Origin: a virus
Reading direction: 5' to 3' (one strand)
Length of the DNA: 43,538 nt
IMG/VR virus record: IMGVR_UViG_3300018920_000003
Location: 1 to 43,538 of that record
Shown: one piece after another, positions 1-43,538 of the stretch
Numbering within the stretch: position 1 is the first letter of the stretch
How the letters are laid out: every line of letters begins with the position of its first letter
Notes under the pieces: model-generated
What the model saw: only the letters and a program-made list of their open reading frames with translations
Database searches by the model: none
Told to the model about the DNA's origin: nothing
Position numbers and translations under genes: made by a program

Positions 1-2
1 TG

Positions 3-407
3 CTGCGCGCCGTACGCGAGGCGCTGGACGCCTGGCGGCGGCACGGTGGCGTGGTCAAAACGCACGGCATCCTGTTCCCATCGGACGGCGGCACCGTTGG
101 CGGTAGCGAGCGCGGCGGCTACTTCGGCGACAGTTACGACGCGTCCTGGGAGACGCGCTGGCGCGCGAAGGCGACCGAGCGCGGGTACGTCACGTTCCAC
201 GACCTGCGCCACACCTGCTGCTCGCACCTCGCGATGGGCACCTGGGGCAAGCCGTTGCGTGACATCGAGATAGCGACCTGGGCCGGGCACTCCGACCTCA
301 AAACGACGAAGCGCTACATGCACCTGGCGCCCGACTCGCTGAACGAAATGGTACGCCAGATGGAAGCACCGGACGCCCCGCTGCGCCTCGTCCCACCGCG
401 CCGATAA
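3..407 (+). CDS. int: Tyrosine recombinase (phage integrase), C-terminal part, 5'-truncated
   Basis: This is the catalytic C-terminus of a site-specific recombinase that would integrate and excise the phage by cutting and rejoining att sites through a tyrosine. About 135 codons are visible and the frame is open from the left edge of the window, so the N-terminal arm-binding and core-binding domains and the first catalytic Arg are outside or missing. Box II is seen as HDLRHTCCSHL. The later WAGHSDLKTTKRYMHL segment carries the His/Trp and the nucleophilic Tyr. The gene is alone on the plus strand and ends 56 bp before a tRNA-like segment, the usual place of an integrase beside its attachment site. 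The family call is firm; the full length is unknown. Confidence 0.92.
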   Translation: MRAVREALDAWRRHGGVVKTHGILFPSDGGTVGGSERGGYFGDSYDASWETRWRAKATERGYVTFHDLRHTCCSHLAMGTWGKPLRDIEIATWAGHSDLKTTKRYMHLAPDSLNEMVRQMEAPDAPLRLVPPRR

Positions 408-410
408 AGC

Positions 411-573
411 GGAAATAGAACGGACGCTCTCGGTGACCATACATCCTAAGTACTCGTAATCACTGGCACGCGATGAGGGATTCGAACCCCCGACCTTTGG
501 CTCCGGAGGAGCACGCTAGTGCTAGTGGTTGCGCCACTTTACAGCCGGCTTCCGTGAATGTCCGTTCTATTCC
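411..573. repeat. Inverted repeat flanking the tRNA-like core (possible integrase arm sites)
   Basis: A 15-bp sequence at 411-425 (GGAAATAGAACGGAC) recurs inverted at 560-573, differing by one missing A. The two copies lie on either side of the tRNA-like segment at 464-508. The spacing and position suit arm-type binding sites of a tyrosine integrase, but they could also be remnants of an older duplication. A smaller dyad, AGTGG-TTGCG-CCACT, lies at about 524-538 between the core and the right copy. The repeat is seen directly; its role is inferred. Confidence 0.5.
464..508 (-). other. attP: Candidate attachment-site core: 3' half of a tRNA-Arg(CCG)-like sequence
   Basis: On the minus strand the segment reads as the end of a tRNA: an anticodon-loop-like CTCCGGA (anticodon CCG), a 3' anticodon stem GCCAA, variable loop AGGTC, a T-arm with TTCGAAT, a seven-base acceptor strand, discriminator G and an encoded CCA. 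The 5' half is not there. Bases upstream of the anticodon loop do not pair with the 3' stem, and no partner for the acceptor strand exists nearby. A tRNA 3' half starting in the anticodon loop beside an integrase gene is the classic core of a tRNA-targeting phage att site. Phage genes lie on both sides, so it resembles attP rather than a chromosomal attL or attR. Confidence 0.6.
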
Positions 574-652
574 GGGCGCCCGCCCTCCTCGCGCTACGCT
601 GGCCGCGGGCGGCGCCGGTAAGGTAGGTCCCCGGCGCTGCCCCGGGCGCGCG

Positions 653-901
653 TCAGCTGCCCGCCACGCCGCGGCGGATGAGGGCGGCGAGACTCTCCTC
701 GGCGATGCCGGCGAGCCCGCCGAGCACGGCATGCGTATCCTGCAGTTGGTCGTACACCTCGCCGGCCGCTCGGAGCAGCAAGCCGGCCAGTTGCCCGACC
801 GTCGCCGGGCTCGCGTGCTCCGAGCGCCGCAGCGCACGGCCGAGGTCGTGCGCGAGCATGTCGACATACTCGAGCCGCACCACCAGCGCCGCCGAGCTCA
901 C
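653..901 (-). CDS. Small helical phage protein, unknown function
   Basis: An 82-residue Ala/Leu-rich protein that I do not recognise; it is predicted to be mostly helical and has no Cys cluster or membrane segment. The start is the GTG at 901. It overlaps the upstream stop as GTGA and is preceded by an excellent ribosome site, AAGGAGG, about five bases away. It is the last gene of the long leftward operon. The 70 bases beyond it hold GC-rich hairpins but no T-tract terminator. A longer reading frame extends upstream to 1024 but runs through the neighbouring gene and is not needed. Confidence 0.6.
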   Translation of the reverse strand: MSSAALVVRLEYVDMLAHDLGRALRRSEHASPATVGQLAGLLLRAAGEVYDQLQDTHAVLGGLAGIAEESLAALIRRGVAGS

Positions 902-1146
902 GTGCCCTCCTTGGCGTCGCGCCGGCTGCGGTAGTGACTGGCGCCGCTGTACACCGCGTTCTGCTTGCTGTGCTTCGAGCAGCGCGTCAGTCCGGGCAGC
1001 GGCTCGCGCCCGCACAGGATGCACACGCCGGCCTGGCGGCGCTGCTCACGGCGCTCCGCATTGGCGGCTGCGCGGCGCGCTCGGCACGCGGTGCAGCGCT
1101 CGGCCTCGCCCAGGCAATCCTCGCAGCGGTACGGTGGCTGCGGCAT
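898..1146 (-). CDS. Small cysteine-rich (zinc-ribbon-like) protein
   Basis: An 82-residue basic protein with three CxxC pairs (CEDC near residue 8, CTAC near 18, CILC near 42) and a further Cys near residue 56. This suggests one or two structural zinc sites and binding to nucleic acid or protein. The C-terminal half is rich in Arg, Lys and Ser. The ATG at 1146 overlaps the stop of the upstream gene by one base (TGATG). The protein resembles no family I can name; small Zn-ribbon proteins recur across this genome (see 2413, 32276, 34137, 35276, 36471). Confidence 0.7.
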   Translation of the reverse strand: MPQPPYRCEDCLGEAERCTACRARRAAANAERREQRRQAGVCILCGREPLPGLTRCSKHSKQNAVYSGASHYRSRRDAKEGT

Positions 1147-1595
1147 CAGCGCCGCTCCTGACCCGGCTTGATCGTGCGCAGCCTGGGCCCGGTGGGTGGC
1201 GGTGGCGCCGCGACCGGCTCGACGGCGAGCCCCACCGACGCCGCCTCGTCCGCTGGTTCGGGCGCGACCGGCGCCACCTTGGCGCGCTTGGGCGGGCGCT
1301 TGCGCTTGCGCTTCGGCGCCGCGACGGTGCCATCTGCCGCGGCCGAGGCGCGCAGCATGGCCAGCGCGCGCTCGACGTCGCCCGGCAATGTGGCCAGCAG
1401 TTCGAGGTGCCATGCCTGGGCCCGCTCCTCGATCGGGGCGAGCTCGGCGGCGGCCAGGCCGTCGGGGTCGGCACCGCCGGTGGCGCGACCGTGCGCCGCC
1501 AGGTCCATCAGCCAGGCGGTGCGCTCGACACGTCCAGCCAGGTCGCGCAGCAGCGCGGCGATGTGTCCAAGGGCTTCCGGCGCTGGTGTGGTCAT
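1146..1595 (-). CDS. Helical protein with basic Lys/Arg-rich tail, unknown function
   Basis: A 149-residue protein. The first 90 residues look like amphipathic helices. A strongly basic patch (KRKRKRPPKR) near residues 95-105 is followed by a Pro/Ala-rich tail, a layout common in small DNA- or RNA-binding phage proteins. The ATG at 1595 overlaps the upstream stop in an ATGA and is preferred over a longer frame reaching 1673, which would read through the neighbour. It is co-transcribed with its two neighbours. I do not recognise the family. Confidence 0.65.
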   Translation of the reverse strand: MTTPAPEALGHIAALLRDLAGRVERTAWLMDLAAHGRATGGADPDGLAAAELAPIEERAQAWHLELLATLPGDVERALAMLRASAAADGTVAAPKRKRKRPPKRAKVAPVAPEPADEAASVGLAVEPVAAPPPPTGPRLRTIKPGQERR

Positions 1596-1831
1596 ACCAA
1601 CACCGCCAGTCCGTCGATCTCTTTCTGGATCTCCAGCGAGCCGCCGTCCGCTTTCAAATATGCCTGGTGACAAAGCCGCTCCCGCTTGGCCGCCGTCACC
1701 ACTACAACGTACGACCCGAGCGCCAAGGCGTCACGGTCTCGCTTGTCCGGCTTTCGACCTTCCAACTTGCGCACGTCCGCGAGCGTCGCCATCCGCGCAA
1801 GCCGCACTACCTCGCTAAACAGATAGATCAT
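1592..1831 (-). CDS. Small conserved-looking protein, unknown function
   Basis: A 79-residue protein of mixed charge with a central hydrophobic strand (GSYVVVVTAAKRERL) and an acidic C-terminus. The start at 1831 is supported by a GGAGG ribosome site six bases upstream; an internal ATG at 1792 is an alternative. It begins the last translationally coupled group of the operon (1831 down to 653), after a 72-bp gap that contains nothing else recognisable. No function is proposed. Confidence 0.6.
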   Translation of the reverse strand: MIYLFSEVVRLARMATLADVRKLEGRKPDKRDRDALALGSYVVVVTAAKRERLCHQAYLKADGGSLEIQKEIDGLAVLV

Positions 1832-1903
1832 TCGTGTCCTCCGTCGTGAGCGTGATTGCTCGCTCCTGCGCGCCGCGTCCGTGCGGCGTCCAGGCGCCAG
1901 CCT

Positions 1904-2287
1904 TCAGGCGCGGCGGCGGGCGGCGACGTCGGTCAGGACCTGCATGCCGGCGGCGGCTTCGTCGCGGCTGCCGTTGATCAGCTCGAGGTGCACCCGGCCG
2001 CTGAAGTCGCCGGTGCGCTCGACCTGGACGACCCAGCCCTCGCGGGTCGGGATGCTGGCGAGCTCGACCGCTGCGGCGATCTCGAGCAGCACCGCGCGCA
2101 CCTCGCGGTAATGCTCGTGGTCTGTGCCGTGGTACGCGATGCTCGGCATCAGCGTGCCGTAGCGGTCGGTGGCGAGCTCCACTTTGAGGCGGGCGGCGGC
2201 CGCGGCGTGCTCGGCAGCGGCGGCGGTGTGGCGCTTCCGGACGGTGGCACTGGTGTGCGGGGCGCCGGTTCGTTTCGGGGTTCGCAT
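1904..2287 (-). CDS. Unknown phage protein preceded by the 33-bp intergenic repeat
   Basis: A 127-residue protein. The N-terminus is basic (TPKRTG, VRKRHT), followed by an Ala-rich helix. The C-terminal half alternates strands and helices (YREVRAVLLEIAAAVELA, GWVVQVERTGDFSGRV). The ATG at 2287 has AGGA about eight bases upstream. It stands apart from its upstream neighbour by 125 bp holding a copy of a 33-bp repeat also found before the gene at 2413, so the two may share an expression signal. The family was not recognised. Confidence 0.6.
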   Translation of the reverse strand: MRTPKRTGAPHTSATVRKRHTAAAAEHAAAAARLKVELATDRYGTLMPSIAYHGTDHEHYREVRAVLLEIAAAVELASIPTREGWVVQVERTGDFSGRVHLELINGSRDEAAAGMQVLTDVAARRRA

Positions 2288-2303
2288 GTCTAGATCCTGG
2301 CTC

Positions 2304-2336
2304 GGCTGCCCTATTGATGCCAGCCGTATCTGCAGC
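2304..2336 (-). repeat. 33-bp intergenic repeat, copy 1 (candidate promoter or operator)
   Basis: This copy matches copy 2 at 2732-2765 except for one inserted T. On the minus strand it contains GGCTGGCATCAATAGGGC and a GGCTG/CAGCC dyad. It sits 16 bp upstream of the start of the 1904-2287 gene. The GG-N10-GC spacing within it resembles a weak sigma-54 element, but the -12 half is poor, so this is only one reading. A repressor site or mRNA hairpin is also possible. Confidence 0.55.
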
Positions 2337-2412
2337 CGTGCCGACCAGTGCCACTGAAGCAGGCACGCCGCCCTGGGCGGCGGCGTGGTGCGTGCGTAGC
2401 GGCGGCGTGTGC

Positions 2413-2715
2413 TCAGCTGACCTGGGGCGGTAGGCGCGGCGGCTGGCCGTCTTGGATGGCGTCGACACAATCCAAGCAGTAGGTCGAGCCGTCGTCATTG
2501 ATGTGATCGTTCGTGTGCTGCAGGCCACAACGTTTGCACACCCTCTCGGCGCCGTCGTAAGCACTCGGGGCGCTGCACTCGCGCTCGGTGCCGCCCTCGC
2601 AGGTGGCATCGGCGCACTCGTGGCAGAGCGCTTTACCGGGTGCGCCGATGGCGACCTCGAAACAGTCGCGGCATGCGCAGGGTACGTATCCGGTCGGCGT
2701 GGTGAGGTACTGCAT
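2413..2715 (-). CDS. Zinc-ribbon protein with several CxxC motifs
   Basis: A 100-residue protein with Cys pairs at CACRDC, CHEC, CKRC and CLDC plus further single Cys residues, consistent with two zinc ribbons in tandem. The middle is acidic and loop-like. Such proteins in phages are often transcription or DNA-binding accessories, but nothing here fixes the role. The ATG at 2715 is chosen because a longer frame to 2868 would translate through the intergenic repeat at 2732-2765. No strong ribosome site is visible. The gene appears to start its own transcription unit. Confidence 0.7.
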   Translation of the reverse strand: MQYLTTPTGYVPCACRDCFEVAIGAPGKALCHECADATCEGGTERECSAPSAYDGAERVCKRCGLQHTNDHINDDGSTYCLDCVDAIQDGQPPRLPPQVS

Positions 2716-2731
2716 GGGCAGACCATGGATT

Positions 2732-2765
2732 GGCTGCCCTATTGATGCCAGCCGTATCTTGCAGC
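2732..2765 (-). repeat. 34-bp intergenic repeat, copy 2 (candidate promoter or operator)
   Basis: The second copy of the element at 2304-2336, with one additional T near its upstream end. It lies 16 bp upstream of the start of the zinc-ribbon gene at 2715. Near-identity between two copies 428 bp apart, both immediately upstream of minus-strand genes, argues for a shared regulatory function. No third copy was found by eye in this window. Confidence 0.55.
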
Positions 2766-2800
2766 GGCTGGCTGCGGCCCGATGGGCTACCCTTCCCTGC

Positions 2801-2959
2801 ATGCTGGGCTTCGCGATCGCATTCATGCCGACCTCGTGGGCGCTGGGCGTGTGGCGCCGGCCACACAAGGTCGCGTACGCGCTCGGGCCGTTCCGGGTGA
2901 TCCGCTATCTGACGCTCAAGCCCTGGCACTCGTACGACGGACCCTCACGCCACGACTAA
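2801..2959 (+). CDS. Possible small membrane protein on the opposite strand
   Basis: A 52-codon frame on the plus strand inside a gap of about 260 bp between two minus-strand genes. It begins with a hydrophobic stretch (MLGFAIAFMPTSWALGVW) and continues with a basic, aromatic-rich tail. Nearly all codons end in G or C, as in real genes here, and the minus strand has no convincing alternative. The ribosome site is weak. It would be a small moron-like gene; it may be spurious. Confidence 0.4.
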   Translation: MLGFAIAFMPTSWALGVWRRPHKVAYALGPFRVIRYLTLKPWHSYDGPSRHD

Positions 2960-2979
2960 GGCGGGTGCTTCCCGGCCGG

Positions 2980-3399
2980 TCAGTCGCCGCGCGTCGTGCC
3001 CATCTGCCGGCGCCGGTGCTCGATCGAGCCGGGCCCACCGACCTGGTCCTCCACTTGCTGGAAGAGCCGCGCGAACAGCGTGGCGCCGTCAATGCACATG
3101 TCGCGCATCATCGCGACGTAGTGCATCGTCGAGTCCGCAATCTCCTTCAGCGCGGGCGTCCTGGAGCTGATACGGACGCGCACGTAGCCGGGGCCTTCGA
3201 GTGTAATGCCTGACCACTTCGGAATGACGAAGCGCCAGGCCGATGAGTCACGCGACGCGATGAACACCGCGCCGCCCACCTCGTGCTTGTGCAGCACGGC
3301 CTCGATCTCCTCGAGCACCGTGTTACGCAGCTTTTGCTGGTCGGCCGAGTCCTGCGACGTACCAGCATCACCACCACCCTGCCGGAGATTGTTTGCCAT
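2980..3399 (-). CDS. Unknown phage protein, first of three similar-looking small genes
   Basis: A 139-residue protein. A polar Gly/Gln/Ser-rich N-terminus is followed by a helix (residues 20-42), a strand reading VGGAVFIASRDSSAWRF, a second strand pair and a long helix containing STMHYVAMMRDMC. The ATG at 3399 is chosen over a frame to 3435. The strand-then-helix layout resembles the two upstream genes at 3440 and 3721, and all three may descend from one ancestor. No catalytic motif is seen. The function is unknown; the position beyond the lysis genes suggests an accessory role. Confidence 0.65.
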   Translation of the reverse strand: MANNLRQGGGDAGTSQDSADQQKLRNTVLEEIEAVLHKHEVGGAVFIASRDSSAWRFVIPKWSGITLEGPGYVRVRISSRTPALKEIADSTMHYVAMMRDMCIDGATLFARLFQQVEDQVGGPGSIEHRRRQMGTTRGD

Positions 3400-3439
3400 G
3401 GTCGCTGGAGTACTTCGGCCTTCGGCACACGGCAATGGC

Positions 3440-3724
3440 TCACGACGGTGGACGCCCGTGCCACATCATGTGGTCGCTCACCGCGACGTCGTCCACGTCC
3501 CCAAGATCACCACCGTCCGCCAGCACCGACTGCGCGATCACCTCGGCCAGCAGCGCCCGCTGGTGCGCGCGGCTGGGCAGCGTCGTCGCCACCGCTACCT
3601 CCCACGCGGTCTCGCTGGGTTCAGCGGCGTGCACGATGATCGTGACGCCGAACCGGCGCATGTCGCCGGCGAGCGCGATGCGCTTCAGCTTGTTGGCCAG
3701 CTTCATCATATCGAGCAGGTTCAT
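3440..3724 (-). CDS. Unknown phage protein, second of three similar small genes
   Basis: A 94-residue protein. An N-terminal helix (MNLLDMMKLANKLKRIAL) precedes strands containing FGVTIIVHAAE and WEVAVATTLP, a helix around ALLAEVIAQSVL and an acidic end. The ATG overlaps the stop of the upstream gene by four bases (ATGA), so the two are translationally coupled. I do not recognise the family. The fold order (strand, charged turn, strand, helix) parallels 3721-4143. Confidence 0.65.
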   Translation of the reverse strand: MNLLDMMKLANKLKRIALAGDMRRFGVTIIVHAAEPSETAWEVAVATTLPSRAHQRALLAEVIAQSVLADGGDLGDVDDVAVSDHMMWHGRPPS

Positions 3725-4143
3725 CGGCGCTCCTCGAGCATCAACATGACCGTGGCGATGCGCTCGCCGTCGTCGGCGCCGACGATGAGCTCGCCGGCGA
3801 GCCCACCGCGCGACCAGATCCGCACGCGGTCATGCCCGCCCAACCGCGTCACCGTGGCCGAGCTCACGATGTGGTCGTTGCGCGGTCCGCCGCCCGGCGC
3901 TTCGAAGTACCGCTCCTCCGAGTCGCCGATCCGGCTCTCCTGAGCGATCAGGTCGGAGGCGGTCGCGCGCAGAATGCGCAGCGTCTCCGCCGTCGACTCG
4001 TGCGAGGCGAACGACTGCACGTCGAGGTCCTTGGTGCCACGCGAGTACACCCAGGCCATCACGCCCCAGCCCTTCGGCAGGTACGACTCGAGGCGGTCCA
4101 ACAGCTCGGCTACCTTGCGCGTCACAGCCTCGTCGAGGTCCAT
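3721..4143 (-). CDS. Unknown phage protein, third of three similar small genes
   Basis: A 140-residue soluble protein. An N-terminal helix (VTRKVAELLDRLESYL) is followed by WGVMAWVYSRGTKDLDVQ, a helix ending DLIAQE, and a C-terminal strand-rich half (RVRIWSRGGLAGELIVG, RIATVMLMLEE). The ATG at 4143 is preceded by AGGA. It is coupled to the downstream gene through ATGA. There are no Cys, membrane or enzymatic motifs. It follows the lysis block after a short gap. The function is unknown. Confidence 0.65.
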   Translation of the reverse strand: MDLDEAVTRKVAELLDRLESYLPKGWGVMAWVYSRGTKDLDVQSFASHESTAETLRILRATASDLIAQESRIGDSEERYFEAPGGGPRNDHIVSSATVTRLGGHDRVRIWSRGGLAGELIVGADDGERIATVMLMLEERR

Positions 4144-4197
4144 GCCGCGTCCTACTGCAGCCGCGCCGGTTGATCCAGCAGCAGGGCGTAAGCGGGC

Positions 4198-4464
4198 TCA
4201 CGGCTTGAGTTCATCGTCGCCCCGAGCGAGCTCAGCACGGGCGCGCTGCTGTGCGGGCGAGCCAGGACACTTGACCTTTGGGATGAGCTGCACGTCGAGC
4301 GCGTGACAGACGACGCAGGTACCGTCGATGTCCGGCATGTGCGGTCGATCCCAGCGAGCAAAATCCTCTTTCAGCTCCCGTGGTGAAAGCTTGCGCGAAA
4401 ACGCCATCGCCTTGCGTCCCACCTGCCAGATCACGTTGCCCACCAGTTCGGTCAGCCAGGACAT
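4198..4464 (-). CDS. Small protein overlapping the amidase end, unknown function
   Basis: An 88-residue protein beginning with a moderately hydrophobic helix (WLTELVGNVIWQVGRKAMAF) and containing CVVCH plus a later Cys, a possible partial metal site. It starts inside the last codons of the amidase gene (13-bp overlap), so it is probably co-expressed with lysis functions. It could be a membrane-associated lysis accessory, but that rests only on position. The ATG at 4464 is preferred to an upstream frame that would overlap the amidase extensively. Confidence 0.6.
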   Translation of the reverse strand: MSWLTELVGNVIWQVGRKAMAFSRKLSPRELKEDFARWDRPHMPDIDGTCVVCHALDVQLIPKVKCPGSPAQQRARAELARGDDELKP

Positions 4465-5072
4465 TTCATCGCCTCCACCGCCCCCCGCTCGACTGCCGCC
4501 ACAAACTCCACCAGCGGAAAGCCTGGCCCTGGGTCGGTGTGATTGGACTCGCGCCATGCCTCGGAAACGAATGCGTGCGTCGTGATGCCGTGCCGGCCGG
4601 CGCGCAAACCCGCTGGGTCCACCACCAGGATCGGCAGGTGATATTCCCGGCACAGGTCGGCGACCAAGCGCGCGGCGATCGACAGCGTTGCGCGCGAGGC
4701 CACGTCAAGCCACTGCGCGCGAGTTTGGTCCGCACGACCGCACAGCTCGATGCCGATGCTGCGGGCATTGGCGTGCGGGCCCGCGTGCCAGGCGGTGAGC
4801 AGGTCCGGCACGCAGCGGGTACATGCGGCGGCGTCGACCACGTAATGCCAGCTCTTGCGCTTGCCTCGCGCCAGCGGCACCGCGATCTCCGCGGCCGCGT
4901 TCTCGCCCGCGCGCTTGCCCTCGCCGCCGCAAGTCGCGTGCAGGACAATCAGCTTGGGCTCGCGGTGCGCCCGGCTGTAGTTGGCCGGGTCGGCGATTTG
5001 GACCCGAATGCGCAGCGGCGCGGGCGCGGCCACGATGACCGCGTCGGGCGGTGGCGAGACGATGGCGGTCAT
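4452..5072 (-). CDS. Endolysin: N-acetylmuramoyl-L-alanine amidase (Amidase_2/AmpD type)
   Basis: A 206-residue zinc amidase that would cut the bond between muramic acid and the stem peptide during lysis. The zinc ligands are readable: H45 in LIVLHAT, H166 in GITTHAF and D180 in HTDPGPGFP, the AmpD/T7-lysozyme order. The core SWHYVVD and SIGIELCG strands match the family. No signal peptide is seen, so release would need a holin; a candidate lies two genes upstream. The ATG overlaps the preceding stop in ATGA. It is the enzymatic member of the lysis cassette at 4452-6094. Confidence 0.88.
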   Translation of the reverse strand: MTAIVSPPPDAVIVAAPAPLRIRVQIADPANYSRAHREPKLIVLHATCGGEGKRAGENAAAEIAVPLARGKRKSWHYVVDAAACTRCVPDLLTAWHAGPHANARSIGIELCGRADQTRAQWLDVASRATLSIAARLVADLCREYHLPILVVDPAGLRAGRHGITTHAFVSEAWRESNHTDPGPGFPLVEFVAAVERGAVEAMKCPG

Positions 5073-5368
5073 CGTGGGTCCTTCGGTGGATCGGTCAAAC
5101 GGCGGGTGGTGGCGCGCATGGCGCGCGTCTCGTGCATTAGGCGATTGGTCGCGCACGACAGCGTCGCGTGCGTGCGCTCGACCTCCAGCCGTACGCGCTC
5201 GAGCGCGAGCTCGAGCACGCCGGTCACGTCCGCCAGCGCAATGGGTCGATCGCTCGACCCGTCGGGGCGTATCGATTCGAGCGCATGGGTGATCTCAGCC
5301 TCGCGCGCCGGCGCCGCTGTTGGCGGCACGGAGGGCGGTGCCGATGGCGTGCGCTTGAAGGGGTTCAT
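5069..5368 (-). CDS. Pro-rich/coiled-coil protein in the lysis cassette
   Basis: A 99-residue protein with a Pro/Ala-rich N-terminus (residues 7-22) and a long charged helix (VLELALERVRLEVERTHATL), probably a coiled coil, ending in a basic tail. It sits between the holin candidate and the amidase with ATGA overlaps on both sides. It has no membrane segment or lipobox, so it is not an obvious spanin. The function is unknown; expression with lysis genes is clear from the overlaps. Confidence 0.65.
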   Translation of the reverse strand: MNPFKRTPSAPPSVPPTAAPAREAEITHALESIRPDGSSDRPIALADVTGVLELALERVRLEVERTHATLSCATNRLMHETRAMRATTRRLTDPPKDPR

Positions 5369-5685
5369 CGGCGGCTCGCGGGCACGGGCGGCACCGGGCG
5401 CACATTGATCGAGCGCTCGACCATAGTGGACTCGATCAGCATGCGCACGTCGTGGATCGCGTCCGAGTTTCCGTCGATCGCTTTGGCCAGCGCCGTGGTG
5501 TGCTCGTGCTGCTGCTGAACCAGCTCGAGCAGCTTGGCCGTCATCACCTGCGCGTCCGCGATGCGTGCTGTCTGCACCGCCGACACCTCGGCCTTGAGCG
5601 CCCGCAGCGCGTACAAACACACGACCAACACCGCACCCGGTGCGCCGAAGCTCGTGATGATCGTGGTGAGGACCTGCTCGTTCAC
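5365..5685 (-). CDS. Putative holin (single membrane segment plus coiled coil)
   Basis: A 106-residue protein with one N-terminal hydrophobic span (residues about 9-28, GAPGAVLVVCLYALRALK) followed by a long polar helix likely to form a coiled coil and a Pro/Arg-rich tail. This architecture fits small phage holin-like or holin-partner membrane proteins, and it lies two genes before the amidase in a coupled string. The role would be to permeabilise the inner membrane and let the endolysin out. The assignment rests on topology and context, not on a recognised motif. Confidence 0.6.
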   Translation of the reverse strand: MNEQVLTTIITSFGAPGAVLVVCLYALRALKAEVSAVQTARIADAQVMTAKLLELVQQQHEHTTALAKAIDGNSDAIHDVRMLIESTMVERSINVRPVPPVPASRR

Positions 5686-5930
5686 AGCTCGTCGTCCCTT
5701 TGTGGTTCCACCAGTAAGTATGACCCTTCCGGCGCCGGGTCGTCAGCCGCTCGCCGCGGCGGCGGGCGCGTCGTGAGGCCATGTGCGTCGCCGCGCCCGA
5801 GCTCGTAGCAAGCCACGCCGTACTGCCTGAGCGCGTGCAGGTGGACGGTTTCGATGGGACGCCGTCGCGCGCGCAGCTGCTCAACCAAGGCGTCAAGCAG
5901 CGGGCGCGTACGGCGGCGCGGGTTGATCAT
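5682..5930 (-). CDS. Small basic protein in the lysis cassette
   Basis: An 82-residue protein with an Arg-rich N-terminal helix (PLLDALVEQLRARRRPIETVHLHAL) and a Pro-rich acidic C-terminus. It overlaps the holin candidate downstream and the small membrane gene upstream in ATGA form. There is no membrane segment and no known motif. It could be a regulator or antiholin-like partner, but that is speculation. Confidence 0.55.
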   Translation of the reverse strand: MINPRRRTRPLLDALVEQLRARRRPIETVHLHALRQYGVACYELGRGDAHGLTTRPPPRRAADDPAPEGSYLLVEPQRDDEL

Positions 5931-6094
5931 GCATCGACCCGAAAGATCCAGAGCGCCAGCACCAGCTCGCCGAGTGCGAGCACCAGCACGCCTGCCCAGA
6001 GCCAGCGCATCCTGCGACGCACGCTCTGCAGCTCGCGCAGCGCACGGCCAGTCTTGCCCTCGGCCGGGGTGACCTCGCTCGCTCGTGAAACCAT
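5927..6094 (-). CDS. Small single-pass membrane protein (lysis-associated)
   Basis: A 55-residue protein with a basic amphipathic N-terminus and one C-terminal membrane helix (WLWAGVLVLALGELVLALWI), so the N-terminus is probably cytoplasmic. It starts on the TGATG overlap with the upstream gene at 6094. It is the first gene of the lysis cassette and could be a second holin or antiholin component. A longer frame to 6274 is rejected because it reads through the fibre-associated gene. Confidence 0.65.
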   Translation of the reverse strand: MVSRASEVTPAEGKTGRALRELQSVRRRMRWLWAGVLVLALGELVLALWIFRVDA

Positions 6095-6426
6095 CAGGTG
6101 CCTGGCGGCGGCGGCGCCTCGGGGAACCACTCGGCGCCGAGCTCCTCGGGCTCGGGGATCACCACGGGCCCGAAACCTGTCGTGATCGTTTGCCCAACCA
6201 GCCCCACCACGAACTCGTCTGCAGAGAACGCGTACTGCGTACCGTCGCGCGAGTGCCGCCCGTCGGCGTACCAATAGGTGAGGTTCGCCATGTTCGGGTC
6301 GCGCGTTCCATCCGGGAAACGGGCGGGAATCGGATACTGCTCTTCGGCAGCGACGGCGTAGGCGCGGCCCAGTGCCTCGCGCATTGCAGGTCCGTCGTCG
6401 AGGGTGGTCACGAGGTAGTTTGCCAT
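6094..6426 (-). CDS. Small tail-fibre-associated or chaperone-like protein
   Basis: A 110-residue acidic protein just downstream of the two fibre genes. The C-terminus is Pro-rich (PEPEELGAEWFPEAPPPP), and the middle contains a Tyr/Trp-rich segment (NLTYWYADGRHSRDGTQ). Small proteins directly after fibre genes often assist fibre assembly or cap the fibre, but no family is recognised. The ATG at 6426 is preceded by a GGAGACC-type ribosome site. Confidence 0.6.
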   Translation of the reverse strand: MANYLVTTLDDGPAMREALGRAYAVAAEEQYPIPARFPDGTRDPNMANLTYWYADGRHSRDGTQYAFSADEFVVGLVGQTITTGFGPVVIPEPEELGAEWFPEAPPPPGT

Positions 6427-6443
6427 CTCAGGTCTCCTTGTTG

Positions 6444-7184
6444 TTAGCTGAGTCCGTAGGACTGCGCGCGGAAGTAGGCGCGCATCGCCACGCGTTGCGC
6501 GATCGAGGGCTCGTTGTTTGCGACGATGATGCGCCGCAGTACACAGTGCCCGTACTGGCCGAAGCCGGGGAAATATCCCGCGCCAACTCCGGTAACGGCG
6601 GCAGCGATCGTGCCAGACGACCCGCTTGCAACATCGACGCTCACTCCGTCCACCGTGATCGCCGCTGTGCCGCCTGTCGTATATCCGATCTCGCCGCTGT
6701 GGCAATTGGACGTTTCTGTAGCTCTAACGCCAAGCTTCGAATACCCGCCGCCGCTGCTGATGATGCCGCCGAACTGCGCCGTACCAGGCATCGAAGAATA
6801 GAACGCGAAATACTGGCTAGTCGGTGCGAATCCGGCCGCTGCTTGATCCGCGGCCGTGGTGTCGAGCTGTCGAAACGCGAGCCACATATACGGGCGGCTG
6901 CCGATTGGGATAGCCGCAGCGAAGGTCGCAAGCATGGCCTGTGACACACCGTCGAACGTCATCCCCGGGCCGCCGTTGAAGCTTGTGGCGGAATACACAG
7001 GTCTTAGACCCGCCGTGGCCTGTGCCATCGCGCCACTGTCGGCGCCGCGGTTCGGGATAGACACGACCTTGCCGACGCTCACCGATATGCCGGCATCAGC
7101 AGCATCGAAGTCGGCGTGATAGAGCGAGCCTAGAATGGCCTTCGGACTCACGAGCCTCACGTGTGATGGTCTACCTGGCAGCAT
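6444..7184 (-). CDS. Putative receptor-binding/lectin-like tail protein
   Basis: A 246-residue Gly/Ser/Ala-rich, beta-strand-rich protein. The sequence (YHADFDAADAG near the start, then SFNGGPGMTFDGVSQAML, SRPYMWLAFRQLD) has the look of phage proteins with a concanavalin-like jelly roll, in which the N-terminal phrase about an object's substrate (LYHADFDAADAG) is followed by a lectin sandwich. It lies directly after the main fibre gene and before the lysis genes, the usual place for an adhesin. The C-terminus ends with a helix (QRVAMRAYFRAQSYG). Binding to host polysaccharide is inferred. Confidence 0.6.
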   Translation of the reverse strand: MLPGRPSHVRLVSPKAILGSLYHADFDAADAGISVSVGKVVSIPNRGADSGAMAQATAGLRPVYSATSFNGGPGMTFDGVSQAMLATFAAAIPIGSRPYMWLAFRQLDTTAADQAAAGFAPTSQYFAFYSSMPGTAQFGGIISSGGGYSKLGVRATETSNCHSGEIGYTTGGTAAITVDGVSVDVASGSSGTIAAAVTGVGAGYFPGFGQYGHCVLRRIIVANNEPSIAQRVAMRAYFRAQSYGLS

Positions 7185-7187
7185 GGC

Positions 7188-8837
7188 TCACCCGACGAAG
7201 GACTTGGACAGCAGCACATAGTTCGTGCCGCCGAGCGTGAACATCGCATAGCCGTACATGGTCAGCGCGCTCGCGGTCTGCGCTGGCGCGAGGTCCAAGA
7301 GCCCCGTGTCCTTCAGCTGCGTCCAGCCCGTTGGCGACGCTGCGCTCGCTACGGTCCATGCAAGCGAACGGCCGCCCGTCGCGTCTTGCTTCACCCAGAT
7401 GCTGCCCTGCCGTCCGGCCACAAACGCAGTGAAGTTGAGCGTAGTCGCGCCGCCCAGCACGATCATGAAATCGTTCTTGATCGCGGTGTCGACGTCTACT
7501 GCGCCCGTGCCTGTTAGCAGTGTGGGCGTCTCCAGGATGCAGTCGACTGTTAGGCGTCCGACCGTGGCAGCCTGACCGGCGGCGAGCGCATTGATCTGAG
7601 TTTTATCCGCAGCGCTTTGGAAGCCAGCTGCGGACGTGGTCGCCACAGCGTGCAGCGACGAATCGGTCTGCTCGTCGTGCGAGTGGCGGTGGTCAGCGTG
7701 CGCTGCGGCAGTGGAGACTCCAACCGATCCGGTGATCGCTGTAACCCCCATCGGCATGGACGCGCTGAGCGCAAGCGCCGTGGCACCCGTCGCGACGCCG
7801 TCCAACTTCGTTTTGTCGGTTGGGCTCAGAAAACCGGCGACCGAAGTCGTCGCCGCTGCGTGCATGGCACCGTCCGTCTGCGCACCGTGATTGTGACCGT
7901 GGTCAGCATGCGCCGGCGCAGTATCCGTGCCCACGTAGTTGGTGATTCCGATCGTAGTCGGAGCCGTGGCGCCGAAGGCCACGCTCAGGGTGTTGCCGTT
8001 CTTCGCAATGCCACTGCCAGCTGTGATCTGTCCGGCGCCGCTGAACTGCGTGAACTGCAGCGGCGTCGTACCGAGCGTGATCGCGTCGTTCGTGGTCAAC
8101 ACCCAGCCGCTGTCCGCGTTCGCCGTGCCCTCGGTCACGAACGTGAACATGCCGCCGGTGACCTCGGCGCTGGTGTCCGCGTCGGTGGCGCGCGTCCAGG
8201 CGCCGCCGCTGTTCACTGTGTAGATGCCGTTGGTCGCAGCAGTGCCGACGGCCCGTAACACGCGGTCGCCGTTCGCTGTCGACACGCCGTCGACGGTTTG
8301 CAAGCCGCTGAGCGTCACGCCCACCGTGTCCACCACGCGCACCGATGCCTTGCAGTCGAGCCCGGTCGCAACCGCGTCGACGTATGCCTTCGTCGCCAGG
8401 TCCTGCGCCGATGTGGGGTCCGCGGCGCTGCTGATTTTCTGACTGTTGACGCTGATGGCGGCGGTCGCCGCAGCCAGCGCGGTACGCACGCGCGCCTCAC
8501 TCGTGACCTGCGCGCCATCCTCGACGCCTGACACCCGCGTGAAATGCGCGGCCGATTGGAAGCCCGCAGCGCTGCCGCTGGCGGCTGCGTGCGCGGTGCC
8601 GCCTGTGCCGATGTGCGCGGTCAGGTTCGTTTGAACCGTTCCGGCAGCTGTGTTCGCCGTGTTCGCGGTGGTCTGCGCGGTCCCTGCAGCAGCGTTCGCC
8701 GTGTTCGCCGTGGCCTGCGCTGCCGCGGCATTGGCGATCCCAGCCGCAATGTCGGCCAGCACACTCAGGCCGAGGCCGTACAGGCCGCTGGCGTAGCGGA
8801 GTGTCGCGTCGAGTTTTGTGCTGAGTGCGTAGCCCAT
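7188..8837 (-). CDS. Tail fibre protein with internal repeats
   Basis: A 549-residue fibre. Residues 35-70 form an Ala/Thr/Asn heptad-like repeat (ATANTANAAAGTAQTTANTA), a likely trimeric coiled coil. Two strong copies of a repeat lie at about 309-350 and 379-420, each starting AHADH, continuing with an H-x-H cluster and a HAxATTSxAGF phrase; a weaker copy is at 81-110. His-rich HxH repeats in trimeric fibres such as T4 gp12 and gp37 bind metal ions on the threefold axis. Residues 140-300 carry a Gly/Asn-rich segment common in phage fibres (SAQDLATKAYVDA). The C-terminus would contact the receptor. Confidence 0.85.
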   Translation of the reverse strand: MGYALSTKLDATLRYASGLYGLGLSVLADIAAGIANAAAAQATANTANAAAGTAQTTANTANTAAGTVQTNLTAHIGTGGTAHAAASGSAAGFQSAAHFTRVSGVEDGAQVTSEARVRTALAAATAAISVNSQKISSAADPTSAQDLATKAYVDAVATGLDCKASVRVVDTVGVTLSGLQTVDGVSTANGDRVLRAVGTAATNGIYTVNSGGAWTRATDADTSAEVTGGMFTFVTEGTANADSGWVLTTNDAITLGTTPLQFTQFSGAGQITAGSGIAKNGNTLSVAFGATAPTTIGITNYVGTDTAPAHADHGHNHGAQTDGAMHAAATTSVAGFLSPTDKTKLDGVATGATALALSASMPMGVTAITGSVGVSTAAAHADHRHSHDEQTDSSLHAVATTSAAGFQSAADKTQINALAAGQAATVGRLTVDCILETPTLLTGTGAVDVDTAIKNDFMIVLGGATTLNFTAFVAGRQGSIWVKQDATGGRSLAWTVASAASPTGWTQLKDTGLLDLAPAQTASALTMYGYAMFTLGGTNYVLLSKSFVG

Positions 8838-8852
8838 GGGTGTTGTCCTGCC

Positions 8853-9539
8853 TTAGCCGAGCGTCAGGTACGCGCCGTCGCCGTCATAGAGAAGCTCGCC
8901 GCCACTGTCGAACAGCAACGCCTCGAGCGGCACGCCCGTGCCGCCCTCGAAGATCACATCGCCGCCCTCGCTCACGGCTGCGAGCGAGCCAGCCTCGAAC
9001 CCCTGCGGCGAGCTCAGTACGGTGGTCGTGCTTGGAGCAAACGCAAACGGCAGCCCAGCGGTCACCGAAAACCACTCGAGCTGCAGGCGCACGCCGGCAG
9101 CCTTGGCTGCACCCAGCAGCTTGGCAATCTGCGCGCCGATGTCGGCGTCGATGCCGTCGTCCAGGTGCAGCACCAGCGAGGCTGGGTAGTGCTCCTCGAG
9201 GCGCACGCGCGCGCCGCTCGTCAGCTTCTTCGCGATGGCGATCAGTTGCGTCGTCTTGCCGCTCGAGCGACTCACCAGCACGCGTGCCAGCACCCAGATG
9301 CGGTAGCGCGCGTCTTCGCGTCCCTCGCGCGGCTGTCCAACGATGCGGCCCAGCACGTCCAACTGCGCGCCCTCCGCGTTGCCCGCCGAGCGCGCGCTCA
9401 GGAGCTGCCATAGCGCGTCCTCGACCGCTTGCACCTCGCCGAGCCAGCTCCCAAGCAGCGCCGAGATGCGCGGCTTGCGGTAGCGCTCGATCAGCCGCGC
9501 GACGCCCTGAGCCTGGTGGTCTGCGATGTACTCGATCAT
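8853..9539 (-). CDS. Baseplate/tail protein (DUF2612-like)
   Basis: A 228-residue protein. The first half (IERYRKPRISALLGSWLGEVQAVEDALWQLL, then LDVLGRIVGQPREGREDARYR) is the typical N-terminus of DUF2612-type or gpI-like baseplate proteins that follow the baseplate-J gene and connect the wedge to fibres. The C-terminus repeats short Gly/Leu strands. The ATG overlaps the gpJ stop in ATGA. Role: attachment of tail fibres to the baseplate rim, by homology of order with gpJ-gpI-fibre sets in P2-like phages. Confidence 0.78.
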   Translation of the reverse strand: MIEYIADHQAQGVARLIERYRKPRISALLGSWLGEVQAVEDALWQLLSARSAGNAEGAQLDVLGRIVGQPREGREDARYRIWVLARVLVSRSSGKTTQLIAIAKKLTSGARVRLEEHYPASLVLHLDDGIDADIGAQIAKLLGAAKAAGVRLQLEWFSVTAGLPFAFAPSTTTVLSSPQGFEAGSLAAVSEGGDVIFEGGTGVPLEALLFDSGGELLYDGDGAYLTLG

Positions 9540-10732
9540 GGGATCGCACTGATCGTGATGCGGCTACTGTCGAGGGCGGCGATCTCGCGCTGCCCGACTA
9601 CGACCGACGTCGGCCCTGCACTGAACACTGGGATCGTCGCGAGTGAGACCTTCGCCTCTGCGTTCAGCACGCCCGCCAGCTGCATTGCAGCAGCCACAAG
9701 TCGTCCCGCATACACGTCGGCGCCGACGTCGAGGTAGCCCACTGCCGCGGGGTCCTCCGCCGCCGCCACGATCGCTGTCTTGGCAGCAGGATCGCCCACG
9801 TAGTCGGTGGTCGTGGTGAGCCGCAGCGCCACGTAGATCGCGAGCTCGGTCGGGCGCGAAAACTTGACGGTGTGCGCGATGCCCTCGCTGTCGGTTACCA
9901 CAACCGACGTGCTGCCAACCGTCTCGATGCCACCGGCCTTGTTGCCCCAGATACTCTCGGCGATGGCGGCGTCGTCGGTCGCAAACGGGACGCTGCGCAC
10001 GACCGCCTCGATCGAGTGCGGCGGCAGCGTCCCGACCGTGACCGAGGTGAAGTTCTCCAGGACCGTCGCCGCGCGCACGGTGGCGAGTTGCAGGAGGTCT
10101 GCCCGGATGCCGGGCACGGTGCCGCCGCCCTGGGCTGCGAGCTCCTCGATGCGCCGCAGACGATAGATGCTGTCCAGCTCGATGGCTGTGCCGGGCGCAG
10201 CATCAAGCGCATTCGTGATGCTCGTCCATCCCGTGAGCGGCGTATCGATCACCGTCAGCGTCCATGCGTTCGCGATCGTCGCGCCTGCTGTCACCGCTTC
10301 GAATCGCACGGCAAACGGCGCGGCGACACCAGTCGCGTTGACCATCGGCTCGGCGTTCGTAAACTTTGCAGCGGCATTGCCAGCCACGCTCGCCTGCGCG
10401 AAGCCCACCGCGATGCTGGTGCCCGGTGCCAGCGTAACCGTGGCGCTGACCACGCTCTTGGTCGCGGCCTCGCGCAGCGTATCGGTGAGCGAGTACAGCG
10501 CGTCCTGCGACGCGCCGACCGCCTTGTCCGGGTCGAACGCGTCGTGCAGCTCTTCGGCCAGTTCCCACAGCTGGGCGATTTCGCTCGCCATGATGCCGTT
10601 GAGTTGTCCGATGCACGAGAACTGCGAGGTGTCGAGATTCGCATCGATGCTCGCGCGTTGCTGCGCGACGAACCCGGCCTCTACGTCCTCAAGGGTCTTG
10701 GCGACGAAGCCATCGGCGGTCAGTCCAGCCAT
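9536..10732 (-). CDS. Baseplate J-like wedge protein
   Basis: A 398-residue protein of the baseplate-J/gp6 family that forms the wedge ring around the hub. N-terminal segments AGLTADGFVAKTLEDVEAGF and LNGIMASEIAQLWELAEEL, the GTVTLAPGTSI-like strand block and the middle PGTAIELDSIYRLRRIEELA are typical. The late part GIETVGSTSVVVTDSEGI matches the domain that inserts before the C-terminal half. It follows the gp25-like gene and overlaps the next gene by four bases. In contractile tails this protein transmits fibre binding to sheath contraction. Confidence 0.9.
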   Translation of the reverse strand: MAGLTADGFVAKTLEDVEAGFVAQQRASIDANLDTSQFSCIGQLNGIMASEIAQLWELAEELHDAFDPDKAVGASQDALYSLTDTLREAATKSVVSATVTLAPGTSIAVGFAQASVAGNAAAKFTNAEPMVNATGVAAPFAVRFEAVTAGATIANAWTLTVIDTPLTGWTSITNALDAAPGTAIELDSIYRLRRIEELAAQGGGTVPGIRADLLQLATVRAATVLENFTSVTVGTLPPHSIEAVVRSVPFATDDAAIAESIWGNKAGGIETVGSTSVVVTDSEGIAHTVKFSRPTELAIYVALRLTTTTDYVGDPAAKTAIVAAAEDPAAVGYLDVGADVYAGRLVAAAMQLAGVLNAEAKVSLATIPVFSAGPTSVVVGQREIAALDSSRITISAIP

Positions 10733-10738
10733 CGGCGG

Positions 10739-11110
10739 TCAGCCTCCCACCGTCTCGGCCAGGCGCATGACGAGCTCGTCGCCGGTCTCAAGCAGCACCA
10801 CGGCCTCGACCGCGAGCACGCGCGTAGTCGCATCGAACCCAAAGCGCAGGTTCAGGACGTCCCGCACGCCTGGGGTTTCGCGTGATGCTTGGGCGAAGAT
10901 GGCCCGCAGCACGGCCGGGCGTGCACCCTTCTCGAGTACGTCGGTCTGAAAGTCGATGCCGAGCGAGCGGTCGAGGAAGCACTCACCCCGGAACATGGTC
11001 AGGTGCGAGGCCCAGCTTTGCGCCACCGCCTCGGCGCCCACCGCCAGGCTCGCGCGTCCGTACTCGAGCAACATGTCGCCGGTGACTGGATCGAGCGCGA
11101 GGTCCGACAC
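10739..11110 (-). CDS. Baseplate wedge protein (gp25/DUF2634-like)
   Basis: A 123-residue protein. It opens with DLALDPVTGDMLLEYGRASL, goes through AVAQSWASHLTMFRGECFLDRSLGIDF and ends with a strand-rich half around LRFGFDATTRVLAVEAVVLLETGDELV. This order is typical of the small gp25-like or DUF2634 proteins that precede baseplate J and start sheath assembly. The start at 11110 is GTG. The usual upstream neighbour is separated here by an inserted, oppositely oriented gene (11196-11621). Confidence 0.82.
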   Translation of the reverse strand: MSDLALDPVTGDMLLEYGRASLAVGAEAVAQSWASHLTMFRGECFLDRSLGIDFQTDVLEKGARPAVLRAIFAQASRETPGVRDVLNLRFGFDATTRVLAVEAVVLLETGDELVMRLAETVGG

Positions 11111-11127
11111 GCCCGCTGGTATGCAGT

Positions 11128-11142
11128 GACCGTTCAGCGGTC
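11128..11142. promoter_or_regulatory. Small dyad between the gp25-like gene and the lipoprotein gene
   Basis: GACCG-TTCAG-CGGTC, a perfect 5-bp inverted repeat, lies in the 85-bp gap where the minus-strand gene (start 11110) and the plus-strand lipoprotein gene (start 11196) diverge. The lipoprotein gene needs its own promoter and this gap must contain it. The dyad could be an operator. No clear -35/-10 pair is visible. Confidence 0.3.
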
Positions 11143-11195
11143 AAGGTGGGATGGTAGGGTAATGTGTCGCGCGCTCTCGTGCGAATGGTCAGGGT

Positions 11196-11621
11196 GTGAA
11201 GTACTGGGCGATCGTAGCGGTGCTGAGTGTCCTCGGGGCAGGCTGTGCGGGCGAGCCGGGTGCGGCTTGCGAAGGCGACCCTGCCGAATGCGCGCAAGCG
11301 CACTGGGAGGCGGTGGTAAGCAAACATACGCAGGACCCCGCAATCTTGAGCGACCGTTGTGTGCACGCTGTGCAGAGCGCGGTCCTCACGACGCGCGCGG
11401 ACGACGAGATGAGCAGGCTGTGCGACGGCTATGCCATTGGGTGCCTGGCGCACTACGCGGATGATGGCTCGCAGGTGTACCTCTCCGACTCCGAGTCCGG
11501 GCAGAGGGTGAACACAGCGGTGCACGAGTTGCTGCACGTCATCCTGCAGTGCGAGTCGCGCAACGGTGACATCGGCCACAAGTGGGAAGGCTGGCGCGGC
11601 GCTTACGAGACGGGTTACTGA
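11196..11621 (+). CDS. Lipoprotein with HELLH metalloprotease motif (moron)
   Basis: A 141-residue plus-strand protein inside an otherwise minus-strand tail operon. Residues 1-17 form a lipoprotein signal (hydrophobic core WAIVAVLSVLGAG, then Cys17); the -3 residue is Gly rather than Leu, so the lipobox is slightly unusual. Zinc-protease ligands are visible as H110-E-L-L-H114 with H128 in GHKW as probable third ligand. Six further Cys may form disulfides, fitting a periplasmic or surface location. It starts at a GTG. It converges on the next gene with a 7-bp overlap of stop regions (11615-11621). Expressed separately, it is best read as a moron altering the lysogen's envelope. The substrate is unknown. 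Confidence 0.7.
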   Translation: MKYWAIVAVLSVLGAGCAGEPGAACEGDPAECAQAHWEAVVSKHTQDPAILSDRCVHAVQSAVLTTRADDEMSRLCDGYAIGCLAHYADDGSQVYLSDSESGQRVNTAVHELLHVILQCESRNGDIGHKWEGWRGAYETGY

Positions 11622-12775
11622 GCGCCCAGCAACGCTGAGCGCCAGACCTGACACGAGCCGCCTGTGCGGAACATGAAAAACGCCTGGAGCCCGATGGGCG
11701 GCGCCGCCAGGAACGCGGGGTGGTTCTCGTAGTCTTCGCTGGCACCGTTCGTGACGACGTCCGCGAGCGGCTTACGCACGTCGCTCCAGTCGGCGACATC
11801 GAGCAGGCGCGCGGACTGTTTGAACGTCGCGTCGGCGGCACCAGCGATGTACACCGCCAGGCGCGAAGCGAACAGCCGCCGCGGCGCCGTGCCCGACAAC
11901 GAGACGCCGGCAGTGATCCACGTGACACCCGCGTCGAGCGTGTACTTGCAGATCGTGTTCGTGCCGTTGCTGCCAACCATCACGACCGCGCCAAGCCGCT
12001 CGAAGTAGACCGCGGTGGCCGCAGCAGCAGTCAACCCGGTTGCAGCTCCGTCGGTCCACGTGAGGCCGTCCGACGACCGTTTGCAGTTGCCGTTCGGAAA
12101 GATGACGACGAACTGCGAGTGCACCGCATCCCACACGATCTTGCGCCAGCCGTTGCCGGCCCAGTCTCCGGCCGGCGTGGTCTCGACCCACGTGGTTCCG
12201 TTCGTCGAGCGCGCGATCCCACCAGCGTATTTGAGCGCGACGCGAACGCCGCTGGGATTGGAGGCCATCGAGACGTAACCGAGGCCGGTCGACGTCAAAC
12301 GCACGGTCCACGTGCCATCAATGCCCGTTGGGCTCGAGCGAATCTCGGTGCCGACCGATTGAAACAACGCGCCGTCCCAGTGCGCGTCGTTCTGGGTCCC
12401 AGAAGCGCCGGACGTCGTGTTAGCCCACGTGGACGCGTCGTAGATGTATCCCGACTCGCCGGTGGCACCGATGCGACCAAGCCCGATGACGAATCCGGTC
12501 GCTGGGTTGATCGCAAAGACCATGGCGTACTGCGAGCCGGATGCGCCCATCGATGCGCCGCTCGACAGCGCCGCTTTCTCCGCGCGCAACTGCATCCCCT
12601 CGCTCTCGTCGTCGATCCACTTCACCCAGTCGTACACGAGCCGCTGCCACCAGTTCCACCACCCGCTCGGCGGTCGCTCACCAGCGAGCCAGCCCGCAGC
12701 CTTCTTGCCGGCGCTCGGCTCGAGAATATTCGCGCCGCTCGTGTCCCACTCAGGTAGCTGTGTCGGTCTGGGCAT
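11615..12775 (-). CDS. Beta-propeller-like virion/tail protein
   Basis: A 386-residue protein. The N-terminus (PRPTQLPEWDTSGANILEPS, then GWWNWWQRLVYDWVKWIDD) is a recurring opening of phage tail and fibre proteins that anchors to the particle. The rest is a run of Trp/Gly-containing strand repeats (IARSTNGTTWVETT, KRSSDGLTWTDG, TLDAGVTWITAG) resembling BNR/Asp-box repeats of sialidases and other propellers. It may bind or trim surface glycans. The ATG has AAGGA seven bases upstream. It sits between the Gp138-like and gp25-like baseplate genes, separated from the latter by the inserted lipoprotein gene. Confidence 0.65.
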   Translation of the reverse strand: MPRPTQLPEWDTSGANILEPSAGKKAAGWLAGERPPSGWWNWWQRLVYDWVKWIDDESEGMQLRAEKAALSSGASMGASGSQYAMVFAINPATGFVIGLGRIGATGESGYIYDASTWANTTSGASGTQNDAHWDGALFQSVGTEIRSSPTGIDGTWTVRLTSTGLGYVSMASNPSGVRVALKYAGGIARSTNGTTWVETTPAGDWAGNGWRKIVWDAVHSQFVVIFPNGNCKRSSDGLTWTDGAATGLTAAAATAVYFERLGAVVMVGSNGTNTICKYTLDAGVTWITAGVSLSGTAPRRLFASRLAVYIAGAADATFKQSARLLDVADWSDVRKPLADVVTNGASEDYENHPAFLAAPPIGLQAFFMFRTGGSCQVWRSALLGAQ

Positions 12776-12790
12776 TGGTTTTTCCTTCGG

Positions 12791-13540
12791 CTACGTGGCG
12801 GTGACTTTGGCGGAGGCGACGGCTGCGGGCGAGCTCGGGATGGTCGTCGTTGCTTGGTCGAAAGCCTGTTGACCCAGCAGCCCGCTCGCCGCAGTGCTCA
12901 CGCCGACGGCGGCGAGCCCGGCGCTGACGGCCGTCTTGAGTGTGGTTAGATCGGTTTTGACCCGGTTGAGCTCGGTCAGGACCTTCGTGGCCAGCGCCAG
13001 GGCGCCCTCGGCCGCGCCCTCGGCGAAGTTGACCGTCCCGTTGGCCTTGAAGCGCGCGACGATGCCCGCAGGGCTGCCGATGACCAGGTCCGCGGCGTCG
13101 ACGCCCGCCAGCAACGACGGGCGCGGTGCGGGCCCGCAGGGCAGCGCGATGGCGCCCTCGAGCGTATGCGTCCCGACGTCGCCGGCCGGCTGCGCCCGCT
13201 GGCCGCCGCGCTTGGCCGTCTCGATCCAGTGGTCGAGCGAGCGCTCGGCGAACACCAGCGTCACGATGTCACCCACCGCCAGCGGCACAGAGATGAAGAA
13301 TCCGCCGCCTTGCATGTACGCAACCGGCACCATCGGAATCACCGGCAGCGTCTCGGTCACGTCCTCGCCGTCCTCGTTCGTGACGTCGCGCTGCAAACCC
13401 GGCAGCACGTCGACGAACTGGCGCGCATGCGCGCCCGCGTGCACGCGCACGATCTCCGCGGGCATGCACGTGTGCATGTTGCTCAGCACCGCTGCGATGG
13501 CCGCGGTCTGCACGTCGAGCATGGAGGGCGTAACGCTCAT
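12791..13540 (-). CDS. Baseplate spike/assembly protein (Gp138 N-terminal type)
   Basis: A 249-residue protein. The first 150 residues (VHAGAHARQFVDVLPGLQ, GGGFFISVPLAVGDIVTLVFAERSLDHW) match the OB-fold domain of Gp138/gpV-like spike proteins that plug the tail tube and pierce the outer membrane. VIGSPAGIVARFKANGTVNF marks the start of the beta-helix-like needle, and the C-terminus is an Ala/Thr-rich helix (TELNRVKTDLTTLKTAV). The ATG overlaps the preceding stop in ATGA. In the virion it would form a trimer under the hub. Confidence 0.82.
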   Translation of the reverse strand: MSVTPSMLDVQTAAIAAVLSNMHTCMPAEIVRVHAGAHARQFVDVLPGLQRDVTNEDGEDVTETLPVIPMVPVAYMQGGGFFISVPLAVGDIVTLVFAERSLDHWIETAKRGGQRAQPAGDVGTHTLEGAIALPCGPAPRPSLLAGVDAADLVIGSPAGIVARFKANGTVNFAEGAAEGALALATKVLTELNRVKTDLTTLKTAVSAGLAAVGVSTAASGLLGQQAFDQATTTIPSSPAAVASAKVTAT

Positions 13541-14394
13541 TTGGTCGCCTTGGGCTTTCCGTCGCCGAGCTGCAGGTCAATGTACCAGTCGCGCTCGGCC
13601 GTGGAGCCGCGGTGCTTCGTCGTTTCGATGCGGTACACGCCCCGCACGTGCTGGGATTCGAGCTGCACGCGCCGGCCTGGATACACGTCTGGGATCATCA
13701 AGCAGCGCGCCTCGATGACGCCCTTGTTGCCGGGCTCCGGTGAGCCGATCAGCCCCGTCTCGGGCGTGAGCTTGATGCCTTGCTCCTGCAGCGCTGTGCC
13801 CGAGTCGAGGAACTGCAGCGTGCCGTCTTGAATCGACCACTCGAGGCCGGTGCTGCGAGCGAGGCGCTCCATCTCGTCGCTCACTGCGCCTGCCATCGCA
13901 TAGCCGTTGAAGAACTTTGCCGCCTGCGTGCCTCGGATCTTGGCCAACACCGTCTTGGCCGCGGTGTTGCCCAGCGGGATGCCCATCGCCTTGGCGGCCG
14001 ACTCGAGCACGTCGGCGACATCGACGCCGGGCGGGAACGACTTGGCGATGCGCTTCTTGCGCGCACGCCGGCCCGAGTCGCTGGTGATCGTCGTAATCCA
14101 GTCCGGGCCCTCGCGGCTGCTCACCACGTCACGCAGGTCGCCGCTGAAAATCACACTGGTCGCCGGCGTCGCGCTCTTGCTGTCGCCCGCATATCCCGCC
14201 TCGATCGACACGTACACGCGGTCGTACTCCTGCAGCTGCTTGCGGTGATCGGGATTCAGATTCCAGATGCGCAGCTCGGCGCTGTTCGGCGTCTTGGCGC
14301 TGAGTGACCGCACGACCTCGAACGCCATGTCGAGGTCAGTGATCAGCATCTCGTGCACCTGCACGCGCACCCGGCGACCGAAGAGCACGGTCAT
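13537..14394 (-). CDS. Baseplate hub protein (gpD/gp27-like)
   Basis: A 285-residue protein in the position of the tail hub. It opens with FGRRVRVQVHEMLITDLDMAFEV, then has a strand-rich stretch (AELRIWNLNPDHRKQL, VYVSIEAGYAG, VIFSGDLRDV) and a helical insert (DVADVLESAAKAMGIPLG). The end is typical of hub proteins (GLIGSPEPGNKGVIEARCLM, HVRGVYRIETTKHRG). Such proteins form the central ring between the tube and the spike. It couples to its neighbours by ATGA overlaps. The ATG at 14394 is chosen over a frame to 14493. Confidence 0.75.
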   Translation of the reverse strand: MTVLFGRRVRVQVHEMLITDLDMAFEVVRSLSAKTPNSAELRIWNLNPDHRKQLQEYDRVYVSIEAGYAGDSKSATPATSVIFSGDLRDVVSSREGPDWITTITSDSGRRARKKRIAKSFPPGVDVADVLESAAKAMGIPLGNTAAKTVLAKIRGTQAAKFFNGYAMAGAVSDEMERLARSTGLEWSIQDGTLQFLDSGTALQEQGIKLTPETGLIGSPEPGNKGVIEARCLMIPDVYPGRRVQLESQHVRGVYRIETTKHRGSTAERDWYIDLQLGDGKPKATK

Positions 14395-14717
14395 GCGTAC
14401 AGCCCCGCGGCGTCGACGTAAAACAGCACGAACCGCGTGCCGAGCCCCTCGAGCGTCGGCTCCTCGCCGGGCCCGCTGAGGTCCAGCATCCACAACTCGC
14501 CGGCGGGCCGCTGTGGGTGCGTCACCCGCCGCAGCAACGGAAACCCCGTCACCAGGCGCACGCTCAGCGCAATCGGCAGATCGTCCGGCGTGCGCAGGTC
14601 AAGATGCCAGCATGCTGCCCGCTGCGACCAGCGGAACTCGAACGAGTACGTCACGCCGTCCAGCTCGCTTTGCTGCGTGAAGTGCGGGTACGGCTCGAGT
14701 GGTATGGCGCGCAGCAT
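14391..14717 (-). CDS. Baseplate plug-like protein
   Basis: A 108-residue beta-rich protein. It opens with LRAIPLEPYPHFTQQSELDG, then TYSFEFRWSQRAACWHLDLR, RLVTGFPLLRR and an end with GTRFVLFYVD. The pattern matches the small plug proteins found between the hub and Dit-like genes of several simple contractile phages (Pam3 gp18-type, from memory). Within the baseplate it would sit inside the hub. The ATG at 14717 (TGATG with the upstream stop) is preferred to a TTG three bases earlier. Confidence 0.72.
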   Translation of the reverse strand: MLRAIPLEPYPHFTQQSELDGVTYSFEFRWSQRAACWHLDLRTPDDLPIALSVRLVTGFPLLRRVTHPQRPAGELWMLDLSGPGEEPTLEGLGTRFVLFYVDAAGLYA

Positions 14718-15553
14718 CAATCACCGAAGATCGCTGTTTTTGTCTTTGAGAGCATGCTCTCGTTGGCAGCCGGCGGCAGGGTCGCCGGGTCGACCGTGGT
14801 GGTGGCCTGCTTGCCGCGCGACTTGCCCGCTTTGGCGCGCGAGTCGTCGGGCTTCGGCAGCTTGACCGTGCCGCTCGAGACCACGCGCAGCACGCGCCCG
14901 ACGGCGGTAAACTTCAGGACGTCGCTGCCGAGCTCGCCCGACCGCTCGACCGTCAGGTCAGTCAGCGCAACGCTCGTGTAGATGATCAGGCCGGTAACCA
15001 CCTTCACCAACTGGCTGGTTTCGACGATCTGCAGCAGGGCATCGTGCACGGCGCTCACGCGATCGAAGGGCTCCGTGAAGCGCACGACGGCCGCGGAATA
15101 GGTGGCCTTGGTGTCCAGCTTCACGTGGTACTGCTCGGCCGCGAGCTTGACCCTGGTGCCCAGCTTGATGCCGAGTGCGCCGAGGATGGCGACGCCCTGG
15201 TTGATGCCAGGCAGCGCGCCAAGAGGACCGATGCTCGGCTCGCCCTCGATCTGGATCGACGAGGGCGAGACCCGCGGCAGTGGGTTCGCCGCGGCTTGCA
15301 GCGCCAGCGAGGACCTGTCCATGGTCGCGCTGCCGGCGTGCGAGAGCGGCATGTCGATCGGGTGATTGGTGACCAGGCCCTCGATCGTGATCGTGCGCGG
15401 CGTCGGGCGGATGTGGTCCGCCACGTTGACGCCGAACTCGACCGGATGCTCGCTGACCTCGGCGCCCACTCCGTGCGACTCGTGCACCGAGACGTCGATC
15501 CAGGCATCGCCGATCTCCACGTGCCGAGCGCTGCGGTCGAAGTCCCTGCCCAT
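14717..15553 (-). CDS. Dit-like distal tail/baseplate protein
   Basis: A 278-residue protein that begins with a short strand block and the phrase HPVEFGVNVADHIRPTPRTI, the hallmark of Dit-like N-terminal domains that form a ring at the tube's end. The middle is amphipathic. TYSAAVVRFTEPFDRVSAVHD and VKVVTGLIIYTSVALTDLTV belong to the second half of the ring domain. The C-terminus is a disordered Lys/Ser-rich tail. It lies right after the tape-measure gene, as expected. It would connect tube, hub and sheath. Confidence 0.75.
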   Translation of the reverse strand: MGRDFDRSARHVEIGDAWIDVSVHESHGVGAEVSEHPVEFGVNVADHIRPTPRTITIEGLVTNHPIDMPLSHAGSATMDRSSLALQAAANPLPRVSPSSIQIEGEPSIGPLGALPGINQGVAILGALGIKLGTRVKLAAEQYHVKLDTKATYSAAVVRFTEPFDRVSAVHDALLQIVETSQLVKVVTGLIIYTSVALTDLTVERSGELGSDVLKFTAVGRVLRVVSSGTVKLPKPDDSRAKAGKSRGKQATTTVDPATLPPAANESMLSKTKTAIFGD

Positions 15554-15559
15554 CGCGGC

Positions 15560-17554
15560 TTAGCCTCCGCTCTGGCTCGAGATGGCCGCCAGCGTCGCTC
15601 GACGATCTTTCTCGTTTCGCGCCGCGATCGTGCGATCGAGCTCGCCAGGAGTCATGTTGGTACCGCTGATGTTCGTCGTGCTGGTGATGTTGACGCTCAT
15701 GTTCGGCGCCGTGCTGGATGCCGCGGGCGCTGCAGCTGCCGCCGGCGCGCTGACATATGGCTGGCTGGCGTACGACGCCAATGGCGTCACGACCGGGTTT
15801 GCGGCGCTGGTGGGCGCGGCCGGCGCCGCCTGGGTGGGCGCGGCTGCGCGTGGGCGCACCCGAGCGCGGCCGCGGATCGGCCCGCTGTTCGGCGCCACCG
15901 ACATGCCTGCTGCCGCGTCCTCGTTCGGGTCGCGCGACATCGTCGCGTCCTCTGCCGCTTGCGCACGCTCGACCTCTCGTTGGCGCTTCTTTTCCGCTCG
16001 AGCAGCCGTGCGCGCTTCGGATTCCGCTTTGACGCGCGCCTCGCGGTCGCGCCGATACATCGAGACCTCTTCGTCGATACTGCCCGCGGTCTCGCCCCGT
16101 TGCCTGCCATAGTAATCACGCTTCCCCGCAAGGCCCTGCTCGCTGGTCCGGCCCTCGGCCTCGGCCTCCTGCGGGTCGATGTGAAGCAGCTTCAGTATGC
16201 CGCTCTGGCTCAGCACGCCGCTCTTGTCCATCGACGGAGTGAGCACGTCCGCAGCCTTGCCAGCCCAGCCTTGTGGCGTTACCAGCCAGCCGTACTTGTC
16301 GATCAGCCTGTCGATCCGGAAGCCCAGGTCATCGACCGCGCCGGCCCACAGATCGAACATGCCGGGCACGTCGGGCAGGTTGTCGAGCGTGTCCGTCAGC
16401 GTGTTGAATGCGTCGGTGATGGTCTGCACGACCGTCTCAGCCGTACCGACGCCGCCGAGCTCGTCCAGCCAGTCGCCGATGACACTCTTGCCACCCGTGA
16501 ACAGCGTGTGCAGCTCGTCGAGCAGCACGATCAGGGCGAGCACGCCGAGCGCCGGCAAAACGAATGCAGCGACCATGTTCAGCGCCAGCGCCGCAGCGAC
16601 CGCGCTCAGCGTGATCATGGCGCCCTTGAGGATAAATGTCCCCTGGGTGAGCTCCTTGAACTTCGCGAGGCCGTCGCGTGCGTAGCGGATCACCTTCTCG
16701 AGCGCAGGGATCACGGTCATCCCCATCTCGGTGCCAATGTCTTTGAACGCCGACTTCAGCCCCTTCATGGCGTTGGCGAAGCCGTCGCCGGTGCGCGCCG
16801 CATCGCCCTGGGCCGTCTTGGTGGCCTCCATGATGGCGCCGTAACGCAGCTCGGTCTTTTCCGCGTTGTTCATCGCGGTGATCTTCTTCGTGATGCCGTG
16901 GGCGCGCGCGTACTCCCCCATCGTCGCGTCGTTCAGCACGATGCCAAAACGCTTGAGCGCTTCCATCTCGCCCGTGAGGCCGGATCGCAGCGCGTGCATC
17001 GCGTCCTCGTCCGTGGCGTTGTAGAAGCTGCCCAGGTCGACAGCGAGGCCGGCCAGCGTGGTTGACATCTCCTGCGCCTTCGCCCGGTTGTTGACCATGG
17101 GCCCGAGCACGGCGCCGAGCGCACCCGCATACTGCTGCAGGTCGTACTTCGAGCGCCCCATCGTCCCGGCCATCGCGTTCGACCACTGCTCGACCTGCGC
17201 CAGCCCTTCGGCACCGAACACCTCCTTGAGTACGTTGCTGGTTTCGTTGGCGTCCGAGGCCATCTTCACCATGCTGGTGATGACGTGCGTCAGACCCGCC
17301 GCCGCAGCGAGGCGTGCGAGCCCCGCCATTGCGTTTGACGTCCCGGCTACACCTTTCTCTGCCTTGCGCGCGTCGCGGCCCATGGCGGCGGCCGCGGCAC
17401 CCGTCCGGCCCATCTGGGCGCCCGCTGCGCTCGCGGTGGCGGTCGACGCCCCGAGGGCCGCACGCACGCCCGCTATCCCGCGCTGGGCCGCGGTGAAGCC
17501 CGACTTGTCCACCTCGAAGCCGAGGCGCGCGACGAGCTCGCGCAGCACCGTCAC
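15560..17554 (-). CDS. Tail tape-measure protein
   Basis: A 664-residue protein with an Ala/Gly-rich N-terminus (KSGFTAAQRGIAGVRAALGA), long helical repeats, a phage minor-tail block (MASDANETSNVLKEVFG, NAMAGTMGRSKYDLQQ) and hydrophobic spans at about 312-346 (ITLSAVAAALALNMVAAF, ALGVLALIVLLDEL). The C-terminal 200 residues are charged, then Ala/Pro-rich. Such proteins set tail length and help DNA cross the membrane. By the usual helix rise its length predicts a tail of roughly 100 nm. The start is GTG, overlapping the chaperone-frame stop as GTGA. It lies immediately after the frameshifted chaperone, the normal order. Confidence 0.88.
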   Translation of the reverse strand: MTVLRELVARLGFEVDKSGFTAAQRGIAGVRAALGASTATASAAGAQMGRTGAAAAAMGRDARKAEKGVAGTSNAMAGLARLAAAAGLTHVITSMVKMASDANETSNVLKEVFGAEGLAQVEQWSNAMAGTMGRSKYDLQQYAGALGAVLGPMVNNRAKAQEMSTTLAGLAVDLGSFYNATDEDAMHALRSGLTGEMEALKRFGIVLNDATMGEYARAHGITKKITAMNNAEKTELRYGAIMEATKTAQGDAARTGDGFANAMKGLKSAFKDIGTEMGMTVIPALEKVIRYARDGLAKFKELTQGTFILKGAMITLSAVAAALALNMVAAFVLPALGVLALIVLLDELHTLFTGGKSVIGDWLDELGGVGTAETVVQTITDAFNTLTDTLDNLPDVPGMFDLWAGAVDDLGFRIDRLIDKYGWLVTPQGWAGKAADVLTPSMDKSGVLSQSGILKLLHIDPQEAEAEGRTSEQGLAGKRDYYGRQRGETAGSIDEEVSMYRRDREARVKAESEARTAARAEKKRQREVERAQAAEDATMSRDPNEDAAAGMSVAPNSGPIRGRARVRPRAAAPTQAAPAAPTSAANPVVTPLASYASQPYVSAPAAAAAPAASSTAPNMSVNITSTTNISGTNMTPGELDRTIAARNEKDRRATLAAISSQSGG

Positions 17555-18191
17555 GGCCGCACCCGCTGCCGGTCAGCGGCTATCTGTCGGTCGAGTTCGT
17601 CGTACATATCCAGCACGTCGTGGGCCTCGTACAAGTCCTCGAGTGACCACCGCGTCTGAATCTCGATCAGGCTTGCGGTGTAGCGTTGACTGCTGGCGAT
17701 GCGCCAGATGTCCCAGTCGAGGTGGGCTGGGACTGCAACGCTGACAGCATCTTCCACAGCTTGGCGAGCGCTCCCGCGGAGCCGCTCGATACGCCGAAAA
17801 AACTCGCGAAGTTGACCTCCAGGCAAAACCGCACCCAGGCCAACATCTCGTCGTAGCGGCCCGCGAAGTGATCGTCGAACACGTCGCTCAGGCGCAGCTC
17901 GATCTGGGCCGACTGCACCAGCACCGTCTGCAGGGCGAACTCGTCCATTAGCCCGCCGATTTCGTCCTCGCGCAGGCGCGTCGTGAGGTCGTGGATCGCA
18001 TCGCCGGCGCCGAGCGCCAGCGCCGAGTCCACAGAGCTCGCGTTGCGGCCGATGCCGCCGACGAACGAGCCGAGGCCGGGCCCGCCCATGCGCACAAGGC
18101 GCACCAGCATCGCACGGCCCTGCTTGGCGCCGAGCAGCGTCACACGGTAGTTGTGCGCGCCGATCCGCTTCTCTCGGGTCTCAATCGCCAT
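17551..18191 (-). CDS. Tail assembly chaperone, long form made by -1 frameshift (gpGT-like)
   Basis: The predicted product is 132 residues of the upstream frame joined to 81 residues of the -1 frame, 213 in all. The shift occurs at T_TTT_TTC (17802 to 17796 on the minus strand): reading passes from frame one (NFASFF) into frame two (RRIERLRG) and ends at the tape-measure start. The second frame contains WDIWRIASSQRYTASLIEIQ and LEDLYEAHDVLDMYDELDR, typical of the C-terminal extension that binds tape measure in lambda gpGT and P2 E+E'. A conventional start for the second frame at 17826 has no good ribosome site. This dual-product scheme is well established in tailed phages. Confidence 0.82.
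17667..18191 (-). CDS. Tail assembly chaperone, short (unshifted) form (gpG-like)
   Basis: A 174-residue protein ending at a TGA within the overlap. It begins ETREKRIGAHNYRVTLLGAK, has an Arg/Leu-rich central helix (GRAMLVRLVRMGG), and shares residues 1-132 with the long form. Its own C-terminus after residue 132 is low-complexity (Ser/Thr/Pro/Ala), as expected for a non-essential unshifted tail. Located between tube and tape-measure genes, it would coat the tape measure before tube polymerisation. The ATG is at 18191. Confidence 0.78.
   Translation of the reverse strand: MAIETREKRIGAHNYRVTLLGAKQGRAMLVRLVRMGGPGLGSFVGGIGRNASSVDSALALGAGDAIHDLTTRLREDEIGGLMDEFALQTVLVQSAQIELRLSDVFDDHFAGRYDEMLAWVRFCLEVNFASFFGVSSGSAGALAKLWKMLSALQSQPTSTGTSGASPAVNATPQA
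17765..17802 (-). promoter_or_regulatory. Programmed -1 ribosomal frameshift signal
   Basis: On the mRNA strand a slippery heptamer T_TTT_TTC (17802-17796, in the correct zero-frame phase) is followed by a 7-nt spacer (GGCGTAT). A stem-loop at 17788-17765 comes next: CGAGCG pairs with CGCTCG, a bulged G follows, and CTCC pairs with GGAG around loop GCG. Heptamer, spacer and stem together form a full canonical signal. It is the only such arrangement I saw here. Confidence 0.8.
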
Positions 18192-18194
18192 GGG

Positions 18195-18638
18195 CTACCG
18201 ACCGCCGATGAACGACGTCGAGGCGTTGGCGAGCTGGATTTTCCACTCGACCACCGTGATGGACTTGCCCGCCGTGTAGCCGGGGAAGCCTTGGATCCAA
18301 CTGCGCTCGGACAGGATCACGAGCCGACCCTTTTTGTCGCGGGCGCTAAACATGCCCGCGCCGGCACCGTTGGGGGCCGTCAGGTCCGCCTGCAGCAGTG
18401 CGCTCAGGCGGTCGTTCGCCGCCGCCGTTTGCGCGTACTTCAGCGTCACCGTGGCCATCGCGTTGTTTGTGTTGGCGCGCGACACCTCGCCGTCGGCGCC
18501 GACGTACGCCGTGAACTGGTCCTCCGCCCACTCGAGCGTCATCACCTCGTCTTCGGCGTAGCCGCCATCGTCGAGCGGGATGGCGTTCAGGTTGATCGAG
18601 AGATCGCGAATGTTCCATGCCTTGAACTTGGTCGACAC
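18195..18638 (-). CDS. Tail tube protein
   Basis: A 147-residue protein between sheath and chaperone, the conserved slot of the tube subunit. It opens STKFKAWNIRDLSINLNAIP and continues with strands around EVMTLEWAEDQFTAYVGADG and ATVTLKYAQTAAANDRLSAL, the beta-sandwich pattern of contractile tube proteins (DUF3277-like, from memory). A GGAGG ribosome site lies six bases before the GTG start at 18638, fitting a highly made structural protein. It would stack as hexamers inside the sheath. Confidence 0.83.
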   Translation of the reverse strand: MSTKFKAWNIRDLSINLNAIPLDDGGYAEDEVMTLEWAEDQFTAYVGADGEVSRANTNNAMATVTLKYAQTAAANDRLSALLQADLTAPNGAGAGMFSARDKKGRLVILSERSWIQGFPGYTAGKSITVVEWKIQLANASTSFIGGR

Positions 18639-18650
18639 GAGTAGCCTCCA

Positions 18651-19973
18651 TCAGAGCGCGATTAGGACCGTGCCGGAGATTGCGACCTTGTTGATCGCGC
18701 CCTGCAGGACGAACGAGAACCTCACGTTCGGGAAGTAGCGCGCGATCTTGTCGTTCGGGTTCACGGTCGACACGGCGGGCACCGTGACGCTCCATGCCTG
18801 CGCGCCATCGATCACCGCGGCGCCTATGCCCTCAAGGATTTGCGCGACGATCTGCGCGCGCACGAGCTCGCCGCCGTTGTCGGTGTAAGGGACCTTGTCG
18901 TTGTTGGCGAGCAGGCCAACGATGCGCTCCTGCGTGCGGACCTCGAACCAGTCCATGCCGTGCGTGATGTCGACGAACCGGCCACTGGCCGCGCGACCGT
19001 CGAGCGTGAACCCGACGCCCTTTACATCGACGTAGTAGTTGACGTTTTTCGCCCGCAGCGCTGCGCGCTCGCCCGTGCTGAGCGCGCTCTTGTCGACGCC
19101 GGCGAGCGACTTGTTCGCCCAGTTCGCCGAACCTGGCGCCTTCGGCAGCATGCGCCCGGCCCAGGCCGTAGCAGCCGCCTGTGTGCCCGGCTTGCCGTGC
19201 CAGAGCGACACCGTCCGGCTGTAGCCGGCGGTCTTGAGCGCGCTGCCTACGTCGGTCGTCGTGGCCGCCACGAGGCAGTCAGCGTCTGCCGGCGTCACGA
19301 ACAGAATCACCCGCTCGGTCTCGGCCCAGGCAGCAGCGGCGAGAATCTCAGCCCCGCCCGAGGTGTCGAGCATGAGGCCGTACCAGTCGCCGTCAGCTGC
19401 ACGGATGGCCGCAAGGTCGGTCTGGATGTTCACGCCCGACGGGTTCACCGTGGTTTCTTTGAGCGTGAGGTTCGTGGTCAGGCCATCAAAGCGATGGCGC
19501 GCGCCAGCCACGCCGCCAGTCACTGTGACAACCGTCGTGCCCACCGCGGTCATGCCGCCGACCGCCGTGATCGCAGTCGCCAACGCGGTGCTGACACTGC
19601 TCACGGTCGGCGATGCGCCCGCGGTAACCGACACCACCGTGTCGTTGACGGTCACCGAGTACACGTCACCCTGCACCGGGGTGCCTGGGGTGAGCACCAC
19701 GATTTGCGCCGTGGAGCCCAGGCGCTTGCCCACCTTGAACTGCGGCGGCGAGGGTTTCTGGGCCTTGAGCGCCTGCGCCTGCAGGTATACGGGGTGGGTG
19801 GTCGGCACGCTCAGTGGCGCCGCTGTTAGCTCGGTCAGCTCGCTGAAGGTCCGGACGCGATCGGCCCAGAAGTTGTGGTACGCGGCGATCAGCGGCACGC
19901 CGAAGCCTGCCTGAGAGACGGCAGCGTCCTTGATTTCGATGACGGTTGTGACGACTTCGTCGACGGTGGGCAT
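18651..19973 (-). CDS. Tail sheath protein (DUF3383-like)
   Basis: A 440-residue protein. The N-terminus (VVTTVIEIKDAAVSQAGFGV, then YHNFWADRVRTFSELTEL) and the central inserts (GSTAQIVVLTPGTPVQGDVY, VTVNDTVVSVTAGASPT) are those of DUF3383-family contractile sheath proteins seen in Bcep781-like phages. The C-terminal core (GVGFTLDGRAASGRFVDITH, DWFEVRTQERIVGLLANNDK) is the conserved sheath-sheath contact domain. It stands directly before the tube gene. The sheath contracts to drive the tube through the host envelope. Confidence 0.87.
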   Translation of the reverse strand: MPTVDEVVTTVIEIKDAAVSQAGFGVPLIAAYHNFWADRVRTFSELTELTAAPLSVPTTHPVYLQAQALKAQKPSPPQFKVGKRLGSTAQIVVLTPGTPVQGDVYSVTVNDTVVSVTAGASPTVSSVSTALATAITAVGGMTAVGTTVVTVTGGVAGARHRFDGLTTNLTLKETTVNPSGVNIQTDLAAIRAADGDWYGLMLDTSGGAEILAAAAWAETERVILFVTPADADCLVAATTTDVGSALKTAGYSRTVSLWHGKPGTQAAATAWAGRMLPKAPGSANWANKSLAGVDKSALSTGERAALRAKNVNYYVDVKGVGFTLDGRAASGRFVDITHGMDWFEVRTQERIVGLLANNDKVPYTDNGGELVRAQIVAQILEGIGAAVIDGAQAWSVTVPAVSTVNPNDKIARYFPNVRFSFVLQGAINKVAISGTVLIAL

Positions 19974-19982
19974 GCGCTACCT

Positions 19983-20546
19983 CTAGGGAATGATCTGGTC
20001 GGGTACCGTGATGGAAGCGGTCTGGTCTTGAACGGTGCCGCCGATTTGCACGCTCTCGATGGGCGGCGCGGCTTGATCCTCGGCGCGCTCTTCGGCCGTG
20101 TAGGCAAGGTCAATGGCGAGGACGGCAACGCTGAGTTCGCCCTGCTCGCCGGCCAGGCCCATGTCCTGCGTGGGCTCGGTATCGCGCACCGTGACGTCCA
20201 GCGCATCGAACGCCTCGAGGGCGCCCGGCAGCGCAAGGCGGGTGCGCACGCGATCCAGGATCGCAAACGCCTTTTCCGGCCCGCGGGCATCCCGCGACTG
20301 CAGTCGAATGCGCAACGTCACCAGGCGATTGCCGATGGCCGTCGGAACCAAGAGCCCGTCGGGGTCAACATCCCAGCGGATCTCATCAGTGCCGTCCTCG
20401 GCTGCGTGCTTCTGCAGCGACAGCTCGGCCTGCGGAAAGGCGCGGTACAACTCGGAGTCGCCCTCCCAGGCGAGCCCGTAGATGTCGACGCCGCTCGCCT
20501 GAGCAAACCAGGCTGACAGCCCGTCCTGCAGTGCTCGCCAGTCCAT
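19983..20546 (-). CDS. Tail terminator/neck protein
   Basis: A 187-residue protein located between the gp10-like protein and the sheath, the place of the tail terminator. It starts MDWRALQDGLSAWFAQASGV and contains strand pairs typical of terminators (RLVTLRIRLQSRDARG, SVAVLAIDLAYTAEE). The ATG at 20546 is used because it shares an A with the upstream TGA (TGATG); a GTG three bases upstream is also possible. It would cap the finished tail and join it to the head. Confidence 0.68.
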   Translation of the reverse strand: MDWRALQDGLSAWFAQASGVDIYGLAWEGDSELYRAFPQAELSLQKHAAEDGTDEIRWDVDPDGLLVPTAIGNRLVTLRIRLQSRDARGPEKAFAILDRVRTRLALPGALEAFDALDVTVRDTEPTQDMGLAGEQGELSVAVLAIDLAYTAEERAEDQAAPPIESVQIGGTVQDQTASITVPDQIIP

Positions 20547-21052
20547 CACACGCCCTCGGCTTTGTAGGTGATGGCGTTGCGCAACTGGCCCTTGTCGATC
20601 AGCGGCTTCGAGCTGCGCTTGCGCGCGACGGTCGAGGGTCGATTGGGAGGCAGGAGCCCATCGGCGATACGTTGCTTCAGCACGCCGACCGCGTACTGAC
20701 CGAGCAGCTCGAGCGCCGTGTCGACGTCGAACTTCAGCAGCATGACGCCGGTGCCGACCATCGTAGCGCGGCGCTGGATCGCCTCCTTGAACTGGTCGAT
20801 GCCAGCGCGGATGAAGCTGCGCTCGGGGATCACGGTGACGCGGCCGTCTCTGTGGTGGATTACCTTGCCGAACTCGTGCACCGACGCGAGCTGGGCGATC
20901 GTCATCTTGGCGTTGTTGTGATTGGCGGCGGCCTCTTGGCCCTGCACACCGACCAGCACGTAGGACCCCCGCTGGCTGAGCTTCAGCACCCGGTGCTGCA
21001 GCTCGAGCCAGCCCTTGTCGGTGTCCTTGATCTTAATGGTCGACTTCGCCAT
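20546..21052 (-). CDS. HK97 gp10-like/virion morphogenesis (tail completion) protein
   Basis: A 168-residue protein with the phrases YVLVGVQGQEAAANHNNAKM, IAQLASVHEFG and IPERSFIRAGIDQFKEAI, then RSSKPLIDKGQLRNAITYKA. The HEFG and P-x-RSF-x-R patterns with a C-terminal DKGQLRNAIT segment are characteristic of gp10-like and gpG-like morphogenesis proteins that act at the head-tail joint. It directly abuts the preceding gene (stop at 21053) and overlaps the next by one base. Confidence in the family is good. Confidence 0.8.
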   Translation of the reverse strand: MAKSTIKIKDTDKGWLELQHRVLKLSQRGSYVLVGVQGQEAAANHNNAKMTIAQLASVHEFGKVIHHRDGRVTVIPERSFIRAGIDQFKEAIQRRATMVGTGVMLLKFDVDTALELLGQYAVGVLKQRIADGLLPPNRPSTVARKRSSKPLIDKGQLRNAITYKAEGV

Positions 21053-21340
21053 TCAGATCACCATGGCGCCCGCGACCTTGCGCAGGATGGTCTTGAACGA
21101 CCGCTCGTAGGTACTCGTGGCGCCATCTTTGTCAGGCGTCTTGAGCCGTGCGAACTCGCCGCTGGGCGACAGCGTGAGCAGGTGACACGCCATGTACTTG
21201 ACCCCTTGGTCGTAGTCGTCGCCCAGCGTCGATTGGTGGAGTAGCGCGATGGCATCGTTGATTTTCGCCGTCAAAAGGGCCGGGTCCGTACGCACGAACT
21301 CGGGGAACTCAGCCTTGATTTGTGCTGCCGTCACCGCCAC
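21053..21340 (-). CDS. Head-tail connector protein (DUF4054-like)
   Basis: A 95-residue, mostly helical protein: TAAQIKAEFPEFVRTDPALL, then INDAIALLHQSTLGDDYDQG and VKYMACHLLTLSP. The N-terminal F-P-E-F motif followed by a helical bundle is typical of DUF4054/gp6-like connectors bound to the portal. The GTG start has AAGGT about seven bases upstream; a second GTG six bases later is an alternative. It lies between capsid-associated genes and the tail-completion gene. Confidence 0.78.
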   Translation of the reverse strand: MAVTAAQIKAEFPEFVRTDPALLTAKINDAIALLHQSTLGDDYDQGVKYMACHLLTLSPSGEFARLKTPDKDGATSTYERSFKTILRKVAGAMVI

Positions 21341-21349
21341 GGACTGACC

Positions 21350-21694
21350 TTACCTTCGGTGCTTCGGCGTCACTGCGTCGGGCGGTGTGTCCTGGTCGTC
21401 GCCGACCCGGGCTTTGCCTGGCTCCTGCGCTGGCTGCGCGGTAGGCGTGCGTGGGGTGCTTTCGTTCACGCTGATGGAGCCGTGCACCACGAGCTCGCCG
21501 CTCTCGATCCATCCTTTGATCGTCGGAGTCTCGAGCGCGCGCTTGAGCGCCTCGGCCTCGGCTGGGCTGTCGAGCGTCACCTCGACGCCGCTGCCGCCCT
21601 GTTCCTGCGGCGGCACCGCCACGCTCTGCCCGCCGGCGATGCCGATGTACTTCATGTGTGCACTGCGGTTTTCCAACCGCACCTTCGTCGTCAT
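21350..21694 (-). CDS. Small head-module protein, unknown function
   Basis: A 114-residue protein. An N-terminal beta-rich part (RLENRSAHMKYIGIAGGQSV, GSGVEVTLDSPAEAEALKRA) is followed by a Pro/Thr-rich, disordered C-terminus. It sits between the major capsid and the connector gene, a slot that often encodes an accessory structural protein. No family is recognised; a head fibre or stabiliser is possible. Confidence 0.6.
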   Translation of the reverse strand: MTTKVRLENRSAHMKYIGIAGGQSVAVPPQEQGGSGVEVTLDSPAEAEALKRALETPTIKGWIESGELVVHGSISVNESTPRTPTAQPAQEPGKARVGDDQDTPPDAVTPKHRR

Positions 21695-21730
21695 GCGGAA
21701 CCGTCCATTTCCCGCGGCCTCGGCCGCAGC

Positions 21731-22807
21731 TCAAATGCCGTTGATATACACACCCGCGAGCGGGTACTCCCAGGCGACGCCGCCGATGCGGCCGACTGAG
21801 TTGACTTGCATCGCCAGGTTCTTCGCCTGCGGCGGCAACTCCTGCTGCTCCATCGGCAGCTCGAGGTGCACGACTGATGGGTCGCGCTTGTACAGGACCG
21901 CGCGCGGCAAGCCGCCGTTGGCGGTCTCGCAGTGCGACCACCAGTCGATGTTGCGGATGTTCTCCGACTTCTCGAGAAACACCTTCAGGATCGTGTCCTT
22001 GGGGTCCGCGGAGGCCGCGACACTGAGCGCCGTGTTCGAGAGATAGCGGTACCGCGAGAGCGGCATCACCAGCGTGTCGGGTTTGTGGACCATCTTGGTC
22101 GTCGTCAGCACCGCATCCTCGGCGGCGTGCAGGTCCATCAGCACTTCGTAGGCCGTCTTGTCGGTGCCGGTCCACGTCGCGGCGCTGCCGGTTGCGGGCG
22201 CAGCAACCGTGATCTGCGGGACGTTCGGGTTGTTCAGCAGGCCGGTCGTGCCCGTGTCGCGAATGCCGATCGCTGCGATCTCCTCGATGCGCTGCTCGAA
22301 GCCCTCACGCACCGCCTGCGACTTGCGCGCGCGTAGCGGCACACCCGCCTTCGCGGTGCGCAGCATATCGAGCCAGCTCCACTCGTAGCCGAGGGCCAAG
22401 GTCTCGATCGTTTGGGTGAACTTCTTCGCGAACGTCGCGACCATCGGAATGTCGTCAGCGTAGTTGGCGATGATCTTCGCCATGCCGGCGCGGTCCCACA
22501 CCGTGTAGGCCCACGACTCCGCGCCGGGGTCGACTTCGGATGTGACCGGCACCAGCGTTCGCGCTTTGTACGGCGGGCGCAGGATGTCGACGCTGCGCAT
22601 GCGCATCTGCTCGAGCTGGCTGGTCATGATCATCGTCTCGTTGGCGTCGAGACGATCTGCGCCGTACAGCTCGGCGCGGTGCACGATCATGGCGCGATAG
22701 ATGCGGTCGAGTTGGTCGGCATCGAGCCGCTCAGTCGTCAGTCGCGATATTTCGCCAAGTATCTGCGTCCGGTCGTATGGATGAAGGGTCTGGGTGTGAA
22801 TGAGCAT
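21731..22807 (-). CDS. Major capsid protein (DUF2184 family)
   Basis: A 358-residue protein with the HK97-like fold predicted by family. Recognisable parts are LDRIYRAMIVHRAELYGADR near residue 35, RTLVPVTSEVDPGAESWAYT, GYEWSWLDMLRTAKAGVPLR and QAVREGFEQRIEEIAAIG, all typical of DUF2184 capsids. TGLLNNPNVPQI is the conserved loop. The C-terminus ends with GGVAWEYPLAGVYINGI. It follows protease-scaffold and decoration genes in the standard order. It self-assembles into the icosahedral head. Confidence 0.87.
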   Translation of the reverse strand: MLIHTQTLHPYDRTQILGEISRLTTERLDADQLDRIYRAMIVHRAELYGADRLDANETMIMTSQLEQMRMRSVDILRPPYKARTLVPVTSEVDPGAESWAYTVWDRAGMAKIIANYADDIPMVATFAKKFTQTIETLALGYEWSWLDMLRTAKAGVPLRARKSQAVREGFEQRIEEIAAIGIRDTGTTGLLNNPNVPQITVAAPATGSAATWTGTDKTAYEVLMDLHAAEDAVLTTTKMVHKPDTLVMPLSRYRYLSNTALSVAASADPKDTILKVFLEKSENIRNIDWWSHCETANGGLPRAVLYKRDPSVVHLELPMEQQELPPQAKNLAMQVNSVGRIGGVAWEYPLAGVYINGI

Positions 22808-22835
22808 CTTCGTCGATTTCCTTCGGCCAGGCCGC

Positions 22836-23318
22836 TCAGAGGTCGATTTCCAGCAGGAACAGGCTGCCCGCGTCCGCGTCGGTCAGGATGATCGCGCGCG
22901 TGTTGACCGCTGCGCTCGCCGAGTCTGCGTCGGCCCGAAAGCCGCCGAGTACAGTGCCGCCCGCGCCAGCAGCGAAGCGGATGAACGGGTTCGTCCAGCG
23001 CGCCACAGCCGACTCAGCGGTCACCCAGATGCGGCCCTTGCGCAGCAGCGGCGTCGGCCGCATCGCAGGCCAGTCGACGCCGCCCTCGCGCGTCGAGTCG
23101 AGGATCACCACGCCCATGGCGCTCGGGCTGATCACGTCGCCCGCCGCGGCCGGTATCTTGGCAGCGTTGCGGACCTTGCCGGCCGTCCTGTCGGCGGTCA
23201 GCAGCGTGCCCGTCTTGACGACGACCTGCGGAATCGCGGTGTCGATGTACTTCATGAAGTCCTCGGAGCACATGCCGAGGAGAGCTTCCGGTGCGTTGTA
23301 TGTATAGGTCGTCTGCAT
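22836..23318 (-). CDS. Capsid decoration/cement protein
   Basis: A 160-residue protein between the scaffold/protease and capsid genes. It starts TTYTYNAPEALLGMCSEDFM and goes through YIDTAIPQVVVKTGTLL, KVRNAAKIPAAAGDVISPSA and GRIWVTAESAVARWTNPFIR. The GDVISP..G strand pattern resembles the Gp24-like cement protein family that staples capsomers. The end has DADAGSLFLLEIDL. Role: stabilisation of the mature head; inferred from pattern and order. Confidence 0.75.
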   Translation of the reverse strand: MQTTYTYNAPEALLGMCSEDFMKYIDTAIPQVVVKTGTLLTADRTAGKVRNAAKIPAAAGDVISPSAMGVVILDSTREGGVDWPAMRPTPLLRKGRIWVTAESAVARWTNPFIRFAAGAGGTVLGGFRADADSASAAVNTRAIILTDADAGSLFLLEIDL

Positions 23319-23359
23319 GGTGGTTCCTCGGTCCTCCTAGTGACTGCACGTGGGCGCCT

Positions 23360-24574
23360 TCAGCGCGCCGGGGCGTCCTTGGTGGTGGCGAGCGGTTGCT
23401 GCCACGGTGCCACGACCCTCGCGGCGTCGGTGCGTTGCTGTGGCGCTGGCGGCGGCGTGTGATCGGCGGTGTCGCGGCGCGAGCGATCGAGTGCGTCGTT
23501 GCGTGGCTTCGCCAGCGTGCCCATCGCGTGGTCGAAGCGCGCGCCCACGTACTCGTCACTGCGCCCGGTGAGGTCAATCTTGTCGTCGACCTTCTTGAGC
23601 ACAGCCTCGTGGATCTGACGCGTAGTGAGCCCGTCGAACTTGGTCTCGGCCGGCAGCACGCGGCGCGCCTGGTCGATCAGTGCACCGCGCTCGTTCACCA
23701 GCGAGTCGAGGCGCTTCGGGTCGTTCGCCTCGGCGAGCTTCTTCTTGAGCTCCGCGACCTCCACTGCGGTCGCGTCGAACTTGCCCTGCAGCGTATCGCG
23801 CGCCGCCGTCAGCTGCGTGACCGAATCGTCGCGCTGCTTGAGCGCCTTCTCGAGGACCTGCGCCCACTGCTTAGGCACCTGGATGTCCAAACCGTCCACA
23901 CGCATCGTGACTGGGTCCATATCTCCTCCGTCGGCCCGCCGATCGGGCGGAGCATCTACTGTCTCGGTGCTGATCGCTCCGGCTGCGTCGAGCCGGAAAA
24001 CGCTTGTGTCCGCCTTCGTGTCGTCGGCTTCATCGGAGTCGATGCGCAGGGCGATCTCGCTGCCGGCGCGACCCCAGTTCCGAGGCCCCAGCGCGGCGTG
24101 GTTGTACTGGATGTCGCGCTGCACCACGTCGTACGCCTCGCCGTCGAAGGTGCCCGGCGTCGCATCGATGCGGCAGCGGTAGCCGCACGAAATCTCGCGG
24201 CGCTTGCCCGCCTCCACCAGTTCGATGGCCTTGGCGTCCTGCACCGTGATGTGCGCTGCCACCCGCGATCCGTCCTGTCGGACCGTCTCGCTCACGTGGC
24301 CGATGGACAGGTCGCGCACGTTCTTGGGCGACACCATCTCGGTCGGGTGCAGGTCGGTCACCGGCGCCGAGGCCAGCGAGCTCAGCGACTGCGGCGCAAA
24401 CACCTCGTCAGCCGGGCGGTATTCGCGAATGGTCGTGCCGTCCGCGCGCTTGTAACTGAACACCCCGGCCCGTGTAAGAAAGGCGGGCACACGTAGGAAA
24501 CCTTGGGGAGTGCGCTCCGGCTTGCCGAATGCGGCGACGTCGTAGCGACTGACGCGCTCTGGGGGCGGGCTCAC
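23360..24574 (-). CDS. Head maturation protease fused to scaffold (DUF2213)
   Basis: A 404-residue, two-part protein. Residues 1-180 are the DUF2213 protease: PVTDLHPTEMVSP with H76, EISCGYRCRID with S129, and DIQYNHAALGPRNWGRA with H159 are the likely catalytic elements. Residues about 230-290 form a coiled coil (AVEVAELKKKLAEANDP), typical of a scaffolding domain, and the end is a charged, disordered tail. In this arrangement the protease processes the prohead and its own scaffold, so no separate scaffold gene is needed. The start is GTG at 24574. It precedes decoration and capsid genes. Confidence 0.82.
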   Translation of the reverse strand: MSPPPERVSRYDVAAFGKPERTPQGFLRVPAFLTRAGVFSYKRADGTTIREYRPADEVFAPQSLSSLASAPVTDLHPTEMVSPKNVRDLSIGHVSETVRQDGSRVAAHITVQDAKAIELVEAGKRREISCGYRCRIDATPGTFDGEAYDVVQRDIQYNHAALGPRNWGRAGSEIALRIDSDEADDTKADTSVFRLDAAGAISTETVDAPPDRRADGGDMDPVTMRVDGLDIQVPKQWAQVLEKALKQRDDSVTQLTAARDTLQGKFDATAVEVAELKKKLAEANDPKRLDSLVNERGALIDQARRVLPAETKFDGLTTRQIHEAVLKKVDDKIDLTGRSDEYVGARFDHAMGTLAKPRNDALDRSRRDTADHTPPPAPQQRTDAARVVAPWQQPLATTKDAPAR

Positions 24575-24645
24575 GGGCGCTGGTATGCGACGACCACCCC
24601 AGCGTCAAGCGGGCCACCTGGTGGCGGTGGGCGCGAACGCTGGGC

Positions 24646-24915
24646 TCACTCGTCGACGATGTACGCGTAAGTCCGTGTGTGGTTTTGCTCAAGCAGCGCG
24701 TCGAGGTACAGCTGGCCATCCTCAGGGCGAAACGCCTGAGGCCGTCCGTTGCGACCGTGGACCACGACCTGACTGAACGAATAGGTCACCTTGAAGATGG
24801 GATCCGCGAATACGACTCGAACGACGCCGTCCGCGTGCAGCTCAAACGTGGCGATCTTCGTTCGGCGCTTCGTGTCCGGGTCGACCGAGTAGTAGGTAAT
24901 CACGGGCTGCTCCAC
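24646..24915 (-). CDS. Small protein overlapping the MuF-kinase gene (possible immunity partner)
   Basis: An 89-residue soluble protein made of strands (VITYYSVDPDTKRRTKIATF, GVVRVVFADPIFKVTYSF) and a C-terminal helix (PEDGQLYLDALLEQ). It begins with GTG inside the last codons of the MuF-kinase gene, overlapping by 16 bp, so the two are coupled. In MuF polymorphic toxins the immunity gene follows the toxin directly, so this is a candidate antidote; a minor structural or chaperone role is equally open. No family name can be given. Confidence 0.62.
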   Translation of the reverse strand: MEQPVITYYSVDPDTKRRTKIATFELHADGVVRVVFADPIFKVTYSFSQVVVHGRNGRPQAFRPEDGQLYLDALLEQNHTRTYAYIVDE

Positions 24916-27125
24916 GCGAGCTGCTTCAGCTCAGCAATCTCGGAGGCCGACAACCCGTGCGCCTCGGCAGGCTGCCCGAGCCACTGAGACAACCGAAGCC
25001 GGGTGTCCTCGACGCTCTCGCCGATCAGTGCCTTCAGCTGGGCGGGCTCTTTTTGAAGCGACTTGAGGCGCACGAGTGTCTCATACACCTGGTCGGGCTC
25101 GAGATCGTGAGCGAGCAGCAGTTCGGCGACAGCAGCCGGATCCGCGGCCCGGATCGTTGCCACGCTGACGGCATCGAGATCCATCAACGTGTTCACGAAT
25201 GCAGGCTCCTGGACCGGGAAAGCAAACATCGGGTCGTACCTGCCGTGTTCGCCGAGCGTGCGAAACGCGTAACCGTTGTCGATTGCATGCGCTATTGGAG
25301 CGCCGCCTGCGGACTTGGTGAACAGCACATTTTCCTCGTGCCGGTCGATGCTGCGGGCGAGGACGTCCTCAAGGAACATCTTGCGCGTGGACGGCTGATT
25401 TGCCCACGTGCCGGGATCCTCTGCGATCTCGCGAGCGAGCGCTTTTGCCGAGCCGAGCGAGCCGGATACGATCTCCTGCAGCGACCCTCTGCGACCACCG
25501 AGCTCGCGGGCAACCGTCGACGGCACCACGGCGCCGGCCTTGCCATGAAACAACCGATCGAGCGCCGCTGCCGCCGCCTCCGAGTTCTCGACACCATGGG
25601 TCCACGCCTTTTCGGGGTTCAGCGGCTTCCAGATGGCTTTCTTCTCGCCCTCAGGCGTTCGGATACGCAGAATCTCCGACTCGGTGGCGCCTCTTTCCGT
25701 GATGACGTCCGTCGGGTTGCGCGTCACGTGTGGTTGAGGCTCGAGCATCCAGGCGGGTGGCCGCACGGCCGCGGGTAACTTCGGCGGCGTGGCAGGTACG
25801 CCTACCTTAGCACCCTTGGGCCCAACCGGCAGCTGCGACGGGAGCGGCGCCTTGGCGGGTTTGGGGTTTGTCCGGGCTTTCTGCCGCGCCGGCCCGAGGT
25901 TGGCCGGGAGCGGCTGCGGCAAGCCTTTGGGTACCGAACGCAGGCTCCTCGTGGGTCGCGACGGCGGCGAGCTGGAAGGTGGGCTCGGTGGCGACGGCGG
26001 CGGGCTCGGCGGTGGCGGCGGAGCGGCAGGCGCTTGTGGTGCTGCCCTCGGCACGTTCGCCGGCGGTGGCTGTGGCACGGCGGGCGGCACGATCGGCAAC
26101 GGTTTGGGCGGCTGCACCGGCGGCGGTGGCGGCGGTGGCGGCGGTGGCGTAGGCGGAAGCGCGCCCGGTTGTGGCGCCACGGGCCTAAGTGACGGCTGCG
26201 CGCCTGCCGTTGGTTGCTGCAGCTCGACGTCGCGCGGGTCCATCAGCCCGGCGTCGACAAGCACATCGTCGATAATCGGGATGGCAGCGCAGCGGCAACG
26301 GATAGGCTGCCCGGGATGCCCGCGCTCGCCCGTGCGCATGTCGACCACAGGCGGGTCATTCCACGCGTAGACCTTGCCGTTGAGCTCTCGGTGGCGCTTG
26401 CGCACTCGCTCGTCCTGCGAGCTCGACCACCGATAGCGGCGGACGCCGAGGTTTTGCTGCCGCAGTTGATTCAGCTCGCCGTTGAGTTTGCCGATTTGGT
26501 CGGTGGCGATCAGCGCAGCGCGCTGCTTGACCATGTCGAAGCGCCCCGCGATCTGGGCGGTCACCTCGGTGTGATGCAAGCCCTGACGTGCGGCGCGTGT
26601 GACGATGCCCTTGAGGTCCTCGAGGTGATCGGCTGCCAGCGACTTCACCAGGCGCACGTTCTCGGCGACGAACAGATCCAGGTGATTGGCGAGCCCGGTC
26701 GTATCGTCGAACAGGTTGATCTTCGCGACCTGCTGCACCTGCTTGGTGAGCTCGTTGCCGTTCCATCGGGTCGTGCGTAGCGCTGCCTGCTGTACCGCGA
26801 GCGTGATGCTGGGCTCGGGGATGGCGCGCTGCGTGGCTTCGCGCAGCGACTCGAAAGCAGCGTCGATGTCGCTGTCGGCAGCGTCGGTTCGAGCGGTGGT
26901 CGCCTCCGGCCGCTGCGCGTTGTGCGCACCGAGAATACCCGGCAGCGCTGGCAACAGATTGCGCTGTACGAGGTACTGCACCGTCTCGATCACGTACAGC
27001 AGATGCCGGTAGTAGTAGAGCCGCTCATTGGTCGGAAAGCGCGGGCGCGGCCACTTGCGAGGCTTGACGCGCGTCACGTTGTTGCGGGCGGCCTGCACCC
27101 GCAGCGCCATCTCGAGCGAGCGCAT
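24900..27125 (-). CDS. MuF/SPP1-gp7-type head protein fused to a kinase-like domain
   Basis: A 741-residue fusion. Residues 1-290 are a MuF/gp7 head morphogenesis domain, ending in the diagnostic GERGHPGQPIRCRCAAIPI (264-283). Residues about 305-460 are an extreme Pro-rich linker. Residues about 475-625 look like an atypical HipA/PI3-4K-type kinase: AIWKPL with K500 as ATP lysine, a helix with E513, the catalytic loop DRHEEN with D594 and N599, and the metal-binding D616 in AIDNGYAF. The last 115 residues are helical. MuF proteins sit inside the capsid and some carry toxin domains delivered to hosts; a kinase here suggests an injected effector. Kinase activity is inferred, not shown. Confidence 0.8.
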   Translation of the reverse strand: MRSLEMALRVQAARNNVTRVKPRKWPRPRFPTNERLYYYRHLLYVIETVQYLVQRNLLPALPGILGAHNAQRPEATTARTDAADSDIDAAFESLREATQRAIPEPSITLAVQQAALRTTRWNGNELTKQVQQVAKINLFDDTTGLANHLDLFVAENVRLVKSLAADHLEDLKGIVTRAARQGLHHTEVTAQIAGRFDMVKQRAALIATDQIGKLNGELNQLRQQNLGVRRYRWSSSQDERVRKRHRELNGKVYAWNDPPVVDMRTGERGHPGQPIRCRCAAIPIIDDVLVDAGLMDPRDVELQQPTAGAQPSLRPVAPQPGALPPTPPPPPPPPPPVQPPKPLPIVPPAVPQPPPANVPRAAPQAPAAPPPPPSPPPSPPSPPSSSPPSRPTRSLRSVPKGLPQPLPANLGPARQKARTNPKPAKAPLPSQLPVGPKGAKVGVPATPPKLPAAVRPPAWMLEPQPHVTRNPTDVITERGATESEILRIRTPEGEKKAIWKPLNPEKAWTHGVENSEAAAAALDRLFHGKAGAVVPSTVARELGGRRGSLQEIVSGSLGSAKALAREIAEDPGTWANQPSTRKMFLEDVLARSIDRHEENVLFTKSAGGAPIAHAIDNGYAFRTLGEHGRYDPMFAFPVQEPAFVNTLMDLDAVSVATIRAADPAAVAELLLAHDLEPDQVYETLVRLKSLQKEPAQLKALIGESVEDTRLRLSQWLGQPAEAHGLSASEIAELKQLAWSSP

Positions 27126-27128
27126 GGG

Positions 27129-27527
27129 CTACGGCGCCTCCGGCACGGTCGGGTCAAACACCAGGTCGACGCCGCGCCGCACCAGCTCGGGCTCGATGTG
27201 CCGCAGGATCGTCGCGCATCCCTTGCGGAGCCCCTCCTGGCCAGGATTGAGCGGCACCCATGGCACGGTGAGCACGAAGCACCGATCCACTGGTCGCCCG
27301 TCCTCCTCCACGAGCAACTTGCGGAGCGCGCGCACTACCGTCACGCCCTCATAGACGCCCGGGTTCCCCAGCGCCATCAGCCGCGCCACCTCGTCGCCAG
27401 CCTGCCACCAGCCAAGCACCATCACGTCGTCGCTGCTGTACACCGGCAGGTGGAGCTCGGCGCCAAGCTTCGTGGCGAGCGTGGTCTTGCCGGCTCGCGG
27501 CGCGCCTATGACCGCGATGCGCGTCAC
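27129..27527 (-). CDS. P-loop nucleoside/nucleotide kinase-like protein
   Basis: A 132-residue protein that opens RIAVIGAPRAGKTTLATKLG, a clear Walker A (GAPRAGKTT), followed by VYSSDDVMVLGW, where SSDD is a likely substrate/metal site as in small-molecule kinases. The later FVLTVPWVPLNP may be the Walker B strand and its partner loop. It lies between portal and MuF genes, coupled by GTGA to the portal stop, an unusual place for an enzyme. It may phosphorylate a nucleotide or act with the neighbouring MuF-kinase. The start is GTG. Confidence 0.72.
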   Translation of the reverse strand: MTRIAVIGAPRAGKTTLATKLGAELHLPVYSSDDVMVLGWWQAGDEVARLMALGNPGVYEGVTVVRALRKLLVEEDGRPVDRCFVLTVPWVPLNPGQEGLRKGCATILRHIEPELVRRGVDLVFDPTVPEAP

Positions 27528-28972
27528 CTCGTGGACTCGTCGTCATCGGACTCCTCGTCCGCGTCCTCGTCGTCGGGCTCGGGCTCGTCGCCGTTGGTCG
27601 CCTCGCCTGGCCGCAGCCCTTGCTTGATGTCCGCCTCCAGCAACGCGCGCCGATGCTCGGCGTCGATTGTGGGAATGTCCGCGGCGAGCGCGATGCCGGC
27701 CTCGGCCTCCATCTCGATCTGCGCGGTGACCAGGGCGACGTGCGTGTCCGCCTTCAGCTTCAGGATGGTCGCCTGCTCAAGCTCGTTCGGCTGCCACAGC
27801 GGCTTGAACTCGATCGTCCAGGAGTCCGGTTCCGAGCCGCCTGTAGCCGAGTCGCTCGCGTTCATCAGAATGCGCACGAGGCGCTCGAGCCGCGGCTTGA
27901 GCACGTCCGTCTGGGCATCCGCTACCGTGTCGTACCAGCCGCGGATGTCGGACTCGCCGGTCGCATTCAAGCCCGCTGGCGACTTGCCGAACAGCAGCGT
28001 CACCGGCATCTCGGCCGCTGCAGCCACCCGCTGCATCATGCGGTCCATCATCTCGGGCAGCCCCGCAAACGACGTCGCAACGCGCTCGAAGCTCTCGCGG
28101 TCCGCGTCGATCAGGAGCGATCGGCACACCGAGCGCGCAAGGTCCATCATCTGAATGCGCGTGCGCAGCTCCTCCTGGCCGTTGGTCGCGATCAGGTCCA
28201 CCAGGTTGGCGATCTTGAGCACGCCCTGGCTCGCGTCGCTGATCAGATGCGCGACCGACTGCCACGACGTGGCGGTCTGCCGCAGCGCATCGTGCACGCA
28301 CTGCAGCACCGAGTCCGGCCACCAGCTGTCTGCCCGCTGATTGACCGCTGTCGCGGTGAGCGTGCCCTCGAAGATGATCAGGCGCGAGGCGTGGATGAAC
28401 GTGCCCGTGTTGATCATCGCTGCGCCGGTGACATCCGAGCGGCGCACCTCGAAGATCTCGGGCTCTCCGTAGTGCTCCGCCGTCACGTCCTCGAAGCGCT
28501 TGGCGATCTTGAGTTGCGGGCGCCGCAGCACGTTCAGAAACGCGAGACGCGTGATCTTGGTTTCGTCGAGCAGCTGCTCGGGCGCCTGGCCATCGTCCAC
28601 GCCAAGGTAGATGGCACCGCCGCCGTAGAGCCGACCCCAGATCCAAGCCTCGCGCAACTTGGACATCGCGCCGAGCTCGTGCATCTGGGCCATCAGCGCG
28701 CGGTTGACCTCGACCGACTCATCGTCGTCGGCGCCCTCAAGCCTCAGTCGAAAGCCCCGCCGCGTGGCGTCGCGCGGAATCTTGTTGACGATGCGCTTGG
28801 CCAGGTCGTCGTCGTTGAACAGCGACTCGAGCACAGCGTCGCTCAGCTTCACGCCCGGCACGACCTGCGAGTGCGTTAGCTTGTCGCGCAGCGTGCCAAG
28901 CCCGGTGAGCGCGTTCACCCAAGAGTCGGTGCGCTGCACCACGTTGGCAACCACTGCGCTGACGAGGCTCAC
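27524..28972 (-). CDS. Portal protein (DUF1073 type)
   Basis: A 482-residue protein. It starts with a hydrophobic N-terminus (SLVSAVVANVVQRTDSWVNA), then LGTLRDKLTHSQVVPGVKLS and AWIWGRLYGGGAIYLGVDDG, the portal core of DUF1073. MPVTLLFGKSPAGLNATGES is the family's signature block. The C-terminal 40 residues are extremely acidic. Twelve copies would form the DNA channel at one vertex, bound by the terminase. The start is GTG, overlapping the TerL stop as GTGA. It is placed directly after TerL, as usual. Confidence 0.87.
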   Translation of the reverse strand: MSLVSAVVANVVQRTDSWVNALTGLGTLRDKLTHSQVVPGVKLSDAVLESLFNDDDLAKRIVNKIPRDATRRGFRLRLEGADDDESVEVNRALMAQMHELGAMSKLREAWIWGRLYGGGAIYLGVDDGQAPEQLLDETKITRLAFLNVLRRPQLKIAKRFEDVTAEHYGEPEIFEVRRSDVTGAAMINTGTFIHASRLIIFEGTLTATAVNQRADSWWPDSVLQCVHDALRQTATSWQSVAHLISDASQGVLKIANLVDLIATNGQEELRTRIQMMDLARSVCRSLLIDADRESFERVATSFAGLPEMMDRMMQRVAAAAEMPVTLLFGKSPAGLNATGESDIRGWYDTVADAQTDVLKPRLERLVRILMNASDSATGGSEPDSWTIEFKPLWQPNELEQATILKLKADTHVALVTAQIEMEAEAGIALAADIPTIDAEHRRALLEADIKQGLRPGEATNGDEPEPDDEDADEESDDDESTR

Positions 28973-30471
28973 GCTGCACCCAGCTCGACCGCGATGTTCT
29001 GCATGGCCTGCTGGTATGCGACGACGCCGTGTTTGTGAAGGCCCATGAAAGCCCGGCTGCAGGCGTCCACGATGTCCTTGTGCTTGCCGTCGGGAAAAGC
29101 CTCGAGCTCGCTGAAGAACTCGTCATTCCAGTGCCCGGCGAGCACGTCGACGTTGCCCGCCTCCACCTGGGTCGAAAACGGGCCCGCGTACACGACCTTG
29201 TCCTCGCGCGCCACCTCGGACTCGACGCGAAAGCCCATCAGCAAACTCTTGGTGAGCTGCACGTCGACCTTGCCGGCCTGCGCTGGGTCCTGCCACACCA
29301 GCACCTTCACGCGCTTGCCATCCCCGTGCGCGGTGTTCTGCATCGTTTGCAGCACCTGGCGCGGTGACCCGCGCAGCGACTCGAGATGCATCACCACGAA
29401 GCGCCCGCTGCGCGTGACTCCCATCTTCACGCCACGCGTCCAGGCGGGGTCGGGGCTGTCGGTTGTGACCTGCGTCGCTGCCTTGTCCCAGCCACGCACC
29501 ACCGCGATGATGTCAGTCGGCAGCACCTCCACCACGTGAAACCACCCGCGCCGGAAGTAGAGCCCTGCAGCGGGCCGGATGCGCCAGTTGCCGCCCTGGC
29601 CACTGCCCAGCAGGCGCTCTCGCTCGACCATCGGCAAGGACATCAGGCGCGCACGGTAGCCGGGGTCCGCCTTGAGCAAGATCTTGTTGTCCGCGAGGCG
29701 CCCGAGGATGAAGGTAAACGAGGTGGGCTCGATGCCCTGCTCGACGAACTCTGGGTAACGCTCCATGAGCTCCGCAGGCGTGTCACCCCACACGAGCTCG
29801 TCGCCGCAGCGGAAAAAGTAGCGGATCACGCCGCTGCGCTCGGGCAGCACGTACTCGCCGCGCTCGTCAAGCCACCACAGGATCATCTTCTTGACCCAGC
29901 TGTCCGGGTCGGGATTCATCGTCGCTCGGATGTACGAGCGCACGCCCGAGGTCGAGCGGCAGCGCGAGTACAGGTACCAGAACTGGCCCTCGGTGAAGTG
30001 CGGCAACTCGTCGAAGCCGATCAGCGAGTAGCCCTTGCCCTGGTGGTCCTCCTTGGTCGACTCGTACTGCAGGTGACCGAGCTGCAGCGATGCGCCGCTC
30101 GGGAACACCGCCTTGAACGGGTTTTGCGTGAGCCGCGCGTTGAGACCTGGATACCACTCACGCATCAGCTCCCACAGCGAGCCAGGGCCCTCGAGCTGTG
30201 GCGAGGTGCGGCGGAAGATGATGCCGCCGGCCTTGGGGATGTCGTAGCAGCGCAGGCCCTCGAGCACGAGCGCCGAGGTTTTGCTCGAGCCCGCCTCGCC
30301 GCCGTAGAACACGATGTCGGCGCCGCAGGCCAGGAACCGCTCCTGCGAGCCCGGCTGCGGCCCGATACGCAGGACCGGCTGGGGTTTAGCCTTTGTCTTC
30401 TTCGTCGTCGGTGAGGGCGGGCCGGCGTCCGTTGTCCGGCATGTAGAACTCGATCTTGGTGCGTGTGCCAT
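28969..30471 (-). CDS. terL: Terminase large subunit
   Basis: A 500-residue packaging ATPase-nuclease. Walker A is GGEAGSSKTS (57-66, K64) and Walker B is LIGFDE (150-155, D154/E155). The C-terminal RNase-H-like nuclease begins at VVRGWDKAATQ (Asp near residue 335) and ends near DIVDACSRAF with another Asp. The N-terminus is uncertain: the longest frame starts at ATG 30471 and overlaps the small subunit gene by 86 bp, with only a weak ribosome site. The first 35 residues are low-complexity and may not be translated. It cuts concatemers and powers packaging through the portal. Confidence 0.9.
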   Translation of the reverse strand: MAHAPRSSSTCRTTDAGPPSPTTKKTKAKPQPVLRIGPQPGSQERFLACGADIVFYGGEAGSSKTSALVLEGLRCYDIPKAGGIIFRRTSPQLEGPGSLWELMREWYPGLNARLTQNPFKAVFPSGASLQLGHLQYESTKEDHQGKGYSLIGFDELPHFTEGQFWYLYSRCRSTSGVRSYIRATMNPDPDSWVKKMILWWLDERGEYVLPERSGVIRYFFRCGDELVWGDTPAELMERYPEFVEQGIEPTSFTFILGRLADNKILLKADPGYRARLMSLPMVERERLLGSGQGGNWRIRPAAGLYFRRGWFHVVEVLPTDIIAVVRGWDKAATQVTTDSPDPAWTRGVKMGVTRSGRFVVMHLESLRGSPRQVLQTMQNTAHGDGKRVKVLVWQDPAQAGKVDVQLTKSLLMGFRVESEVAREDKVVYAGPFSTQVEAGNVDVLAGHWNDEFFSELEAFPDGKHKDIVDACSRAFMGLHKHGVVAYQQAMQNIAVELGAA

Positions 30472-30847
30472 TGTCTACTTCTGTGGGTTCGAAGCTGATG
30501 CCGATCTGCGGCGTAGCGTTCGGGCCATACAGCTTGGGATACTTGCGCTCGAGCGACCACGCGGCGGCCTTCCAATCGCCATCGATACGCTTGAGCTGGG
30601 CGGTGGTGATCACCGCCTGCGAGCGTATGGCGTCCTCCGCCTGCACCTTGCGCACGGCAATGAAAAACGCGGCGAAGCGGCGCTCGCCCGCCGCTCCTCG
30701 CTTCAGCCAGTCGTTGACGGCGTCTTCGCTGACGCCGGCGGCCTCCGCTGCGTGCCGGCGGAAGGCACCCGCCTTGAGGTGCCGGATGATGGTCTCGTGC
30801 ACCTCCTTGGTGAGCAGCAGATGGTTGCCTGACTTCCTGCTGCCCAT
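30386..30847 (-). CDS. terS: Terminase small subunit
   Basis: A 153-residue protein with an N-terminal helix-turn-helix (HLKAGAFRRHAAEAAGVSED, AVNDWLKRG), a middle helix (FAAFFIAVRKVQAEDAIRSQ) and WKAAAWSLERKYPKLYG, the typical layout of DNA-recognising small terminases. The ATG at 30847 (TGATG with the preceding stop) is preferred to a GTG three bases upstream. It precedes TerL. It would recognise the pac or cos site, which I could not locate. Confidence 0.82.
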   Translation of the reverse strand: MGSRKSGNHLLLTKEVHETIIRHLKAGAFRRHAAEAAGVSEDAVNDWLKRGAAGERRFAAFFIAVRKVQAEDAIRSQAVITTAQLKRIDGDWKAAAWSLERKYPKLYGPNATPQIGISFEPTEVDNGTRTKIEFYMPDNGRRPALTDDEEDKG

Positions 30848-30999
30848 CACAGCCGTCCAGTCAGGAGCAGAACGAGGAGCACCAGCACGACAAGCCCGAG
30901 GGCGCCAGACGGCCCGTAGCCCCAGCTGCGCGAGTGACCCCAGTTTGGAAAGGACCCGACGGCAAGAAACACCAGCACCACGATGAGTATTGTGACCAT
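30847..30999 (-). CDS. DUF3309-like small membrane protein
   Basis: A 50-residue protein with two hydrophobic helices separated by a polar loop reading WGHSRSWGYGPSGALGL. This P-x-W-x-HS-x-x-WGYGPSG-x-G-L pattern is that of the DUF3309 family, small hairpin membrane proteins known mainly from bacterial chromosomes. The ATG at 30999 overlaps the preceding methyltransferase stop (TGATG). Why it stands before the terminase genes is unknown; it may be a moron or a late membrane function. Confidence 0.75.
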   Translation of the reverse strand: MVTILIVVLVFLAVGSFPNWGHSRSWGYGPSGALGLVVLVLLVLLLTGRL

Positions 31000-32279
31000 C
31001 ACCCGCTCCTGACTGCTTTGCCGCCCGTGAGCTTTTGCCAGCGCTCGACGATCACATCGCAATAGCCAGGGTCGATCTCGAGCGCCACGCACACGCGACC
31101 GAGGTGCTCCGCCGCCATCAGCGTCGTACCCGAGCCGCAAAACGGATCGTACACCGCATCCCCAGTGGTGCCGTGGTTGCGGATCGGCCGCGCCATACAC
31201 TCGATCGGTTTCTGCGTGGAGTGGATGGTTTCGTCCTGCCCGTCCCTGCGTGCGATGTCCCAGACGGTCGACTGCTTGCGATCACCGGACCACCTCGCCG
31301 TTTTGCCTGCACGAACCGCATACCAGAGCGCCTCGAACTTCCAGTGGTAGTGCCCGCGACTGATGACGAGCGACGGCTTGTTCCACGCGATCAGCGCTCG
31401 TCGCTCGAACCCATTGGTGTCGAGCTCCGCCGCCGCGACGTTGCAGTGGAGTGGATCGCACCAGGTGTACACAACATCGCCGGGAAAGAGTTTCCACGCC
31501 CCGCCCCAGTCCGCGCGGTGGTCGTTCTCGACCTTGCCCATGCGTTTGCTGTTGTTCAGGCCGACACGCTTGCGCCACTCCGGATCGTACTCAACGCCAT
31601 AGGGCGGGTCGGTGACCATCAGGAACGGCGACAGTTTCGCCTTGGCCAAAGCCACGTCCTTGGCTTCGGTGGCGTCGCCGCACACTAGGCGGTGCTTGCC
31701 CAGCAACCAGAGATCGCCGGGCTTCGTGACGGGCCGAGCGGGCGGCTCGGGTGCAACGTCGTCGGGCAGCTCCTCGTCGCCGCGCACCTGGCGCTCGAGC
31801 TCGCGCAGGTCCTTCTCGTCCCAGCCCGCCAGCATCTGGTCGCCCAGGTCGTAGCTGGCCAGGATCGACTGCAGCTCTGGCGTGTCCCACTCCGCGAGCT
31901 CGCCCAGGCGGTTGTCCGCCAGCGCCAGCAGGTGCGCCTCGCGTTCCGAGATGTCGAGGAAGCGCACCGGCACGCGATCGAGCTTGAGCTGCTGCGCGGC
32001 CTTCCAGCGCGTATGGCCAGCGATGATCTCTCGCGTAGCCGTGCGCGCGACGATTGGCGCGGCGAAGCCGAACCGCTTGATCGACTCGGCGACCGCCACC
32101 ACCGGCTCGCCGTCGTTCCTGCGCGGGTTCTTCGCCCAAAGCTTGAGGGTGGATGGGTCGACCCACTCGGCGGCCGCTGCTGGCGGCGGTGGCCGTTTGT
32201 CGGTCACGATCACGGGTGTTGCGGCTCGCTTGGCGGTCGCTGGTGCGATTTTCTTCTTCGTCGCTGCTGATGTTGTCAT
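30999..32279 (-). CDS. ParB-like nuclease/DNA methyltransferase fusion
   Basis: A 426-residue fusion. Residues 35-125 form a ParB/Srx-like N-terminal domain (NPR at 51-53, EIIAGHTRWKAA at 84-95). Residues about 185-420 are an amino-methyltransferase with DPPY (224-227) preceding FCGSGTT (near 383), the beta-class order of N6-adenine or N4-cytosine enzymes. Phage ParB-MTase fusions modify viral DNA, probably against restriction, and may couple this to nicking or binding. The ATG at 32279 overlaps the upstream gene in ATGA. It lies just ahead of the terminases. Confidence 0.88.
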   Translation of the reverse strand: MTTSAATKKKIAPATAKRAATPVIVTDKRPPPPAAAAEWVDPSTLKLWAKNPRRNDGEPVVAVAESIKRFGFAAPIVARTATREIIAGHTRWKAAQQLKLDRVPVRFLDISEREAHLLALADNRLGELAEWDTPELQSILASYDLGDQMLAGWDEKDLRELERQVRGDEELPDDVAPEPPARPVTKPGDLWLLGKHRLVCGDATEAKDVALAKAKLSPFLMVTDPPYGVEYDPEWRKRVGLNNSKRMGKVENDHRADWGGAWKLFPGDVVYTWCDPLHCNVAAAELDTNGFERRALIAWNKPSLVISRGHYHWKFEALWYAVRAGKTARWSGDRKQSTVWDIARRDGQDETIHSTQKPIECMARPIRNHGTTGDAVYDPFCGSGTTLMAAEHLGRVCVALEIDPGYCDVIVERWQKLTGGKAVRSG

Positions 32280-32623
32280 TGTCGGCTCGGCTCCCAGGTT
32301 GTCGGCTCGTGGCCGAGGTGATCGATCAGCTCGTCGTACCCGAAGCCGCCGCGCTCAGCGATGCGCTCGGGCGACTGGTGGGTGCCGTAACGTGCGGCGT
32401 AGTCGCGCCAGGCGCGCACGTGCTCGATCCACGAGATCGTGCCGGGTCCACGGACCGCGAGCCCCTTGCGTCGGCGCGTTGCGGTATTGACGTCGCCCTG
32501 CACCGGCGCTCGGCGATCGGTGTACAGCTCGGGCTCGCTGAGGGCCTGGCAGGCATCGCAGATCGGCGCCCTGGGGCTCGGGCAGCTGCACCGCGAGCAG
32601 AGGCGCGTCGCGTCGAATGTCAT
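32276..32623 (-). CDS. Zinc-finger-like protein ahead of the methyltransferase
   Basis: A 115-residue protein with N-terminal CSRCSC and CDAC pairs (a likely zinc ribbon in residues 9-26), a basic centre (ATRRRKGLAVRG) and a helical C-terminus (ERIAERGGFGYDELIDHLGH). It is coupled by ATGA overlaps on both sides. It may bind DNA or regulate; no family is recognised. Confidence 0.65.
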   Translation of the reverse strand: MTFDATRLCSRCSCPSPRAPICDACQALSEPELYTDRRAPVQGDVNTATRRRKGLAVRGPGTISWIEHVRAWRDYAARYGTHQSPERIAERGGFGYDELIDHLGHEPTTWEPSRQ

Positions 32624-34140
32624 GGCTCACTCCGCTTAGTGGTGCAGAGGGCGGCCTTACGCCTCCACCACTCGGCCGACCGCGTTCCGGCTATTGCCGG
32701 CTTTGACTCGGAAGTGGGCAGCAGGGGCTCGTCGGTCGAGGGACGGCTTGCCTGATGATCGAACTCCCACAGAGCGACCTCGCCCCACGACTGCTGAATG
32801 CTCCAGGTCCCGGACTGCGAGAGCCTGTACGACTCCTCTTTGCCGTCGAGCACCTCGCACGATTTGAACCAGTGACGCACGAGCCACTCGCGTTCCTTGA
32901 ACCAGCGCAGCTCCGCCTCGGTGTCGCTCTCGGCTGCAGCACGTTGGTGCGCCACGAGCTCGCCGCGCACGCGCCGGATTTCGTCGACTGCGAGCACCAG
33001 CAGCTTACCGACGGTCGAGGTCCGCTGCGGGCGCAACCAGTCGGCGTGCTTTTCGGCAGCCTCGAGCGAGGCGTTCCGGTGTGAAAACAGCTCGGGGTGA
33101 GGGACACCGTCCAGCTCTGTGCGAAGGCGATCGTTCTCCTCGCGCAGCTGGTCGCGCTCGGCTTTGTATTGCTGCTGGTAGGCAGTCGCGCCTTGGTGCC
33201 TCTCGCGTAGCGAGTCGTTCTCCTCGCGCAGCCGGTCGCACTCGCGCCGCAGGAGCGCACCTGCCACCAGCACGCGCGCCATTGGCGTCCCCGGTGGCGG
33301 CATCTCGGTCGCCAGCATGCCTGCCGTCCTTGCGACGTCCGCCTCGATCGTTAGAAGTACCTCGCGCAACTTGTCGCGATCGGCCTCGACCTCCGCGGCA
33401 CGCACGCGAAACGCGTGCGACCTGAGCCGGTCACTTTCCTCGCGGAGGCGGCGCACCTCGGCGGCGAGCAACCGCAGCGCTTCCGCCGTCTTGAGATCCT
33501 CATCGTCCTGCACTTTGGGGTCTGCGCAACGCGCGAGCCACAACATGTCCGGCCGGTCCGGCGGCGCTAGCTTGTCCGCTCGCGCCAGTGCCGTAGTGAC
33601 ATCCGCGGCAGAGCTGTGGCCCTCGTCGCGGGTCTCCTTGAGTGTATGAACCCAGACGATGTTTCTCATGGCTACGCTCTCCTTCTCGCCGGCGGGCGCC
33701 GCGGTTGTGTGCGCTGCGCGCGGATGCGCGAGCGCGTCGCAAAGGGAGCAGCCGGGCAGCCCAATGCCCTCGTGATCGCAGCGCTGCTCGGGCGGCGAGC
33801 AGTGACAGCAGCCTTCGCGGCGCTCATCTGTCTTTGCCGGGCTCGGCTCGGCGGGCTGTGCCGCGGCTTGCAGCTCCGAGACTGTTCCGTCAGCGCCAAT
33901 GTCAAACCACCTCACATCCGCGTCGTCCTCACGCGAGATGCGAACTCTCGAGCCGAACGCGCGCTCGGTGTACAACGTCGCCCATAGCTCGGCAGCGTAC
34001 TGATGATTGGCGGCGTGCAAGCACATTCCGATCTTCTCGCCGCTTTCGTTTCCGCTCCACACTCGGAAAACAGGCGGGCATCCATGCGGGTAGTCGGGCA
34101 CCAGATAGCCACCGCACTTCGAACAGGCGATGTCGCTCAT
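32620..34140 (-). CDS. Long coiled-coil protein with N-terminal cysteine clusters
   Basis: A 506-residue protein of unknown function. The N-terminus has CSKCGG and a later cluster (CCHC then CDHEG and CSLC) that may bind zinc. Residues about 220-350 are a long coiled coil with three LREEND-type repeats, and the C-terminus is a Trp-rich soluble part (WLVRHWFKSCEVLDGKEESY, WSIQQSWGEVALWEFDH). It is the largest accessory gene. Its size and coiled coil suggest a scaffold or a DNA-organising protein. The ATG at 34140 (ATGA) is preferred over a frame to 34176. Confidence 0.65.
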   Translation of the reverse strand: MSDIACSKCGGYLVPDYPHGCPPVFRVWSGNESGEKIGMCLHAANHQYAAELWATLYTERAFGSRVRISREDDADVRWFDIGADGTVSELQAAAQPAEPSPAKTDERREGCCHCSPPEQRCDHEGIGLPGCSLCDALAHPRAAHTTAAPAGEKESVAMRNIVWVHTLKETRDEGHSSAADVTTALARADKLAPPDRPDMLWLARCADPKVQDDEDLKTAEALRLLAAEVRRLREESDRLRSHAFRVRAAEVEADRDKLREVLLTIEADVARTAGMLATEMPPPGTPMARVLVAGALLRRECDRLREENDSLRERHQGATAYQQQYKAERDQLREENDRLRTELDGVPHPELFSHRNASLEAAEKHADWLRPQRTSTVGKLLVLAVDEIRRVRGELVAHQRAAAESDTEAELRWFKEREWLVRHWFKSCEVLDGKEESYRLSQSGTWSIQQSWGEVALWEFDHQASRPSTDEPLLPTSESKPAIAGTRSAEWWRRKAALCTTKRSEP

Positions 34141-34328
34141 GGCCGCTGACCTCCAAACCATCGCCAAAACTTCCACAAAGGCGCGTCACACCATGGACAG
34201 CTAGCGCCGTGGCCGTAGTCGTAGCCGTGCTGGCAGAACGGTCCCGGCAGATCAATCGGCGGCGTTGCTGGTGGCCGTGGCGCGTACGACCGCTTGCAGC
34301 ACGGGCATTCGCTGGCTGTCGTCGTCAT
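34137..34328 (-). CDS. Small zinc-ribbon protein
   Basis: A 63-residue protein with CPCC near residue 8 and CPWC near residue 44, plus several His (CQHGYDYGHGAS), a plausible single zinc knuckle. It is coupled by ATGA at both ends. Function unknown; one of a group of similarly sized Cys-rich proteins in this block. Confidence 0.6.
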   Translation of the reverse strand: MTTTASECPCCKRSYAPRPPATPPIDLPGPFCQHGYDYGHGASCPWCDAPLWKFWRWFGGQRP

Positions 34329-34540
34329 CGCTTCACCTCGAAGTTGCGTACGCTCTTAGCCAGCGCGCACTGCGTGCAGCCCTCGTGCTCAGGGTCAAGC
34401 TCCGATGCGACAAGCTCTTGCACGAGCGGCTCGCGCTCTACGAAATACCTCAGCGCCGACACCAGGCCCGGCATCATCTCGTGGCCCTCGACCTCGAGAA
34501 ACCACTGCAGGCGCGTCCGATACTCCTGCGCGTGCGTCAT
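34325..34540 (-). CDS. Small helical protein, unknown function
   Basis: A 71-residue acidic, helical protein (RTRLQWFLEVEGHEMMPGLV, ALRYFVEREPLVQELVAS) with a CTQC pair near the end. The ATG at 34540 overlaps the upstream stop in ATGA and is preferred to a GTG-type start at 34576. The family was not recognised. Confidence 0.58.
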   Translation of the reverse strand: MTHAQEYRTRLQWFLEVEGHEMMPGLVSALRYFVEREPLVQELVASELDPEHEGCTQCALAKSVRNFEVKR

Positions 34541-35286
34541 GGTTGCGACCTCCGAAACGTGATCGCCCAAACCCACGGGTTATCCACCCAGGAGCATCCG
34601 GGCCGCTCGCCGTTGATGCTGTCCCAGAGGCGCTGGAAGTTATCCAAGATGCAGGGGCCGGCAACGCCCTCCCGAAGCGCGTCGCCCACGTCGATCTGCT
34701 GCAGGCGTTGCGCCCGCACCTCGGTCACCTCGAGCGTGATGCGCGAGGCCCAGCGCGGCATGAAGATGCTGGGCGTCCAACGGTGTGCCGCTGCGAGCTG
34801 CGGACCAAGACGCACGAGACGGCGCTCTTCGCGCTCCTGGCGATTCGTAAGATCGGCGCGATAGAGCACAAACGTTGGGTCGTCCTCCTCTTCAGGAGGC
34901 TCAGCTCTGTCGGCTCGAAACGTCTCCTTCACCCATAGACGGTCGCCCGGCTGGACGCGCGAGTACACACGGTGAGCGGAGTCGTCACCTCCCGGAACCT
35001 TGAGGTACGGCCCGGGATTGCCTGCCGGCGAGGGACCTCGGTCTACCCACGCCTTGGAGAAGTCCAGGTTCGGCCAAGCACAGATGATCTCCGGATCGCT
35101 CCGCATACACGGCGGCGAACCGTTGACGAGCGAGTTCTTCGGACTGACCACGCGCCGCGTCTGCGTCTTGCTGTCCTCGTCGTTCAGAATCGCGCGCACC
35201 ATCGGCGCCGAGAACAGGATCGGTCGGGCCGTGGGCGTTATGAGGTCGCGCGCGCGCGCGCGCGAATGCCGATTTTCAGCGTGCAT
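34537..35286 (-). CDS. ASCH/PUA-like phage protein
   Basis: A 249-residue protein of a type widespread in phages. ARPILFSAPMVRAILNDEDS followed by KTQTRRVV, GDRLWVKETFR, WTPSIFMPRWASRITLEVTE and WDSINGERPGCSWVDNPWVW are its signature blocks. The fold is thought to be ASCH/PUA-like and RNA-binding; the function in phages is not established. The first 25 residues are basic and encoded in part by a (CG)9 tract. The ATG at 35286 is chosen; it overlaps the upstream gene by 11 bp. Confidence 0.75.
   Translation of the reverse strand: MHAENRHSRARARDLITPTARPILFSAPMVRAILNDEDSKTQTRRVVSPKNSLVNGSPPCMRSDPEIICAWPNLDFSKAWVDRGPSPAGNPGPYLKVPGGDDSAHRVYSRVQPGDRLWVKETFRADRAEPPEEEDDPTFVLYRADLTNRQEREERRLVRLGPQLAAAHRWTPSIFMPRWASRITLEVTEVRAQRLQQIDVGDALREGVAGPCILDNFQRLWDSINGERPGCSWVDNPWVWAITFRRSQP
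35247..35264. repeat. (CG)9 dinucleotide tract within a coding region
   Basis: Nine uninterrupted CG units near the 5' end of the ASCH-like gene, coding for alternating Arg-Ala. Short tracts like this can slip during replication, and a two-base change would shift the frame 8-14 codons into the gene. It could also be plain GC-rich coding sequence. Confidence 0.45.
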
Positions 35287-35662
35287 ATTCAGCCTCGAAC
35301 CCTCTCGCCGCGATGTCGCGCATGCGGCAGATGTTGCACGACAGTGGCCGATGGTGCTGCCAAGTGGTCCACGGCAGCATGCGCTTGCGCCCACAGCAGC
35401 AGCGCACCTCGACGTAGCGCACGCGGCGGGTCTGCCCGTGATCGCAGCGCTCGCGGACCAGCATGCGGATCACGACCAAGCGCGTGACTAGCTTGTCGGT
35501 CGGCTGCTTCACCACCTTGCCGACCGACCGCTGGGCCACGCACGCCTTGCACAGCCCCGCATAGCGCCGCAGCGGCTCGAGCAAGGTGCCGCAGCCGCAG
35601 TGCGTCGGCGTTGCCGGCACCGGGTGCACATCCTGCTCGAAAGTGAACCACCGCGTTTCCAT
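35276..35662 (-). CDS. Cysteine-rich DNA-binding-like protein
   Basis: A 128-residue basic protein with CGCG near residue 22, CKAC near 38, RCCCGRKRM near 90 and CNIC near 110, so two zinc sites are plausible. Arg/Lys-rich segments (VVKQPTDKLVTRLVVIRML) fit nucleic-acid binding. It ends 11 bp inside the start of the ASCH-like gene. No family is recognised. Confidence 0.62.
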   Translation of the reverse strand: METRWFTFEQDVHPVPATPTHCGCGTLLEPLRRYAGLCKACVAQRSVGKVVKQPTDKLVTRLVVIRMLVRERCDHGQTRRVRYVEVRCCCGRKRMLPWTTWQHHRPLSCNICRMRDIAARGFEAEYAR

Positions 35663-35668
35663 GGCCCA

Positions 35669-35827
35669 TCAGCACCGCACCCAAACGCTGGCCAGCGCGA
35701 GGATGGCGAGGGCGGTGATGATCCAACCGATGGTGCTCAGCACCACGGGCGGACCGACGAGGCGAGGCACCCATGCGTGCACCAGGATGGCGAGCGCTAC
35801 CAGCACGACTCCGTGATCGTTTGTCAT
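35669..35827 (-). CDS. Small two-helix membrane protein
   Basis: A 52-residue protein with hydrophobic stretches at about 7-20 (VVLVALAILVHAWV) and 26-50 (PVVLSTIGWIITALAILALA), likely a hairpin membrane protein. The ATG at 35827 overlaps the methyltransferase stop in ATGA. Function unknown; one of several tiny membrane proteins in this phage. Confidence 0.6.
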   Translation of the reverse strand: MTNDHGVVLVALAILVHAWVPRLVGPPVVLSTIGWIITALAILALASVWVRC

Positions 35828-36474
35828 GGCCAGTTCTCCATCTCGACATAGCGTTGATCCGTCGTCGCGCCCGAGGTGATCTCGAGCGCCACGAAGTCCG
35901 TCTTGCCGCCCTCGGCGCCGCTCTCGCCGCGCCCGAACGATGGACGGGTCATGAGCCGCACCTCGCGCTTCGTGTGGCACTTACTCCACAGCGTTCGGCG
36001 CCGTTCGTCGCCGTGCAGGATGGACGCTTTGAAAATGCCGCACACGCGCTCGCAGACCGTGAGCGCGTGCAGGATGAAAGCCTCGGCGCGGCCATCCTCG
36101 TACGGTGGATTCATCAGCGCGAGATCGAAGGGCAGACGCCCGAGCTCATCGCGCTTCCACTGCGTCGTCAGAAAGTCGCCCCGGATCACCAGGCGCAAGC
36201 GCCACGTGCGGCGACCCTCCCACATGATCCGCTCGAGTGCCTGGACGTTGCTTGGGTCGATCTCGACCGCCACGACCTGCCCGCAGCTGTACGGCTCGAT
36301 CATCATCGGCTTGATGAGCGCGCCCTGCCCCGCAGCCGGTTCGAGCACACGGTGAGGCTGCTGGTAGCGATTGGCCCAGGCCCAAAGCCGCGCTGCAAGC
36401 TTCGGCTCGGTGTACCACTGCGACAGCTCGGGCCGGCGTCGCTCGGTTTCCATGCCTGGCAGATACGCGTTCAT
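35824..36474 (-). CDS. DNA N6-adenine methyltransferase-like protein
   Basis: A 216-residue protein with the SAM-binding motif VLEPAAGQGAL (43-53), an acidic EID (71-73) and catalytic NPPY (122-125) in alpha/gamma-class order, as in N6-adenine methyltransferases. It lacks an obvious target-recognition domain, so specificity may lie in the short C-terminus or in a partner. The ATG at 36474 overlaps the preceding stop in ATGA. It likely protects phage DNA or acts in regulation. Confidence 0.8.
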   Translation of the reverse strand: MNAYLPGMETERRRPELSQWYTEPKLAARLWAWANRYQQPHRVLEPAAGQGALIKPMMIEPYSCGQVVAVEIDPSNVQALERIMWEGRRTWRLRLVIRGDFLTTQWKRDELGRLPFDLALMNPPYEDGRAEAFILHALTVCERVCGIFKASILHGDERRRTLWSKCHTKREVRLMTRPSFGRGESGAEGGKTDFVALEITSGATTDQRYVEMENWP

Positions 36475-36764
36475 GGCGCGAGCTCCTGAAACGCGTTGCA
36501 CTTCGAACAGTGCGCACCAGGCACGACGCGCTGCTCACCGCACTGCTGACAAAACCGCGCGCCATCTATCGACCCGACCATCGGGCTGTTGCGCAGCGCG
36601 AGATCGGGCGCGCGGTTGAGATAGAGCGCACAGCCTGGCGTGTGACACTCGCCACCCGCGCCGTCTAAGCACAGATCACATAGCGACAGCTCCACTTGCC
36701 GGACGTCCGCGCCTTTGTCAGTACCGTCAAGTTCGCTTGGTGTTGGTCGCTGTACGTCGCTCAT
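36471..36764 (-). CDS. Zinc-ribbon protein between two methyltransferases
   Basis: A 97-residue protein with CDLC, CHTPGC, CQQC and CSKC, four clear Cys pairs that can bind two zinc ions. The C-terminal CQQCGEQRVVPGAHCSKCNAF half is a typical zinc ribbon. It is coupled by ATGA to both neighbours. A role in DNA or protein binding is likely but unspecified. Confidence 0.68.
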   Translation of the reverse strand: MSDVQRPTPSELDGTDKGADVRQVELSLCDLCLDGAGGECHTPGCALYLNRAPDLALRNSPMVGSIDGARFCQQCGEQRVVPGAHCSKCNAFQELAP

Positions 36765-37687
36765 GCTGGAGGCTCCTGGAGTAACCGAATAACGTGGCCG
36801 ATGACCTCTGCGCACTGCGGCACTACGGCGTTGCCGAGGGCTTGGATGCGCTGTCGTCCGCCAGCCGCTTCGATGCGTGTTTGGCGGCGCGAATGGGCTG
36901 CGTCCAGCCCGCCGGAAACCCCATGAGCCACTCGCAGAACGTCGGGGACAGGTGACCCCCAAGAGCTGACGGGAGGTTGTTGCTGCCCTCGCGCAATCTG
37001 TCCGAGGGCCCCTTCTGATCGCGCGCGCAGAGCGTCGGCAGCAGTCGATGCGCTGCCCACTTCTGCATGCTCGGCGAAAGCATGTTGCCGCACCGCGTCA
37101 GCGTCGGCAGCAACGACCCGCGCTTTGCCATCGTCTGCAGCGACTCGCGGACCTTGCCCTCGCGACCTGCTGCTCCGCCGTGGTTCGTGCCGTAGCTCTG
37201 CGCCGTGAGCGTGGGCAGCAACGAGGAAAACGCGCGCTCTCTCGTGCGGAGCACCGACATCCGCTGCCGAAAGCGGAATCGGTAGCACCGCGTACCCGAG
37301 CTCTCCCAGCCCTTCAGAGACTGCGTCAACCCACGCAACCGCTCCGCTGGCGACGTTCTCAACCACCACCCACTGCGGCTGAAGCTCAGAAACAATGCGC
37401 CTGAACTCAAACCACAGGCCGCTGCGAGCACCTCCAAGGCCAACTCGCTTGCCGGCAGAGGAAACGTCCTGGCAGGGAAATCCACCGCAGACGATGTCCA
37501 CGGAAGCGAGAGTTGCTGCTCCGACGGATCGAACATCGTCATACCTCTTGACTGCGGGCCAGTGCTGCTCGAGTACGGCTCGACAGAGCGGATCGCTTTC
37601 CACCTGCCATCGAACCGGGCCGAGCCCGGCGCTCTCGAGGCCGAGCTCCAATCCGCCGATGCCGGCAAACAGCGATCCGATGGTCAT
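36761..37687 (-). CDS. dcm: DNA (cytosine-5) methyltransferase
   Basis: A 308-residue C5 methyltransferase. Motif I is LFAGIGGLELG (6-16), motif IV is GGFPCQDVS with catalytic C72, motif VI is ENV (110-112), motif VIII is HERARVFLV (148-156) and motif X is ALGNAVVP (283-290). The variable region between VIII and X is about 125 residues, rich in Arg/Ala/Asp. The ATG at 37687 follows a coupled small membrane gene. A second, out-of-frame gene is nested in it (36823-37542). Role: methylation of phage DNA, probably anti-restriction. Confidence 0.92.
   Translation of the reverse strand: MTIGSLFAGIGGLELGLESAGLGPVRWQVESDPLCRAVLEQHWPAVKRYDDVRSVGAATLASVDIVCGGFPCQDVSSAGKRVGLGGARSGLWFEFRRIVSELQPQWVVVENVASGAVAWVDAVSEGLGELGYAVLPIPLSAADVGAPHERARVFLVAAHAHGAELRHEPRRSSRSRGQGPRVAADDGKARVVAADADAVRQHAFAEHAEVGSASTAADALRARSEGALGQIARGQQQPPVSSWGSPVPDVLRVAHGVSGGLDAAHSRRQTRIEAAGGRQRIQALGNAVVPQCAEVIGHVIRLLQEPPA
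36823..37542 (-). CDS. Nested alternate-frame gene inside dcm
   Basis: A 239-codon frame lying wholly within the methyltransferase gene, same strand, different frame, with its own ATG and TAG stop. Its product looks like a real protein: SLPWTSSAVDFPARTFPLPA, then SRSGWWLRTSPAERLRGLTQ, repeated LLPTLTA/LLPTL blocks and the end LSPTFCEWLMGFPAGWT. Such LLPTLTAR and EWLMGFPxGW phrases recur, to my knowledge, in phage proteins encoded beside cytosine methyltransferases. Whether it is translated is not proven. The function is unknown, possibly linked to specificity or methylation. Confidence 0.62.
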   Translation of the reverse strand: MTMFDPSEQQLSLPWTSSAVDFPARTFPLPASELALEVLAAACGLSSGALFLSFSRSGWWLRTSPAERLRGLTQSLKGWESSGTRCYRFRFRQRMSVLRTRERAFSSLLPTLTAQSYGTNHGGAAGREGKVRESLQTMAKRGSLLPTLTRCGNMLSPSMQKWAAHRLLPTLCARDQKGPSDRLREGSNNLPSALGGHLSPTFCEWLMGFPAGWTQPIRAAKHASKRLADDSASKPSATP

Positions 37688-37848
37688 GGGTACGGCCTCC
37701 CGAACAGCCACATGAGGAACATCGCCAGCAGCCCGACGCTGATGCTCGCGGCACCCAGCACGAAGAATGCATACGCAATCCCGAGCGATTCGCGACGACG
37801 ACGCGCGCGCTGGTACTCCGGTGTGCTGCGGTAGTCTTGCTCGGACAT
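37684..37848 (-). CDS. Small membrane protein
   Basis: A 54-residue protein with a basic N-terminal half (YQRARRRRESL) and one long hydrophobic helix (GIAYAFFVLGAASISVGLLA) plus a short second one. The ATG at 37848 overlaps the RuvC-like gene's stop (TGATG) and its end overlaps dcm's ATG by four bases. The function is unknown. Confidence 0.6.
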   Translation of the reverse strand: MSEQDYRSTPEYQRARRRRESLGIAYAFFVLGAASISVGLLAMFLMWLFGRPYP

Positions 37849-38513
37849 CACGCCCTCCCCGTCCACGCACGCAGCGATGCCGCGCGCGCTTGCTTGCCGA
37901 TGACCTCGCCCACCTTCGCCGCACGCTCTGCCCAGCGACCGATGAGTAGCGCTGCCGCCTCGTCGCCTCCGACTGGCTCACCCACCATCGCGCTCGCGAT
38001 GAGTTGCTCCTGCTCACGGACCACCGCGCGCTTGGCGTTCGCGAACTGGCGACCCAGCACCGGCCCGCGCCAGACGTTTGGTTTGACCCGCACCACCTTG
38101 GCCTTCGGCTGCTCCGCCTGACGCCACGCACAGAGCCAGCGCTCGCGCGCCTGCCCGAGGGCCACCAGCACCCAAGGCTTGCCGCCCCAGGGCGCCTCGA
38201 GCACGAGCACCAGCGGCATCCCGACCCGCTCGGCCTTGCGAATCGACCAGCGCACGATGTGCGACACGGCCGCGGCATCCAACGTGTCGACCTCGCCGAA
38301 CTCGGCCTGCCGACCGGCCACCCGCACGGACCACCCGCTCAGGGCCGCCGTGTCGACCGCCAGGACCACGCAGTGCCAGGGCATCGGTGCCGGCGCCTCC
38401 ACGGCCCCGCGCTGCCTCGCTGTGGCCCGCGACAGGGCGGTGGGCGCCCGCGCCGCTGCGTCGACGCCGGGCAGCGACAGCGGCCCGCAGGCGGCCTGTG
38501 AACGGCGCTTCAT
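37848..38513 (-). CDS. RuvC/RNase-H-like nuclease (putative Holliday-junction resolvase)
   Basis: A 221-residue protein. After a disordered N-terminus (1-44) it has the RuvC order of acidic residues: D54 in VVLAVDTA, E106 in LVLEAPW, and D184/E185 in GGDEAAALLIGRWA. These match D7, E66 and D138/D141 of RuvC. It may trim branched replication intermediates before packaging. The ATG at 38513 overlaps the preceding stop in ATGA. Substrate is inferred from the family. Confidence 0.72.
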   Translation of the reverse strand: MKRRSQAACGPLSLPGVDAAARAPTALSRATARQRGAVEAPAPMPWHCVVLAVDTAALSGWSVRVAGRQAEFGEVDTLDAAAVSHIVRWSIRKAERVGMPLVLVLEAPWGGKPWVLVALGQARERWLCAWRQAEQPKAKVVRVKPNVWRGPVLGRQFANAKRAVVREQEQLIASAMVGEPVGGDEAAALLIGRWAERAAKVGEVIGKQARAASLRAWTGRA

Positions 38514-38980
38514 GCCAGCACCTCCTCGAGTTGCAGCCCGAGCGCCCGCAGCACCCGCGCCCAGGTCCAGTTGCGTGGCGCCGGCGGGTAGCCGAAGCCG
38601 CCCAGCGCCTCGAGGCTCGTGAGTCGCCACAGCGGATCGGCCGCCTTGCGCTCGCACCAGTCGCCGAGCACCGCCCAGTTGGCGCGGTCGTGCTCGGTCG
38701 CAATCAGCAAGGCCGAAAGCTCCGGACCCACGAAGGCGGGGGCTGCGACCACAGGCGCGGCGCTTGAGGAGGCAAGTACCGCGTGCCCGCCCGCGTGGGT
38801 CCGGCAAAGAAGAGCCGATGGCAACGGCAGCTCGCACAGTAGCAGCGCCGGCAGGCCGAGTACCTCACGCACAGCGATCGACAACTCCGGCGCTGGCGAC
38901 GCCGATGGCTGCTTGAGCGGCGCAGCCTCCGGCGGCGGCGGCGCGATGGTCATCGGGCTGACCCGCACTCGCCGGGTCAT
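38510..38980 (-). CDS. Unknown early protein next to the iteron region
   Basis: A 156-residue protein: a Pro/Ala-rich N-terminus (APPPPEAAPLKQPSASPAPE), hydrophobic middle segments and an end with DPLWRLTSLEALGGFGYPPA then WTWARVLRALGLQLEEV, a compact helical domain. It is the first gene after the 12-iteron region; GGGTGG lies nine bases before its ATG. It might be the iteron-binding or replication accessory protein, but that rests on place only. Confidence 0.6.
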   Translation of the reverse strand: MTRRVRVSPMTIAPPPPEAAPLKQPSASPAPELSIAVREVLGLPALLLCELPLPSALLCRTHAGGHAVLASSSAAPVVAAPAFVGPELSALLIATEHDRANWAVLGDWCERKAADPLWRLTSLEALGGFGYPPAPRNWTWARVLRALGLQLEEVLA

Positions 38981-39072
38981 AGCGACCACCCGTTAGATGG
39001 CGCTTGGACTGTCGCCAGATCTAATAGTTTGTCGCCAGTTCTATTTAACAACTGGCGACAGAATAGCTGAGT

Positions 39073-39244
39073 GATTTCTAAACATGTCGCCATGTCGCCA
39101 GTTGTCGCCAAGGTTTCGATAAGACCTATGGGAGAAAACGGGGAAACATGACGTCGCACAGACGGATGTGTATGTTCCGTCTCGCGCACGACTCTTATCT
39201 GTGGGCTGGCGACAACTGGCGACATGGCGACATGCTTAGAAATC
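39073..39244. repeat. 38-bp inverted repeat within the iteron region
   Basis: The left arm (39073-39110) and right arm (39207-39244) are inverted copies with one mismatch in 38 positions. Each holds three octamers and ends outward in GATTTCTAA. The 96-bp centre between them contains no octamer. Such symmetric double arrays are typical of binding platforms for dimeric initiators or for looped origins. Confidence 0.75.
39160..39182. promoter_or_regulatory. Central dyad inside the iteron region
   Basis: AGACGGA and TCCGTCT, a perfect 7-bp inverted repeat around a 9-bp spacer, lie in the octamer-free centre. It is a different motif from the iterons, so it might be the site of a second protein or a small hairpin. 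Confidence 0.4.
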
Positions 39245-39299
39245 GTTGAGGATTTCTGTCGCCAGTTCGGTTTTGCAACTGGCGACAACTGGCGACACC

Positions 39300-41837
39300 T
39301 CATGGGTCACCCGTGTCATCGTCAGTGATTTCGAGGATGTAGAAGCGGCTCTTAGCGCCGCCTATCCGCACGTCCTTGTCGAGCCTGCCCGGTTCGTGCT
39401 GCAGCCAACCGCGTTCAGCCCAGGCGCGCAAGACCTGCCGAGACCCTAGACGCTGGTCGTCGCAAAACTTTCGGAACTGATGTGGGATGAACAGTGTGGT
39501 CGTTGCTGACCTACGAAAGCCGTGCAGCACGCGGCCGTTGCTCCGTCCCGACGGACCCTCATCTCCGTTGGTTACATACTGCAGCTCGGGAAACGCGTCG
39601 GGCTCGGCGCTGACCCACTCGCGCGCGAGCTGCACTGAGCGGTCGGCGAGCGACTCGGTGCGCTCGCGACGGTCCTGGTCGGCAAACAGCCGCGCCATGG
39701 TCCGGCCATCGTGGTGGCCGATGCCCAACTGCGACAGCAGGCTCTCCGCCAGCCCGAGCAGGGCAAAGTACGCGGCCACCCGACCCTGCAGCGGGTCGCA
39801 CTGGACGCTCTCACGCAGCGTGCGGATGTTGGCGGCCAGCGTCTCGCGCAGGCCATCCCAGTCGTCGATGTCGAGCAGCATCTCCACCCACTGGCGCCCC
39901 AGCATGCCGGCATTGGCGGCGCACGCCTCGCGCAGCGCGTCGACCTCGGCTGCTTGCAGGGCACCGAAGCCGCCGACCGGAAACTGGATGACGCGCACCT
40001 GGGCGCCGGTCGCGGTCGACTGGTCGGCGAGCTCGCGCTCGCCGGTCGACAGCACCACCGTGCGCCACGACTGCGTCTCGCGCAGCTGCAGGTCCTGGGT
40101 GCCGCGCGTGCGGCCACCGCCGTTGACGAGCATGTAGACCATGCGCTCAATGGTCTGCGCGTCAGTCGCACCCACCTCGTCGTAGCACTGCGGCAAATCC
40201 GTCAGCACCGCGGCGCGCAGCTCGGCGGCGACGCCGGTGGTGTTCCAACTCGCCACCCAGCGCTCGTCGTTCGGGTCGCCGAACACACTAGAGCTGATCT
40301 TCAGGATCGACGTCTTGCCGCGGCTCGAGTCGCCGGTTAGGTGGATGGCGAAGTTGGGCGCGCCGAGCGGCTCGAGCAGCGTCGCGGCGACCGCCCCGCA
40401 AATCACAGCCGCGCACACTGGGTCAGCCTCCCAGGCCGTGCGCAGCGCCGCGACGTGGGCACGCAGCGAGCCGCGTGCGGTGAGTGCCCCGAACATCCGG
40501 CGACGGTCGCCGCGCGTGTCGAGTGCGAGCTGCGGCGTGCGCTCGGGATGTGCGAACACCGGCTCGGCCAGCACGAAGATCCGCTCGCCCTCGAGCTGAT
40601 GCCAGCCTGCGCGGGCGACGCACGCGATGCGCTCGATGCGGCCGGCGTTCACGCGCTCGAGGTCCTCGAACCAGTCGACCAGTTTGGAGGCGTTGTTCGA
40701 GGTGATGGGTGCGCCGAACTGAGCGAGCTCGCTGATCATGGTGCGCGAGTCGGCGATCGCCATGCGCGTGACGCACAAGGACACCCAACGGTCGTCGCGC
40801 CCAAAGCACAGGTCGACCCGGCCCTCATGCGTGTACAGGTCGTCGAGGTAGCGCTGCAGCAGGATGGCGCCGCGCCCGATCTTCTGATCGCCGTGCTTGT
40901 CGTCGCCCACCTTCCAGAGCGTGCCGTCCTTCTCGACGTTGTAGCCCTCGGGCAACCGGAGCTCGGGGCTGACCGGGGCATCACGCAGCGCCCGCACCCG
41001 CGACACACGCAGCAGCGGGTTTTTCGGGTCGGCCGGCTCGAGCGCGGTGGCCGTCTCAAGCAACCGCAGCACGCCCTCGGCGCGGTGGACGGCATAGTAG
41101 TCGTCGATGCCCTTTTGCTCGGCGCTGGGCGGGCACACGAACCGCACGCTGAGCGCGCCGGCCGCAAACAGCACGCCGCACAGCCGCGCCGCTGCCAGCT
41201 GCACCTGATCGTTGTCGCGGGCGTCGGCGTCGAACACGATGACGTGGTGGCGCGCTGCGACCACGACGTGATCGCGGATGTTAGGGTGCAGGCGGTCCTC
41301 GCCGGTCGCGCGCCGGTGCGCGACGTCACCCCAGTTCCAAACGCCAGTCAGGCCCACGCAGCACAGGCCGAGCTCGTCGAGCACGAGGGCCTTTTTCTCG
41401 CCCTCGGTCCAAAAGCACACGAGCGCGGCGTCGGCGTACAAGCGCGCGGCCCGAGCACGCGGTGTGAAGTACACCAGCACGCCGAGCTGCTCGGACTGGT
41501 CGTACTTCACAACCCGCACGCGCTTGCCGTGCTTTTCGGTGCGCGGGTTCGTGGGCCGCACGCGGTAACCGGCCAGCGCACCGTCGGGCAGATAAAACGG
41601 AAACACCAGCGCGGCGTTGCACTGCCGCGGCCACACCTTGCGCTGCACGATGGCGGCGAGCGCGCGGTGGTTGGCCTCGGTGTACAGCTCAGCGAGGCGG
41701 ATGGTCTCGTCGTTCAGCCCCGAGGCCCGCAGGGTCTCGAGGTGCTTTTCCGAGACCTCGCGCGCTTGAGGCAGCGGCACAACCGTAGGCTTCGGCCCGC
41801 GACCACCGCTGCCCTTGCTCTGCGTTCCCTCGCTCAA
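39300..41837 (-). CDS. Primase-helicase (DUF3854 TOPRIM-like plus DUF927 helicase)
   Basis: An 845-residue replication protein. Residues about 50-270 resemble the DUF3854 TOPRIM-like primase part (CFWTEGEKKALVLDELGL, HHVIVFDADARDNDQVQL). Residues about 440-640 are a DUF927-type helicase with Walker A GDSSRGKTS (about 500) and a Walker B-like LPQCYDEVG. The C-terminus is a DNA-binding-like domain with FIPHQFRKFCDDQRLGSRQV. The start is a TTG at 41837 with AGAGGT four to five bases upstream; a longer frame to 42092 would run through the previous gene. It would unwind and prime at the adjacent iteron region. Confidence 0.85.
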   Translation of the reverse strand: MSEGTQSKGSGGRGPKPTVVPLPQAREVSEKHLETLRASGLNDETIRLAELYTEANHRALAAIVQRKVWPRQCNAALVFPFYLPDGALAGYRVRPTNPRTEKHGKRVRVVKYDQSEQLGVLVYFTPRARAARLYADAALVCFWTEGEKKALVLDELGLCCVGLTGVWNWGDVAHRRATGEDRLHPNIRDHVVVAARHHVIVFDADARDNDQVQLAAARLCGVLFAAGALSVRFVCPPSAEQKGIDDYYAVHRAEGVLRLLETATALEPADPKNPLLRVSRVRALRDAPVSPELRLPEGYNVEKDGTLWKVGDDKHGDQKIGRGAILLQRYLDDLYTHEGRVDLCFGRDDRWVSLCVTRMAIADSRTMISELAQFGAPITSNNASKLVDWFEDLERVNAGRIERIACVARAGWHQLEGERIFVLAEPVFAHPERTPQLALDTRGDRRRMFGALTARGSLRAHVAALRTAWEADPVCAAVICGAVAATLLEPLGAPNFAIHLTGDSSRGKTSILKISSSVFGDPNDERWVASWNTTGVAAELRAAVLTDLPQCYDEVGATDAQTIERMVYMLVNGGGRTRGTQDLQLRETQSWRTVVLSTGERELADQSTATGAQVRVIQFPVGGFGALQAAEVDALREACAANAGMLGRQWVEMLLDIDDWDGLRETLAANIRTLRESVQCDPLQGRVAAYFALLGLAESLLSQLGIGHHDGRTMARLFADQDRRERTESLADRSVQLAREWVSAEPDAFPELQYVTNGDEGPSGRSNGRVLHGFRRSATTTLFIPHQFRKFCDDQRLGSRQVLRAWAERGWLQHEPGRLDKDVRIGGAKSRFYILEITDDDTGDP

Positions 41838-41848
41838 GTGGACCTCTG

Positions 41849-42331
41849 CTAGGCAACGATGTCTGTGAGCGATGCGTTCGGGCCGGCTTGCTTCGCGCGC
41901 GGCTTTGCCTTCGTCGCCTTCGCAGCCTTCGGCTTCGGGCTGCGCGGCGGCGGCGCCATGTCCTCGGTCTGATCTGCGGCGTCGAAGAGGTCGCCGACGC
42001 GGTCGTCCGCGCTCATCGCGCGCGTGTCGATGGTCGCGCCGAGGTCCAAGCGCACGAGACGAAACACGTTTTTCGCGAAATCCGGCTGCCACTCACAGCG
42101 CACCTCGCGGGTCTCTACGCCGCTATCGATCACGTGCGCGAGCTCTGCGCGGCGCTTCACCTCGCCGCTGATCTCGCCGTTGATCGCACTGCGGCTCGCC
42201 TTGAGCTCCTCGATCTTCAGCTCACAGGACGCCATCTCGTCGCCTCGTTTGACGAGCTCGGGCTCCGTGAGTTTGACGGGCAGGGGTCGCACCTCCGTGT
42301 CACGGACTGTTTTTCCGTTTGTTTTCGCCAT
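41849..42331 (-). CDS. Unknown early protein with basic C-terminus
   Basis: A 160-residue protein. A helical first half (LTEPELVKRGDEMASCELKI, LKASRSAINGEISGEVKRRA) is followed by strands (REVRCEWQPDFAKNVFRLVR) and a disordered Lys/Pro/Ala tail. It stands between the small XRE regulator and the primase-helicase with an 11-bp gap to the latter. A single-strand-binding or early accessory role is possible; the family was not recognised. Confidence 0.62.
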   Translation of the reverse strand: MAKTNGKTVRDTEVRPLPVKLTEPELVKRGDEMASCELKIEELKASRSAINGEISGEVKRRAELAHVIDSGVETREVRCEWQPDFAKNVFRLVRLDLGATIDTRAMSADDRVGDLFDAADQTEDMAPPPRSPKPKAAKATKAKPRAKQAGPNASLTDIVA

Positions 42332-42374
42332 GGGTTCGCTCTTTCATGTGCGCCGCTGTCAGGCGGCGGTGGCT

Positions 42375-42620
42375 TCAGTCAGGCGAGGCGGCTGCACGCC
42401 GCACTCGCTTGCGCTGCGCGAGCGGAAGGCCGAGCGGCTTGTCTGCGCTGCACTCGAACTCCAGGCACAGCCGGCGAAACTGCACGAGACTCGGCAGCCC
42501 GGCGTCACGCTCCCAGCGCGACACGGAGCCTGAGTCCGAGCCGATGCGAGACCCCAGCTCGGTCTGCGTCCAGCCGTTTGCAAGGCGGTTGACGCGCACC
42601 CATTTGCCTACGCCGTCCAT
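42375..42620 (-). CDS. XRE-family regulator (Cro-like)
   Basis: An 81-residue helix-turn-helix protein. The motif runs from WTQTELGSRIGSDSGSVSRW through the typical ERDAGLPSLVQFRRL. It is the first gene of the leftward operon, divergent from the larger XRE repressor at 42707 with 86 bp between starts, the geometry of a cro/cI switch. No good ribosome site is visible upstream of the ATG. It would bind the repeated elements between the two genes. Confidence 0.78.
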   Translation of the reverse strand: MDGVGKWVRVNRLANGWTQTELGSRIGSDSGSVSRWERDAGLPSLVQFRRLCLEFECSADKPLGLPLAQRKRVRRAAASPD

Positions 42621-42635
42621 CTATCTGTACGCAGA

Positions 42636-42688
42636 GACTAGGCACTATTCGACAGGAAGATCAAGGCAGCTTTGACTAGGCACTTATT
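42636..42688. promoter_or_regulatory. Repeated operator-like elements between divergent regulators
   Basis: GACTAGGCACTATT at 42636-42649 recurs as GACTAGGCACTTATT at 42674-42688, 38 bp apart, in the same orientation, within the 86-bp gap between the two regulator genes. The second copy continues as a dyad AGGCA-CTTAT-TGCCT. These are the obvious candidates for repressor operators. A TTGACT that could be a plus-strand -35 overlaps the second copy; no matching -10 was found. Confidence 0.6.
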
Positions 42689-42706
42689 GCCTTCAACGGG
42701 GCCGGC

Positions 42707-43114
42707 ATGGCACTGCTACGCTCGGTGACCACTTTCGGAGAACGTTTGAAGGCCCTGCGACTGCAGCGTGGCGAGACGCAGCCCGAGCTCGCCGAGGCGG
42801 TCGCGACGAACGCGGGCACGGTCTCGCGCTGGGAGCGCGACGACGGCAAGCCGCACGTGGAGCAGCTCCTCAAGCTGCGCGAGCACTTCGGCGTTACGCT
42901 CGATTTCCTGCTGCTCGGCGAGCCGCACGACGAGCACCCAGTGTCGCTGCCGGAGTTCGACACGTTCCTGGCATCCGAGTACGGACGCATCGCCGAGAAA
43001 CGTGGCTACGTGCGCGCGCTGCTGGCACTGCGCTATCCGTTTCCACCCACCGCGCGCCTCTACAAGGCTCTTGTTGCCACGATGATGCTCGAGGACGACG
43101 AAACCCCGCGTTGA
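42707..43114 (+). CDS. XRE-family repressor (CI-like)
   Basis: A 135-residue protein with an N-terminal helix-turn-helix (RLKALRLQRGETQPELAEAV, NAGTVSRWERDDG, HVEQLLKLREHFGVTLDFLL) and a C-terminal domain of about 60 residues ending in FPPTARLYKALVATMMLED. It lacks a Ser-Lys peptidase signature, so it is not a LexA/CI self-cleaving type. Divergent from the Cro-like gene, it is the likely keeper of lysogeny. The ATG is at 42707. Confidence 0.78.
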   Translation: MALLRSVTTFGERLKALRLQRGETQPELAEAVATNAGTVSRWERDDGKPHVEQLLKLREHFGVTLDFLLLGEPHDEHPVSLPEFDTFLASEYGRIAEKRGYVRALLALRYPFPPTARLYKALVATMMLEDDETPR

Positions 43115-43242
43115 CTGGTCCGGCGGGATGGGCGGCACGGAGCGAGAGGGTGCGCTCGGTACGCAAACCTGACACGAATCGGTAACACCCGACGGTGAAA
43201 CTGGGTTCAGGGTCGTCGAGCATGTGTTAGTGGCGATCGTCA

Positions 43243-43536
<294 letters not shown>

Positions 43537-43538
43537 AA

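Follow-up and report, generated by a model that had tools for sequence, protein, structure and literature searches.

Directly behind the primase-helicase gene of a phage genome lies a dense array of octamers in both orientations, and the question it raises is whether the phage starts its replication there. Plasmid iterons and the lambda O iterons are, like this array, short repeats bound by an initiator. They are direct repeats, however, and a loader puts the host helicase on them, whereas the present array consists of mirrored sets and the helicase is encoded by the phage itself. The alpha protein of phage P4 is primase, helicase and origin-binding protein in one, and its ori and crr hold short iterons in both orientations like those described here, although alpha belongs to a different helicase family.

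In SaPIs and Gram-negative PICIs the demonstrated origin is the region 3' of rep, where an AT-rich region is always flanked by two iteron sets (PMC6092414). Segments spanning rep and ori of EcCICFT073, SaPIbov1, SaPI1 and EfCIV583 replicate plasmids, and in 2018 this organisation was known from no other bacterial replicon (PMC6092414). SaPI Rep recognises the origin via its C-terminal domain, apparently as two hexamers (PMC7581432).

In this study, we analysed the window, i.e. the whole stretch of 43,538 nucleotides of IMG/VR virus record IMGVR_UViG_3300018920_000003. We conclude that the array is very probably the replication origin of a temperate tailed myophage, of the PICI/SaPI type and served by an initiator-helicase. 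An earlier note on this DNA had proposed a probable phage origin; homology of the initiator and the map of the sites now support this proposal beyond the repeats alone.

Results

The element is a phage and not a satellite

The window encodes terminase (28969-30471), portal, a Mu-F-like head morphogenesis protein, protease and major head protein, as well as tail sheath, tape measure and baseplate proteins (Pfam, PHROGs). At 1-407 the left contig end truncates an integrase gene, of which the C-terminal end remains, and 42707-43114, close to the right contig end, encodes a cI/Xre-like regulator. Structural genes, integrase end and cI-like regulator therefore indicate a temperate contractile-tailed phage and not a satellite. 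The contig is probably nearly complete, and the integrase end implies that lysogeny is probably by integration. PICI satellites are small and helper-dependent, whereas this 43.5-kb contig has its own terminase, head, sheath and baseplate genes. Judged by its gene content, the element itself is not a PICI, while its replicon would work like that of a PICI.

The early region contains two methyltransferase genes, a ParB-N/N6-N4 methyltransferase fusion at 30999-32279 (best PHROG, DNA methyltransferase) and a C5-cytosine methyltransferase gene at 36761-38278. A run of 31 C at 43415-43445, near the right contig end, may be an assembly artefact or a real homopolymer.

Twelve octamers share a dyad axis

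The octamer TGTCGCCA/TGGCGACA occurs in 12 exact copies within ~290 bp, six per orientation as the earlier note had counted, and nowhere else in the window (Table 1). The chance expectation for the contig is 2.58, and none of 100 shuffles reached 12 copies. The array is present as a single copy.

Table 1. Coordinates of the array and of the adjoining initiator gene.
Feature	Position	Strand	Source or remark
Primase-helicase/initiator gene, 930 aa counted as ORF (start uncertain)	39300..42092	-	SaPI-Rep/Cch relative; Pfam, PHROGs, PDB sequences
DUF3854 TOPRIM aa 222-336; DUF927 helicase aa 393-672; HTH_56 aa 864-924	initiator		Pfam
Coding region of C-terminal winged helix (HTH_56)	39321..39503	-	proposed iteron-binding domain
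Iteron array, 12 octamers in two mirrored sets, proposed ori	39010..39297	.	sole contig copies
TGTCGCCA plus-strand sites (n=6)	39010, 39030, 39085, 39093, 39103, 39257	+	
TGTCGCCA minus-strand sites (n=6)	39053, 39207, 39217, 39225, 39280, 39290	-	
Left outer iterons (39010+, 39030+, 39053-)	39010..39060	.	
Left inner triplet (39085, 39093, 39103)	39085..39110	+	spacings 8, 10 bp
Repeat-free 96-bp centre	39111..39206	.	presumed melting/loading region, role taken from PICI origins (PMC6092414)
Right inner triplet (39207, 39217, 39225)	39207..39232	-	exact mirror of left triplet
Right outer iterons (39257+, 39280-, 39290-)	39257..39297	.	

The mirrored triplets around an empty 96-bp centre, seen in the earlier note, are part of a larger symmetry. 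Five opposite-strand pairs, i.e. 10 of the 12 sites, share the single exact axis 39158.5, on which the outer site 39053 is paired with 39257, and 39030 with 39280. Randomly placed sites never gave more than three axis-sharing pairs (0/20,000 reached five), and shuffling of gaps and orientations gave five in 3/20,000. These five pairs thus make 39029-39288 one imperfect palindrome of 260 bp. Its inverted arms (39050-39110 and 39207-39267) are 61 nt each, 89% complementary and separated by 96 nt, and they contain the 38-bp inverted repeat with one mismatch described before. Both 11-bp dyads reported alongside it (TGTCGCCAGTT/AACTGGCGACA) were located, at 39030/39050 and at 39257/39277.

The least stable 290-bp segment of the contig starts at 38992 and spans almost the entire array. 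The centre has 52% GC as compared to 67% for the phage, and by itself ranks in the top 0.4% for instability.

An ORF on the minus strand (38977-39303) crosses the array, its start overlapping the helicase stop as ATGA. GC at its three codon positions is 0.51/0.50/0.50 versus 0.73/0.50/0.84 in the helicase gene; it is probably a chance ORF, and the array is non-coding. Codon-position GC and the presence of octamers in both orientations rule out a coding repeat. A consensus scan detected no terminator at the array, and Rfam gave no match to any RNA family. Single-strand folding yields a z-score of -13, which is due to the inverted repeats and was therefore left out of the evidence. Cumulative GC skew declines over the whole contig with its minimum at 43467, away from the array where the earlier note had suggested it, and lends no support to an origin at this site.

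The initiator is related to SaPI Rep

The array adjoins the 3' side of the primase-helicase gene, as stated earlier, with 39297 as its last position and 39300 as the end of the gene. The encoded protein matches DUF927 (3.5e-36) and HTH_56 (2.2e-8), a domain named after Cch. Its best solved relatives among PDB sequences are SaPIbov1 Rep (8tch, 6.6e-20) and SCCmec Cch (5dgk, 1.6e-10), the latter sharing helicase family and HTH_56 domain with the initiator of the window. Cch2 is likewise a self-loading initiator helicase, and binding of sites downstream of the gene by the C-terminal domain was shown for Cch2; it differs in its helicase family and has three AAGTG direct repeats without a mirrored 12-site array (PMC7581432).

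The C-terminal domain of the initiator is predicted to be a winged helix (pLDDT about 82-86 in the core, mean 61). The best match of the predicted fold is TcpK (E = 4.5e-3), with SaPIbov1 Rep matched weakly. TcpK binds 9-nt tandem repeats around its beta-wing (PMC6137059). The protein encoded at 38510-38989, on the other side of the array, has no Pfam or PHROG match. We regard the C-terminal winged helix of the primase-helicase, rather than the 38510-38989 protein, as the likely iteron binder.

The site map resembles that of a SaPI relative

The earlier note regarded the layout of the array as unusual. It has a precedent, however, in the origins of PICIs and SaPIs (PMC6092414), and SaPIbov1 Rep is a relative of the helicase. 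Like the rep-ori regions of SaPIbov1, SaPI1 and EcCICFT073, the window combines a DUF927 initiator with a C-terminal DNA-binding domain (HTH_56 in the window), an array immediately 3' of the initiator gene and a repeat-free region between two mirrored iteron sets. Unlike them, it belongs to a self-sufficient temperate myophage and uses the octamer TGTCGCCA.

The likeness extends to single sites when the window is compared to PT1028, a SaPI relative. Counted from the initiator stop in gene direction, the sites of the window lie at 3+, 13+, 36-, 68+, 76+ and 86+ before the centre and at 190-, 200-, 208-, 240+, 263- and 283- after it. The PT1028 sites downstream of rep, AGTTCCCG-like octamers with up to 2 mismatches (n=12), lie at 3+, 12+, 23+, 46-, 90+ and 99+ and at 186-, 195-, 239+, 262-, 273- and 281+. 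The two maps of 12 sites each nearly coincide. The array centre of PT1028 has 20% GC, whereas that of the window is only moderately AT-rich.

Mirrored arrays follow many DUF927 genes of mobile elements

We collected the DNA that follows 34 DUF927 genes of phages, plasmids and PICI-like elements; the loci are not all independent, five being close relatives of FP_Epona. A strict mirrored-doublet test required a doublet of copies in like orientation, spaced 7-11 bp, then 40-140 bp free of copies, then a second doublet, also spaced 7-11 bp, in the opposite orientation, and five copies in total. It was passed by 20 of the 34 loci, as compared to 0/136 shuffles and 0/34 in-gene controls, and failed by 14. 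PT1028 fails on account of a single copy with two mismatches. Measured from start to start, the centre has a median length of 95.5 bp among mirrored loci and is 104 bp long in the window. In bacterial chromosomal genomes of two phyla a single DUF927 locus out of 18 passed (L219, a clear example), and the array therefore belongs to a subset of DUF927 genes. Many DUF927 downstream regions hold 8-mer arrays far above shuffled sequence.

The octamers are AGTTACCC in the Streptomyces plasmid pFP4, TGTTCCCC in an S. virginiae plasmid, GTAACCGA in Thermoanaerobacterium phage THSA-485A, AGGTGAAA in Faecalibacterium phage FP_Epona, TGTCACAA in a Geobacillus plasmid, GTAACAGA in a Vibrio phage-like plasmid and GAACACAC in a Citrobacter plasmid. 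Octamers differ in most elements, which rules out TGTCGCCA as one common to the whole DUF927 initiator family. FP_Epona, THSA-485A and IMG/VR relatives (L084, L081, L115-L120) are, like the phage of the window, tailed phages with a primase-DUF927 protein and a downstream array, mostly mirrored; their octamers differ from that of the window. The main text of the published FP_Epona description makes no mention of an origin, iteron or helicase.

Iterons and winged helix change together in one phage pair

The initiators of FP_Epona and the viral contig L118 are near-identical, with 20 substitutions in 918 residues and a two-residue tail. Seven of these about 20 differences fall in residues 831-848 (0/20,000 in a scan test), which cover the wing and the last part of the recognition helix; the C-terminal tail is variable too. 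The downstream arrays (compared downstream of 4932 in L084 and of 3814 in L118) have ten sites at matching positions, and the sixth base is changed from A to T in all ten. AGGTGAAA of FP_Epona thus corresponds to AGGTGTAA of L118, with T at position 6, and just two further changes occur inside the sites. The concerted change of the iterons together with the clustered winged-helix differences connects the iterons with the C-terminal domain of the DUF927 initiator. As read from these sequences, the pair is a natural specificity switch. More distant relatives show a comparable layout with octamers of the kind AGGTGCAA, AGGAGTAA and TGGTAACA.

The same octamer in other sequences

Further occurrences of TGTCGCCA are regarded as leads; among the papers listed for the octamer itself in the open-licence literature, none was relevant. 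Three viral contigs (L023, L123, L124) have TGTCGCCA with tandem spacing and a DUF927-HTH_56 gene directly upstream. In the 17.9-kb viral record L004, which has no DUF927, 17 copies in mixed orientation (5574-6071) adjoin a DUF5681 gene and a DEAD/ResIII helicase gene. Arrays with helical spacing lie within the coding sequence of an AAA_25 helicase gene in L039, which was scanned, and in L042, L061, L064 and L073 of like layout; this looks like one gene in related phages. The lambda iterons, for comparison, sit inside the O gene.

Mirrored TGTCGCCA doublets immediately follow DUF3987 helicase genes in MAGs of Phycisphaerales and Actinobacteria (L092, 1875-1997; L095, 1257-1396) and also lie behind an AAA_25 helicase gene in L099. 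Mirrored sets also occur in L093, L094, L096, L097 and L098 (Parachlamydiaceae, Magnetococcales and Nitrospinota MAGs and a haloarchaeal plasmid), where no neighbour gene was identified as an initiator. The seven mirrored genome matches are not independent evidence of geometry, because the search pattern imposed the mirrored layout. Arrays behind all DUF3987 helicases are ruled out, with 2/25 in Planctomycetota genomes, one of them the L092 locus. Of the 66 three-copy TGTCGCCA clusters in viral contigs, 36 resemble coding repeats in that their spacings are multiples of three; clusters outside coding phase number 30, versus 8 for a scrambled control octamer.

Discussion

The case for an origin is based on the array, its dyad, its position 3' of the initiator, the homology of the initiator, the conserved geometry and the linked change in one pair of phages. 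For the phage of the window we infer iteron binding, double-hexamer loading, melting of the centre, fork direction and replication itself. The TOPRIM-DUF927-HTH_56 protein would use its C-terminal winged helix to bind each TGTCGCCA, the sequence being read by the beta-wing. The mirrored iteron sets would position one helicase hexamer to each side of the ~96-bp centre, the two being oppositely oriented. The centre would then melt, the hexamers would load themselves and run outward, and replication would be bidirectional, primed by the fused TOPRIM domain.

Binding of the initiator or of another phage protein might instead control the replication operon or the genes at 38.5-39.3 kb. Autorepression via iterons is common in plasmids, and such a regulatory role of binding could coexist with one in initiation. 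The array lies 3' of the initiator gene, however, a consensus scan of 38800-39500 gave no sigma-70-like promoter (E. coli-type consensus only), and no octamer is found near the cI-like gene (42.7-43.1 kb). The mirrored symmetry with its ~96-bp centre is moreover kept across phages and plasmids, and we consider an operator or autoregulatory array improbable.

Still smaller is the probability of a centromere-like, ParB-type site array for partition of a phage-plasmid. The phage does encode a ParB-N domain protein, but this is the methyltransferase fusion and lies 7 kb from the array, the integrase end points to a probably integrating lysogen, and equivalent arrays of relatives, with other octamers, occupy the same place behind the DUF927 initiator. 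We give equally little credence to a packaging (pac/cos) or recombination site or to remnants of a small inverted-repeat mobile element, for which the long inverted arms (61 nt, 89%) could be adduced. The terminase gene is 9 kb distant, the array is single copy, and an insertion would not be expected to recur behind DUF927 genes in the same position and geometry but with other octamers.

A replication origin of the PICI/SaPI type thus remains our preferred reading. To our knowledge of the open-licence literature, where later reports may have been missed, it is new that this design also occurs in full phages and plasmids. Its occurrence in self-sufficient phages and plasmids means that it marks the DUF927 initiator and not the satellite lifestyle. 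We lean slightly towards a single blueprint, i.e. mirrored sets ~100 bp apart behind a self-loading DUF927 helicase, which satellites would share with full tailed phages and with plasmids across Pseudomonadota, Actinomycetota and Bacillota, and in which all iterons change in concert with few winged-helix residues. The same octamer and layout occasionally recur downstream of a DUF3987 helicase gene (L092), a hint that the DNA-binding module can pass from one helicase family to another. The length of the centre, near-constant at ~96 bp, points to a physical constraint on how two hexamers are loaded. The FP_Epona/L118 pair amounts to a natural mutant from which the recognition code of the winged helix could be read, and the occurrence of the design in phages and plasmids offers a source or sink for satellite replicons.
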